From positions 1-43,590 of IMG/VR virus record IMGVR_UViG_3300035085_000018: a DNA stretch of 43,590 nucleotides; one strand, given 5' to 3'. Below are positions 1 to 43,590 of the stretch, piece after piece (within the stretch, counting starts at the first letter, position 1; each line of letters begins with the position of its first letter). This stretch comes from a virus. The notes beneath the pieces are model-generated. The model worked only from the letters and a program-made list of their open reading frames with translations, did no database searches and had not been told where the DNA came from. The position numbers and the translations under genes are program-made.

Positions 1-26
1 GTCTAGGCTTAGCGCGTCGTACGGAT

Positions 27-434
27 TTAGCCCCCCCTGGGGGTGTTGCCGAAGCCGCCGTCCTCGCGCGCGGTCTTGGCCGAGTGGCACGCCGAACAGA
101 GCGATTGATGGTTGCTCGAGTCCCAGAACAGGCGCTTGTCGCCACGATGGGGAACGATGTGATCGACATCGCTCGCTGCCGTGATGCGGGCTTGCCGCAC
201 GCACTGGCTATGCTCGACGCTATTGCCCTCATCACGGTCACCGCAGAGCGGGCGCAGCCGCAGCCAATGCCGGCGATAGTTCTGCCACTTCGAGCCGTAG
301 CCGCGCTTCGACGACGATTCACGCCGCGCGTCGATCTCCTGGTAGCGCTGACGCTCATGCGCTGGGCAGCGCCCCTTGGCCACCAGCACGCCGCAACCGG
401 GATGCGGGCACGGGCGCAGTGCAGACGTCGGCAT
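27..434 (-). CDS. HNH endonuclease (packaging-associated)
   Basis: A 135-residue protein with an N-terminal Cys pair (CPHPGCG, about residues 9-15, plus a later Cys near 23) and a C-terminal HNH nuclease core: DVDHIVPHRGD, then SSNHQSLCSACHSAKT. The first His pair and the N/H of the second strand of the beta-beta-alpha-metal fold are present, as is the CxxC zinc knuckle. Phage HNH proteins of this size often act with terminase during packaging in cos-type phages (known for HK97-like systems). If the window is circular, the next gene downstream on this strand is the small terminase at 42973..43536, which fits. ATG start at 434; the ribosome binding site is weak (AGGT). Confidence 0.9.
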   Translation of the reverse strand: MPTSALRPCPHPGCGVLVAKGRCPAHERQRYQEIDARRESSSKRGYGSKWQNYRRHWLRLRPLCGDRDEGNSVEHSQCVRQARITAASDVDHIVPHRGDKRLFWDSSNHQSLCSACHSAKTAREDGGFGNTPRGG

Positions 435-452
435 TGGGGACCTAGAAACGCG

Positions 453-477
453 AAGGCCCGAGAGTCGCTCGGGCCTT
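453..477 (-). terminator. Perfect hairpin before the late operon (candidate tR'-like terminator)
   Basis: AAGGCCCGAG (453-462) and CTCGGGCCTT (468-477) form a perfect 10-bp stem with a 5-base loop. On the minus strand the stem is followed only by a short T run (CGCGTTTC), so it is a weak intrinsic terminator. It lies between the putative late regulator and the HNH/terminase genes, where lambda-like phages keep the terminator that Q overrides. The role is inferred from position. Confidence 0.5.
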
Positions 478-536
478 GGAGACAGTTCTGCGTTGTATCG
501 AAGTGAGGCGGATTTTCGCCACGAAATGGCGGGTTG

Positions 537-1151
537 TCAACTGGACACGATTCCCGAGGCCTTCAGCCGGCCGTCCAGCTCGTGGAAGCCGGGGCGCTCT
601 TCGGCCTTGAAATGCTCGAAGACTCGTTTGTTGTAATCGCTCGCGGTGTGGCGGTCGACCCCGCAGGCCTTGGCCATCTCGACGAAGCTTTCCTTCACGC
701 CAAAGTAGCGCATCACCAGCGCTCGGCGCAGGCGGAAGTGGGAGAAGGTGCCGGTGAGCCCGGCCACCAGGGCGTATTCGGTGAGGTAGTCGACCGCGGC
801 GCGCCAGTCGGCGCTCTCCCGATAGCCGCGACAGCACGACGCCCGGCACGAGCAGGGCGCGGATTGCGGAGCGTAGCGCGCTGTGAGCAGACGCTGGCGC
901 AGCGTCGTGAGCTGCGTGAGCTCGACCAGGATCATGCCGGCCTGAGCGGCGCCGTCCAGGCCGCCGAGGCCGCGATCGGCGTGCTGCGTGCCCACCGCCC
1001 GGGCGAGGAAGCTTTTCTTCAGGGTGCCGTGAGAGAAATTGAAGGCGAACGTGAGCGCCGCATGCGCAGAGGCGAAGAGCGGCTCGCCGGCCGGCGGCGG
1101 GCATGGCGGGGATTCCGGGGTTAATTTCCCTCTGTTCTCTAATTTATGCAT
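537..1151 (-). CDS. Putative late-gene regulator / DNA-binding protein
   Basis: The frame is open from 1286, but I choose the ATG at 1151 because AGGAAGG lies just upstream; this gives 204 residues. The middle holds a Cys cluster (CSCRASCCRG). The C-terminal third reads as a helix-turn-helix: RALVMRYFGVKESFVEMAKA followed by GVDRHTASDYNKRVFEHF. It is the last gene before HNH and terminase on the same strand, the place of Q-type late regulators in lambdoid phages. I do not recognise the family by name. A metal-binding DNA-binding regulator of late transcription is the inference, and another nucleic-acid-binding role is possible. Confidence 0.6.
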   Translation of the reverse strand: MHKLENRGKLTPESPPCPPPAGEPLFASAHAALTFAFNFSHGTLKKSFLARAVGTQHADRGLGGLDGAAQAGMILVELTQLTTLRQRLLTARYAPQSAPCSCRASCCRGYRESADWRAAVDYLTEYALVAGLTGTFSHFRLRRALVMRYFGVKESFVEMAKACGVDRHTASDYNKRVFEHFKAEERPGFHELDGRLKASGIVSS

Positions 1152-1301
1152 TGACCTTCCTTTCTCTATTCTTTGTTTCTCGTTTTTCCGCGCGTGATAA
1201 GAAACAAACCCCTTAATCCCCGCCAAGCCCGGCCGAATCGGGTGCCGCTGGGATCGGAACGAACACGGCACGCAACGGCAAAACATCGCGGCCTCAGCGC
1301 C

Positions 1302-3902
1302 TTAGCTTGGGTTCATGGTCTCCACCTTCCACAAGTGAGTGTGGTCCTTCGAGCCCTTGCGCACCAGGCGCTTGGGCGGCATGGGCTTGCGCGGCGCCTC
1401 GCCATCGCGCGGCTTGCCTGAATCGCTGACGATGCGGTTCTCGTGCTTGCGCAGCCAGTGCGCCAGGCGCTTCGGGTTCAGCGCGCCATCGCGGTCTTTA
1501 CAGATATCCCGGAGCACGAGGTCGAGCGCGTCGGCGCCCGGCGCACGCACGGGCGCCGGATCGCTGCGGCTGCGCACCGCCGTCTCGATCGCCTCGCCGG
1601 CGGTATAGGGCTCCTCGCCGAAGCACGTCTCCCACGCCGTGATCACGCGCAAGAGCTCGTTGCGCGCCGGGTCCTCGTGCTCGATCTGCTTCAGCGAGTC
1701 GCACGGATCCGCGCAGTCGAGCCAGATCAGCGGCGCGCGCACCATGTCGGTCCAGCGCTCGAAGCGGCCCCAGGTCTCGCAATAGTCCTGAACGCGCTGC
1801 TTCGTGGCGATGAACGCCCGCATGATGGTCAGGCCGGCCGCGACGAGCTCGGGGCGGTGTTGGGTGATCCACTCGCGCTTCTCGATCTCGAATTGCCGCT
1901 GCTCGGGGTGCTCGGTCTTGGCGTCCATCCGGCACATCAGGGTGCGGGTGCTGGTGTCGCCGGCGATCGTGAGGTGGTTGCCGTTCGCCATGAAGAGCGT
2001 CGTGGTCGGCACCGTCATCATCTCGGTCTTGCCGAGCATGCGCTGGCGGAACGATTCGCTCGTCAGCACCACGTTCAGGGTCTCGTTGTCGAGCGGCCGC
2101 TCGACGTTGTCGATCAGGACCACCTGGTCGCCCTCGGCCAGGATGGCGAGCATGGTCTTGGTGAATTCCTCGTCCGTGTCGGCGTACTTGATCGCCGGCG
2201 CCGACACGCCCGTCGCCATGATGGCGATCGAGTCGACGAGCAGCGTCTTGCCCGTGCCGGCCTGCGGCGCCGTGATGCCGCCGAGCGGCGCCGAGGGCAG
2301 GCTGCGCCGCACCAGGGCGGTCAACGCGAGCGCGAGCGCCACCGACATGTCCGTGCGCGACTCGAACGGAAACGAGTCGAAGGCCTCGCGGAACTTGCGC
2401 AGCGCGCGCTCCGCCTCTTCCTTCGACGGAGCATCCGGGATCTTCGGGAAATCGATGCCCAGCGGGTCGTACCACGTCTGCGAGTCGACGTCGTAGCCCG
2501 GCTCCTGCAGCAGCGTGCCGTCGGGGCGCAAGGTCGGCGTGCTGATCGCCGACCACAGCCGCGGCACCTGCCAATGACCGCGGCGCGCCATGTACGTTGC
2601 GGCCGCCTGCTCGGGCGCGTTGCTCGGCACCCAGGCGCCTTTCTGCGAGCTGAACTTCAGCCAGCGCGCCGCCCGCGTGAGCTGCTCGATGAGATGCGCC
2701 TGCTCGATGCCCACGATGCCGAGCGCGCCCGGCGCCCGGCGCTTGTAGTGCCGCACGCTCGGCTGGTCGCGCTTGATCACGCGCACCAGGAACCCCGCGC
2801 GCTGGTAGATGCGCAGGCCGGATTTCAGCAGCGCATCCTCGGCCTGGTCGACGCACTCCGGGAGCTTGCCCTGCGTCCACTTGATCACCGGACGGTCGTC
2901 GTCCGGATCGCCGCCCTCACCGCCCGCCTCTGCAGGCGGCTTGCCCGAAGAGCCCGCGCCTTTGTCCGGCGCGCGCGTCCTCGAGGCCTTGCGCTCGAGC
3001 GCGATGCCCAGGCGCTCGGCGAGCCAGTGCAGCGCATCTTTTGGCTTCTTCCTGCCCCATTCGACCACCAGGTCGATCGGGGTTCGCTTCCCTTCGCGTG
3101 GATCGCCCATGTCGGCAACACCGAAGTCGACAATGCCTTGCGGCATGATCGACAGGTCCTCTTGAAGATCGCGACCGAGATCCCGCTGCGCGATGCGATA
3201 GCCGTCCTGATACGCGCGGGCGGATGGGAAGAGCGACGGCACCCACGCCGGCAGATTGCGGATCGCCGCGTCGTTGATACGCGCGAAGTCGTTCTCAAGC
3301 TTCGCCGGCGCCGGCGGTGCCTCGGGCGAGCTCGCCGACTTAGGCTTCTTGCCCCTCACCGTGACGAGCAGCCGCCGGAGCACGAGTTCCGGTATGGCGT
3401 TCGCAGTCTCAGGGGTGCCGGCATAATGGCGGCCGGTCACGGTGAAGAACTGCGCACCACAAAAGACCTCGACACCGACTTCATTGCTCTTGAAGCTGCC
3501 ACGCTTGCCGAGCACCGACGAGGTGTCGCCCTTCACATAGATGTGCACGCCCTTGCCGGAAGGCGAGTACTCCGTGAAGCTGTCGCAGGCCTTGATAATG
3601 TTGCGGCCGCGCTCCGAGATCTCGCCCGTCTCCCCGTCGATCATGCCATCCAGGTCGATCCCGATCAGCCCGTCGCCGGGTAGAAACGCGAAGCCGATGC
3701 CGCCCTTGCCCTCGGGCGGCGATGCCGCCACCGCGGCGCCATAGCTCACCAGGCGCTTGCGATCTTCGTCGCTGCCCTGCTTGCCGTGCCGGCGGCCGCC
3801 GTCGACGTAATACGGCATCTTGGCGAGCTTCTCCTGGCCCGCCTTCTTCTCGAACTTCCAGATGAGCCATTGCGGCCGATCGCGGAGGGCTTGCGGGACC
3901 AT
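1302..3902 (-). CDS. Primase-polymerase / helicase replication protein
   Basis: An 866-residue replication protein. The N-terminus has the three signatures of archaeo-eukaryotic primases: an hDhD motif (GIDLDGMID, Asp83 and Asp85), an sxH motif (SGKGVHIYV, His120) and a third acidic residue in VEVF (Glu145), followed by FFTVTGRHY. This arrangement resembles the NrS-1-type phage primase-polymerases. The C-terminal half holds a P-loop (APQAGTGKT, about 545-553) and a Walker B (QVVLIDN, about 593-599), so an ATP-driven helicase domain is fused to it. A low-complexity acidic linker (about 310-338) separates them. The open frame extends upstream to 4028, but the ATG at 3902, 4 bases after the stop of the preceding gene, is the best start. 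It probably initiates phage replication without a separate host-type primase. Confidence 0.85.
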   Translation of the reverse strand: MVPQALRDRPQWLIWKFEKKAGQEKLAKMPYYVDGGRRHGKQGSDEDRKRLVSYGAAVAASPPEGKGGIGFAFLPGDGLIGIDLDGMIDGETGEISERGRNIIKACDSFTEYSPSGKGVHIYVKGDTSSVLGKRGSFKSNEVGVEVFCGAQFFTVTGRHYAGTPETANAIPELVLRRLLVTVRGKKPKSASSPEAPPAPAKLENDFARINDAAIRNLPAWVPSLFPSARAYQDGYRIAQRDLGRDLQEDLSIMPQGIVDFGVADMGDPREGKRTPIDLVVEWGRKKPKDALHWLAERLGIALERKASRTRAPDKGAGSSGKPPAEAGGEGGDPDDDRPVIKWTQGKLPECVDQAEDALLKSGLRIYQRAGFLVRVIKRDQPSVRHYKRRAPGALGIVGIEQAHLIEQLTRAARWLKFSSQKGAWVPSNAPEQAAATYMARRGHWQVPRLWSAISTPTLRPDGTLLQEPGYDVDSQTWYDPLGIDFPKIPDAPSKEEAERALRKFREAFDSFPFESRTDMSVALALALTALVRRSLPSAPLGGITAPQAGTGKTLLVDSIAIMATGVSAPAIKYADTDEEFTKTMLAILAEGDQVVLIDNVERPLDNETLNVVLTSESFRQRMLGKTEMMTVPTTTLFMANGNHLTIAGDTSTRTLMCRMDAKTEHPEQRQFEIEKREWITQHRPELVAAGLTIMRAFIATKQRVQDYCETWGRFERWTDMVRAPLIWLDCADPCDSLKQIEHEDPARNELLRVITAWETCFGEEPYTAGEAIETAVRSRSDPAPVRAPGADALDLVLRDICKDRDGALNPKRLAHWLRKHENRIVSDSGKPRDGEAPRKPMPPKRLVRKGSKDHTHLWKVETMNPS

Positions 3903-3906
3903 GCGC

Positions 3907-4122
3907 TCAGAGAACGTGTTCCGGCCAGGGCTTCGGCACCGCCGCGCGCACGAGATAGAGCAGCTCCGGGCGCATGTCGAGGAGCTCGCCAGTGAGCACA
4001 TCCTCGAGCTCCCGGCTGCCGTCGGCATTGATCCCCCGGCAGATGAAGTCGCGGCCGCGTCGAGAGCGGACCAGATCGCCGGGCTTTATCGTTGGAAGCT
4101 TTTCGCCGACGGGGGCGCGCAT
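3907..4122 (-). CDS. Small conserved-looking hypothetical protein
   Basis: A 71-residue basic protein with no recognised domain. The N-terminal part (KPGDLVRSRRGRDFICRGI) looks like a small beta-barrel (SH3/KOW-like) strand pattern, but this is only a reading of the hydrophobicity. Its ATG overlaps the TGA of the preceding gene (ATGA), and its stop lies 4 bases before the primase start, so it belongs to the early replication operon and is probably translationally coupled. Confidence 0.6.
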   Translation of the reverse strand: MRAPVGEKLPTIKPGDLVRSRRGRDFICRGINADGSRELEDVLTGELLDMRPELLYLVRAAVPKPWPEHVL

Positions 4123-4310
4123 CAGGGCGGGCCTCCGCGCAGTCGAGGTCGCGTCAGTAGCCGCAGGATGGATTGATAGATCAGCGTACGAATGGATCGA
4201 GGGTCGCCTTGCGCGGGGTTAAGAAACGCGGCGCGTAGGACGAACTCCTCCCACCAGAACGGATGCGGGAGCCGCAGGGACCACCAGAGAAAGCAAACGA
4301 GCGAGTTCAC
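4122..4310 (-). CDS. Small hypothetical protein, coupled on both sides
   Basis: A 62-residue frame starting with GTG at 4310 and ending with TGA at 4122-4124. The start overlaps the stop of the upstream CII-like gene (GTGA) and the stop overlaps the ATG of the downstream gene (ATGA). This double overlap is the main support. The peptide is rich in Trp and aromatic residues at the N-terminus (VCFLWWSLRL, then PFWWEEFVL) and ends in an Arg-rich tail. No family recognised; it could be a small replication accessory protein. Confidence 0.55.
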   Translation of the reverse strand: MNSLVCFLWWSLRLPHPFWWEEFVLRAAFLNPAQGDPRSIRTLIYQSILRLLTRPRLRGGPP

Positions 4311-4726
4311 CCCTGCTGCCTTGAGGCGATCGGCACCACCACGCCCAGCGCCTTCAGCGTCTGCACCGAGCGCTCGAAACGGGCGACGGCCTCGACGAAC
4401 TCGCGTTGCGCCTTCTCCTGCTGATCCTCGATGCGCAGCGCCTTCGGGCGCTCTGTGCCGAGCACGTCGCAGCGGTAATAATGCGCCGCGGAGTAGCCGC
4501 GCTTCTGCACGGCGCGGCGCATGATGAGCTGCTCCTGTTCGTCGGTGAAACGCTCGCGGCGCTCGGCGTTGAGCCGGTCGTTCACGCAGTTGCGGCGCGC
4601 CTCGGGCGTCTTTTCGCGCCAGAACCACTCGCCGACTTCCTTGGAGCCGCCCACGGCGATGACATCGTCGCGCAGGGCGTCGAGATAGCTATCCCAGGGT
4701 CCGATAACCAGCTCAAGCTGATGCAT
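4307..4726 (-). CDS. CII-like phage regulatory protein (CP76 type)
   Basis: A 139-residue protein from the ATG at 4726; the upstream extension to 4822 is not needed. The core DALRDDVIAVGGSKEVGEWF, then NDRLNAERRERFTDEQEQLI, matches the pattern of the phage CII/CP76 regulatory family, in which a first helix-turn-helix is followed by a conserved N-rich segment and a charged helix. The C-terminus (about 85-135) is a probable coiled helix. It is the second gene of the leftward early transcript after the Cro-like gene, the position of cII in lambdoid phages. Repeats of TGTCCGT lie directly upstream. Confidence 0.7.
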   Translation of the reverse strand: MHQLELVIGPWDSYLDALRDDVIAVGGSKEVGEWFWREKTPEARRNCVNDRLNAERRERFTDEQEQLIMRRAVQKRGYSAAHYYRCDVLGTERPKALRIEDQQEKAQREFVEAVARFERSVQTLKALGVVVPIASRQQG

Positions 4727-4728
4727 GG

Positions 4729-4757
4729 TGTCCGTCCCTGTCCGTAAAAAACGGACA
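4729..4757 (-). promoter_or_regulatory. TGTCCGT repeats / hairpin upstream of the CII-like gene
   Basis: TGTCCGT occurs at 4729-4735 and again at 4739-4745, and its inverse ACGGACA is at 4751-4757. The last two form a perfect 7-bp inverted repeat around five A residues. The block ends a few bases before the CII-like start codon and includes its ribosome binding site (AGGGACGG on the minus strand), so it could be an operator or an RNA hairpin that controls translation. Function is inferred. Confidence 0.45.
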
Positions 4758-4870
4758 CCGACGGGCAGCAAACCCGTAGGCAAAAAAAGGGCATTCGCGT
4801 GGAATACGCGTCGTGCAGACACGACAACTGCCCATCTCGTTCCCTTCGCCGCCTTGGGGCGGCCGTGTTC

Positions 4871-5119
4871 TTAGGTGCTGGGTTGCAGCTCGAGCTTCCC
4901 CTGCGTGGGTGGCGGCTGATCGAGCGGATACACGTCCCCGGCGAGCTCGTGGCGCGTCACCTGCCCCTCGACGGCCGACTCGATCGCCAGCACTTGGTTT
5001 TTGGGCCGCACGGGAATCCCGCGCTTACGCCAATTCGTGATCACCTGGGGCGACACGCCAAGCTTCCTGGATAGAGCCTTCAGGCCACCCGCAATTTCGA
5101 TTGCGCGCTCTAGTGCTTC
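4871..5119 (-). CDS. Cro-like regulator (YdaS family)
   Basis: An 82-residue DNA-binding protein of the YdaS/Cro type: ALERAIEIAGGLKALSRKLG, then VSPQVITNWRKRGIP, then GQVTRHELAGDVY, the typical end of the family. The frame is open up to a GTG at 5161, but that start would put coding sequence over the promoter (5129..5157). The GTG at 5119 gives the usual family N-terminus and lies just after the expected transcription start, so the message may be leaderless. Its recognition helix (SPQ-x3-NWRKRGIP) closely matches that of the divergent repressor, so both probably read the same operators. Confidence 0.8.
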   Translation of the reverse strand, partial: EALERAIEIAGGLKALSRKLGVSPQVITNWRKRGIPVRPKNQVLAIESAVEGQVTRHELAGDVYPLDQPPPTQGKLELQPST

Positions 5120-5128
5120 CACCCGCTC

Positions 5129-5157
5129 AATATACACAGCGTGTTGATGATCTGCAA
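5129..5157 (-). promoter_or_regulatory. Leftward early promoter for the Cro-like gene
   Basis: On the minus strand, TTGCAG (5157-5152), a 17-base spacer and TATATT (5134-5129) form a good sigma-70-type promoter. One operator palindrome overlaps its spacer and the edge of the -10 box, and the other lies at and just upstream of the -35 box, so bound repressor would block it. Confidence 0.65.
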
Positions 5158-5168
5158 ACACAGCGTGT
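5134..5168. promoter_or_regulatory. Repressor/Cro operators, first pair
   Basis: Two identical 11-base near-palindromes ACACAGCGTGT at 5134-5144 and 5158-5168, spaced 24 bases start to start. They lie between the divergent Cro-like and repressor genes. Closely related palindromes with the same spacing occur at 6368-6403, which supports specific binding sites rather than chance. Confidence 0.75.
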
Positions 5169-5205
5169 AACCGCCCGAAGGAGCGCGGAAATAAACTTTG
5201 TGTGT

Positions 5206-5703
5206 ATGAGCTTGCCTGAAGAAAACACCATCGATGCGACGCCGCTCTTCGAGCGCATCGACCAGGAGAAGGGCGGCGCAGCGCGCTTCGCCCGCCTGCT
5301 TCATATCAGCCCGCAGCGCCTGGGCAACTGGCGCCGCCGCGGCATTCCGGCGAGCAAGCTGACCGCCGTCGCGGCTGGCCTCGGCACCACGGCCGAGGAC
5401 TACCTCGCGAGCATTGGCAAAGCCCCCCCGCGCGTCGCCCAGCCAATGGCGGTCTATCGCACGGTCGACGAAGAGCAGCTCATGCAGGACTACCGCGCGG
5501 GCTCACCGACATGGCGGCTGGTGCTGCGCCTGCTCGCTCGCCTGCCGGAGAACGAGCAGGAGCAACTCGCGAGCGCGCTCAACCTGCTGCTCACGCGCCT
5601 CGGTGCGCCGACAGCGCCAAGCGAATCCCGCGCCGCACCAAGTTCCGAGCGATTCGCACAGCGAACACGCGAACAACCGGATAAGACCTCCAGCCAAAAA
5701 TAG
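5206..5703 (+). CDS. Prophage repressor (CI-like, no peptidase domain)
   Basis: A 165-residue protein with an N-terminal helix-turn-helix (about residues 20-60: GGAARFARLLHISPQRLGNW, then RRRGIPASKL). The C-terminal half has a conserved-looking segment (YRAGSPTWRLVLRLLARLPE) and a disordered Ser/Thr/Arg-rich tail. There is no S24/LexA-type Ser-Lys peptidase domain, so RecA-stimulated self-cleavage is unlikely and induction would need another route. The ATG at 5206 is preceded by GAAGGAG at an unusually long distance (22 bases), so either a short leader or an in-frame GTG at 5200 is possible. It faces the Cro-like gene across the operators. Confidence 0.8.
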   Translation: MSLPEENTIDATPLFERIDQEKGGAARFARLLHISPQRLGNWRRRGIPASKLTAVAAGLGTTAEDYLASIGKAPPRVAQPMAVYRTVDEEQLMQDYRAGSPTWRLVLRLLARLPENEQEQLASALNLLLTRLGAPTAPSESRAAPSSERFAQRTREQPDKTSSQK

Positions 5704-5749
5704 ATTCTTGCGAGGTGCCGTTCGCAAAGCAGGCTGTCAAAGTGCTGTC

Positions 5750-6007
5750 GTGGGGCAAACGACCTTCATCCGACTGGTCAGGCCGCCCATCAATGCCGAC
5801 GTCATTGAGGCGCTGGAACATCTTCTGGATGAGGCGCGCGCGGGCCGCATCATCGGCTTGGCATACGTGTCGTACCACGGGGGCCGGGATCACAACGTCG
5901 GCGCGGCCGGCGTCGCACGCGAGGTCCCAGAGCTTAGCATCGGGTTCCTGCGCGAGCTCGAGGATCGCTTCGCCGAGCTGATCGGGCCCGGCAAGCACTC
6001 GAGCTAG
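5750..6007 (+). CDS. Small phage hypothetical protein
   Basis: An 85-residue protein from a GTG at 5750 (a TTG at 5708 is an alternative; neither has a clear ribosome binding site). The segment ALEHLLDEARAGRIIGLAYV, followed by a Gly/Asp-rich turn and a last helix (IGFLRELEDRFAELIG), resembles small phage proteins often found near repressors. No function is known to me. It follows the repressor by 46 bases and may be co-expressed with it during lysogeny. Its stop codon shares the palindrome CTAG with the stop of the convergent gene at 6004..6306. Confidence 0.6.
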   Translation: MGQTTFIRLVRPPINADVIEALEHLLDEARAGRIIGLAYVSYHGGRDHNVGAAGVAREVPELSIGFLRELEDRFAELIGPGKHSS

Positions 6008-6306
6008 AGATATTTCACCGACACCGCGCGGAAGTTGTCGTCCCCGTCGTAACGGATCACGCACTCGAACTTCGCCCAGGCCAGCGCGCCATACACGTTC
6101 TTCACGCGCCCCATCATCACCACGCGGTACAGGCCGTCCTTGCGCTTCGCCGTCTGCGCGTTGGTCCATTCGAGATTCGCCTCGCGCGGATCCGGCAGCA
6201 CGCGCTCGATGAACTGCTTGCACACCATCTGCAGTTGCGCTTCGGACTGCGCGCCCGCCGGCGCGCTCACCAGGAGCGCCGCCGCCAGCAATAACCGTCG
6301 GAACAT
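6004..6306 (-). CDS. Small exported (periplasmic) protein
   Basis: A 100-residue protein with a clear Sec signal peptide: MFRRLLLAAALLVSAPAGAQ with a likely AxA cleavage site near residue 20. The mature part has two Cys and a C-terminal beta-rich segment (AWAKFECVIRYDGDDNFRAV). The ATG at 6306 has a strong ribosome binding site (GAGGAG). It is transcribed away from the plus-strand operon, starting from the operator-bearing region at 6368-6403. It may be a lysogenic conversion (moron) gene acting in the envelope; function unknown. Confidence 0.7.
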   Translation of the reverse strand: MFRRLLLAAALLVSAPAGAQSEAQLQMVCKQFIERVLPDPREANLEWTNAQTAKRKDGLYRVVMMGRVKNVYGALAWAKFECVIRYDGDDNFRAVSVKYL

Positions 6307-6367
6307 GGGGGACTCCTCCTCTCCAGGCACGAATCATCCGCCGCACCCACAGACGAATCAAGGTCAT

Positions 6368-6408
6368 ACACGGCGTGTTGACTTTGTAGTAAACACGGTG
6401 TTTATAAT
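6368..6408 (+). promoter_or_regulatory. Rightward promoter with second operator pair
   Basis: TTGACT (6378-6383) and TATAAT (6403-6408) form a near-consensus promoter with a somewhat long 19-base spacer. A palindrome ACACGGCGTGT (6368-6378) abuts the -35 box and a near-perfect one, AAACACGGTGTTT (6391-6403), fills the spacer. Both resemble the operators at 5134-5168 and have nearly the same spacing. The phage repressor probably silences this promoter and with it the long operon that starts at 6439 and contains the DGR. A weaker divergent promoter for 6004..6306 may share the region. Confidence 0.75.
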
Positions 6409-6438
6409 CCACCCGCAAATCACTGCCGGAGGGGGCAG

Positions 6439-6738
6439 ATGCGGGGGAACAAGCCAGTCGCAGCGTCGATCGCCGTGCCGAGCGTCCTGCTCGGCGCCGG
6501 GGGCCGCAGCGTCATCGCCTTCCAGGCCGGGCGCAAGTATCTGCACGCGGTGCGCATGGACGAGCCGATCGCCGTGGTCGCGATCCCGCTCTCGAGCGCG
6601 CTGCGCGCGGCGCAGCTGAAGGGCAAGCCCTATCCGGTGCGCCGCGCGGCGCGCCTGTACCTCGAGAGCGAGATCGCCAAGACCGGCCGCGCGCGCCGCG
6701 TGTTGCGCGCCCTGGCGCGCGGCAAGGCGGCGGCGTGA
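6439..6738 (+). CDS. Basic hypothetical protein, first gene of the accessory operon
   Basis: A 99-residue Arg/Ala-rich protein with a good ribosome binding site (GGAGGGGGCAG) 31 bases downstream of the promoter -10 box. It has a beta-rich first half (VLLGAGGRSVIAFQAGRKYL) and an amphipathic basic C-terminal helix. No family recognised. Being the first gene of the repressor-controlled operon it may be an early regulator or a nucleic-acid-binding protein, but nothing specific is visible. Confidence 0.65.
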   Translation: MRGNKPVAASIAVPSVLLGAGGRSVIAFQAGRKYLHAVRMDEPIAVVAIPLSSALRAAQLKGKPYPVRRAARLYLESEIAKTGRARRVLRALARGKAAA

Positions 6739-6995
6739 GGCTCGAGCCCGGCCGCGATCAGCGCCCGGATCTGCTGCCGCCGTTCAAGGTCCAGCTCGCC
6801 TGCGTCCTGAGCCTGCTCGCGCTCGGGCTCTTCTTCGCCGAGGCGATCCGCGAGCACCTGGCGGCACCGCATGCGGTCCAGACGTCTGCACCTATCCGCT
6901 GCCCCCAGCCCGCGCCCGACCAGCTGCTCGTCGTCACCTTTCGCGGCCGCGAGGTCGTGGACTGCTTCGTTGTCGCTTCCCGGAGGAAATCATGA
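6735..6995 (+). CDS. Small single-pass membrane protein
   Basis: An 86-residue protein starting at a GTG whose last bases overlap the stop of the previous gene (GTGA). One hydrophobic segment (VQLACVLSLLALGLFFAEAI, about 19-38) should span the membrane, followed by a short periplasmic or cytoplasmic domain with two Cys. No family recognised. Tight coupling to its neighbours suggests a shared role in the envelope with the next gene. Confidence 0.6.
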   Translation: MRLEPGRDQRPDLLPPFKVQLACVLSLLALGLFFAEAIREHLAAPHAVQTSAPIRCPQPAPDQLLVVTFRGREVVDCFVVASRRKS

Positions 6996-7840
6996 GACCG
7001 CTCCTCGTCTATGTCCGCACGGCGCACGACCCCGAGCTGCCGCCGCACGACGGCATCTGGTTCTTCCAGCGCGCGCTCCTCAGCCTGATCGCCATCGCGT
7101 TCATCGCCACCGCGGCGATCGGCGTCGCGCTGCTCGTGGGCGCGCTGACGAGCGGCCGCGCCCAGGCTGAGGGGCTGCGCCTCGAGCTCGCCGCCGGCGT
7201 CGCGCACCACCGCCTCGCGCCGGAGGGCTCGTGGTGGTACGACGGCTTCGAGCGCGAGACCAAGCTCACCGTGCCGAGCTTTAGCGCGGGCGTGCTGTGG
7301 ACGCCGATCGAGTGGAAGCGTTACCGCTTCGGCCTGCGCGCGGGTTATGTGGACCTCGGCACCGTCACAGCGTCGAACAGCTTCCCCATCGTCGAGGATC
7401 ATTCAGCCGCCGACGCCCGGGTCAATCCCACCTGCAATCGCACCACGCTCGCCGGATGCACCGGGAAATTCAAGGGCACCGGCTGGGCGCACGGCTGGTA
7501 CCTCGGACCCGCGGCGGAGCGCGACTTCGGACGCTTCACCCTGGGCGCCGAGGCCGGGCTCCTCTACTACAAGTCCGCCTGGATCGCGACCGATTTCAAA
7601 GTCGCGGACGAGAAGGGCGTTTTCATCCCGGGCGATTGGGACGGCATGCGCTGGGACCAGATCGAGGCATGGCACGGCACGTCCTACGCCGGGCTGAATG
7701 CGCGCTGGCGCGCGCTCTTCGTCACCGGGCGCGTCTACAACGACGTGCACGCCGCCGACACCAACAAGGGCAAGGACTTCATCGGCATGACGAGCGGCCC
7801 GGTGTGGAGCGTGCTCGCCGGGATCTCGTGGCCGCTATGA
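6992..7840 (+). CDS. Outer-membrane beta-barrel-like protein with N-terminal membrane anchor
   Basis: A 282-residue protein. Residues 1-25 look cytoplasmic, about 27-52 form a hydrophobic segment ending in SGRAQAEG, which could be an uncleaved anchor or an unusually long signal sequence. The rest alternates polar and aromatic residues in strands typical of small barrels (GLRLELAAGVAHHRL, FGLRAGYVDLGTV, FTLGAEAGLLYY, ARWRALFVTGRVY) and ends in a short hydrophobic strand (SGPVWSVLAGISWPL). A Gly/Asn/Cys-containing loop (NPTCNRTTLAGCTGKF) may be disulfide-closed. Such a protein in a phage could alter the host surface, for example in superinfection exclusion; this is inference. Confidence 0.6.
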   Translation: MRPLLVYVRTAHDPELPPHDGIWFFQRALLSLIAIAFIATAAIGVALLVGALTSGRAQAEGLRLELAAGVAHHRLAPEGSWWYDGFERETKLTVPSFSAGVLWTPIEWKRYRFGLRAGYVDLGTVTASNSFPIVEDHSAADARVNPTCNRTTLAGCTGKFKGTGWAHGWYLGPAAERDFGRFTLGAEAGLLYYKSAWIATDFKVADEKGVFIPGDWDGMRWDQIEAWHGTSYAGLNARWRALFVTGRVYNDVHAADTNKGKDFIGMTSGPVWSVLAGISWPL

Positions 7841-8067
7841 CCGTCCTCATCCGGCGCAGCTTCCTCGGCGGGCGCTCCATGGGCGACGCGGTGGTCCAGG
7901 AGCGCGAGGAGACCGTGTCGATGCTCGTCGCCCACGGCTTCAAGTACGCGCCGCTCGCCATGCGCCGCGCCCAGAGCTGGACCGACTTCGAGCGCGCGCG
8001 CGGCATGATGCTCGCGGGCGGCCTGCATCGCGTGCGGCTCACCGGCGGCCGCGGGATCGACCGATGA
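7837..8067 (+). CDS. Small hypothetical protein
   Basis: A 76-residue frame whose ATG overlaps the stop of the barrel-like gene (ATGA) and whose stop overlaps the next start in the same way. It is basic, with a possible helix (DFERARGMMLAGGLHRVRL). No family recognised. The overlaps on both sides and matching codon use support a real gene in the operon. Confidence 0.6.
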   Translation: MTVLIRRSFLGGRSMGDAVVQEREETVSMLVAHGFKYAPLAMRRAQSWTDFERARGMMLAGGLHRVRLTGGRGIDR

Positions 8068-8399
8068 GCGCCCAGTCCGGACCCAACCACATGAGCCCCT
8101 GGGCGCTCGAGCGCCGGCGCTTGAGCTATGCCGTGATGCGCATCATCGACCCGGCGGCCGGCAGCGACCGGTTCGTCCAGATCCCGCCGGCCGCCGACTA
8201 CTCGGACCTGATGCTCGACGAGATGACGGTCATCGTCGGCCTGCCGATCCTCGCGAGCGACGCCGAGAGCGAGGCGCGGCGCATGGCCATCATCGCCGAG
8301 TACGACGCCCGCTACTGGCGCCAGCGACAAAAAGCGGGCGCCGCGGCTACTTCCCCGAGCACTTCCCCGGCCGCGGCGCCCGATCCAACCCGATCGTGA
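8064..8399 (+). CDS. Hypothetical protein
   Basis: A 111-residue protein with an ATGA start overlap. The N-terminal half has a mixed alpha/beta pattern (RLSYAVMRIIDPAAGSDRFV), then a helical charged segment (SEARRMAIIAEYDARYWRQR) and a Ser/Pro/Ala-rich disordered tail. No domain recognised. It is co-transcribed with the membrane genes on either side. Confidence 0.6.
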   Translation: MSAQSGPNHMSPWALERRRLSYAVMRIIDPAAGSDRFVQIPPAADYSDLMLDEMTVIVGLPILASDAESEARRMAIIAEYDARYWRQRQKAGAAATSPSTSPAAAPDPTRS

Positions 8400-8731
8400 G
8401 CGCGCCGATCATCCTCAAGCCCGAACAGAAAGCCCTCTTGGACCATCTTTCCCGCACCGCCGACCTCGACCTCGAGGCGCGCCAGCAGCTCGCCTACCAG
8501 CTCGAGACGAGCGATGTCGCGCGCCAGGCGTTCGTCGCCGAGACCGTGCGCGACCGCAAGCTGATCGCGCTCCTCAAGAAGCACAAAGACCGCCTGCCGC
8601 GCGCGGTGTCCGAAGCGCTCGAGCGCGACTTCCCGCGCGTGAAATCGTTCGAAGAGCTGTGCGCCATCGCCGATCGCAAGGGCGAGCCGCAGCCCGAATT
8701 GGAGCTCACCCCACCGGAGACCACCGCATGA
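8396..8731 (+). CDS. Helical hypothetical protein
   Basis: A 111-residue mostly helical, charged protein with a GTG start overlapping the preceding stop (GTGA). It is rich in Leu, Glu, Lys and Arg, with amphipathic stretches (ALLDHLSRTADLDLEARQQL and LIALLKKHKDRLPRAVSEAL) that suggest a helical bundle or coiled coil, and a Pro/Glu-rich end. No family recognised. Confidence 0.6.
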   Translation: MSAPIILKPEQKALLDHLSRTADLDLEARQQLAYQLETSDVARQAFVAETVRDRKLIALLKKHKDRLPRAVSEALERDFPRVKSFEELCAIADRKGEPQPELELTPPETTA

Positions 8732-8877
8732 GACGCCTGCTGCGCGCCCTCGAGATCTACCTCGCCACCGACCGCACCTGGCGCTGCGCCTGGGCGCACG
8801 CCGCCGAGCGGCCGGGCTTCGCCGTCATCGAGCGCCAGGACGGCTTCGAGTACGTCGAGCCGAGGAGCGCGCGATGA
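8728..8877 (+). CDS. Very small hypothetical protein
   Basis: A 49-residue frame bounded by ATGA overlaps on both sides. It contains several Trp, Arg and Tyr residues (YLATDRTWRCAWAHAAERPG) and no recognisable motif. Support comes from the conserved overlap pattern of this operon. Confidence 0.5.
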   Translation: MRRLLRALEIYLATDRTWRCAWAHAAERPGFAVIERQDGFEYVEPRSAR

Positions 8878-9305
8878 CCACCGCGCTCTGCGTTTTCGCC
8901 GCCACCTACATCTGCGTCTTCACCCTCGGCCTGCAGAGCCTGAACGTCAACCAGGGCCACTACGTCGCCGCGGCGGTCACGAGCTTCTTCATCGGCACCG
9001 GGAACATCTACCTCTACAAGTACATGCCGGGCGCCGACGCGCTCGACCTTTCCGCCTACTACGCCGGCGGCATCGCCGGCATTACCTCCAGCATCTGGTT
9101 CCACCGCCGCGCCCGCGCCTGGCTCGCCGCCATGCGGGCGCGCATCGTCGCGCGGCTCTACGACGAGCGCGGCGCCTACGCGCGGCGGCCCGCCGCCGTG
9201 GTACGCGACTGCGAGAAGGGCACCGCCCTGTGCAGCTGGCCGAGCTGCAAGTGCGACGTGCTCCTGCCGCGAGGCTATGCCGGCGACGGCACCGACGTGC
9301 ACTGA
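8874..9305 (+). CDS. Integral membrane protein
   Basis: A 143-residue protein with hydrophobic segments at about residues 3-21, 30-50 and 60-76 (for example ALCVFAATYICVFTLGLQSL), then a basic amphipathic helix and a Cys-rich C-terminus (DCEKGTALCSWPSCKCDVL), which may bind a metal on the cytoplasmic side. Small membrane proteins with this N-terminal pattern are seen in other phages; the function is unknown to me. A holin is possible, but the lysis genes are elsewhere. Confidence 0.6.
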   Translation: MTTALCVFAATYICVFTLGLQSLNVNQGHYVAAAVTSFFIGTGNIYLYKYMPGADALDLSAYYAGGIAGITSSIWFHRRARAWLAAMRARIVARLYDERGAYARRPAAVVRDCEKGTALCSWPSCKCDVLLPRGYAGDGTDVH

Positions 9306-9338
9306 TCAGAAACCGCCGCAAAAAAGGGAGAAGCCCAA

Positions 9339-9786
9339 ATGAGCACCGTTCAGGAACAGATCACCGCCGCGCTGAAGAAGCTCGGACCCACCTCGCCCGG
9401 CGCGCTGGCCGACCATCTCGGCATCGACCAGGGGAAGCTCGGCTATCACGTCAAACAGATGCTCGACGCCAAGACCCTGCAAGCCGCCGGCGTCACCAAG
9501 GGCCGGCGCCTCGCGCTGCCCGACCAAGCCCTCGAAGCGGCGCCGCCTGCCCCCCCCCCAGCGCCGCAACAAGAAAAAGGCCAACGGCGCGGGCAAGCCC
9601 AAGACCCGGCGCAAGCCCAAGCCGCGCGCGTCCAAGCGCAAGCCGGCGCCGGGCGGAGATTTCACGCCCGCGGTCACCGCCGACATGCGGCTGCTCATCA
9701 GCGGGCACGGCGCGGCGCCCATCGTCTTCACCGAACAGCAGACCGAGCAGATCGCCGAGCTCTGCCTGAACTTCTTCGAGGTCTGA
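9339..9786 (+). CDS. Winged-helix DNA-binding protein, frameshifted in a run of ten C
   Basis: Starts at ATG 9339 after GGGAGAAG. Residues 1-60 look like a winged helix (ITAALKKLGPTSPGALADHL, then LGYHVKQMLDAKTLQAAGV). At 9550-9559 there are ten consecutive C. In the starting frame the reading continues into a low-quality Arg/Ala sequence to 9791, whereas the +1 frame gives a Lys/Arg-rich linker and then a well-formed end (PAVTADMRLLISGHGAAPIV, then TEQIAELCLNFFEV) stopping at 9786, two bases before the ParB-like start. The true product is therefore probably the fusion of both parts (about 148 residues). The cause may be a sequencing error, slippage in the C run, or a programmed shift. Confidence 0.65.
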
Positions 9787-9787
9787 T

Positions 9788-11479
9788 ATGAACGCACCCG
9801 CCGCCGCCGCGATCGCGGCGCCCAACCTGCAGCTCATCCGGCTCGACGCGATCGCCGAGAGCCACACCCACGTCCAGGACCTGCGCCGCAAGCGCTTCGA
9901 CAAGAAGGCGCTCCAGGAGCTCGCCGCCGACATCAAGGCGCGCGGGCTGCTGCAGTTCCCGCTGGTGCGGCCGCATCCGAAGGCGACCGACAAGGTGCGC
10001 TACGAGCTCGTCGCCGGCGAGCGGCGCTGGATCGCCTCCAGGATGGCCGGCTTCAGCGAGATCTACTGCAGCGTGCGCGACGTCAGCGACGACGAGGCGC
10101 TGCAGGACCAGCTCACCGAAAACCTGCGCCGCGAAGGCCTGCACGAGCTCGAGGAGGCCGAAGGCTACGAAGAGCTGATGAAGCTGAAGAAGGTGAACGC
10201 CGACACCGTGGCGGACATGGTCGGCCGCAGCCGCAGCTACGTCTATGCGCGCACCAAGCTGCTCGCCCTGTGCCCCGAGGCGCGCGCGGCGTTCTATACC
10301 GGGCCCGACGCCGGCGGCATCGACGCCTCGAAGGCGTTGCTGATCGCGCGCATCGGCCACCACGACACCCAGCGCCAGGCGCTGCGCGACATCACCAAGG
10401 GCGAGTACAACCGCGGCCCGATGTCCTACCGCGAGGCGCACAAGCACATCCTCGCCAATTACATGCTGCGGCTGCGCGCGGCGCCGTTCGACGTGAAGGA
10501 CGAGAAGCTGCTGCCGGCCGCCGGAAGCTGCGACCAATGTCCCAAGCGCACGGGCAACCAGCGCGATCTCTTCGGCGACGTCAAGGATGCAGACGTCTGC
10601 ACGGACCCGAAATGCTTCGACGACAAGCGCCAGGCGCACTATGCCGTCGATCGCAGGAAGCTCGAGGCCCAGGGCAAGAAGCTGATCTTCGGCGAGGCGG
10701 CGAAGAAGATCTTCACCGAGTTCGAGTCGCCGAACGCCTGGTCGCGCGACCGCATGCAGGGCGGCTACGTCAAGCTCGACGAGACCACCTACGCCATGGG
10801 CGGAGGCCGCAAGGTCGCCGACGTCCTCGGCCCGGACTACGAGCCGGTCCTGATCCAGCACCCGGGCACCGGCGCCATCCACAAGGTCGCCACGCAGCAG
10901 GCGATCAGCGCCGCGGTGGCAAAGCGCGCGAAGGAGCGCCCGGCCGGCAAGAAGAGCAGGACGCAAGCGTACGCGACGCCGGCGCGGCAGCACGTCGAGG
11001 ACCGCACCGACGAGCTCGTCGGCGAGCGCGTGCTGAAGGCGGTCTACGACAAGGCGCCCAAGCTGCTGGGGCAGGACGCGCTCCGGATCCTGGCGTTCCA
11101 TCTGTGGGGCGATGTCAAGAGCATTTGCCGGCAGGATGTTCAGCGCCAGCTGGGCGCCGCAGCCGGTTGGAAGATCAAACCGTCCTATAGCGGTCGGCCG
11201 CCGAAGGAGCTCGCCAAGCTCGGCGCCAAGGACTTGCCGCGCTTCGTTCTCGCGGCGCTCGCCGCGATCGAGAGCGAGGTGGGGATCGAGGGCGCGCAGT
11301 TCCAGCGGCTCTGCAAATCCCTCAAGGTCGACCCGAAGGCGATCGAAAAGCAGGTCGCCGCCGAGCTCAAGAAAAAGGCGGAGGAGGACAAGGCCAAGGC
11401 CGCGGCGAAGAAGGCCAAGAAAAAGCCCGCCGGCAAGTCGAAGGCCGCCGCGAAGAAGAGCAAGGGGAAGAAGAAATGA
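9788..11479 (+). CDS. ParB-like nuclease-domain DNA-binding protein
   Basis: A 563-residue protein. Residues about 15-115 form a ParB/Spo0J N-terminal domain with the GERRW box (77-82, where ParB proteins have GERRxR and bind CTP) and ENLRREGLHELEEAEGY (111-127). A helix-turn-helix follows (ADTVADMVGRSRSYVYARTK, about 137-156). A zinc-binding-like segment (CDQCPKR, then CTDPKCF) is near residues 245-280, and the last 60 residues are a Lys/Ala-rich tail. Phage ParB-like proteins can act as nucleases, partition proteins or regulators; no ParA gene is nearby, so plasmid-type partition looks unlikely. Ribosome binding site GAGGT before ATG 9788. Confidence 0.8.
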   Translation: MNAPAAAAIAAPNLQLIRLDAIAESHTHVQDLRRKRFDKKALQELAADIKARGLLQFPLVRPHPKATDKVRYELVAGERRWIASRMAGFSEIYCSVRDVSDDEALQDQLTENLRREGLHELEEAEGYEELMKLKKVNADTVADMVGRSRSYVYARTKLLALCPEARAAFYTGPDAGGIDASKALLIARIGHHDTQRQALRDITKGEYNRGPMSYREAHKHILANYMLRLRAAPFDVKDEKLLPAAGSCDQCPKRTGNQRDLFGDVKDADVCTDPKCFDDKRQAHYAVDRRKLEAQGKKLIFGEAAKKIFTEFESPNAWSRDRMQGGYVKLDETTYAMGGGRKVADVLGPDYEPVLIQHPGTGAIHKVATQQAISAAVAKRAKERPAGKKSRTQAYATPARQHVEDRTDELVGERVLKAVYDKAPKLLGQDALRILAFHLWGDVKSICRQDVQRQLGAAAGWKIKPSYSGRPPKELAKLGAKDLPRFVLAALAAIESEVGIEGAQFQRLCKSLKVDPKAIEKQVAAELKKKAEEDKAKAAAKKAKKKPAGKSKAAAKKSKGKKK

Positions 11480-11847
11480 GCACCACCCGGCAGCCCGCCC
11501 TCTGCATCGGCTGCGGCTGCGACGAGCACCATGCCTGCAATCACGGCGGCACGGGCTGCTGGTGGATGCGCTTCGACGCGGCCGCCAACGTCGGCGTGTG
11601 CAGCCAGTGCGAGGACCTGGTCAAGGCCTTCGATCAGGGGCAGCGCGAGCCGTTCCTGACGCTCATCGCCGAGCGCTACTACCGGCAGGTGATGTTCCTC
11701 TACGAGGAGACGGCGAGCGCGCTCGCCTGGCTGCGCGCGCCGCAGCCCGTGCTCAAGAACTGCATTCCGCGCGAGCTGATCCTCGCCGGCCGCCTCGACG
11801 AGCTGCGGGCGGTGCTGGATCAGATCCGCGACGGCGTGTACAGCTGA
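11476..11847 (+). CDS. Cys-rich zinc-binding-like protein
   Basis: A 123-residue protein starting at an ATG that overlaps the ParB-like stop. The N-terminus has many metal ligands: CIGCGCDEHHACNHGGTGC, then CSQC. The C-terminal part is helical and ends in a conserved-looking segment (PRELILAGRLDELRAVLDQI). Genes of this type sit beside ParB-like genes in other phages, from memory of general patterns. Likely a nucleic-acid-binding or adaptor protein; function unknown. Confidence 0.65.
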   Translation: MSTTRQPALCIGCGCDEHHACNHGGTGCWWMRFDAAANVGVCSQCEDLVKAFDQGQREPFLTLIAERYYRQVMFLYEETASALAWLRAPQPVLKNCIPRELILAGRLDELRAVLDQIRDGVYS

Positions 11848-11874
11848 AGTCCAACCACGAAGGGAAAAAGCCTC

Positions 11875-12423
11875 ATGAATGCACCCGCAGCAGCGCAACG
11901 CATCGAAGTCCAGATCGGCGACGCGCTGGTCACCGTTCCCGGCGAGGCGGCCGCGCTCGCCTATCTCGAGCAGCTCATCGATCAGCGCCGGCCGCTGCCG
12001 CTGTCGTTGCGCGGCAGCGCCGAGCGCCTGGACGAGCTCCGCACGCGGGCGGCCGTCCGCATCGGCGAGACCGGCCTCTACGGCACCTACGCCGGCATCG
12101 CCCGCCGCGACGACCAGGGCGGCGATCACATCCTCGAGGTGATCGAGGTGTCGACGAAGGAGATGACCTGGGAGGAGGCGAAGAAGTGGACCGAGGCCGC
12201 GGGCGGCATCCTGCCCACGCGCAAGCACGCCGCGCTCCTCTTCGCCAACGTGCCGGAGCTCTTCCTGGAGCGCTATTACTGGACCAGCGAGCCTCACGCC
12301 GAGGACGGCGAGTACGCCTGGATCCAGCGCTTCGGCGACGGCCGCCAGTACTGCAACCCCCAGTCGTACGAGTACCTGGCGGTGGCCGTCCGCAGAGTGC
12401 CCCTTCAACCATTGACCGCCTGA
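11875..12423 (+). CDS. DGR target protein 1 (variable C-terminus)
   Basis: A 182-residue protein. Residues 1-60 form a separate, probably helical domain; a short beta segment follows (GLYGTYAGIARRDD), then a C-terminal domain of the DUF1566/C-type-lectin-like kind common in DGR targets: MTWEEAKKWTEAAGGILPTR, LFLERYYWTSE, GEYAWIQ. The variable repeat covers about the last 40 residues and ends with the conserved YLAVAVRRVP. Compared with the template, codons encoding Asn have become Asp, Arg, Asp, Arg, Tyr and Tyr, and Tyr, His and Lys codons have become Cys, Pro and Glu. No signal peptide. Good ribosome binding site (GAAGGGAAAAA). What it binds is unknown; it lies outside the tail cluster. Confidence 0.9.
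   Translation: MNAPAAAQRIEVQIGDALVTVPGEAAALAYLEQLIDQRRPLPLSLRGSAERLDELRTRAAVRIGETGLYGTYAGIARRDDQGGDHILEVIEVSTKEMTWEEAKKWTEAAGGILPTRKHAALLFANVPELFLERYYWTSEPHAEDGEYAWIQRFGDGRQYCNPQSYEYLAVAVRRVPLQPLTA
12295..12397 (+). repeat. DGR variable repeat 1 (VR1)
   Basis: Aligns without gaps to the template 13548-13650 (offset 1253). The 11 mismatches correspond to template positions 13557, 13581, 13582, 13590, 13596, 13597, 13602, 13606, 13612, 13620 and 13623, all A in the template; replaced by G (5), C (3), T (2), and so on in the target. The last 25 bases are identical to the template, the expected initiation-of-homing region. Confidence 0.95.
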
Positions 12424-12434
12424 GAGAGAGCGAC

Positions 12435-12887
12435 ATGAAAAAGAAGTCCGGTTCACCCCGCGCGCCGAAGGCGCGCGTCGCCGCAAAAAAATCCCCCGCC
12501 GCGAGCACGCCAGTTGCGGCGGCCGCGCCGATCGAGATCCCGGCGATCGGCGCCGTCTTCCGTGGCGGGAAGTACGCGGGGATCTCGCTCGAGAATGAGC
12601 GCCGCGTGGCGCTGGTGCTGCTCGCCGGCGAGATCGAGGGCACGCACGCCGAGGCGCAGGCCTTCGCCAAGAAGCAGGACGGCGTGCTGCCCTCGCGCAT
12701 CGACCAGCTGGTGCTGCTCAAGAACCTGAAGCGCGAGTTCAAAGCGCGCTGGTACTGGTCGGACGAAAAGCACGCCGAGCTCGGCGAGTACGCCTGGATC
12801 CAGCACTTCGGCGACGGCGACCAGGACTTCCTCCACCAGTCGAACGAGTACCTGGCGGTGGCCGTCCGCAGAGTGCCGATTCAATAA
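12435..12887 (+). CDS. DGR target protein 2 (variable C-terminus)
   Basis: A 150-residue protein with a Lys/Ala-rich basic N-terminus (about 1-30) that target 1 lacks, followed by the same kind of DUF1566/C-type-lectin-like domain: AQAFAKKQDGVLPSRIDQLV, then FKARWYWSDEKHAELGEYAW. The variable repeat runs from residue about 113 to the conserved YLAVAVRRVP near the end. Asn codons of the template read Leu, His, Asp, Asp, Asp and Leu here, and Tyr and Lys codons read Phe and Glu. It starts 11 bases after the stop of target 1 (GAGAGAG as ribosome binding site), so the two are paralogues diversified from one template. Confidence 0.9.
   Translation: MKKKSGSPRAPKARVAAKKSPAASTPVAAAAPIEIPAIGAVFRGGKYAGISLENERRVALVLLAGEIEGTHAEAQAFAKKQDGVLPSRIDQLVLLKNLKREFKARWYWSDEKHAELGEYAWIQHFGDGDQDFLHQSNEYLAVAVRRVPIQ
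12459..12477 (+). repeat. Inverted repeat downstream of VR1
   Basis: CGCGCGCC (12459-12466), loop GAA, GGCGCGCG (12470-12477): a perfect 8-bp stem starting 62 bases after the end of VR1, inside the start of target gene 2. Phage BPP-1 needs a hairpin or cruciform downstream of its variable repeat for efficient homing; this and the one at 12926-12947 are candidates for the same role. GC-rich DNA makes chance stems likely, so confidence is limited. Confidence 0.4.
12771..12873 (+). repeat. DGR variable repeat 2 (VR2)
   Basis: Aligns without gaps to the template 13548-13650 (offset 777). The 10 mismatches correspond to template positions 13557, 13558, 13581, 13590, 13596, 13602, 13606, 13608, 13609 and 13623, all A in the template. 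Seven of these sites are also changed in VR1, four of them to a different base, showing independent rounds of mutagenesis. The last 25 bases are identical to the template. Confidence 0.95.
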
Positions 12888-12899
12888 CTCGATCGCCGC

Positions 12900-13313
12900 A
12901 TGAGCCCAGATCTCTTCGGGGGTGAAGCGCCGGCGCGAGCCGGCGCTCGCGCGCAAATTTTGCACAGCGACACCGATCTGTACCGCGCGGTCAGCGACCT
13001 CTCGAAGTTCATCGCGCGCGCCGTGCTCCACCTGCGCCGCGACCTCAAGCCCACCTACGGCAAGCTCCTCGTCGAGGAGTCGGTCTGGATGGGCGTGGTC
13101 GTGCGCCGCGCGAACATCGCGCGCGACCAGGGCAAGCTGCGCCACTTCGACGAGCTCCTCGAGCAGCTCGAGATCATCCAGTTCACGCTGCGCACGCTCT
13201 GCGAGCTCAAGTTCCTGCCGCACAGCACCTTCGCGCAGTCGCTGCCGATCACCGGCTCGGTGGGCCGGCAGGCCACCGCGCTGCGCAAGACTTTCGATGC
13301 ACCCGCACCGTAG
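12900..13313 (+). CDS. avd: DGR accessory variability determinant (Avd)
   Basis: A 137-residue, basic, all-helical protein of the four-helix-bundle (23S rRNA intervening-sequence protein-like) family: DLYRAVSDLSKFIARAVLHL, RRANIARDQGKLRHFDELLE, QLEIIQFTLRTLCELKFL. Avd forms a pentamer that binds the reverse transcriptase and template RNA and is essential for mutagenic homing in BPP-1 (established knowledge). It lies between the second target and the template repeat, the canonical place. The start at 12900 has no strong ribosome binding site, and the first 20 residues lie over an inverted repeat. Confidence 0.9.
   Translation: MSPDLFGGEAPARAGARAQILHSDTDLYRAVSDLSKFIARAVLHLRRDLKPTYGKLLVEESVWMGVVVRRANIARDQGKLRHFDELLEQLEIIQFTLRTLCELKFLPHSTFAQSLPITGSVGRQATALRKTFDAPAP
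12926..12947 (+). repeat. Inverted repeat downstream of VR2
   Basis: AGCGCCGGC (12926-12934), loop GCGA, GCCGGCGCT (12939-12947): a perfect 9-bp stem with a four-base loop, 52 bases after the end of VR2 and inside the start of avd. It parallels the stem found 61 bases after VR1. Candidate homing-enhancing cruciform; unproven. Confidence 0.45.
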
Positions 13314-13547
13314 CCTGTTGCGCGACCGTCACGGCGGCCGCGCCCGCGCATTGTTCACTCTGGTCGCGCCGCTGGGCGCCGAGGCCCCGGCCGCGGCGTC
13401 CACCGACATGCGCACAACGGATACCGCCGGCCAGCTGCCGCTCTTCGCGGCGGCCGGGCCCGCGTCCGGCGCAGTCGCCGCGCCGATCGGCCTGCAGCAG
13501 CACGCAGGCCTTCGGCCCGGCGACGTGGATTGCGCGAATGACGGCAT

Positions 13548-13650
13548 CACGCCGAGAACGGCGAGTACGCCTGGATCCAGAACTTCGGCAACGGCAACCA
13601 GAACTACAACCACCAGTCGAACAAGTACCTGGCGGTGGCCGTCCGCAGAG
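13548..13650 (+). repeat. DGR template repeat (TR)
   Basis: The 103-base template copied by the reverse transcriptase. By my count 29 of its bases are A, and read in the frame of the targets it contains seven AAC codons, the typical design that allows the widest range of amino acids after adenine mutagenesis. The final 25 bases match both variable repeats exactly; right after the last G the template reads CGAA while both variable repeats read TGCC, which would let the system tell donor from recipient. The 351 bases between avd and the reverse transcriptase (13314-13665) hold only this element and short uncertain frames. Confidence 0.95.
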
Positions 13651-13665
13651 CGAAGCGGTGCGGGA

Positions 13666-14745
13666 ATTTCTTATACCGAGCTGCTGGCGGCCGACCGCGA
13701 TTGCCGCCGCGCCAAGCGCAACACCCCGGCGGCGCGCGCCTGGGAGGCGAACCTCGAGGAGAACCTGCGCGCGCTGCACGAGGACCTGAACGCGGGCGCC
13801 TACGCGCCCGGGCGCTCGATCTGCTTCGCCATCACGCGGCCCAAGCGCCGCGAGGTCTTTGCCGCCGGCTACCGCGACCGCGTGGTCCATCACGCGTGGT
13901 ACCGCCACGTCGGCCCCCGCTTCGAGCGCGCGTTCATCGCCGACAGCTTCGCCTGCATCCCGGGCCGCGGCACCCTCGCGGCCGCTCGCCGCCTCGAGGC
14001 GATGGTGCGCGCCGCCACGCACAACTGGAGCCGGCCGGCCTCCTACCTCAAGTGCGACCTCGCCAACTTCTTCCCCAGCATCGACAAGCGCATCCTGCTC
14101 GCGCGCCTGGAGCGCCGGATCCCCGAGCCGTTCTGGCGCGACCTCGCCGCGCGCATCGTCCTGCACGATCCGCGCGAGAACGTCGAGCGCCGCGGCGACC
14201 CGCGCCAGCTCGCGCTGATCCCGGCGGCGAAGAGCCTCTTCGGCCGCCCGGCGCACCTGGGCCTGCCGATCGGCAACCTGAGCAGCCAGTTCGGCGCCAA
14301 CGTCTACCTCGACGGGCTCGACCAATTCGTCAAGCACACCCTGCGCGCGCGCCACTACGTGCGCTACGTCGACGACTTCATCCTGCTGCACGACTCGCCG
14401 CGCCAGCTCAACGCCTGGCGCGCCGCGATCGAGGCCTTCCTGCCCGCCGAGCTCGGCGTGCAGACGAACCCGGCCAAGACCGTCCTGCAGCCGCTCAGCC
14501 GCGGCGTCGACTTCGTCGGCCAGGTCATCAAGCCCTGGCGCCGCACGCTGCGCCGGCGCACCCTCAATGAAGCCCTGACCCGCCTCGCGACGACACCGCT
14601 CGAGCGCGTCCCGCGCGCCGCCGCGAGCTACCTCGGCCTCGCTCGCCAGGCAAGCCACAGCCGCACCGACCGGGCGCGCATCGCGAACGTCGTCAGGCGG
14701 CGGGGCTTCTCCGTCGATCACCAACTCACGAAGGCTTACGCATGA
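13666..14745 (+). CDS. DGR reverse transcriptase
   Basis: About 359 residues from the first homologous-looking residues (ISYTELLAADRDCRR). Motifs in order: RPKRREVFAAGYRDRVVHHA, KCDLANFFPSID (catalytic Asp of motif A), LGLPIGNLSSQFGANVYLDG (the DGR-specific GxxxSQ signature), and RYVDDFILLH (catalytic YVDD at 14365-14376). These mark it as a DGR rather than group II intron or retron enzyme. There is no ATG, GTG or TTG in frame between the template repeat and the conserved start; I place the start at an ATT (13666). The nearest normal start is a GTG at 13525, which would run the gene through the template repeat. The stop overlaps the next ATG (ATGA). Confidence 0.92.
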   Translation: MSYTELLAADRDCRRAKRNTPAARAWEANLEENLRALHEDLNAGAYAPGRSICFAITRPKRREVFAAGYRDRVVHHAWYRHVGPRFERAFIADSFACIPGRGTLAAARRLEAMVRAATHNWSRPASYLKCDLANFFPSIDKRILLARLERRIPEPFWRDLAARIVLHDPRENVERRGDPRQLALIPAAKSLFGRPAHLGLPIGNLSSQFGANVYLDGLDQFVKHTLRARHYVRYVDDFILLHDSPRQLNAWRAAIEAFLPAELGVQTNPAKTVLQPLSRGVDFVGQVIKPWRRTLRRRTLNEALTRLATTPLERVPRAAASYLGLARQASHSRTDRARIANVVRRRGFSVDHQLTKAYA

Positions 14746-15101
14746 CGTTCACCCTCGGAGAAGTGCTGTCCGTCACCACCGGCACGCTGCTGTGCGACAT
14801 CGGCCGCGTGTACGCCATCCTCAACTTCATGACCGGCGACAATCTGTTCACGCACCAGCTGCCGAGGGCTAGCCGAGAATGCGCCCCGCACCTGTTGCAA
14901 CAGTTCCCGCAGCTCGCCGCAGTGAGTGCCGAGAGCGTAGACCGGGGCAATTGGGCGACGTGGCTGCGCGGTCAGATCCTCCAGTACGGCAACGAGTTCG
15001 ACGTCAAGCCCTTGCCGCAGCACGCCCACGAGTTCATCGACCCGATGTCCGAGCTCGCCGAGAAGATTCACCCGGACAAGATCATCGTGGTGAAGCCATG
15101 A
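14742..15101 (+). CDS. Hypothetical phage protein downstream of the DGR
   Basis: A 119-residue protein whose ATG overlaps the stop of the reverse transcriptase. It has a recognisable pattern (LGEVLSVTTGTL, then YAILNFMTGDNLFTHQLPRA) that I associate with a conserved phage family of unknown function (DUF7736-like, from memory). Not a standard DGR component; it more likely belongs to the accessory operon that the DGR was inserted into. Confidence 0.65.
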   Translation: MTFTLGEVLSVTTGTLLCDIGRVYAILNFMTGDNLFTHQLPRASRECAPHLLQQFPQLAAVSAESVDRGNWATWLRGQILQYGNEFDVKPLPQHAHEFIDPMSELAEKIHPDKIIVVKP

Positions 15102-15111
15102 CTGACCGCTC

Positions 15112-15318
15112 ATGATCATCGAGAACGACTGCGAGGACCAAGGCTTCACGCGCATCGAGGACGGCTGCTTCGTTTGCCTGCCGACGTTCGTGCGAGGAAA
15201 GCCGATGCGCCCCAAGCTGGTCAAGACGGAGCGCAATGGGAGCTGGTGGTGGACCTGCGAGAAGTGCGGCGGCAGCTACGGTGCAGCCCGCAAGCCTCGA
15301 GGAAAACGGGATGGCTGA
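15112..15318 (+). CDS. Small zinc-ribbon-like protein
   Basis: A 68-residue protein with two Cys pairs or near pairs (a C-x-C pattern near residue 20 and WWTCEKCGG near 47-55) and a basic C-terminus. It probably binds zinc and nucleic acid. No strong ribosome binding site is visible before ATG 15112. Its end overlaps the start of the next gene by 8 bases. Confidence 0.5.
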   Translation: MIIENDCEDQGFTRIEDGCFVCLPTFVRGKPMRPKLVKTERNGSWWWTCEKCGGSYGAARKPRGKRDG

Positions 15319-15925
15319 GCGCCCGATCATCTTCAGCCCACCGATGGTGAAGGCGATCATCGAAGGTCGCAAGACGCAGACTCGGCGCGTGCTGCGACAT
15401 CCGCATGCAGTGATCGAGACTAACGCGCCGTGCCCGCTCGGCAAGCCCGGCGACCGGCTGTGGGTGCGCGAGCGTCATTGCTTCCTTGATGTCTCAAAGT
15501 CGGCGATGTCGCAGTTTCCGCTCGGTCCGGAGAACAACAACGCGCGCGGCCCGGACGTTTGGAACCTCAGTATCGAGTACAGCGACGGAACGCAGGACGA
15601 GACGAGCGTCGAGGGCGAAAAGCCGAAGCAAACCCGCGCGCGTGGCGAGACACGGTGGCGACCTGGCATCCACATGCCGCGCTGGGCCTGCCGCCTGGTG
15701 CTCGAGATTACGAACGTGCGGGCCGAACGCTTGCAGGATATCAGCGTGTGGGACTGCGAGGCGGAGGGCTGCGGGCACGTAATGCCGAAGAGTGCGCAGG
15801 AGGTCTACCGCGAGTTGTGGGACTCCCTGAATGCCAAGCGCGGCTTTGGTTGGGAGACGAACCCCTGGGTGTGGGTTATCGAGTTCAAGCGGCTGCCGCA
15901 CATATCGGCCCTCGCGACCTCATGA
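15311..15925 (+). CDS. ASCH-domain-like phage protein
   Basis: A 204-residue protein starting at ATG 15311 (ribosome binding site GAGGAAAAC). The N-terminus ERPIIFSPPMVKAIIEGRKT followed by QTRRV and later PGDRLWVRE is the classical start of phage ASCH/PUA-like proteins, and the motif WACRLVLEITNVRAERLQDI, then WVIEFKRL, supports the fold. ASCH proteins are thought to bind RNA or modified bases. The family is common in phages with an unknown exact role. Confidence 0.75.
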   Translation: MAERPIIFSPPMVKAIIEGRKTQTRRVLRHPHAVIETNAPCPLGKPGDRLWVRERHCFLDVSKSAMSQFPLGPENNNARGPDVWNLSIEYSDGTQDETSVEGEKPKQTRARGETRWRPGIHMPRWACRLVLEITNVRAERLQDISVWDCEAEGCGHVMPKSAQEVYRELWDSLNAKRGFGWETNPWVWVIEFKRLPHISALATS

Positions 15926-16443
15926 GCAAGTCACAATTGCTCGAGCGCGGCAGGAAGGTGATGGAGGAGTTCTGCACCATCAATCGGATTCAGCCGCCGC
16001 AGATCTACGCGGTCGACGCAAGGGACTGGAACGTTTCGGCATGCGCTTATTGGCGCAATAACGTCACACACATCTGCGTCGCTCGCTGCGCATCGATCGG
16101 CACGGCAGGACCGGCTTGGTCCTATCCCGGCTACACGGTCGACCGGTCGTATTGGAGCGACTTCAGCGCGGTCCTGCGCGGGCGCTCGGGCGAGAAAGCG
16201 ATCACGTCCTACTGCCCGAACGACGCCGAGTGGTTCGCGGAAATGTTCCGTGTCTTCGTCACCAATCCGGATCTGCTGCGACTCGTGCGGCCGCGCACAT
16301 ATCGCGAGCTCGCCGGCGCCGTGGGCCTGCGGCCCATTTTCACCGACACGTGGCTCGATCGACTGCGTGACGCGCCGGCACGCACGGTCGCCGCGGCCGA
16401 GCGCCAGGTCGAGCGCGCTGCCGCAGAGGCGCCGCTGCTGTGA
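15922..16443 (+). CDS. Hypothetical protein (metallopeptidase-like end without active-site motif)
   Basis: A 173-residue protein with an ATGA start overlap. The segment CPNDAEWFAEMFRVFVTNPD, followed by LLRLVRP, resembles the C-terminal part of phage zincin-type putative metallopeptidases, but I see no HExxH motif, so if related it has lost the catalytic site. The rest is Trp/Tyr-rich with several Cys. Function unknown. Confidence 0.5.
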   Translation: MSKSQLLERGRKVMEEFCTINRIQPPQIYAVDARDWNVSACAYWRNNVTHICVARCASIGTAGPAWSYPGYTVDRSYWSDFSAVLRGRSGEKAITSYCPNDAEWFAEMFRVFVTNPDLLRLVRPRTYRELAGAVGLRPIFTDTWLDRLRDAPARTVAAAERQVERAAAEAPLL

Positions 16444-16520
16444 AAGCGCTCTCGATCCTGCAGCCCTGGGCGTGGCTGCTGATCGTGCGACCCGACAACG
16501 GAGGTCCGCCACCGCCGTGA
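16440..16520 (+). pseudogene. Truncated ASCH-type gene (N-terminal remnant)
   Basis: A 26-residue frame starting with GTG 16440 (GTGA overlap with the previous stop). The first residues, MKALSILQPWAWLLIV, are the typical start of a second type of ASCH protein, which then should continue for about 100 residues, but here the frame runs into a Pro-rich end and a stop that overlaps the next start (16517). I read it as the remnant of a deleted gene, though expression of the short peptide cannot be excluded. Confidence 0.5.
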
Positions 16521-16711
16521 ACTGTCCGCTCTGCAACGGCGCGCAGAACGCCGTGCTGGAAGTGAGGGGAGAACGCCGGCGCCGGGAATGCGCCGATTGC
16601 GGCCACCGCTGGACCACCTTCGAGATCGCCGCCGAGCGCCTGGAGAAGCTCGAGCGCCTCGAGCAGCACGCCGCCGCGATCGCTCAGGAGCTGGCCGATG
16701 GCGGGGATTGA
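16517..16711 (+). CDS. NrdR-like zinc-ribbon mini-protein
   Basis: A 64-residue protein from GTG 16517 (overlapping the stop of the remnant before it). CPLCNGAQNAVLEVRGERRR, then ECADCGHRWTTFE, is the same zinc-ribbon pattern as the first domain of the NrdR repressor of ribonucleotide reductase genes; the ATP-cone domain of NrdR is absent. The end is a charged helix. Likely a small DNA-binding regulator. Confidence 0.65.
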   Translation: MNCPLCNGAQNAVLEVRGERRRRECADCGHRWTTFEIAAERLEKLERLEQHAAAIAQELADGGD

Positions 16712-16743
16712 CACAGTAGCGCAACCGTGTAACATGGCCGGCC

Positions 16744-16914
16744 ATGAAGAGCCCCGGCGCCGCCCTCGCCGCCCTGCGTCGCAGGACCCGGCACCGGTGC
16801 GCCCAGTGCGGCAAGCGCTTCAGCGGCATCGCCAAGGCGCTGTACTGCTCGAACGCCTGCCGGCAAAAAGCGAAGTACGAGCGCGCGAAGCGCGCTCGTC
16901 AATCCGGAGAGTGA
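16744..16914 (+). CDS. Small zinc-finger protein
   Basis: A 56-residue very basic protein from ATG 16744. It has a four-Cys finger (CAQCGKRFSG, then YCSNACRQKAK) of the kind used to bind DNA or RNA. It ends 5 bases before the integrase start, where a small excisionase-like gene would often be found; an Xis-type role is possible but not shown. Confidence 0.55.
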   Translation: MKSPGAALAALRRRTRHRCAQCGKRFSGIAKALYCSNACRQKAKYERAKRARQSGE

Positions 16915-16919
16915 CCGCC

Positions 16920-18083
16920 ATGGCCGACACCCGCAGACCCGAGGGCGTGATCGAGAAGAAAGGCCGCTGGTACTGGCGGCCGACCAGCGAGCGCGAGCGG
17001 CTCGAGCGGGCTCGCAAGGGACTGCCCGAGACGGTGCCGCTCGGGGCGGCGGGGAGCGACGCGGCGCGCAAGAAGTGGGCGGAGGTCACCGGCCGGCGCG
17101 AGTCGACGGCGGCCGCGGGAACGGTGTCCGAGCTGCTCGGCGCGTGGGCGCGCCTCGACGAGAAGGGTCGGCCCGCGGAGGGCGCGCCGATCTGGACGAA
17201 GGACAACGGCAAGCCGCGCTCGAGCGGCACAGTGAAGCAATACGCCTGGGCGATTCGTAAGGTGCTCATGCCGCGCTTCGGCGCCATGCGCTACGGCAAG
17301 ACGGCGATCGAGGCGGCGAGCGGCCGCGCGATCGGCACGGTCGACGTGCAGCGCCTGGTGGCCGATATCGGCACCACGAGCGCCAACGTGTACGTCGCCT
17401 GCCTCTCGTCCGTCTTCATGTGGGCGAAGAGGAACGGCCGCACCACCTACAACCCGTGCGAGGACGTGGCGAAGATCGCGCAGGAAGGCCGCACGCGCGC
17501 GGCTCGAGCCTGGGAGGTGGAATGCCTCGGCGCCATGGCCGAGGCCACGGGGCGTGATCGGCTTGCGTTGCAGATCGACTTCGAGTCGATCTCGGGCTGG
17601 CGCGCCTGCGACATCCTGAGCCTCACGCGCAAGCAGCTCACCCCCGAGGGCATCCGCAGCGTCGCACAGAAGAACGGCAAGCGCGTGCTGCTGCAGTGGA
17701 ACGAGGATCTGAAGCGCATCGTGCGCGAGGCGCTCGAGCTGCCCGGCGCACAGCGCGCCGGCGTGTTCCCGCTCTCGCCGGTCTTCGCCAGCCGCCGCGG
17801 CGGCAAGGTCTCCGGGCCGGCGTTCTGGGACGCGTTCCGCACGCTCGTCGAGCGTACCAACGAGATCCTGGCCGCCGGCGTCGTCGACCCGGCGACGCTC
17901 GAGCGGCATGCGGCGCTCGCGATCGAGGACCTCGGCTTCCACGACCTGCGCTCGAAGGCAGGTGACGACGCCGCCGAGGCCGGCCAGGACATTCACGAGT
18001 TCCTCGGCAACACGCCGGCAGTGGCCGCCAAGCACTATGCGCGCCGCGAACGCAAGATCGTGCCGCTGAGCCTCAAGCGCTGA
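16920..18083 (+). CDS. int: Tyrosine-type integrase
   Basis: A 387-residue tyrosine recombinase. Catalytic residues by eye: Arg228 (GWRACDIL), a Lys near 251-254 (KNGKR), His341 and Arg344 (FHDLR), Asn364 in the place usually held by His or Trp (FLGNTP), and the nucleophile Tyr373 (AKHYARR). The N-terminus carries a short basic arm-binding-like segment and residues about 66-175 the SAM-like core-binding domain. It is the last gene of the plus-strand operon, next to a repeat-rich region that is the likely attP. Supports a temperate life cycle. Confidence 0.92.
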   Translation: MADTRRPEGVIEKKGRWYWRPTSERERLERARKGLPETVPLGAAGSDAARKKWAEVTGRRESTAAAGTVSELLGAWARLDEKGRPAEGAPIWTKDNGKPRSSGTVKQYAWAIRKVLMPRFGAMRYGKTAIEAASGRAIGTVDVQRLVADIGTTSANVYVACLSSVFMWAKRNGRTTYNPCEDVAKIAQEGRTRAARAWEVECLGAMAEATGRDRLALQIDFESISGWRACDILSLTRKQLTPEGIRSVAQKNGKRVLLQWNEDLKRIVREALELPGAQRAGVFPLSPVFASRRGGKVSGPAFWDAFRTLVERTNEILAAGVVDPATLERHAALAIEDLGFHDLRSKAGDDAAEAGQDIHEFLGNTPAVAAKHYARRERKIVPLSLKR

Positions 18084-18235
18084 TCTGGGGAACTGATCTG
18101 GGGAACTGGGGAATTCGTCGAGCAGCAACTAGAAGAATCAGCAGCTTGGCGGCGCAACGTACAATGCTGAATTATGCCTGAACATTCTGCGAAGCACCTG
18201 ATTTAGCAGCGAAAGCGCTCTTCTCAGTTCCCCAG
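18081..18235. other. Candidate attP region with integrase-arm-like repeats
   Basis: TGATCTGGGGAAC is repeated in tandem at 18081-18093 and 18094-18106, followed by a partial copy to 18115. Its core CTGGGGAACTG is present at 18085-18095 and 18098-18108 and in inverted form (CAGTTCCCCAG) at 18225-18235; a partial copy GGGGAACT follows near 18273. Between the direct and inverted copies lies a stretch poorer in G+C than its surroundings. Position directly behind int and the repeat layout suggest an attachment site with arm-type sites. The core crossover sequence cannot be fixed without the host site. Confidence 0.5.
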
Positions 18236-18303
18236 CCGTAGTGCCTCTCGATACCCGGCGAACACTGCCGCCGGGGAACTCCACACCGCGCCCAAAAAGC
18301 AAA

Positions 18304-18341
18304 AGCGCCCCGTCCCCGGTTACAGCCGGGAACGGGGCGCT
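18304..18341. terminator. Strong bidirectional terminator
   Basis: A 16-base stem (18304-18319 with 18326-18341, one G-U type mismatch) and a 6-base loop. On the plus strand it is followed by TTTTCTTCTT; on the minus strand by TTTTGCTTTTT. It lies between two convergent operons: integrase on the plus strand and the tail/lysis genes on the minus strand. The rest of 18236-18462 holds no convincing gene. Confidence 0.85.
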
Positions 18342-18404
18342 GGTTTTCTTCTTGTTGTTTCTTCTTCTTGGTGTCGTGACTTCTTCTTCGTGGACCCGGG
18401 GCGT

Positions 18405-18446
18405 CTAGCCCGCCGCCTTCTCGATCGAGAAGCGCTTTTTCCGCAT
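18405..18446 (-). CDS. Possible 13-residue mini-ORF
   Basis: MRKKRFSIEKAAG from an ATG at 18446 preceded by a good ribosome binding site (TGGAGG, 8 bases away), ending in TAG. It is the last frame of the late operon before the terminator. Too short for any family; a real micropeptide or chance are both possible. Confidence 0.25.
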   Translation of the reverse strand: MRKKRFSIEKAAG

Positions 18447-18462
18447 AGCAGGTTCCTCCAGG

Positions 18463-18672
18463 TTATGCCGGGCTCGCCGGCGAAAGCTTCGTGACGGTCA
18501 GGTTGCGCAGCCAGGCGCCGCAGCCGCCGCAGTGCACGCGGCCGTCGGTGTACAGGCGGAAGAAGCCGGTCTCGCAGCGCATGCAGTGAAACTGCGGCGC
18601 GAGCTCGGCGCCGCCGATCACGGCGCGCGGGAGGCGCCGGCGCCGCGCCTCGAGCTCGATGACCTCGCTCAC
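18463..18672 (-). CDS. Small zinc-ribbon protein at the end of the late operon
   Basis: A 69-residue protein from a GTG overlapping the preceding stop (GTGA). It has two CxxC pairs (FHCMRCETGF and VHCGGCGAWL) forming a rubredoxin-like knuckle, with a basic N-terminus. It follows the lysis genes. Function unknown. Confidence 0.6.
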   Translation of the reverse strand: MSEVIELEARRRRLPRAVIGGAELAPQFHCMRCETGFFRLYTDGRVHCGGCGAWLRNLTVTKLSPASPA

Positions 18673-18959
18673 GGCCGCGGCGCCCGGGCGCAGCCGTCGA
18701 CGATCGCCTCGAGGCGCTCGACGTGCGCGATGAGCCGCAGCCGGTCGGCGCGCAGGCGCGGGATCACCTTGTAGTCGTCGAGCGCGCGGATCTCGGCCTC
18801 GGGGCGCATCGCCTCAGCCGGGCGCGCCGGGCGCATCGCCTCGTCCACGCACGAGACGCCCACCGCCACCGCGGCGCGCTCGGGGACCTTGACCGCCGTG
18901 CCGCAGGCGGCGAGCGAAGCCGCGCAGCCCACCCAGAGGAGGAGAACGCCAGGGCTCAC
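18669..18959 (-). CDS. Outer-membrane spanin-like lipoprotein
   Basis: A 96-residue protein from a GTG overlapping the stop of the upstream i-spanin-like gene (GTGA). The N-terminus is a lipoprotein signal with a lipobox (LAACG, Cys near residue 20). A Pro/Ala/Arg-rich stretch follows, then a predicted helix (RADRLRLIAHVERLEAIVDG). This matches the o-spanin (Rz1-type) lipoproteins that join the inner-membrane spanin to break the outer membrane at the end of lysis. It is longer than lambda Rz1 and not embedded in the partner gene. Confidence 0.65.
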   Translation of the reverse strand: MSPGVLLLWVGCAASLAACGTAVKVPERAAVAVGVSCVDEAMRPARPAEAMRPEAEIRALDDYKVIPRLRADRLRLIAHVERLEAIVDGCARAPRP

Positions 18960-19366
18960 GGCTCCGCTCGCCAGGCCTTCAGGTAATCGTCGCAGCCCCT
19001 GGGCTTGCCGCCGGCGGCCGCCGGCGTGGCCGCGGCGAGCTGGCGGCCGAGCGCCTCCAGGGTCGCGCGCGCGCCGGCATCGCGCCGGTCGAGCTCGGCC
19101 AGGCGCTGGGCAGTGTCGGCGCGGGCGGCGCGGCTCTCGGCGCCGAGCTGGTCGATCGAGGCGCTCTGCGCCTTCACGGCGGCCGCCAGCACCGCCGCCT
19201 GGTCGCGCGCGCCCTGCAAGGCCTCCCGGCACTGGAAGCGCCCAGAACGCTCCAGGAGCGCCCAGCCCGCGAGCCCCATGCAGAGCACCGCCGCGGCCGC
19301 CGCGCCCAGCAGCAGCCCTTGCAGCCGCGCCGGCGAGGCCCCGAAGAAGGCGAGGAGGAAGCTCAC
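18956..19366 (-). CDS. Inner-membrane spanin (Rz-like)
   Basis: A 136-residue protein from a GTG overlapping the preceding stop. One N-terminal membrane segment (GLLLGAAAAAVLCMGLAGWA, about 17-36) and a long charged coiled coil (about 45-115: ALQGARDQAAVLAAAVKAQS onward) are the features of i-spanins. It would pair with the lipoprotein encoded next and act in outer-membrane disruption. Confidence 0.7.
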   Translation of the reverse strand: MSFLLAFFGASPARLQGLLLGAAAAAVLCMGLAGWALLERSGRFQCREALQGARDQAAVLAAAVKAQSASIDQLGAESRAARADTAQRLAELDRRDAGARATLEALGRQLAAATPAAAGGKPRGCDDYLKAWRAEP

Positions 19367-19782
19367 GCGATCTCCAGCGTCACGTTCTCGCCGGCCTGCA
19401 GCGCGCGCTCGAGCTTGACGAAGAGCTCGGCAAAGGCGGCGCGCGACTCGCCGACGAAATCCGGGCCCTTGGTCTTGCCCACCAGGATGCAGCCCTCGGT
19501 GTCCTCGGCGGTGTTGCCGGGATGGATGCGCACGCCGCTGAAGCCCTGCACGCCCTCGAGGAGCGGCAGCTCGCGCTTGAAGCGCTCCGAGTAGGTGATG
19601 GTCACCGTGTAGAGCCCCTTCGGGATGGCGGTCCTGCCGGGCACCTTCCAATCGGGGACCGGCGCGCCGGGGATCTCGCGCTGCACGTCCTCGAGGGTGA
19701 AGCACTCGGTGATGCCGTCGACGCAGAGCGTGCCGATCGAGCACTTCGGCCCGCACCAGGTGCGCTCGAGCTTGAGGCGCAT
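19363..19782 (-). CDS. DUF5675-type protein, probable lysis enzyme
   Basis: A 139-residue protein whose ATG overlaps the stop of the holin-like gene. It has the pattern of the DUF5675 family: CTLEDVQREIPG-like start, PKGLYTVTITYSERFKRELP and VRIHPGNTAEDTEGCILVG, with His87 and Cys98. A His followed by Gly-Cys recalls the catalytic His/Cys of L,D-transpeptidase-like folds. It stands in the endolysin position between holin-like and spanin genes and no other cell-wall hydrolase is visible, so it may be the endolysin; the activity is unproven. Confidence 0.65.
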   Translation of the reverse strand: MRLKLERTWCGPKCSIGTLCVDGITECFTLEDVQREIPGAPVPDWKVPGRTAIPKGLYTVTITYSERFKRELPLLEGVQGFSGVRIHPGNTAEDTEGCILVGKTKGPDFVGESRAAFAELFVKLERALQAGENVTLEIA

Positions 19783-20102
19783 CAGGGCGCTTCGATCTTG
19801 GTGGCGTCGCGCTCGTACCAGCCGGGCTTGCCCTTGACGCGCAGGCGCCGCATGAATTTCAGCAGCACCTCGCCGAAGAAGCAGGCGAGGCCGATCCAGA
19901 CCACCGCGGCGAGCGGCGTCACCTCGGCGTGCACGCCGTGCTCGAGGATGATCGCGACGCGCACCATGGCGCCGATGCCGATCGCTCCCATGCCGACATT
20001 GCCGAGCACGCTGGTGTGATAATCGCGATGCAGCGCCAGCACCACGCAGGTCGCCAGCACGAACCCGGCGGCGAGCGTCGTCAGCCAAAGCATGATTCCC
20101 AT
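19782..20102 (-). CDS. Holin-like membrane protein 2
   Basis: A 106-residue protein from ATG 20102 with GGGAGGG 7 bases upstream. Three hydrophobic segments (about 3-23, 34-52 and 60-80: for example LWLTTLAAGFVLATCVVLAL) and a basic C-terminal tail. Position in the lysis cassette before the DUF5675 gene supports a holin or holin regulator. Confidence 0.65.
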   Translation of the reverse strand: MGIMLWLTTLAAGFVLATCVVLALHRDYHTSVLGNVGMGAIGIGAMVRVAIILEHGVHAEVTPLAAVVWIGLACFFGEVLLKFMRRLRVKGKPGWYERDATKIEAP

Positions 20103-20146
20103 CGGTACACCCTCCCTTTTAGCGAATGTCCCCACTGCAAGGCCCC

Positions 20147-20476
20147 CTAGCCTTTTCTGCGGATCAGCGAATCGACCAGCCCCCGCCAGTCGGTGCCGCG
20201 CACCAGGCGCACCAGCTCCGCCGCCACCGCCATGCCGAAGAGCCCGAGCACCAGCACCAGGCCGACCTCGATCGGCGGCTTCGCCTCGAGCCAGGCCGCG
20301 AGCGGCGCGGCCCCCCAGGCCGCGAGCGCCCAGCCGCCGGCGAAGGTCATCCACTTGTCGCGCGTGGTGAGGTTGTCGAAGAAGCGCAGCGCGGAGAACG
20401 ACACCACCGCGGCCGCGACCACGTTGACGAGCTTCAGCCCGAGCGCCGCCAGCACGCCGTCGTCGATCTTCTCCAT
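20147..20476 (-). CDS. Holin-like membrane protein 1
   Basis: A 109-residue protein starting at ATG 20476 (AGGGAGG upstream); the open frame to 20584 is not needed. Three membrane segments (about 9-27, 40-58 and 66-84) and a basic tail, typical of class I holins. Two adjacent three-segment membrane proteins suggest a holin and antiholin pair. Confidence 0.6.
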   Translation of the reverse strand: MEKIDDGVLAALGLKLVNVVAAAVVSFSALRFFDNLTTRDKWMTFAGGWALAAWGAAPLAAWLEAKPPIEVGLVLVLGLFGMAVAAELVRLVRGTDWRGLVDSLIRRKG

Positions 20477-20634
20477 GGGGCTTCCCTCCCTGGTTATCGA
20501 GGTGTCCAAGTGCGCGCAGGGGTGTAGCGTGGCGCCGCCGCGTACGTGGCGGGGGGCCGAGTTAGTCCTGGGCTCACAGTGCAAGCTGTGGGTTCAAGGG
20601 GCCGCGGCGGTGACAGCCGTCGCGGTCGCCCCCT

Positions 20635-20973
20635 TTACGGCAGCGACTGATACTTCGAGGCGAAATCTGCTCTCAGGTCCGGCACGGTCTTGGCGCCGCC
20701 TACACCGGTGCCTATGTAGGTGCCGGCCTTGAGAGCATTACAGTAGTCCCGCATCAGCAGCGCCAACGCCTTGAGCGTCTTGTCGAGATTGTCGACGTTG
20801 GAGAGGTCGGTCGGGATTGGATGCAGGAATGCCTGCACCTCGGCGAGCGTCGGCGCCGGCGTTCCGATCGCGTCGACCACATAAATGTCGACGTGATAGC
20901 GCACCGCATCAGGATGCTGGTCGGTCGCCGGGAATACTGGCTCGGACGTGTACACGCAGCGGATTAAGCTCAT
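20635..20973 (-). CDS. Hypothetical protein, tail-lysis boundary
   Basis: A 112-residue protein (ATG 20973, AAGGAAG upstream). It contains VRYHVDIYVVDAIGTP and a later helical stretch (NVDNLDKTLKALALLMRDYC). No family recognised. Its start lies 2 bases from that of the divergent methyltransferase-like gene, and it precedes the holins. The 158 bases before the holin gene hold no feature I can support. Confidence 0.6.
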   Translation of the reverse strand: MSLIRCVYTSEPVFPATDQHPDAVRYHVDIYVVDAIGTPAPTLAEVQAFLHPIPTDLSNVDNLDKTLKALALLMRDYCNALKAGTYIGTGVGGAKTVPDLRADFASKYQSLP

Positions 20974-20975
20974 CT

Positions 20976-21689
20976 ATGGGCCACTTCCTTTGCGCTAAGA
21001 TTTGCTGCGTGGGCATCGACGGTCAAACCCTCGACGAGATCTGCGCAGTGCGCAGAATGGCGTTCGAGGAAAGGCCGATCAGCGCCCTCATCATCGGCGA
21101 TTGTGCGTTCCACACGGCCTGGCGCTCCGGGGATAACCGGCTTGACCTGAAGCGCTTCGCTGAGGTGATGCATTTGACTCGCGTCGAGACTATTGACATC
21201 TCCGGGACTCCAACCATCCGCGCCGACCTGCACGAACCGCTGCCGGAATTGCGCGGCGCGTTCGATATGGTTATCGACGCCGGGACAATGTTCTGCTGCT
21301 TCGACGTGCCGCGCGTTTGGCAAACGCTGCTCGATGTCCTGGCCCCCGGAGGCGTCGCATTCCACGTTTCCGGCCTGACGGGCTATATGGGTCGCAGCTA
21401 TTACAGCTTCCACCCGGCGTTGTTCCGAGACTTCTATAGGGCCAACGGCTTCCAGATTCTCAAGATGGCCGTCAGGTCTCCCAGATTCCCAAAGGCGCGC
21501 TGGTGGCAGCGCGCGGCGACGGATGGATACCGTGCGATCAAGCCGGACGACGTCTATCTCGTCGGAGAGGACCTGCGGTTCAGCACATCGCTGACCGAGC
21601 AGGCGCCGATTGTGCCCAACGACGCCACCATCCTCTGCGCTGCGCGGCGTGCGGAGACTCGTCCCTTCACGCGACCGATCCCACAGTAG
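20976..21689 (+). CDS. SAM-dependent methyltransferase-like protein (inserted moron)
   Basis: A 237-residue protein (a GTG at 21009 is an alternative start). FDMVIDAGTMFCCFDVPRVW followed by LLDVLAPGGVAFHVSGLTGY matches motifs IV-VI of class I methyltransferases; the usual glycine-rich motif I is degenerate (LIIGDCAFHT). It is the only gene on the plus strand inside the 25-kb late operon, has no clear ribosome binding site, and is visibly lower in G+C than its neighbours, so it is probably a recently acquired moron. The target could be a sugar, protein or DNA; unknown. Confidence 0.65.
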   Translation: MGHFLCAKICCVGIDGQTLDEICAVRRMAFEERPISALIIGDCAFHTAWRSGDNRLDLKRFAEVMHLTRVETIDISGTPTIRADLHEPLPELRGAFDMVIDAGTMFCCFDVPRVWQTLLDVLAPGGVAFHVSGLTGYMGRSYYSFHPALFRDFYRANGFQILKMAVRSPRFPKARWWQRAATDGYRAIKPDDVYLVGEDLRFSTSLTEQAPIVPNDATILCAARRAETRPFTRPIPQ

Positions 21690-21715
21690 CCAGTGCCCGC
21701 GCCGGCGCGTGGTGT

Positions 21716-23284
21716 TCACGCCATCAGTTCCCTTACCTGCAGGAACGTCGACATGACGCCGCCCAATTTCCGAGCTGCGGCTGTACCGTTTAGCGTGGTC
21801 ACGCTGCCGCTCGGATTCCCAGCTCGCAATTTGAACGTCGTCGCCACGGTGGTCCCCGACACGACAGCATGACCGAGCGGTACGGTGACCGGGACGTCGG
21901 TGGCAGGAGTTCGCTGCGCCACCGCGGCCAGCGCGTTGGCAACAGCGTCCTGAAACAGAGCGGATATTAAAAAGTCGGTAGCCGTCGCGATGGACCAGGT
22001 GCCGGAATGTTCGATTGCCAGCACGTTCGCCGCGGACGTTGGAGTAATCGCCTGCGACAGATATTGGTCTCCCTCCGTGCTTTGCGGGATCGTGTCGTCC
22101 CACGGGAGGATGGTCGAACCGGTAGCGACGGCGCCCGACGCCGTGCGCTGGCGCTGTATCTCTTGCCCCGGCAGCGGCACGCCATTTCCATAGAGCCTCA
22201 CGCGCGATGGAGCCGTGTTCCACGTGCCCGCGGTGGCGAGCGTGTATTCGAGGAAGCCCAGGATTGCGTAGGCCTTAGACGTCACCGCGGTGCCTGTGTA
22301 GAACACCTGAGCGCTGTCGGCCGCGCCTGCGCCGCCTTCGGCCGTCGAGGAGGCGATGCTGTCCTGACCGAGCGGATAGATGTTGGTACCGGAAAGGCAG
22401 TTGATGACGCCGAGGCGGAAGGTTCCTGCATCGTTGAAGCCAACGAGCCAGAAGCGGCCGGGCACGCCGTTCGAGAACCCGAGCGTGGAGCCGCTCGAGA
22501 TAACGATCGACGTCGCTGCGGTGACGCGAAGCACGGCGAAATCGCCCGTGCCCACAGTCGCATTGCGGAAGAGGACCAGCACCGGATCGGCGGCCGACGG
22601 ATCATTGCCCGCGAGCGTCTTGATGGCGACAGTCTCGGCATTGCCCGCCCGCGAGGTGACGATCGTGCCATTCACCATCCCGACGTGCTGCCCGAGATCC
22701 CGATATTGCAGGTCGTCGCTGCGCACGACATCGGTGCCATCGCAATGGACGCGCTCACGCGTGCCCTGCGTGATCTCCACGCCGGTCTGCCCCGTGACGC
22801 GCAGCGTCAGTTTGAAGGCGCCGGTCGTATTGTTAAAGACGACCCGCTGCCATGGCGTCGCATCGACTTCCACCGCGATGCTGCCCGTAAGCGCGCCGGT
22901 GAAGATGACGATGTCGTTGCGCTGCTCGTCCTCGGTCAGCGTGACGTTCGACGAGCCGGCGACAGACTTGGTGAGAACGCGCGGCGCGCCGAAGGCAGCC
23001 ACCGGCGCGATACGCAGCTTCCTGGTCCCGACACCCCAGTTCACGGCCGCACCGGCGTTCGACGAGGCGAGGATCTTCGTCCGCTGCAGCCGATCCGGCC
23101 CGCTGATGTAGGTGCCGATCCCTACTTCCCAGTTCGTGTCGTCGGTCGCGAAGTAGGGACACGTATTGTTCGCGCCGACGGTGTTGAATGCCTGGAAACC
23201 GACCTGCGCGCCGGCGAGCGTGTAGTCGCCGGCGCCCGTGGTGATGCTCGTCTCGTAGACGCGGTCCGCGGTCTTGAAGGTCAT
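21716..23284 (-). CDS. Tail fibre / tail tip adhesin-like protein
   Basis: A 522-residue protein rich in Gly, Thr, Ser and Ala with many short beta strands (TFKTADRVYETSITTGAGDY at the start) and no long helix, as in receptor-binding fibres. The C-terminus (TTLNGTAAARKLGGVMSTFL) may be a trimerising tip. It is the last large gene of the tail module. I searched its end for the DGR 3' element and did not find it, so it is not a DGR target. Confidence 0.7.
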   Translation of the reverse strand: MTFKTADRVYETSITTGAGDYTLAGAQVGFQAFNTVGANNTCPYFATDDTNWEVGIGTYISGPDRLQRTKILASSNAGAAVNWGVGTRKLRIAPVAAFGAPRVLTKSVAGSSNVTLTEDEQRNDIVIFTGALTGSIAVEVDATPWQRVVFNNTTGAFKLTLRVTGQTGVEITQGTRERVHCDGTDVVRSDDLQYRDLGQHVGMVNGTIVTSRAGNAETVAIKTLAGNDPSAADPVLVLFRNATVGTGDFAVLRVTAATSIVISSGSTLGFSNGVPGRFWLVGFNDAGTFRLGVINCLSGTNIYPLGQDSIASSTAEGGAGAADSAQVFYTGTAVTSKAYAILGFLEYTLATAGTWNTAPSRVRLYGNGVPLPGQEIQRQRTASGAVATGSTILPWDDTIPQSTEGDQYLSQAITPTSAANVLAIEHSGTWSIATATDFLISALFQDAVANALAAVAQRTPATDVPVTVPLGHAVVSGTTVATTFKLRAGNPSGSVTTLNGTAAARKLGGVMSTFLQVRELMA

Positions 23285-24052
23285 TTACAGGCGCTCCCTG
23301 ATGGTGAATTTCTGGCGATAGATCTGCGAGGCGCGATGCACGAGAGCCTCCGACGCATCGGAGAGCCCCCACACGGCCTGCTCGGAGAGGAAGGCGCCGT
23401 TGATGTCCGGGATCACGAGGACGTCCTTCGCCTGGCCGTTGTCGTGCGCGAGCTTGAAGGCGTTGCCGTACATCTCCGACTCGTTCATGAAGTCGAGCGT
23501 GAAGGCGAGGATCCGCTCCTGCGGCAGGAGTTCGACGTGCGACTGGCGGCCGTAGGAGCGCGTCACCCGGCTGTTGTCCGAGGCGGTGACGTTCCACTCG
23601 TAGAGCTGATTGATGCTCGGCTGCCAGCTCGGCCCCAGGACCAGGCGCCCAACCTGCAGGTTGTCGCTCACGGTCGTGTCCGAGACGTCGAGGCGCCAAT
23701 AGCGCGCGGTGGTCGAGGCGAAGGCCTTGTAGGCCGCGCCGTAGCCCGCCTTGACGCCCGCCGCGATGGTGCCGGTGTCGAGAAGCAGGCTGCTGGTCGC
23801 GGTCGGGTCCGTGTTCGAGGCGCGCAGCCGCAGCGTGGCGGCCGAGGTGAAGTTCGTGCCGAGCAGCGCGAGGATCGCGCATGCGACGGCGCTTCCCATG
23901 TCGAGGGTTAAGGAGCTCGTCTTGACGCCGGCCGCGGTGCCCCACTTGCGGGAGACGTGCGGCTGCTGCACGTTCGTTCCGGGCAGGGTCGACAGCTCCG
24001 AGCCGGCCGAGAGCGCCGCGCTGTCGGCGAGGTTCTGCCAGGCGATGAGCAT
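23285..24052 (-). CDS. Tail protein (distal tail-like)
   Basis: A 255-residue protein. The middle has a jelly-roll-like pattern (SSLTLDMGSAVACAILALLG, then TARYWRLDVSDTTVSDNLQV) as in galactose-binding-like tail proteins, and the end contains FLSEQAVWGLSDASEAL. It stops 1 base before the fibre start. Probably part of the tail tip. Confidence 0.65.
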   Translation of the reverse strand: MLIAWQNLADSAALSAGSELSTLPGTNVQQPHVSRKWGTAAGVKTSSLTLDMGSAVACAILALLGTNFTSAATLRLRASNTDPTATSSLLLDTGTIAAGVKAGYGAAYKAFASTTARYWRLDVSDTTVSDNLQVGRLVLGPSWQPSINQLYEWNVTASDNSRVTRSYGRQSHVELLPQERILAFTLDFMNESEMYGNAFKLAHDNGQAKDVLVIPDINGAFLSEQAVWGLSDASEALVHRASQIYRQKFTIRERL

Positions 24053-24055
24053 CGG

Positions 24056-25720
24056 TTAGACGAGCACCAGCAGCTCGACGGTGGCGCCGCGCACCGCCTG
24101 GCCGATGACGCGGCCCGAGGCGCCCTGGACGAGTCCGTAGCGGGGATGGCTCATCTGGATCACCTGCCCCATCTCGCGCGTCAGCGCGCGCAGCTTGGTG
24201 AGCATGCGGTAAAGCGCAGGCTGCATGCTCCACAGCGAGAAGAGCCGCAGCGCCTCCGCGTCGGCGTCCGCCTGGTTGGCGTAGAACGCCTCGATCGGCC
24301 CGAGCTCGAGCGCGAGCAGGTGCCTGCTCTGCACGCTGGCGTCGTCGACCTTCGACAGGCGCAGCTCCTGCGCGGCGAAGACGCGCTGCGCCGCGGTCAC
24401 TGACGCAGCCAGGTCGGTCTGCACCGTGTAGTTGCGCTGATAGCCCACCAGCGCGCGCCAGACCACCGGGTCGACCGGCGCGGGCAGCGGCACGCGTTCG
24501 AGCTCGAGGATGTCTTCCGCCGTGAAGCTCGCCGCCGGCGCCTCGCCGAGCGCGTTCTTGATCACGCCCACGGTGAAGCCGCCGGCGCGCGCGAAGCCGC
24601 CGAAGGCGCCGATGCCGGCGAGCAGCGCATCCACGGCATCGCCGACGGTGACCGGATCCAGGCCGATCCACATGCCGACGTCCGCCGGCGCGTCGGAGTT
24701 GAGGCGCGAGAACGACGACGGCTCGATCTCGCTCGCGTTCAGGCCGGCGATATTGAGCATGCGCAGCACGATGTCGCTCGTGCGCGAGACGTAGCCTGCG
24801 CCGCTCGCGTCGCCCTGGGCGGTGCAGGTGACCGTGCCCGCCGGCGTGGCGCCGAGCGTGAAGGTGCCGTTCGCGAGGTTCGCCTGGAACTGCCCGGGCG
24901 CCGGGGCGCCGGCGACCGGCGTCAGCGCGACGCCGCGATCGAACACCGCGTCGATCGACTTGATCGTCCCGTCGTTGACCTGGTAGACGAGGTTGGTACT
25001 GTCGACCAGCGGCGCGGGAATGTTGAAGCCCTTCCCCCAGAGCTTCGGTTTGCGCTTGCCCTTCAGGTCCGCGCCGCCCTCCAGGCCGCCGGTGCCGAGA
25101 TAGGCGGTCTCGTTGAGCCGCCGCTGCAGCTTGGCGGAGCCGTCCGACAGACGGAAGCGCAGCAGGTCCGTTCCGATCGTGACGTTCTGGACGACGCCGG
25201 TGAAGACCTTGCCGAAGGTCGAGAGCGCGGCGCCGGGGTCACCGACCAGGATGCGCGCCGGCCGGCCCTCGATCGAGTAGTTCTTCTTCAGCAGGTCGAG
25301 CTGGCCGTCGTTGTTGAGCAGCGCGCACTCGGCGAAGATCGTGGTCACGCCCCCGACCCCGTCGCGGCCGGCCGAGGTTCGCTCGACGCGGATCTCATCG
25401 GCGGTGAGCCGGCCGTCGTACCACGTGTAGGCCGGCGAGTCCGCCCCCTGCGAGATGTAGCCGTGCGTCGAATAGCGCAGCGTCACCACGCCGCCCGAGA
25501 CGCCGGCGGCGTCGCCGGCGTAGGCGAGCTCGCCGTAGGCCTCGTCCGCGTACGCGGCCGAAAGGGCCGACACGGTAGCGAGCGAGAACACGTCGAGCTC
25601 GAGCAGCCAGCAGCGCTTCGTCGTCACCAGCGCGAGGAACGCCTCGAAGGCCGAGGGGTCCGCGACGACGTGGTCGAACTCGCTGAAGGCGAGCTCGCCG
25701 TAGCTTTCGGCGCCGAACAT
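24056..25720 (-). CDS. Tail tip / baseplate hub-like protein
   Basis: A 554-residue protein with two copies of a YGELAxxx motif near the N-terminus (residues about 7-12 and 62-67) and a large beta-rich body with DIVLRMLNIAGLNASEIEPS and a central FGGFARAGGFTVGVIKNA. Located directly after the tape measure gene, the position of tail tip or hub proteins in siphoviruses. Exact homologue not recognised. Confidence 0.7.
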   Translation of the reverse strand: MFGAESYGELAFSEFDHVVADPSAFEAFLALVTTKRCWLLELDVFSLATVSALSAAYADEAYGELAYAGDAAGVSGGVVTLRYSTHGYISQGADSPAYTWYDGRLTADEIRVERTSAGRDGVGGVTTIFAECALLNNDGQLDLLKKNYSIEGRPARILVGDPGAALSTFGKVFTGVVQNVTIGTDLLRFRLSDGSAKLQRRLNETAYLGTGGLEGGADLKGKRKPKLWGKGFNIPAPLVDSTNLVYQVNDGTIKSIDAVFDRGVALTPVAGAPAPGQFQANLANGTFTLGATPAGTVTCTAQGDASGAGYVSRTSDIVLRMLNIAGLNASEIEPSSFSRLNSDAPADVGMWIGLDPVTVGDAVDALLAGIGAFGGFARAGGFTVGVIKNALGEAPAASFTAEDILELERVPLPAPVDPVVWRALVGYQRNYTVQTDLAASVTAAQRVFAAQELRLSKVDDASVQSRHLLALELGPIEAFYANQADADAEALRLFSLWSMQPALYRMLTKLRALTREMGQVIQMSHPRYGLVQGASGRVIGQAVRGATVELLVLV

Positions 25721-25721
25721 C

Positions 25722-28700
25722 TCAGGCGGCCTGCAGCGCGTCCATGCGGCGGATCTCCGCCTGGACGCCTTTCAGCTGGTCGGAGACGTCGTTGAAGCCC
25801 TGCTTGAGCACCGCGATCTGATCCTTCGAGGTCTGCAGCATGGTCGCCGGCACGTCCTTCAGGATCTCCGCCTGCGTCGCGTGCTGCTTCTCGAGGAGAT
25901 CGTTCAGCATGCGGTTGCCGTCGGCGAAGAGCTGCGCGAACTCGGGCCCGCTCGCGTAGACGTCGCGCCCGACGCCGAGCGCGGTCTGCAGCACCCCGGG
26001 GAAGGCGTTGACCGACGAAAGGTCGCCGCCGATCGCGCTGCTATAGGAGTCCTGCAGCAGGCGGCGCGCGGCGGAAAAGCGGTCGAGCGGCGAGTTGCCC
26101 TCGGCGCCCACGGCGAGCGCGTTGCGCGCGTCCTCGAGGCTCGTGATGCCGAGCTCGCCCGGCAGCGCCGAGGCCATCTGCCCGAGGCGCCCCTCGAGGC
26201 TCGCCTGGGCCGTGCGCAGATCGTCGGCCGCTTTCTGCCAATCGTCGGCGCTCATCGACATGACCCGGGTGAGGTCCTCGATGCTGACGCCCAGGGTGTC
26301 CGAGATCGCCTTCAGGCGGTCCGCCTGGATGGTCTCCGCGGCGCCGCTCTGCGTCCAGTCGGTGTGCTCGGTGCCGAAGCTGTAGGTTCGGCTGATGCCG
26401 CCCAGGGCCGCGTTGACGCGTGCGATCTGATCGGGCGACAGGTGCAGGTTCGAGATGACGTTCTGCTCCTGCGCCGCGACTTGCGCCTTGAACGAGGCGA
26501 GCGTGGTGCCCATCTCGGCGCCGGAGAACCAGCGGTCGCCTTCATACGGGTTCGCGGCGACCTGGCCGAAGCCCTGCCGGAACGGCGCGGTGCGCTCGTC
26601 CGGGCCGCGGCTGCCGAGGAAGTTGAACGGGTCGGCGATCTTCATCATCGGCCCGGTGATGGGGTTGTCGCGCGCGCGCTGCGCGAGGCCGCTCTGCTTC
26701 GCGAGATAGAGCCCTCCCACCGCGGCGACCGGCGGCAGCCAGGAGAACGAGGCCGCCGCGCCCGCGCCGGCGCCCTCGCCCAGCGCCGCATAGCCGGCGG
26801 AGCCGTAGGCCGGCGCCGAGGCGCCGCCGAAGAGCCCGCCCAGGCCCGCGAAGAGCGGGCCGGCGGCCGAGGCGAGCGGCCCGGTGACCTGCTGGCGGAT
26901 CTCGATGCGGAGGAGGTCGGTCTCGATCGTGTCGACCAAGTCCTTCAGGTTGGTCTTGCCGGTTTTCACGAACCGGAGCAGGGACTCCTCGGCCCCCTGA
27001 AACGCGTCGGTGAACAGCGTCTTCGACATCGCCGCGGAGTTCGTGACGACGTCGTTGTATTCATTCATGCCCTGCTTGACGCCGGTCAGCCAATCGCGCT
27101 CGGCGTCCGTGCGCGCCTTGATGAGGCCGGTGATCGCGCGCTTTCGCTGCTCCGCGCCCTGGATGATGCTGGCCATCGCCTGCTCGGCGCCGGGCAGAAT
27201 CTCGCCGGTGTCGTCGCGCGGCAATCGCGCGAGCTGCTGCCGGAGGTCGAGCTCGATCGCCCGCACGGCGTTCGCCTTGTCGATCTCCCGGCTCGACAGG
27301 CCGATCAGGCCGATCTCGAAGCTGAGCTGGTCGGTCTGCGCACGCGTCGCATCGTTGCTGTCCTGCAGCGCCTTGCGCCCCTCTTCGATCGCGCGCGTGT
27401 AGTTCTCGGTGTAGTCGGCGGCGACCTTCTGCCTGAGCTCGACCGCTTTGTAGGCATCGATCTTCTTCGCCACGTCGAGCAGCTGGTCCTTGTCCGCGTC
27501 GCCGAGCTTGCGCAGCGTGCCCTCTTGCGTCTCGTACATCACCGTCGCGGCGCTGCCGGAATGCGTGAGATCGAAATACTGCTTGTTCAGCGACTGCAGC
27601 GTGGTCTCGAAGCGCTTGTGCAGGGCGTCGCTCTCGCCCAGCGGGTTCTTGACCTCCGTCGGGATGCCGCCGCCGGCGAACTCGAAGAAGGGGGAGTTGG
27701 GGTCGCGGCCGGCCTGCGCGAGCTGCGACTCGGCGAGGCGACGGAAGTAGCCGGCATCCTTTTCGAGTTGCTGCAGCCGGCGCGCCCCGGCGGCGCGCTC
27801 GACCTTGGCGGTGTTGCCGAAGGAGAACGTCGGCGCGTTGTCAATGTCGGCCTGCGAGAGATCCGGATATTTGCCCCGGATCTTGGCTATCTCCGACTCG
27901 GCGGCGGTGAGTGCGCCCATCGGGTCGGCGTTCTGCTTATCGGTCGCGGAGAAGAAGATGCGGAGCGCCCCGGATAGATCGCCGGCCGCGAGGCGAGCGG
28001 CGACCATCTGATCGGTGACCTTCGTGAGCCAGGGCAGGAGCTCGTTCGCGAAGGCAATTTTCGCCTGCTCGCTTGCAGAGGAGAGGGAGCGCAGGTTGTC
28101 CTCGAAAGCCTTCGCCGCCTTCGCCTGCTCGGTGGTGACCTTCGTCTGCTGCTCGCCCGCGCGCGCCAGCTCATAGAGGAACGGCAGCATGTTGGCGCCG
28201 GACTTGCCCAGGACCTCCTGGGCGAACGCCGTGGCGAGCGTCTGGTCGCGCATCAGCGAGAGCTTCTGGCCGAGCTCGCGCATCACGTCCTGCGCCGGGC
28301 GCAGGGCGCCGGTCGCGTCGGTGGTCGAGATCTTCAGGGTGTTGAAGACCTTCGCCGCCTTGGTCGTGCCGTCGCCGGCCTCGGCCATCGACTTCGACAG
28401 CTTCTGCATGCTCGTCGCCACGTCGTCGAGGCTGGTCTCCGACGACTGGGCGACCGGCTTGAGCTGCGACATTACCTCGACGGTGGTGCCGGCGCTCTGC
28501 GCGAGCCGCAACATCGCCGTCTGCGCGGTGAAGGCGCTGTTCACCCAGGAGGCGAAGAAACCGGCTGAGAATGTGACGCCGAACGCCGCGAGCGCTGATT
28601 TCGCGACGTTGATCGAGCGCTCGATATCGCCCATCGAGCGCTGCACGATCGACGTCGCCTGCGTCATATCCTGCTGCAGGCGGGCGAGGTTCGTCGCGAT

Positions 28701-28727
28701 GTCGACGATGAGTTGACCGGCTCTCAT
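25722..28727 (-). CDS. Tail tape measure protein
   Basis: At 1001 residues the longest gene. It starts with MRAGQLIVDIATNLARLQQD, followed by long helical coiled-coil stretches, a hydrophobic N-terminal segment (about 48-65), and a Gly/Ala-rich membrane-like region near residues 625-690 (GPLFAGLGGLFGG). This is the lambda-type tape measure layout that sets tail length and helps DNA entry. It directly follows the tail chaperone genes. Confidence 0.9.
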   Translation of the reverse strand: MRAGQLIVDIATNLARLQQDMTQATSIVQRSMGDIERSINVAKSALAAFGVTFSAGFFASWVNSAFTAQTAMLRLAQSAGTTVEVMSQLKPVAQSSETSLDDVATSMQKLSKSMAEAGDGTTKAAKVFNTLKISTTDATGALRPAQDVMRELGQKLSLMRDQTLATAFAQEVLGKSGANMLPFLYELARAGEQQTKVTTEQAKAAKAFEDNLRSLSSASEQAKIAFANELLPWLTKVTDQMVAARLAAGDLSGALRIFFSATDKQNADPMGALTAAESEIAKIRGKYPDLSQADIDNAPTFSFGNTAKVERAAGARRLQQLEKDAGYFRRLAESQLAQAGRDPNSPFFEFAGGGIPTEVKNPLGESDALHKRFETTLQSLNKQYFDLTHSGSAATVMYETQEGTLRKLGDADKDQLLDVAKKIDAYKAVELRQKVAADYTENYTRAIEEGRKALQDSNDATRAQTDQLSFEIGLIGLSSREIDKANAVRAIELDLRQQLARLPRDDTGEILPGAEQAMASIIQGAEQRKRAITGLIKARTDAERDWLTGVKQGMNEYNDVVTNSAAMSKTLFTDAFQGAEESLLRFVKTGKTNLKDLVDTIETDLLRIEIRQQVTGPLASAAGPLFAGLGGLFGGASAPAYGSAGYAALGEGAGAGAAASFSWLPPVAAVGGLYLAKQSGLAQRARDNPITGPMMKIADPFNFLGSRGPDERTAPFRQGFGQVAANPYEGDRWFSGAEMGTTLASFKAQVAAQEQNVISNLHLSPDQIARVNAALGGISRTYSFGTEHTDWTQSGAAETIQADRLKAISDTLGVSIEDLTRVMSMSADDWQKAADDLRTAQASLEGRLGQMASALPGELGITSLEDARNALAVGAEGNSPLDRFSAARRLLQDSYSSAIGGDLSSVNAFPGVLQTALGVGRDVYASGPEFAQLFADGNRMLNDLLEKQHATQAEILKDVPATMLQTSKDQIAVLKQGFNDVSDQLKGVQAEIRRMDALQAA

Positions 28728-28728
28728 G

Positions 28729-29411
28729 TCATGTTTTCGCCTTGGGGGTTCGCTCCGAGAACGCCTTGAGGGCGCCCGCTTCCATCACCTGCAGCTGCTC
28801 GAAGAGCTCCGGCGTCACGGACACGCCGGCCAGCTCGAGGCCGTCGCGTACGCGGGTGTAATCGAGGCCGGTCGGGCCGCCCATGCCCGTGGCCCACTGG
28901 GTCTGCACCTTGAGGAAGGCCTGCACCGCAGGCCAGTTTTCCGGCCATACCTCGAAGGTGGGATTCTTCGCGCCGAGCTGCTGCGCGACCTGCCCCTCCT
29001 GCACACCGAGCTTGCGCAGGTCCTCGCGCGCCGCGTCGAGGCCGTCGCCACCGCGCACCCAGTACGCGGCGGCCTCGCTCAGTTTCCCAGCGGGCCCGTC
29101 ACCGCGCCCTTCAGCCAGGCCTTGATGATCGCGCCCTCGGCGCCGGGCTCGAGCAGCAGGGCTGTGCGGTTGACGTCGTTCACCTCGAGCGGCTTGCCGT
29201 CGGCGTCGGCGATCCCGCTCCAGCCGACGAAGATCTCGTCGCACATTTCGCGATCGGAGCGCTGCTTGCCCATGAGCTCGCGGATCTTCGACTGGTCCAG
29301 GCGCTTGAACTCGCCGACGAAGTCGAAGGCGTCCAGGCCGCCGGCGTCGTTGGGGCGCCGGATCTCGACCTTGAACTTGAACGTGGTGGCGCGGGAAAGC
29401 TGGTACGGCAT
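28729..29411 (-). CDS. Tail assembly chaperone GT fusion (-1 frameshift product)
   Basis: If ribosomes slip -1 at GGGAAAC (29088-29082), the last bases before the stop of the shorter chaperone, reading continues for 117 more residues to 28729. The downstream part (SEAAAYWVRGG, FEVWPENWPAVQAFLKVQTQ, MGGPTGLDYTRVRDGLELAG) is typical of the DUF1799-type protein encoded in this position. It has no own good start codon. Total product about 227 residues, like lambda gpGT, which holds the tape measure protein during tail assembly. Confidence 0.85.
29079..29411 (-). CDS. Tail assembly chaperone (G-like)
   Basis: A 110-residue protein: PYQLSRATTFKFKVEIRRPN, then GEFKRLDQSKIRELMGKQRS, a pattern of the phage tail assembly chaperone family. 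It ends in GPLGN and a TGA right after the slippery site. Made in excess over the fused form in related phages (established for lambda G/GT). Confidence 0.8.
   Translation of the reverse strand: MPYQLSRATTFKFKVEIRRPNDAGGLDAFDFVGEFKRLDQSKIRELMGKQRSDREMCDEIFVGWSGIADADGKPLEVNDVNRTALLLEPGAEGAIIKAWLKGAVTGPLGN
29082..29088 (-). promoter_or_regulatory. Programmed -1 frameshift site GGGAAAC
   Basis: In the zero frame the bases are read G-GGA-AAC followed at once by TGA. This fits the X-XXY-YYZ rule, and lambda uses the near-identical GGGAAAG. The -1 frame is open across the stop and carries the second chaperone domain. Confidence 0.85.
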
Positions 29412-29421
29412 CGGATGCCTT

Positions 29422-30360
29422 TCAGGTGAAGACGATGGACCAGTCGTCGTTGAGCGTGTTGGACGGCGCGTGCTCGATGTCCATCTCGAGCGTCGCGATG
29501 CCGCGGATGTTGCCGCGGCGCGGGTTGGTGAGGCGCGCCTGCGCGCCGTTGAACTGCATCTTGTTGCCCGCCACGGTGCCGTGCGTGAAGGTGAACAAGC
29601 CGGTGGCGCCCGAGTCGACGATCGAGAAGTAGTCCTTCTGCGCGATCGTCGGGTGCTCGATCACCACGCGCCCGGTCGGCAGCCGGTTGGTGAGGAACAC
29701 CTGCTCGCTGCCACCCGGGAAGGACTGGTAGTCGACCGCGTTCGCGGCGTCGAAGTCCGCTTCCTGGAGGCCGCAGGCGAAGCCGTGCAGCGTGATCGGC
29801 GTGGTGTTGGTCTTGTTCATCGGCAGCGGCGCGACGTGGGACGTCAGCGTCAGCGTCGGCAGCGCGGTGTCCGTCGGCGTCGAGTAGAAGCCGATGAAGC
29901 GGAAGTGGAAGACCGGGATGTCCTCGTTGCGCATCATGAGCTGCACGCTGCCGCGGCACCCGATCAGCTTCTGCTGCAGGCCGTCGACGTTGACGTAGAT
30001 CGTCACGCCCTCGAAGGCCGCCGAGATCGGCGCGTAGGTGACGCTGGTCACCGCGACCACCGTCTCCGACATGCCGCAGGCCCGCAGCAATGCGCCATAG
30101 GGCGGCGGCGTGCCGGCGGCCGAGGCGCCGGAGACCTCGACATCGAACTCGATCTCGGCGCGCTTGGTGGCGGTCTTGCTCGAGAAGCGGCCCAGGGAGG
30201 GCAGCGCGACCTGCTCGCGCGAGGCGTACGTGACCTGCTCCGGGCGCCACTGGATGTTCTTCACCAGCACCGCGTTCGAGGCGCCGGTCGGGACCGGGTC
30301 GGTGCCGTAGGTGGCTTCGATCTTGGCGATGATTGCGCGTTTTTCGTCGATCATTGGCAT
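29422..30360 (-). CDS. Major tail (tube) protein
   Basis: A 312-residue protein starting PMIDEKRAIIAKIEATYGTD, typical of the long-tailed phage tube protein with a beta-sandwich body: NIQWRPEQVTYASREQVALP, KRAEIEFDVEVSG, GATGLFTFTHGTVAGNKMQF, and NIRGIATLEMDIE near the end. It stands between the completion protein and the chaperones, the standard position. Confidence 0.85.
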   Translation of the reverse strand: MPMIDEKRAIIAKIEATYGTDPVPTGASNAVLVKNIQWRPEQVTYASREQVALPSLGRFSSKTATKRAEIEFDVEVSGASAAGTPPPYGALLRACGMSETVVAVTSVTYAPISAAFEGVTIYVNVDGLQQKLIGCRGSVQLMMRNEDIPVFHFRFIGFYSTPTDTALPTLTLTSHVAPLPMNKTNTTPITLHGFACGLQEADFDAANAVDYQSFPGGSEQVFLTNRLPTGRVVIEHPTIAQKDYFSIVDSGATGLFTFTHGTVAGNKMQFNGAQARLTNPRRGNIRGIATLEMDIEHAPSNTLNDDWSIVFT

Positions 30361-30401
30361 GGCGCGTTACTCCTTTTTTCGTGGTGGCGGTTGGCCGGGA
30401 G

Positions 30402-30584
30402 CTAGACGTCGGCGTCCGCCGCCGCCGGCGCGGTCGGCGCGTTCCGCTCGGATTGCGGCTCCGGGATCTCGGTGCGCTCGACGAGCGTGCGCTTGCCGGT
30501 CTTCGGATCGAAGACATAGGAGCCGCCCTGGCCTTGGAATGCGTCGCCGTGCCAGGGGGGCTGATTGCTGCTGTTGGTTTCCAT
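30402..30584 (-). CDS. Small hypothetical structural-operon protein
   Basis: A 60-residue hydrophilic protein from ATG 30584 (AAGGAGG, 9 bases upstream): GGSYVFDPKTGKRTLVERTE followed by an Ala/Pro-rich end. Similar short proteins with a DPKTGKR motif lie before tail tube genes in other phages, from general memory. Function unknown. Confidence 0.6.
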   Translation of the reverse strand: METNSSNQPPWHGDAFQGQGGSYVFDPKTGKRTLVERTEIPEPQSERNAPTAPAAADADV

Positions 30585-30601
30585 GTGCAGGTGCCTCCTT
30601 T

Positions 30602-31000
30602 TCAGTTGTGGAAGAACTCGAGCTCGAACTCCTCGGCGAATTGCCCGAGCTCGAGATCGAACCAGTCGCTGCCCTCGCCGGTCGTGCGCGCGTCGTCGAT
30701 CGAATGGCCGCTCGAGGCGCCGTGAAAGCGCTGGTAGGCGAGGCGCACCTGCTCGATCACCTGCTTCGCCTGCAGCGCCGTGGCGCCGTAGGCGGTGAAG
30801 CGAAAGCGCGTGTGGTACCAGCCCGAGTCGAAGAACCACCCGGCGATGGCCTCGGGGCGGTCTTTCTCGAACACCACGCGCGGCACGGCGTGCTCGGTCT
30901 CCTCGGCGGTCGGGAAGAGGCGCGCGGCCGAGCCGCTGCCGATGAGCGCGCCCAGGCCGGCGTGCGCGCTGCCGATCGCGAAAATGGCCTGCTCGATCAT
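30602..31000 (-). CDS. Tail completion / terminator protein (DUF3168-like)
   Basis: A 132-residue protein from ATG 31000, which overlaps the preceding stop (ATGA). RVVFEKDRPEAIAGWF, then RFRFTAYGATALQAKQVIEQ and VRLAYQRFHG, fit tail-terminator proteins that cap the tail tube. Its position between the gp10-like and tail tube genes agrees. Confidence 0.75.
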   Translation of the reverse strand: MIEQAIFAIGSAHAGLGALIGSGSAARLFPTAEETEHAVPRVVFEKDRPEAIAGWFFDSGWYHTRFRFTAYGATALQAKQVIEQVRLAYQRFHGASSGHSIDDARTTGEGSDWFDLELGQFAEEFELEFFHN

Positions 31001-31473
31001 GAGAACCACCCGTAGCGCGTCACCTGCCAGGCGAGCTCGTCCTGCATCGCGTCGAGCGCGGCCGCGGCGCCCTCCTCGAGCGCGGGCCCGAGGAACGGCT
31101 CGGCGTGCGCGCCGGGGTGCTGGACCACCTCGCGGAAGAGCCCGGCGAGGAACAGCGACTTCGCGCCCTTGGGGCGGATCTCGTGCGGCTTGGTGCCGAG
31201 CTCGACCATGAGCGCGTAGAACGGATCGTCTTTCTTCTTGTTGCGCCCGGCGATGACGCGCGCCGTGAGCCAGCCGCCGCGCCGGACGATCGTGACCCGG
31301 ATCGACCGCGCGAGGCGCCCCGAGACCTTGCGCACCTTGATGCGCGCGATGTCGCGCACCACAACGCCGCCGCGGCGCAGCACCGGCGTCATCGCCTGGC
31401 GCTGCAGCTTCTCCGGCCAGTCGCGCATCGCGCGCGCGAGCTCGCGCATACCGTGGACGATCTCTTCGGCCAT
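30997..31473 (-). CDS. HK97 gp10-like neck protein
   Basis: A 158-residue protein: VLRRGGVVVRDIARIKVRKV, SGRLARSIRVTIVRRG, YALMVELGTKPHEIRPKGAK, then a C-terminal PFLGPALEEGAAAAL. This is the sequence pattern of the HK97 gp10 family (tail completion or neck component). The start overlaps the previous stop. Confidence 0.85.
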   Translation of the reverse strand: MAEEIVHGMRELARAMRDWPEKLQRQAMTPVLRRGGVVVRDIARIKVRKVSGRLARSIRVTIVRRGGWLTARVIAGRNKKKDDPFYALMVELGTKPHEIRPKGAKSLFLAGLFREVVQHPGAHAEPFLGPALEEGAAAALDAMQDELAWQVTRYGWFS

Positions 31474-31796
31474 CAGACGTTGCGCTCCTGGAGCTCGAGG
31501 TCCAGCTCGCGGTCGCGGCTGTCGATGTTGTTCACCGCGAGAATGTCCAGGATCCGGCCGCCGAGCGTCACGCGCATCTTGGTGGTGACGCCGGCGACGT
31601 AGCGGCCGCTCGCGACGAGCTCGGCCTGCGCGTGCACCACGCGGCCGCGCAGCATCTGCCCGCCCTTCACCTGCTCGAGCCTGCAGTACCAGGTGGCGAC
31701 GTAGTCGCTCCAGCTCGCGATCTCGCCGCCGATGGAATCGCGCGTCGGCGTGTTCTGCTGGATCTTCGCCGCGGTGCGCAGCTTGCCGGCGCGCAT
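31473..31796 (-). CDS. Head closure protein (SPP1 gp16-like)
   Basis: A 107-residue protein from ATG 31796. AKIQQNTPTRDSIGGEIASW, then ATWYCRLEQVKGGQML and RYVAGVTTKMRVTLGGRILD, is the beta-barrel head-closure pattern. It joins the connector to the tail. The next gene start overlaps its stop. Confidence 0.85.
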   Translation of the reverse strand: MRAGKLRTAAKIQQNTPTRDSIGGEIASWSDYVATWYCRLEQVKGGQMLRGRVVHAQAELVASGRYVAGVTTKMRVTLGGRILDILAVNNIDSRDRELDLELQERNV

Positions 31797-31798
31797 CG

Positions 31799-32674
31799 CT
31801 AGTACAGCACCAGGCGGAAGGGATCGAGCAGGCCGTCGAGGAACTCGATCGGCAGCTCGCTCGCGGTGATGCGGGTGTCCACCGTGACGGATTCGCGGTT
31901 CTCGTACAGGGTGCCGATCGCGAGCTTCATCCAGCTCTTGACCCCCTCGGGAATGACGCCGATGAAGCTCTCGCCGGTCCCGGTGTCGGTCAGGTTGATC
32001 GCCGCGCCGCCCGAGGTCGCGGCGAGCTTGTAGAGGCCGGCGCCCGGCACCGACTGGACGAAATAGTCCGTCATCGGCTGCAGCGGCGCGGGCAGCGCGC
32101 CGTCGCGGTTCGAGAGGCGCACGGCGTCGCCCACGACGAGGGTCTTCCACCCGGGCACGCTGATCGTGTCCGCCGTGGCGTCGGCGGTGAGCTTGGCCGC
32201 GTCGCCGGCGTCGAAGGTGACGCCGACCGCGCCGATCTGCGGCACGACGTTCGCCGGCCACACCTGGCCGAACGGCGGCGTGAGGCGCGCCGGATCGCCC
32301 GCCAGGTCCGTGACGTAGTCGGTGCCCAGCGTCAGGGTCTGCAGGACGCCGGCGAGGTCGGTGTACTGCACGCTCGCGATCTGCAGCACCGCGCCGCGCG
32401 GCACCAGGATCGCATTCGGCGGCAGGCCGTAGACGCGCCCCCAGGGCACATATGCGGCGCAGCCCTGGCCGGGGAAGCTGTCCAGCACCAGCTTCCAGCG
32501 CGCCGCCAGGATCTGCCGCTGGCACTTGAGCTCGGCGTAGGCGCGCGCCGCCGCGATCAGCCCGGTGATCAGCGCGTCCTGCGAGGTGTCGCCCGAGGGC
32601 ACGCGCAGGTGCGCGCGCGCCTCGCTGAGCGACAGCGGCTCGGCGGTCGGCGGGGTGACGAGCTGCAGCGGCAT
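31799..32674 (-). CDS. Head-tail connector protein with extension
   Basis: A 291-residue protein, longer than usual adaptor proteins. The first 80 residues (PLSLSEARAHLRVPSGDTSQ, then ITGLIAAARAYAELKCQRQI) and the end (SWMKLAIGTLYENRESVTVD) form the gp6/gp8-like connector; the middle (about 95-245) carries a beta-rich insertion (ISVPGWKTLVVGDAVRLSNR). Such insertions may decorate the neck. First gene after the terminator at 32731. Confidence 0.75.
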   Translation of the reverse strand: MPLQLVTPPTAEPLSLSEARAHLRVPSGDTSQDALITGLIAAARAYAELKCQRQILAARWKLVLDSFPGQGCAAYVPWGRVYGLPPNAILVPRGAVLQIASVQYTDLAGVLQTLTLGTDYVTDLAGDPARLTPPFGQVWPANVVPQIGAVGVTFDAGDAAKLTADATADTISVPGWKTLVVGDAVRLSNRDGALPAPLQPMTDYFVQSVPGAGLYKLAATSGGAAINLTDTGTGESFIGVIPEGVKSWMKLAIGTLYENRESVTVDTRITASELPIEFLDGLLDPFRLVLY

Positions 32675-32703
32675 GCGGACTCCTGGGCTTCAGCCTTTTG
32701 TCC

Positions 32704-32722
32704 AGGCGTCTGCACGACGCCT
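32704..32722 (-). repeat. Inverted repeat behind the internal terminator
   Basis: AGGCGTC-TGCAC-GACGCCT, a perfect 7-bp stem with a 5-base loop, 8 bases beyond the terminator stem on the minus strand. It may be part of a transcription-processing or second pausing hairpin. Confidence 0.4.
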
Positions 32723-32730
32723 CGAAAAAA

Positions 32731-32753
32731 GGCCCGGGAACGGGTCCCGGGCC
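32731..32753 (-). terminator. Intrinsic terminator inside the late operon
   Basis: GGCCCGGGA-(5 bases)-TCCCGGGCC, a perfect 9-bp stem, followed on the minus strand by six T (32730-32725). It lies between the capsid decoration gene and the connector gene, so it could keep capsid transcripts more abundant than the tail transcripts, unless read through by an antiterminator. Confidence 0.75.
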
Positions 32754-32784
32754 GGCACGAGAGGGAGATTGAGTCGGCCGGCGC

Positions 32785-33234
32785 TTAGCCGGCCACCTGC
32801 GCGACCGAGGTCGGGTTGAAGGCCGAGGCGTCCTCGAAGCTCGTGCCCCCGAGCACCGAGCCGCTGATCAGCGTCGCCGCGGTGCCGACGGTGATCGAGA
32901 GCTGCACGAAGGCGAAGTTGTTGTTCACGTCGAGCTCGTCGTCGGCCAGGTTGATGAGCGCCTGGCGGTTGTTGCCGCCCGCGGCGACGAGCTGCGTGAT
33001 CGCCTTGCCGGTGATGTCCTTCGCGCCGGTGCCGCTCGAGTCGGTGGCCTGCTGCAGCTTGGCGTCGACGGTGGCCGAGGCGCCGAACACACCGACGTTG
33101 ACGACGGCGAGCAGGCGCTTGACGTCCTTCATCGCCACCCAGCCGGAGTTGGCCGTGCCGACGCCCTGCGACACCGGGCTGATGGTGGCGAGGTCCGCCA
33201 GCGCTTCGGAGAGTTTCTGGTTGAACGTTTGCAT
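32785..33234 (-). CDS. Capsid-associated (decoration-like) protein
   Basis: A 149-residue protein: MQTFNQKLSEALADLATISP, GWVAMKDVKRLLAVVNVGVF, then NRQALINLADDELDVNNNFA. Genes of this type follow the major capsid gene in HK97-like phages and encode small virion proteins. No signal or membrane segment. Exact role unknown. Confidence 0.65.
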   Translation of the reverse strand: MQTFNQKLSEALADLATISPVSQGVGTANSGWVAMKDVKRLLAVVNVGVFGASATVDAKLQQATDSSGTGAKDITGKAITQLVAAGGNNRQALINLADDELDVNNNFAFVQLSITVGTAATLISGSVLGGTSFEDASAFNPTSVAQVAG

Positions 33235-33262
33235 GGTGCGTGCTTCCCGAAAAAGGCCGGAT

Positions 33263-33292
33263 GCGGCGGCGCCGAAGGCTGCGCGCCGCCGC
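33263..33292 (-). repeat. Hairpin between the major capsid and decoration genes
   Basis: GCGGCGGCGC (33263-33272) and GCGCCGCCGC (33283-33292) form a perfect 10-bp stem with a 10-base loop. On the minus strand a TTTTT run follows about ten bases later, too far for a good terminator. May act in mRNA stability. Confidence 0.4.
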
Positions 33293-33325
33293 TAGCGGCC
33301 CCGCGATTGCGTGGTCCGCCGGGCG

Positions 33326-34816
33326 TCAGCGGTTCTGGAGGATGAGGTAGGGCGAGAGCTTCGGCGTGCCGACGTTCTGCGTGATGGCGGCGGCGATCTT
33401 CGACTTGCCGTCGACTCGGAACGTCATGCGCAGCGCCATCGCGTCGGCGTCGAAGTAGAGGTGCATCGAGGTCGCGGTCTGCGGCCCGCCCTTGGTGATG
33501 GTCTGGTAGTACGAGAGATCGTGCAGCTGCACATCGCCCAGGCCGCTGAAGGCCGCGGCGTGCTGGCTGATGATGACCGGCCGGCCGAGCAGCGTGCCGA
33601 ACGGGCTCTTCGCGAGCGGGCCCTGGCCGGCGCCGAAGGGCAGGTAGTACGGAAAGCCGCTCGAGTTCAGCGTGAACAGCGCGCCGAGCACGGTGTTGTG
33701 GATCATCCAGAACGCCGAGCCGTACGAGCCGTTGGGCAGCTGCGCCATCATGTTGGCGAGGTTCAGGATGGTCAGCGTGTTCGCCGCCTGGCCCGAGTCC
33801 TTGCTCACCGTGACCACCGCGCCGCTCTTCGTCACGCCCTGCGGCTGGCCGGCGCCGGTACCGTTGATGATCGCGTCGTTCACCTTCCAGCGCAGCGAGC
33901 GGGCGAGCAGCTTCGGCAGGTAGCTCGAGAGCGCCCGCGCGTCGCCGGCGAGCTCGTCGGTCACCGGCACCAGGCCGAGCAGCTTGTGCAGGCGCAGCGC
34001 CAAGGTGCTGAGCTTCGGCTTGTTCTGCGTGCCGGCGGCGGCTTCCGCCTGCCAGAACATGCGCACGCCGTCCGTGCCCCAGGGCGTGGTCTCGTCCTTC
34101 GGGAACACCATGCCGTTGCCGTCGTCCAGGTCGACGTTGTCGGTGTACGGCAGGAAGGAGTCCTCGCCCAGCGACAGGACGAAGATGTCGTTCGCGAACT
34201 GCGGCGGGATCAGGAAGCCGCCGTCCACGCCGGAGAGCTCGTTGCCGAAGGTGGTCGGCGCGGCCGCCTTGTGGAAGCTGCCGTCGGGCGCGACGTCGCC
34301 GAACACCAGGCGCTCGTCGATCCGGCCGCCGGAGCGGATCGCGATCGAGCCGAGCAGCACCGCGCGCGCGTATTCGCCGAAGGCCTTGAAGCCCATCTTC
34401 GGATCGTTGGCGGCGTTGTCGGTGACGCTGACCGTGCCGTCGGGCAGATGCGCCGTGCCGAGCTGCGCCTCGCTCGCGACCAGGTCGGCTTCGCGGACGA
34501 TCGCGTCGTCGAGCGCGTCGCGCTGCGCGCGCAGCGCCGCATACTGCGTCTGCTGCTCGGCGGTGAACTGGTTGTCGCCGGCGGCGGTGCTGAGCTCGCG
34601 CATCTTCGCGACGACGTCGGCCTTCTTGCGCTGCAGGGCGCGGATCTGGTTGCTCGAGACGACCGCCGCGCCGCCGACGCCGGCGGCGAGGACCGAGCTG
34701 CCGAGCGAAGCGAGATCGAGCGGGGTGAACAGCAGCTGCTGCGCTTCGGGTACCGCGAGCACGGCGATCGCGAGCAGCGCCGCGAGGCCGAGCAGCGCCA
34801 GGTGCGACTTCTTCAT
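33326..34816 (-). CDS. Major capsid protein (HK97 fold) with hydrophobic N-terminus
   Basis: A 496-residue protein. About residues 50-135 are the charged, coiled scaffolding-like delta domain (IRALQRKKADVVAKMRELST); the rest is the HK97 capsid fold with GGFLIPPQFANDIFVLSLGE, LVPVTDELAGDARALSSYLP, NDAIINGTGAGQPQGV and the late PFGTLLGRPVIISQHAAAF. The first 22 residues (MKKSHLALLGLAALLAIAVL) look like a signal peptide or membrane segment, very unusual for a capsid protein; it may be removed with the delta domain by the S49 protease. ATG 34816, ribosome binding site GGAG. Confidence 0.9.
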   Translation of the reverse strand: MKKSHLALLGLAALLAIAVLAVPEAQQLLFTPLDLASLGSSVLAAGVGGAAVVSSNQIRALQRKKADVVAKMRELSTAAGDNQFTAEQQTQYAALRAQRDALDDAIVREADLVASEAQLGTAHLPDGTVSVTDNAANDPKMGFKAFGEYARAVLLGSIAIRSGGRIDERLVFGDVAPDGSFHKAAAPTTFGNELSGVDGGFLIPPQFANDIFVLSLGEDSFLPYTDNVDLDDGNGMVFPKDETTPWGTDGVRMFWQAEAAAGTQNKPKLSTLALRLHKLLGLVPVTDELAGDARALSSYLPKLLARSLRWKVNDAIINGTGAGQPQGVTKSGAVVTVSKDSGQAANTLTILNLANMMAQLPNGSYGSAFWMIHNTVLGALFTLNSSGFPYYLPFGAGQGPLAKSPFGTLLGRPVIISQHAAAFSGLGDVQLHDLSYYQTITKGGPQTATSMHLYFDADAMALRMTFRVDGKSKIAAAITQNVGTPKLSPYLILQNR

Positions 34817-34867
34817 TTGGGGTTCTCCAGGATTGTTGTGGTGAAGGTAGGGACTGCACGCACCGCC

Positions 34868-34913
34868 GGCGGCCGTCGGGCCGCCCGTCGCCGCCGCTCG
34901 TCGGAGCGGCGGC
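34868..34913 (-). repeat. Two tandem stem-loops in the leader of the capsid gene
   Basis: GGCGGCC-GTCG-GGCCGCC (34868-34885) and GCCGCCGCTC-GTCG-GAGCGGCGGC (34890-34913): two perfect stems (7 and 10 bp) with the same four-base loop, in the 118-base gap between protease and capsid genes. No T run follows. They may stabilise the capsid mRNA or mark a processing site. Confidence 0.5.
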
Positions 34914-34935
34914 GCTTAAGAGCCGGTGCCCCGCT

Positions 34936-35871
34936 CTAGAAATCTCTGTCGCGCAGCTGCGCCGGGCTCGCCTTGGCGTGCGGCGCCGGCGCCTGGGCGC
35001 GCGCGCCGCCGGGGCGGCCGCGCGAGACGAGCTCGCCGAGGACCTGGTCGAGCGTGGCGACGCGGTCGGCGAGGCCTTCCTTGACCGCGCGCGCCGAGCC
35101 GAGCGTGCGGCCCTCGCCGAAGCCTTCGCGCACCGCCTTCTGCGCGACGTTGCGGCCGCGCGCGATGTCCTTGACCATGGTCTCGTAATAGGCGTCGACG
35201 CGCTCCTGCAGCGCGGCGCGCGCCTCCGCGGTCAGCGGCCCCGCCCCTTCGGCCTTGTACTTGCCGGCCGAGACCACGGTGCGCGTCACGCCTTTCGCCT
35301 CCTCCGCCTTACTGTCGTCCTTGTGCTCGGTGATGACGCCGATCGAACCCGCCTCGCCGCTCGGCGTGATCACGACCTCGCTCGCCGAGGCGCTGAGCCA
35401 GTAGGCGGCGCTCGCCGCCTGCGAGTTCGCCACGGCGATCACCGGCTTCGCGGCACGCGCGTCGTAGATCTGCTGCGCGAGCTCGCTGATGCCGTAGACG
35501 CTGCCGCCCGGGGAATCGACGTCGAGCACGATCGCGGCCACGGTCTCGTCCGCCACGGCGGCGTTGAACGCCTGCGCCAGGCGCGCGACGGAGGTCCCGC
35601 CCGGGCCGCTCACGTCGCTCACCATGTTGCCGCGCTGCGTGAGGATGCCGTAGACCGGCAGCACCGCCACCACGCCCTGGCCGGCGCGCGCGGCGGCGGC
35701 GCGCCGCTGCGCGACGACCTCCGGCGCTTCGCCGATCGCGGCGCGAATCTCCTCGGCGGAGAGCTGCACGCCCGCGGCCCAGCGCTCGAGCACCTCGCAC
35801 ATCACCGCGTACGCGTGCGCCTGGATGGCCCAGGGAGTGCTGTAAAACTCGGCGATCAGCAGGTTTCTCAT
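34936..35871 (-). CDS. S49-family head maturation protease
   Basis: A 311-residue protein of the SppA/ClpP-like fold: AVLPVYGILTQRG, IVLDVDSPGGSVYGISELAQ, then PVIAVANSQAASAAYWLSAS with the nucleophile Ser154 and a likely catalytic Lys (204 or 206, SAGKYKAEG). Phage S49 proteases cut the delta domain from the capsid protein during prohead maturation. It lies just upstream of the capsid gene. ATG 35871 with AAGGAGA. Confidence 0.9.
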   Translation of the reverse strand: MRNLLIAEFYSTPWAIQAHAYAVMCEVLERWAAGVQLSAEEIRAAIGEAPEVVAQRRAAAARAGQGVVAVLPVYGILTQRGNMVSDVSGPGGTSVARLAQAFNAAVADETVAAIVLDVDSPGGSVYGISELAQQIYDARAAKPVIAVANSQAASAAYWLSASASEVVITPSGEAGSIGVITEHKDDSKAEEAKGVTRTVVSAGKYKAEGAGPLTAEARAALQERVDAYYETMVKDIARGRNVAQKAVREGFGEGRTLGSARAVKEGLADRVATLDQVLGELVSRGRPGGARAQAPAPHAKASPAQLRDRDF

Positions 35872-35892
35872 GTCGGCGCTTCTCCTTGTTGT

Positions 35893-36222
35893 TCAACCCG
35901 CCTGTGCTTGTTCTCGAGCGGCTACCATGGATTCCTCCGTACGTTGCTCCACAGTTGCGACGCCGTCCTTGACCTTGATAACGCGTAACCACCATCCGGG
36001 TGGCGTCGGCTCGCCGAGGGCCCGCAGCAATGCGCCGGAAATCTTGACGCCGTACACGGTGGCGACGTCGGTCGCGTCGTCCAGCGAGACGTTCTCCGAA
36101 AGCTTTACTTCCGGTCGTGCCGCTTCCAGCTCCGCGATGTGGCAGTGCGCGCACTTGCCGCTGCGGAATAGCTGCCCGGCAGCACCGCATGCGCAGGTGC
36201 CATAGGTGATCTGCTCGCTCAT
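35893..36222 (-). CDS. Zinc-ribbon hypothetical protein in the head module
   Basis: A 109-residue protein from ATG 36222 (TGGAGAAA upstream). The N-terminus has two Cys pairs (YGTCACGAAGQLF, then GKCAHCHIAELE); then VKLSENVSLDDATDVATVYG and a C-terminal helical part. It is unusual to find such a protein before the head protease. Function unknown. Confidence 0.6.
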   Translation of the reverse strand: MSEQITYGTCACGAAGQLFRSGKCAHCHIAELEAARPEVKLSENVSLDDATDVATVYGVKISGALLRALGEPTPPGWWLRVIKVKDGVATVEQRTEESMVAAREQAQAG

Positions 36223-36265
36223 CGTCGTTTCTCCAGAATTTTTTAGGCCCGTTCGCGCGCCGCCG

Positions 36266-37015
36266 TTATGGGGCGCGGCGCAGCAGCCATTCCTCGTCGC
36301 GCACCCGGCGCGCGCGGCGCGCCCAGGCGACCGTTCCCGTCGCATCGACGCCGTCGGAGTCTTCGTCCAGCTCCGCGGCCGCCATACGCGGCAGCCGCGG
36401 CGGGTTGCGCCGGCCGCGCGTGGCGAACGCGACCGGAAAGGTGAATGTGCTCGCCGGCTCGAATGGCGTCTCGACGGCGACGGCACCGAAGACGACGTCG
36501 GCGTCCTCGAGCAGCGCGGCGTCCGCGGTGATCGGCTGCGTGTCGGCGACCGTGCCGCTCGCCGCGATCGCGTCGTCGTCCTCCGCGAGCGCGGCGCTTG
36601 CCTGGACCAGCACCGCCGCGGCGGCGGCCAGCGCATCGACGTCCTCGACGAGCGCGGCGCTCGGGGTAACGAGCACCCCGGCGGCGGCCGCGAGGCTGTC
36701 GTCCGCCTCCGTTAGGTTCGCCGTGCTGGCGATGGGCGCGACGCCCGTCGCGCTCAGTGCATCATCGGCCTCGGTGAGCGCCGCCGTGCCGGTAACCAGC
36801 ACGGCGGCTGCGGCGGCGAGGCTATCCCCTGCCTCGCCGAGTGTTGCATCGCCATTGACGAGGACCGAGACCGCCGCGGCAAGGAGGTCGTCGCCCTCCG
36901 TAAGTGCTGCATCGCCGTTGACCGCGCCGCCCGCGGCGACTGTCGCGTCGCCGAAGAGCGGAGCCGGCCTGAAGCCGGGCCCGAAGGGCGCGCGATTCGG
37001 CGGCCCGAACGGCAT
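36266..37015 (-). CDS. Tandem-repeat structural protein
   Basis: A 249-residue, very Ala/Asp-rich protein. From about residue 33 to 180 it is built of seven repeats of about 21 residues with the pattern xGDAxLxEaxDsLaAaaxVLV (for example GDATLGEAGDSLAAAAAVLV). The N-terminus is Pro/Gly-rich and the C-terminus is basic and Arg-rich. The periodicity suggests a beta-solenoid or stacked helical hairpins. It lies among extra head-module genes, so it may be a capsid-associated fibre. No family recognised. Confidence 0.65.
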   Translation of the reverse strand: MPFGPPNRAPFGPGFRPAPLFGDATVAAGGAVNGDAALTEGDDLLAAAVSVLVNGDATLGEAGDSLAAAAAVLVTGTAALTEADDALSATGVAPIASTANLTEADDSLAAAAGVLVTPSAALVEDVDALAAAAAVLVQASAALAEDDDAIAASGTVADTQPITADAALLEDADVVFGAVAVETPFEPASTFTFPVAFATRGRRNPPRLPRMAAAELDEDSDGVDATGTVAWARRARRVRDEEWLLRRAP

Positions 37016-37399
37016 CTAAAGCCCGGGAGCTAAGATGTACTCGGACGTGACCACGAGCCAGTCGATGACCGTTGCTGCAACGCCAGTGACCTGCACACCG
37101 ATGCTGTTGCCGGTGATCACGAGCGATACATCCCACGCCGCCGCGCCCGCATCCTTCTGCACGGTGCCATTCACCGGTGGCGCAATCGCGGTGGGTACAC
37201 CAGCCTCGCGCCCGCCGTTCGCGACAATGCGCCAGGACGCGCGCACTCCGCCGGCGGTCCTGGCGAGCACCAGCACCCCCAGCGAACCCACCGACGTGGG
37301 CGGCAGGTCAATCGTCGCCACGACGGTCGGCGTGGCGTCGGCGGTCTGCCTGCGGTAAGCGTTCTCCTCGCCGTAGAGCTCGCGCGCAATGTTCGCCAC
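37016..37399 (-). CDS. Virion-like beta-rich protein
   Basis: A 127-residue protein: MANIARELYGEENAYRRQTA, then GSLGVLVLARTAGGVRASWR and DVSLVITGNSIGVQVTGVAA, an alternating strand pattern typical of small virion or fibre proteins. It shares the block between portal and protease with the next genes. Exact role unknown. Confidence 0.6.
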   Translation of the reverse strand: MANIARELYGEENAYRRQTADATPTVVATIDLPPTSVGSLGVLVLARTAGGVRASWRIVANGGREAGVPTAIAPPVNGTVQKDAGAAAWDVSLVITGNSIGVQVTGVAATVIDWLVVTSEYILAPGL

Positions 37400-37401
37400 G
37401 G

Positions 37402-38094
37402 TCAGAACCCCCGGATCGCGTGAACCACGATGTCGCTACCGGCGAGCAGGTTCCCGGCGCCGCCCGAGTCGAGCCGCATGCGGCTAATCTGCCCGCTGGT
37501 GGTCGCCCAGATGCCAGCGCCCTGCACGATGGTCGGCGCCGTCGCCGCCGCTTCCGAGCCGCTGTTGCCGGTCCAGATGCCGGACTTCACCTGGCCGGAT
37601 ATGTTGCGCACCCACATGCTGGTGAACGCGCGCGCGGCGGTGATCGCGCTCGCCGCCACTTTCCAGCCTGCCGCAGTCGCCGCGACCTGGGTCACCGGCG
37701 CACCGTTCCCCTCCATGTTGGAGTTCGAGTAGTTCGTCGTTCCGGTGTCGAGCGTCGGATTGCCGAGCTGCACTTGGGCAATCTGGCTCGCCGAGTAGCC
37801 GGCGATGCGGATCTTCGTCCACAGCCAGTTTTCCGGATCGAAGACCCCTGTATCGATCGTGGTCGACGCGCCGGCCGCGTTGTTGTTAGAAGCGACCACG
37901 GCCATGCCGGCCTGGCCGACGTTAAAGATGAGCGTGTCGGCGAGGCGCGGATCCTCGACCATCGCCCACAGAAGCGCGCGCAGGCGGCGCAGGCGCGTCC
38001 AGAACGACTCGCGCGGACGCGCGAGATGGTGCGGCTCGGCAATATCCATCTGCGCGGCGAGCGGCATCATCAGCAGGATTGGTGAGGTGCGCAT
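37402..38094 (-). CDS. Virion-like beta-rich protein with basic N-terminus
   Basis: A 230-residue protein. The first 45 residues are basic and helical (FWTRLRRLRALLWAMVEDPR); the rest is Asn/Thr/Gly/Ser-rich with many strands (VVASNNNAAGASTTIDTG, NPTLDTGTTNYSNSNMEGNG), like a phage adhesin or fibre. Sits 2 bases upstream of the 37016..37399 gene. Confidence 0.6.
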   Translation of the reverse strand: MRTSPILLMMPLAAQMDIAEPHHLARPRESFWTRLRRLRALLWAMVEDPRLADTLIFNVGQAGMAVVASNNNAAGASTTIDTGVFDPENWLWTKIRIAGYSASQIAQVQLGNPTLDTGTTNYSNSNMEGNGAPVTQVAATAAGWKVAASAITAARAFTSMWVRNISGQVKSGIWTGNSGSEAAATAPTIVQGAGIWATTSGQISRMRLDSGGAGNLLAGSDIVVHAIRGF

Positions 38095-38095
38095 G

Positions 38096-38644
38096 TCAGT
38101 TCGGCGAATCCACGGTGTACTGGTGCAACTGGATCGAGTTGCCGGAGTTGGCGATCGACCAGGTCGCCATCAGGTCGAGGACCTGCGCCGCGGTCGCGTC
38201 GAAGTTGCTCCCGACCGCCGGCGCCGAGGCCGGCATCCCGAAGCACCCCATAGTGCCGGCGGGCGAGCTCACTACGGATTCCGACTGCCAGAACCCCTGG
38301 TGCATGAAGTTCGCCGCCTGGCCGACCGCACGCAGCGTGAGGTACCACTCCAGGATCCACGCGACGTTGGTCTTCGCGGTCGTGTTGAGCGTGATGGCGC
38401 CGCTCGTCGCCACCACCACGTTGCCGAGCTTGAGGTCGAAGGTGAGCGTGCCCGGCGTGGTGACGATGTTCGATACTCGACCCGCGGCGAACACCGCCAG
38501 CCGATCGCCCACCTTGGAGAATTGCCCACCAGAGAACGGAAACTTCGCCGCGAGCGGCAGGATGGACGTCTGCGCCGTGCTGTTGGCGAGCGCCGTCCCG
38601 TCGCCCTGCGCTTCGATGATCGGCGCGTACCAGCCCTGTCTCAC
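38096..38644 (-). CDS. Structural protein, head-module insertion
   Basis: A 182-residue protein from GTG 38644 (GTGA overlap). WYAPIIEAQGDGTALANSTA, GQFSKVGDRLAVFAAGRVSN, TFDLKLGNVVVATSGAITLN and the end IQLHQYTVDSPN follow a pattern I associate with siphovirus structural proteins of unknown role (from memory). The sequence is strand-rich with few charged residues, as for a surface-exposed virion subunit. Confidence 0.65.
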   Translation of the reverse strand: MRQGWYAPIIEAQGDGTALANSTAQTSILPLAAKFPFSGGQFSKVGDRLAVFAAGRVSNIVTTPGTLTFDLKLGNVVVATSGAITLNTTAKTNVAWILEWYLTLRAVGQAANFMHQGFWQSESVVSSPAGTMGCFGMPASAPAVGSNFDATAAQVLDLMATWSIANSGNSIQLHQYTVDSPN

Positions 38645-38814
38645 GCGCCGGCTTTCTTCTGCTCGCGACGGGTCTTGGCCGCGGCGCCGTGCGCCTTGAC
38701 CATCGACGCGACCCGCGAGAGCGCGTTCTCGACTTCCTTCGCCGTGGCGTCGTCGTGCTCGGCGATCGACTTGATCGCCGCCTCGGCGAGCTCGAGCTTG
38801 CGGTCGAGGTCCAT
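38641..38814 (-). CDS. Small helical protein
   Basis: A 57-residue charged helical protein from ATG 38814: KLELAEAAIKSIAEHDDATA, then EVENALSRVASMVKAHG and a basic end. Overlaps on both sides (ATGA at the start, GTGA at the end) support it. Possibly a small virion or assembly factor. Confidence 0.6.
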   Translation of the reverse strand: MDLDRKLELAEAAIKSIAEHDDATAKEVENALSRVASMVKAHGAAAKTRREQKKAGA

Positions 38815-39212
38815 CAGGCGTTCCCCGCGGTGATCGAGAAGGTGTTGACCGTGACGGTCTGCCCGCTCGCGATGTTGGTGTTGTCGAGCGAGAGGTCGCC
38901 CGAGCCCTGCCCGCAGGTGCCCTGCAGGTGGCAGGTGGTGCCGGTCGAGTCGTACAGGCGCCAGCTCGCCGCCGTGCCGGAGGCCGAGGCGGTCGCCGAC
39001 CAGGTGCCCGACTTCGCCTTCGAGCCACTCGCGGCGTTGCCCATCCAGTCCGAGGGCAGCGTCATCGACACGAGCGTGCCGGCCGGATCCGCCGCGGCGC
39101 AGTTCGCCGGCACGGCGCCGGAGAAGATCTTCAGGATCGGCGCGGTGCCGACGGTCGTCTCGATCGAGTCGAGGCGCGCATTGCGCACGCTGACCGATTG
39201 CTGGAGGGCCAT
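38814..39212 (-). CDS. Structural protein, head-module insertion
   Basis: A 132-residue protein. RNARLDSIETTVGTAPILKI, FSGAVPANCAAADPAGTLVS, then MTLPSDWMGNAASGSKAKSG resemble a family of phage structural proteins found beside the portal gene (from memory, function unknown). Five bases separate its start from the portal stop. Confidence 0.65.
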   Translation of the reverse strand: MALQQSVSVRNARLDSIETTVGTAPILKIFSGAVPANCAAADPAGTLVSMTLPSDWMGNAASGSKAKSGTWSATASASGTAASWRLYDSTGTTCHLQGTCGQGSGDLSLDNTNIASGQTVTVNTFSITAGNA

Positions 39213-39216
39213 CGCG

Positions 39217-41094
39217 CTACTCCTTCGTCACGCGCCGCACCGAGCGCAGGATCTCGCCGTCGGGCCCGCGCTCGATGTCTTCGGCGGTCTCGAGCGGATA
39301 GCCGCGGATATGGTTGTTCACCACCGGGGCCGGCTGCGGCGGCACATGGACGGTCGCGCCTTGGACGGTGACCGGCACGATCGGCGCCGGCTGCGTCGGG
39401 ACGTTGACCGTCGAGCCCCCCACCGCCACGTTCGTCACCGGCGCCGGCTGCTTCGCGATCGCCCGGGCGAGGCCGCTGATCGCCGCGGCGGTGGTGTCCT
39501 GTGCAGACATCTGGACCCCGACGCGCGCCGCGAGCTCGGCGGCCGCGGCGTGGTCCCAGGCCTCGAGCAGCGGCAGGATCGTCTCGCCGGTCACGGGCCC
39601 CGCCGCCCCGGCGGCGACATCGCGCTCGGTGGCGTCCTGGAGCTCGCACAGCTGCCGGTCGCACCAGGCCGCCGCGATCTCGGTGGCGCATAGCAGGCTG
39701 TCGCGCACGTAGGCGATATGGCCGCCGTAGAACTCCCCCATCCAGGCGCGCCAGGCCTCGGCGCTGTGGCCGTGACGCTTGAACGCGGTGCGCGCGGCCG
39801 ACGTTTCTTTGCGCACCACCCGCCCCGCGATCGAGAACGTGAGCGCCCGCGCGCGGGCGTCGGCGGCGTCGTCGGGCTCCGTCGCCGGGTCCGGCTCGGG
39901 ATCCGGCTCGGTGCCCGCCGGCACCATGTTCATGGGCTGGAGCGGCTCGTCGAGTCCGGGCAGCGGGTCGAGGCCTTCGCGCACGCGCGCCTCGTTGCGC
40001 ATGAGCCAGCCGGCCTGGATGCCGGAGTTGTAGAACTCGCCGCGCGCCTCCATGTCGCCGCGCGCCAGGCTGTCCATGTCGAACTCGAATTCCAGCCCTT
40101 CGTCGCGTTCCTCGTCGGTGAGGAGCTGGTCCTCGATGGCCGCCTCGAGGCATTCGACCCACTCGCGCAGCGTGTAGCGGTCGAACTCGATCGACAGCTG
40201 CTCGATGTTGTTGTTGGTGGCCTTCTCGAGCGCGAAGGCGATATGCGGCGGCACGCCGAACCAGCGGCAGATGTCGATCGCCTTGTCCTTGCGGCCCTCG
40301 AGGAACTGCGCATCGGTGTTCTTGATGCCGAGCTCGTGCAGCTTCATGCCGCCTTCCATCACCGCGGCCTTGCCCCGGTTGGCGCCGTTCAGCCCCTGCT
40401 GATAGCTCTCGAGGAAGGCCTTGCGCGCGTCCTTGTCCTTGAACGTGCCCGGGTACTCGATCCACACGCCCGGGCGCGCGTCGTTGGTGATGAACCGCGC
40501 GCCGTATTGCTGCTGGGCGAGGCCTTCGCCGATCGACTCGCGGCCGAGCTCGATCACCGAAAGGCCGGTGAGGCCGTTCGTCTGCAGGCCGGTGAGCTTG
40601 AACACCGCGCCCGGCGGCAGCGGCTCGGGCGTGCCGTCCGGCAGCGTGTGCACATAGCGGTAGGCCCCCGAGGTCAGGACCTCGACCTTCATGCGGTCGG
40701 GATGCAGCGGCAGGAGCTCGGTGATGTCGCCCTTGCCGTCGACGAAGATGCGGTTGTAGCCGGTGCCGCGCAGCGCGACGTGGCCGATCATCATCGCCAG
40801 CCACTCGAACGAGTTCTGCCAGCGGTTCGCGCGCCCGCACAGCAGCCGCATCAGCGGATGCTTGCGCACCACTTCGCGCCCGCGGCCTTCGGCCTTCGGC
40901 TTGCGGATGCACCGCGGCAGCGAGGCGATCGTGCCGGACAGCACGCGCAGGCAGCGATACACCACGGGCAGGTGGAGCGCCGTCTCGGGCGTGGCGGAAA
41001 CGCCCGACGCGCTGCGCGAGATCGGCTGGAACCAAAAGTCGCCGAAGACGGAGCGATCGTCGCCACCGTCGGCGCGAAAGAGCGACAGCAGCAT
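39217..41094 (-). CDS. Portal protein with long C-terminal extension
   Basis: A 625-residue protein. Residues 1-385 are a HK97-type portal: SATPETALHLPVVYRCLRVL, SLPRCIRKP, HPLMRLLCGRANRWQNSFEW, YPGTFKDKDARKAFLESYQQ and the GVPPHIAFALEKATNNNIEQ helix. After an acidic linker (EPDPEPDPATEPDD, about 403-416) come some 200 more residues of helical sequence and a tail with three QPAP repeats separated by beta-strand-like segments (TNVAVGGSTVNVPT). Ordinary HK97 portals stop at about 420. The extension may be a head-morphogenesis or DNA-contact domain. Confidence 0.9.
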   Translation of the reverse strand: MLLSLFRADGGDDRSVFGDFWFQPISRSASGVSATPETALHLPVVYRCLRVLSGTIASLPRCIRKPKAEGRGREVVRKHPLMRLLCGRANRWQNSFEWLAMMIGHVALRGTGYNRIFVDGKGDITELLPLHPDRMKVEVLTSGAYRYVHTLPDGTPEPLPPGAVFKLTGLQTNGLTGLSVIELGRESIGEGLAQQQYGARFITNDARPGVWIEYPGTFKDKDARKAFLESYQQGLNGANRGKAAVMEGGMKLHELGIKNTDAQFLEGRKDKAIDICRWFGVPPHIAFALEKATNNNIEQLSIEFDRYTLREWVECLEAAIEDQLLTDEERDEGLEFEFDMDSLARGDMEARGEFYNSGIQAGWLMRNEARVREGLDPLPGLDEPLQPMNMVPAGTEPDPEPDPATEPDDAADARARALTFSIAGRVVRKETSAARTAFKRHGHSAEAWRAWMGEFYGGHIAYVRDSLLCATEIAAAWCDRQLCELQDATERDVAAGAAGPVTGETILPLLEAWDHAAAAELAARVGVQMSAQDTTAAAISGLARAIAKQPAPVTNVAVGGSTVNVPTQPAPIVPVTVQGATVHVPPQPAPVVNNHIRGYPLETAEDIERGPDGEILRSVRRVTKE

Positions 41095-41258
41095 CAGCCG
41101 CGGCGGCCCAGCAGCGCGACTTCGAGGAGCGGCAGGACGATGAGCGCCGTGCCGCCCGCGATCGCGGCGACCGGGCCGCCGAACTGGGCCCAGAGGCCGG
41201 CGGCCAGGATCCCGAGGCCGGCGGCCTGCACGACGTCGAAGAAGATCGCGCGGTTCAT
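41094..41258 (-). CDS. Small two-segment membrane protein
   Basis: A 54-residue protein from ATG 41258, overlapped by the terminase stop and overlapping the portal start (ATGA on both sides). It is mostly hydrophobic (VVQAAGLGILAAGLWAQFGG and GGTALIVLPLLEVALLG) with a basic end. Tiny membrane proteins between terminase and portal occur in other phages; role unknown. Confidence 0.6.
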   Translation of the reverse strand: MNRAIFFDVVQAAGLGILAAGLWAQFGGPVAAIAGGTALIVLPLLEVALLGRRG

Positions 41259-43000
41259 ACGAATATCACCTCCGTCGGGTCCGGTCCTTCGACCGGCTGG
41301 GCGAGCCAGCGCGAGATCGCCATGATGAGCGCGATCGCGGGGTCGATCTTTTTCGCCACGTCGTCTTTACGCGGGTAGATGTTGTCTTTCGCGTCGCGGT
41401 GGCACACCACGTTGGCGATCGCCCAGCCGAACACCGGGTCGCCGTCGTGATGGAAGCGCTTCGCGGTGACGAGCTCCTCGAGCTCCTTCATCGCCATGGA
41501 GAAGGGCAGCACGCGCGCCGGGCACTCGACCGCATTGAAGCCGTCGGCCAGGAGCTCGATCGAGAACTGCGTGAGCTGCGCCGGGTCGAAGTTCACTTCG
41601 GCGAGGTCGAACTTCGTGCGATCTTCGACCAGCTCCTCGCGCACGGCCTCGATGTCGAGCACGTTGCCGGGCGTCGCGCGGATCCGTCCCTCGCGCATCC
41701 AGGCGTCCAGGTGCTCGTTGCCCTTCTGCTGCACGTTCTCGGCGTTGGTGTAGCAGCGGCTGAACGCGTAATAGTGCGGGCCGTCGTCACGCCGGCGTCG
41801 AAAGACGCGCACCTTGGCGAAGAGGTCCTTCTTGAACGCGGCGTCGAGCGCGACGATGCAGCGCTCGCCGGCGAACTCGTCGATCTTGAGCGCCCGGTCG
41901 CCGCACGCGTCCCACTGGATCATGTTCATCCACGCGCTGTCGGCGTTCACCCAGACGTTCAGGCGCTTGGTGAGGAACTCGTTCAGCGCCTGCGCCTGGA
42001 CCTGGGCGACGGTCGCCATGCGGCGCAGATCCTCGGGGTCGACCGAGATGCCGTAGAGCGGGTTCGCCTTCTTCCAGGTCGACTCGGCGAAATAGTCGTC
42101 GCCGTCGTCGATGGTGTAGATGATGCCGAAGAAGCTCTCGTCGTCGGCCGACTCGCCCTTCACATCGAAGCCGAGGCCGCCATGGCGCTTCAGCACCGCG
42201 TTCAGGATCTTGGTGAGGTACGTGCGCACGTCGAAACAGACGCCGGCCCGGTTCGAGCCCGCTGTCGTGATGGACCAGAGCAGCGGCTGAGCCCGCGATC
42301 CCCGGCCGCTGTCGAGCACGTCGTACACCGCGCGCGTCTTGTGCGCGTGCAGCTCGTCGATCACGGCGCACGAGACATTCAGGCCGTCCAGGCTGTCGCC
42401 GTCGGCCGCGAGCGGCTTGAAGGTCGACGCGGTGTCGCGCACCGCGAGCGCCTTGCGGTACACCTCGAGGCCGAACGTGGCGCGGAAGTCGGGCTCGAGC
42501 CGCGCCATCTGCTGCGCGATCGAGAAGACGATGCGCGCCTGCTCTTCCTTGGTCGCCGCGGAATACACCTCGGCGCCCATCTCGCCGTCGGCGACCAGCA
42601 TGTAGAGCGCGATCGGCGCGAGCTTGGTGGTCTTCGCGTTCTTGCGCGGCACCTCTTCGTACACCGTGCGAAAACGCCGGCGGCCGTCGCTCTTGCGCAC
42701 CCAGCCGAACACGCACGCCAGGCTGAACTTCTGCGCGGGCACCAGGCGGATCGGCGTGCCGGCGACCCAGTTCGCGCCGTCCTTGACATGCGGCAGCAGC
42801 TCGACGAACCGGATCACCCGGTCGGCGAGCTCGGCGCGCCACTCATAGGCCCACTCGGGGTCGTGCTCCCAGCGATCGAGGTCGTCCAGCTGCCGGCGGC
42901 ACGCCGCCTTCACCCACTTGCAGGCCGGCACAACCCCGGCAAGCACGTCCTGCGCGTACTCGAGCGCTTCCGCTACGTGGTCGGCTTGAACTGTCCCCAT
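41255..43000 (-). CDS. terL: Terminase large subunit
   Basis: A 581-residue packaging motor from ATG 43000 (AGGAGGGCGG upstream); the open frame reaches 43264 but this start is better. The ATPase has the HK97-type variant P-loop EEVPRKNAKTTKLAPIALY (118-125), Walker B SCAVIDELHAH (Asp215, Glu216), and the nuclease domain begins near CIVALDAAF (Asp386) with later acidic residues. It cuts and translocates DNA into proheads. Its first 28 bases overlap the small-subunit gene. Confidence 0.93.
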   Translation of the reverse strand: MGTVQADHVAEALEYAQDVLAGVVPACKWVKAACRRQLDDLDRWEHDPEWAYEWRAELADRVIRFVELLPHVKDGANWVAGTPIRLVPAQKFSLACVFGWVRKSDGRRRFRTVYEEVPRKNAKTTKLAPIALYMLVADGEMGAEVYSAATKEEQARIVFSIAQQMARLEPDFRATFGLEVYRKALAVRDTASTFKPLAADGDSLDGLNVSCAVIDELHAHKTRAVYDVLDSGRGSRAQPLLWSITTAGSNRAGVCFDVRTYLTKILNAVLKRHGGLGFDVKGESADDESFFGIIYTIDDGDDYFAESTWKKANPLYGISVDPEDLRRMATVAQVQAQALNEFLTKRLNVWVNADSAWMNMIQWDACGDRALKIDEFAGERCIVALDAAFKKDLFAKVRVFRRRRDDGPHYYAFSRCYTNAENVQQKGNEHLDAWMREGRIRATPGNVLDIEAVREELVEDRTKFDLAEVNFDPAQLTQFSIELLADGFNAVECPARVLPFSMAMKELEELVTAKRFHHDGDPVFGWAIANVVCHRDAKDNIYPRKDDVAKKIDPAIALIMAISRWLAQPVEGPDPTEVIFV

Positions 43001-43536
43001 CCGCCCTCCTGGGGCTTCTCGAAGCCCGGCAGAGAGCCCTGGCCCGCGTTGTCGCTCGGCGTGACGCGCGAGCGCGACGACGGCGACATGCCGAACTGGG
43101 CGAGGAACTTGTCCATGAACTCGAGCGCCCGGTTGCGGATCTGCAACTGCACCGAGATCTGCAGGTAGCCCGATGGCGTCTTGCCGATGCGGCCGGCGTC
43201 GCCCGTCTTGTCGCCCAGCGCTCGCGCCGCCTTGTTCAGCTCGGCGATGCGCTTCTCGGCCCACTCATAGTCGCCCCAGGCCGTGCAGTAGGCTGTGAGC
43301 GCGGCACGATCGATCTGGCTGACGAGTCCCAGGCTCGCCAGGTGCGGCGCGATCCGTTCCCACTCCGCGCGCGCTTCCTTCGACAGCGTCTTCGGAGGCG
43401 CCGGGATCTCGACGGTCGGTCGGATCGTCTCGTCCAGGAGCGCGGCGAGCTTGCCCTTCCCCTGGTTGCGCGGATCCCCGCGCACGAGCTGCAGCGCCAC
43501 CGGCGCCGGCTTCGGTCCTCGCTCACCCATGCGCAT
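42973..43536 (-). CDS. terS: Terminase small subunit (P27-like)
   Basis: A 187-residue protein: RGPKPAPVALQLVRGDPRNQ, IPAPPKTLSKEARAEWERIA, ALTAYCTAWGDYEWAEKRIA, then GYLQISVQLQIRNRALEFMD. This is the P27-type small terminase that binds the packaging site. Start at 43536 or a second ATG at 43530. With the circle closed it follows HNH directly. A disordered C-terminus includes the overlap with the large subunit. Confidence 0.9.
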   Translation of the reverse strand: MRMGERGPKPAPVALQLVRGDPRNQGKGKLAALLDETIRPTVEIPAPPKTLSKEARAEWERIAPHLASLGLVSQIDRAALTAYCTAWGDYEWAEKRIAELNKAARALGDKTGDAGRIGKTPSGYLQISVQLQIRNRALEFMDKFLAQFGMSPSSRSRVTPSDNAGQGSLPGFEKPQEGGWGQFKPTT

Positions 43537-43590
43537 TACCCCCTGCCTGAGATACCCCCCTGCCGAAACTCGCGGAGGGGAAAAGCTGTG
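43537..43590. other. Terminal non-coding segment, likely near the packaging (cos) site
   Basis: These 54 bases, joined with bases 1-26, would form an 80-base gene-free gap between HNH and small terminase. It contains runs of C and a repeated CTGCC (CCCCCTGCCTG, CCCCCCTGCCG), plausible terminase-binding features. No direct terminal repeat between the two ends is visible to me. The exact cut site cannot be read from the sequence. Confidence 0.35.

Follow-up and report, generated by a model that had tools for sequence, protein, structure and literature searches.

What is known about the mechanism of diversity-generating retroelements (DGRs) comes almost wholly from Bordetella phage BPP-1 (mtd-avd-TR-brt), where the RNA follows the template repeat (TR). 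There, avd is directly followed by TR, and a structured RNA (Rfam Phage_DGR) occupies a 144-nt spacer between TR and the reverse transcriptase (RT) gene brt; besides this RNA element, the spacer holds the adenine used for priming (PMC12875486). The DGR described here comes from a 43,590-nt viral sequence (IMG/VR record IMGVR_UViG_3300035085_000018), the whole of which is called the window below. It resembles BPP-1 in the target-avd-TR-RT order, in differences confined to template adenines, in the predicted C-type-lectin fold of the targets and in a homologous RT. In both systems the 3' end of TR has a complementary strand in the structured RNA, with UGGUC at that strand. The layout, however, differs: in the window the structured RNA lies between avd and TR, the RT gene abuts and overlaps TR, and instead of one tail protein there are two targets, situated in the integrase-side non-structural region.

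Some of these features have precedents. TRs overlapping the end of an annotated RT open reading frame (DiGReF group 3) have been described, as have DGRs with two to four variable repeats (VRs), Pseudomonas and Burkholderia hosts among them (Schillinger 2012, PMC3521204). That study regarded the arrangement as irrelevant to the mechanism and, in the sections considered here, mentions no structured RNA, helix or frame preservation. In the tentaclins of gut phage DGRs, one TR also serves two phage targets with C-type lectin domains, but in one target the VR is near the 5' end, whereas the window has paralogous targets, each with its VR at the 3' end (PMC10743442). The DGRs of Pseudomonas phage Haboob, Burkholderia phage Magia and Shewanella phage QDWS share with the window the RT clade (about 61% identity to the window RT), the gene order, two A-only VRs and an RT-15 RNA before TR, but their phage backgrounds differ and the targets are divergent. 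Magia is annotated with a potential DGR target. Two-target DGRs and the TR/RT overlap are already known; the RNA 5' of TR and its helix look new in a literature comparison that is incomplete.

One template serving two target genes

The locus comprises the following features.

11875–12423, plus strand: target gene 1, 182 aa, predicted C-type-lectin-fold protein with VR1 at the 3' end (open reading frame, weak Pfam Lcl_C match, AF2 model)
12295–12397, plus strand: VR1, 11 differences from TR, every one at a template A
12435–12887, plus strand: target gene 2, 150 aa, predicted C-type-lectin-fold protein with VR2 at the 3' end (AF2 model, weak Pfam Lcl_C match)
12771–12873, plus strand: VR2, 10 differences from TR, every one at a template A
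12900–13313, plus strand: Avd, accessory protein (PHROG 3206 "Avd protein of DGR", 3e-07; Pfam bAvd below cutoff)
13309–13544, plus strand: RT-15 structured RNA (Rfam RF03018), filling the gap between avd and TR
13548–13650, plus strand: TR, 103 nt with 29 A, also read in the RT frame
13666–14745, plus strand: conserved part of the RT with YVDD (RVT_1, PHROG 1423), the frame continuing upstream through TR

The first-pass annotation, made from the sequence alone, had called this region a complete DGR, with the above TR and its 29 adenines, seven AAC codons in the template and all differences on A. An ungapped alignment of TR with both VRs returned the same figures: 21 of 21 differences fall on template A and none on any other base, and the seven AAC codons appear when TR is read in the VR frame. 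The VR1 match runs 4 nt further upstream (107 nt), adding one A-linked mismatch, and the 43.6-kb record holds no further TR/VR copy. The VRs had been described as the last 103 bases of their genes; they are near the 3' ends but not literally terminal, since VR1 ends 23 nt and VR2 11 nt before the stop codon. A BPP-1-like hairpin just 3' of the VR was not found in the window, where the best stem after either VR has 4 bp; among relatives, stems of at least 7 follow the VR in 59 of 288 cases (3.6 expected).

The reading frame of target gene 2 starts with ATG at 12435 and runs through 12887. For both targets the AF2 models (pLDDT 84 for target 1 and 90 for target 2) match the Lcl C-terminal domain 8q4e, the best PDB hit of target 1 in Foldseek, as well as C-type lectins. 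Thus, both proteins are predicted to carry the VR at the C terminus of a C-type-lectin fold. The RT translation contains YVDD and IGNLSSQ, corresponding to the YxDD and IGxxxSQ-like motifs of the DGR clade, and its best PDB match is the bacterial RT entry 8ub7 (E 3e-36), which we take to be BPP-1 bRT. The Avd assignment relies on the PHROG match, the Pfam bAvd score being 17.7 bits against a cutoff of 40. Avd and a YVDD-containing RT are both present, as annotated, although Avd precedes TR and does not follow it. The description as complete holds for the two targets with one template, the A-only differences, the DGR-clade RT, Avd and the lectin folds, but it had overlooked the RT-15 RNA. These data support the interpretation of the locus as a DGR, belonging to a temperate tailed phage, in which a single template serves two target genes.

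RT-15 RNA and its pairing with the template

The window RNA scores 95.2 bits with the RT-15 covariance model (gathering cutoff 82) and is hence a member of the family by the Rfam criterion. The Rfam description does not name RT-15 as a DGR RNA. In all 22 family loci scanned, the window included, RT-15 occupies the gap between avd and TR; the region is conserved across 75 non-redundant loci. As a broad class-level search returned only the seed genome, genomes were searched genus by genus; above-cutoff matches had a related RT nearby in 49 of 49 cases and a VR in 48 of 49, versus none of the eight sub-threshold matches with an RT or VR nearby.

The Rfam model stops at the start of TR and lacks a long-range helix to the 3' end of TR, which we identified by covariation.

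13354–13362, plus strand: 5' strand of the helix, TTCACTCTG, without a partner in the Rfam model
13646–13654, plus strand: 3' strand of the helix, CAGAGCGAA, the 3' end of TR and the first linker bases

In the window eight of the nine positions pair, the mismatch being A 13357 with C 13651. One helix pair (78-402) has the highest corrected mutual information among 16,653 pairs; it is paired in 52 of 53 cases, compared to a mean of 11.5 under the tree null, where 52 is reached in 0 of 4000 simulations, and nine of ten joint changes are double-sided. This is the only helix position that covaries overwhelmingly. Its neighbours k=4 and k=5 have moderate support (P = 0.008 and 0.03), the CUG/CAG core does not vary, and the pairing strand of the window is compensated (CUCUG:CAGAG).

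One could suppose a standard DGR of the BPP-1 type, in which the essential RNA is still 3' of TR, buried in the coding region of the RT, and RT-15 is a mere leader or regulator. The precedent is the BPP-1 spacer itself, which holds the RNA element with its Rfam Phage_DGR match and the priming adenine (PMC12875486). However, Phage_DGR was not found in the window, and there is no structured spacer RNA between TR and RT, the gap to the start of RT homology being 15 nt in the window and only 7–52 nt across the family. At four-fold sites, RT codons 0–50 show a conservation of 0.31–0.48, no higher than the 0.45 of the rest, compared to 0.63–0.75 in the TR part; extra synonymous (Sp-like) constraint in the 5' end of the RT gene, looked for at these sites, was not found. 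Upstream of TR lie both the noncoding block with strong conservation and the strand that pairs with TR. We therefore consider this arrangement improbable. Judging from position, co-occurrence and the helix, and for RT binding from the parallel with BPP-1, RT-15 is probably the RNA bound by RT-Avd, and cDNA would be primed at the 3' end of TR.

Reading frame of the reverse transcriptase

The linker between TR and the RT has at least nine lengths, from 5 to 32 nt, and its phase is constant in 160 of 160 loci; the linker exceptions were checked by hand and, where checked, frame or linker exceptions proved to be misassignments of the motif or of the longest frame. Over the final 60 nt the RT frame is free of stops, whereas the other two frames are stopped in 33 and 39 loci. 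Thus, the RT frame runs back through the 3' end of TR, so that the template, read in another frame, also codes for RT.

An alternative is that the RT starts at a rare codon just after TR, the overlap being an annotation artefact. GC-rich genomes yield long open frames by chance, a few relatives (L081, L109, L138, L158) do have an ATG after TR, and for phage QDWS the annotated RT start lies 3' of TR. Yet no ATG, GTG or TTG follows TR in 136 of the 160 loci, the window among them; the phase is kept at every linker length; an open ATG in the RT frame exists in 158 of 160 loci, compared to 43 of 160 in the control frame; and in lineages with a stop inside TR a start codon follows that stop. A start just after TR thus seems unlikely.

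In the window the in-frame candidate starts are ATG 13408 and GTG 13525. Two codons were rejected as starts shared across the family: a conserved AUG in RT-15 opens the RT frame in no more than 62 loci and lies out of frame in another 62, and at the position of GTG 13525 most relatives have GTA in the alignment.

Adenine-linked variation and a possible mechanism

The window DGR is one of a large family of DGRs in beta- and gammaproteobacterial prophages. Two or more VRs near the RT were found in 146 of 164 related loci, a count in which distal VRs may be underrepresented, as those beyond the fetched flanks were missed. With neutral scoring, 330 TR/VR segments of relatives contain 4124 mismatches at A against 162 at all other bases (mismatch rate 42% versus 0.7%); A-specificity is assessed from these figures, and A-only counts from the seeded search were set aside because the seeding favours A. 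Between near-identical prophages, VR differences number 188 at A and three at other bases, so the A-linked variation that the annotation had expected of populations is seen in the family. Where two prophages share identical RT, TR and target flank, 11–19 A-linked VR differences separate them; such almost exclusively A-linked divergence beside an identical TR and RT indicates, from sequence comparison, that the family is active. An exact A-to-N pattern scan of IMG/VR gave no other alleles of the window VRs.

The DGR of the window phage is presumably active as well. It might instead be a relic of past A mutations that no longer works: its RT-15 score is the lowest among the loci scanned, and its Avd match is weak. 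Nevertheless, the RT is open with YVDD, neither VR has a non-A mismatch, and RT-15 is above the cutoff with a compensated pairing strand, so that we find a relic very unlikely. Plain paralogous repeats that diverged by chance at A-rich positions, as the relatedness of the two targets (38% identity) might suggest, are refuted by the mismatch pattern, since the probability of all mismatches falling on A is 1.7e-7 for VR1 and 8.5e-7 for VR2 (~1e-13 as their product), and the 330 segments of relatives show an identical pattern.

The explanation that we propose, and hold to be highly probable as a whole, is a temperate-phage DGR with a template RNA made of RT-15 and TR, a helix closing TR, and an RT frame through TR. 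RT-15 and then TR, in one transcript region, would form the template RNA; the pairing of one strand of RT-15, 5' of TR, with the 3' end of TR would make TR a closed loop. RT and Avd would bind RT-15 as a complex, and cDNA synthesis would begin at the 3' end of TR beside the helix, with template adenines misread. The mutated cDNA would then replace VR1 or VR2 at the ends of the two lectin-fold genes. The RT gene follows TR without a spacer, its frame extending back through the 3' end of TR.

Going further, we lean towards RT-15 being a circularly permuted structured domain of the template RNA, which from the 5' side pairs with the 3' end of TR by the covarying helix, brings in RT-Avd and either places the primer there or supplies it. 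Under this permutation the 3' side of TR would be freed, so that the RT gene could have moved onto a dual-coding template. If so, TR encodes the target protein in one frame and the N terminus of the RT in another.

With the RNA ahead of the template and a covarying helix to the template's 3' end, this widespread prophage family would distinguish the essential element, a structured domain that pairs with the end of the template, from the side on which that domain lies, which would be incidental. Rfam RT-15, whose name records only its association with RTs, gains a likely role, and the compact cassette of avd, RT-15, TR and RT (~1.8 kb) may offer a second setting for the priming model, independent of BPP-1.

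Repeats and genes of the window element

According to the first-pass annotation, 11875-14745 holds a complete diversity-generating retroelement (DGR) with two variable genes, whose variable repeats (VR1, VR2) differ from the template repeat (TR) at 11 and 10 positions, all 21 on template A. When TR, VR1 and VR2 were realigned without gaps, the same counts were obtained; our recount likewise gave 29 A among the 103 TR bases, and the seven AAC codons claimed for the template are present in the VR frame.

Features of the window DGR
11875-12423, plus strand, target gene 1 (AlphaFold mean pLDDT 84, C-type-lectin fold)
12295-12397, VR1, 11 differences from TR, all at A (ungapped realignment)
12435-12887, plus strand, target gene 2 (AlphaFold mean pLDDT 90, C-type-lectin fold)
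12771-12873, VR2, 10 differences from TR, all at A (ungapped realignment)
12900-13313, plus strand, accessory protein Avd
13309-13544, RNA family RT-15 (RF03018; Rfam, 95.2 bits, cutoff 82)
13548-13650, TR, 103 bases, 29 A (ungapped realignment)

The chance of all mismatches falling at A is 1.7e-7 for VR1 and 8.5e-7 for VR2, and no further repeat copy beyond these three was found in the window record. The only stop-capable TR codons in the VR frame are one AAG and one AGA, and the template permits about 4.7e16 protein variants. The best fold match of both predicted target models is the Legionella Lcl C-terminal domain. The reverse transcriptase (RT) contains YVDD, and its closest solved structure is a reverse transcriptase, PDB 8ub7, which we take to be that of Bordetella phage BPP-1, the carrier of the reference DGR (mtd-avd-TR-brt).

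The record is a virus contig whose minus strand encodes the primase, tape measure, head and portal proteins. The DGR is encoded on the plus strand, adjoining a ParB-like gene and an integrase; thus, the targets are away from the tail genes, whereas in BPP-1 mtd adjoins them. The ParB-like protein (9788-11479) is encoded upstream on the same strand, and a small gene (11476-11847) with an Xre/MbcA/ParS C-terminal domain match (4e-06), possibly unconnected to the DGR, precedes target 1.

Related DGRs and their activity

RT searches yielded a family set of 80 IMG/VR loci, 80 genome loci and three annotated phages. Where the TR adjoins the RT, there are two VRs in 122 loci, three in 23 and four in one; 14 loci have one VR and four have none, several of these being cut close to the cassette. 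With scoring neutral as to base, 330 TR/VR segments gave 4124 mismatches at A and 162 at other bases, per-site rates of 42% and 0.7%. Some loci (L004, L009, L068, L138, L140 and others) have a third or fourth VR at a distance of kilobases from the cassette, as much as ~7.6 kb; these VRs too are A-only and mark distal targets served by the same template.

In most relatives, the upstream targets are one orthologous group and the downstream targets another. The closest relatives of target 1 are downstream-type targets of other phages, and the upstream target of the window phage may, on this similarity, be derived from the downstream type.

In pairs of prophages whose RT, TR and 200-nt target flank are identical, there are 11 to 19 A-linked differences in one or both VRs; summed over all pairs compared, there are 188 differences at A vs 3 at other bases. 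This is direct natural evidence of activity for the family, not for the window phage. In two pairs (L050/L094 and L042/L063) one VR is rewritten and the other is identical, hence the two targets appear to have retrohomed independently of each other. About 30 nt past the VR ends of relatives, stems of at least 7 bp with short loops occur in 59 of 288 downstream regions (3.6 expected), which could be homing hairpins or terminators; the window has no such stem downstream of its VRs.

Probable translation of the RT through the template

In the 160 loci with both TR and RT, the linker from the TR 3' motif to the start of RT homology measures 5 to 32 nt and keeps a single phase (six motif misassignments were settled by hand). 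Over the last 60 nt, stops are found in none of these loci in the RT frame and in 33 and 39 in the other two; an open in-frame ATG is present in 158 loci in the RT frame vs 43 in the control frame, and in 136 loci no ATG, GTG or TTG follows the TR. Given the constant phase, the open frame and the usual lack of a later start, translation of the RT most likely begins inside or upstream of the TR. The start varies by lineage, being inside the TR in many Pseudomonas prophages and upstream in the Burkholderia type; in-frame candidates in the window are ATG 13408 and GTG 13525.

Pseudomonas-type TRs (e.g. that of locus L012) have GATGAT in place of the AACAAC of others, hence fewer diversifiable A, and the RT has no start codons in these loci other than the resulting ATGATG, so that diversity may be traded off against RT translation. 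The first RT codons show no extra silent-site constraint, evidence against a concealed RNA of the BPP-1 type at this place.

The RNA between avd and the TR

The avd-TR gap is strongly conserved, with a length of ~230 nt in the window and mostly 140-180 nt in relatives. RT-15 was found in all 22 family loci scanned, its end coinciding with the TR start. To reduce circularity, genomes were searched for RT-15 without use of the RT: all 49 above-cutoff matches fetched (12 of them from ten genomes chosen earlier by RT) had a family RT within ~1.5 kb, and 48 had a VR; no RT was near any of eight sub-threshold matches.

Folding an alignment of 53 non-redundant loci recovered the RT-15 helices and, in addition, a helix between the TR 3' end and an RT-15 strand that the Rfam model leaves unpaired; we lengthened this helix by hand. 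Its window strands are 13354-13362 and 13646-13654, with 8 of 9 positions paired. The seventh position (k=6) is paired in 52 of 53 loci, with all four Watson-Crick types (shuffle mean 22, maximum 32). Independent change on the RT tree gave a mean of 11.5 paired, and none of 4000 simulations reached 52. Of the ten joint changes, nine are double-sided. By corrected mutual information this pair ranks first of 16,653, above RT-15's own helices, and in a larger set the pairing is kept in 94 of 97 unique sequences. Its neighbours have moderate or no support (k=4, P 0.008, C-G in the window and A-U in most relatives; k=5, P 0.03), and the CUG/CAG core is invariant.

BPP-1 has a comparable complementarity, between the spacer strand AGGUGGU and the TR 3' end, and the adenine two bases past this strand is reported to be the priming site (A56). 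According to PMC12875486, priming is by an internal spacer adenine, within the 3' junction of the TR. The layouts differ: in BPP-1 avd abuts the TR and the Rfam Phage_DGR RNA lies between TR and brt, whereas RT-15 lies between avd and TR, so that the structured RNAs are on opposite sides of the TR.

Both DGRs with more than one VR and TRs that overlap annotated RT ORFs were already listed in 2012 (PMC3521204), two-target phage DGRs were reported in 2023 (PMC10743442), and the record of Burkholderia phage Magia already carries an annotated potential DGR target. Among the papers covered by our literature search, none connected RT-15 with DGRs and none described this helix; an earlier link is possible. 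The window DGR is a further member of a known family, and it is the RNA layout that makes this family a variant.
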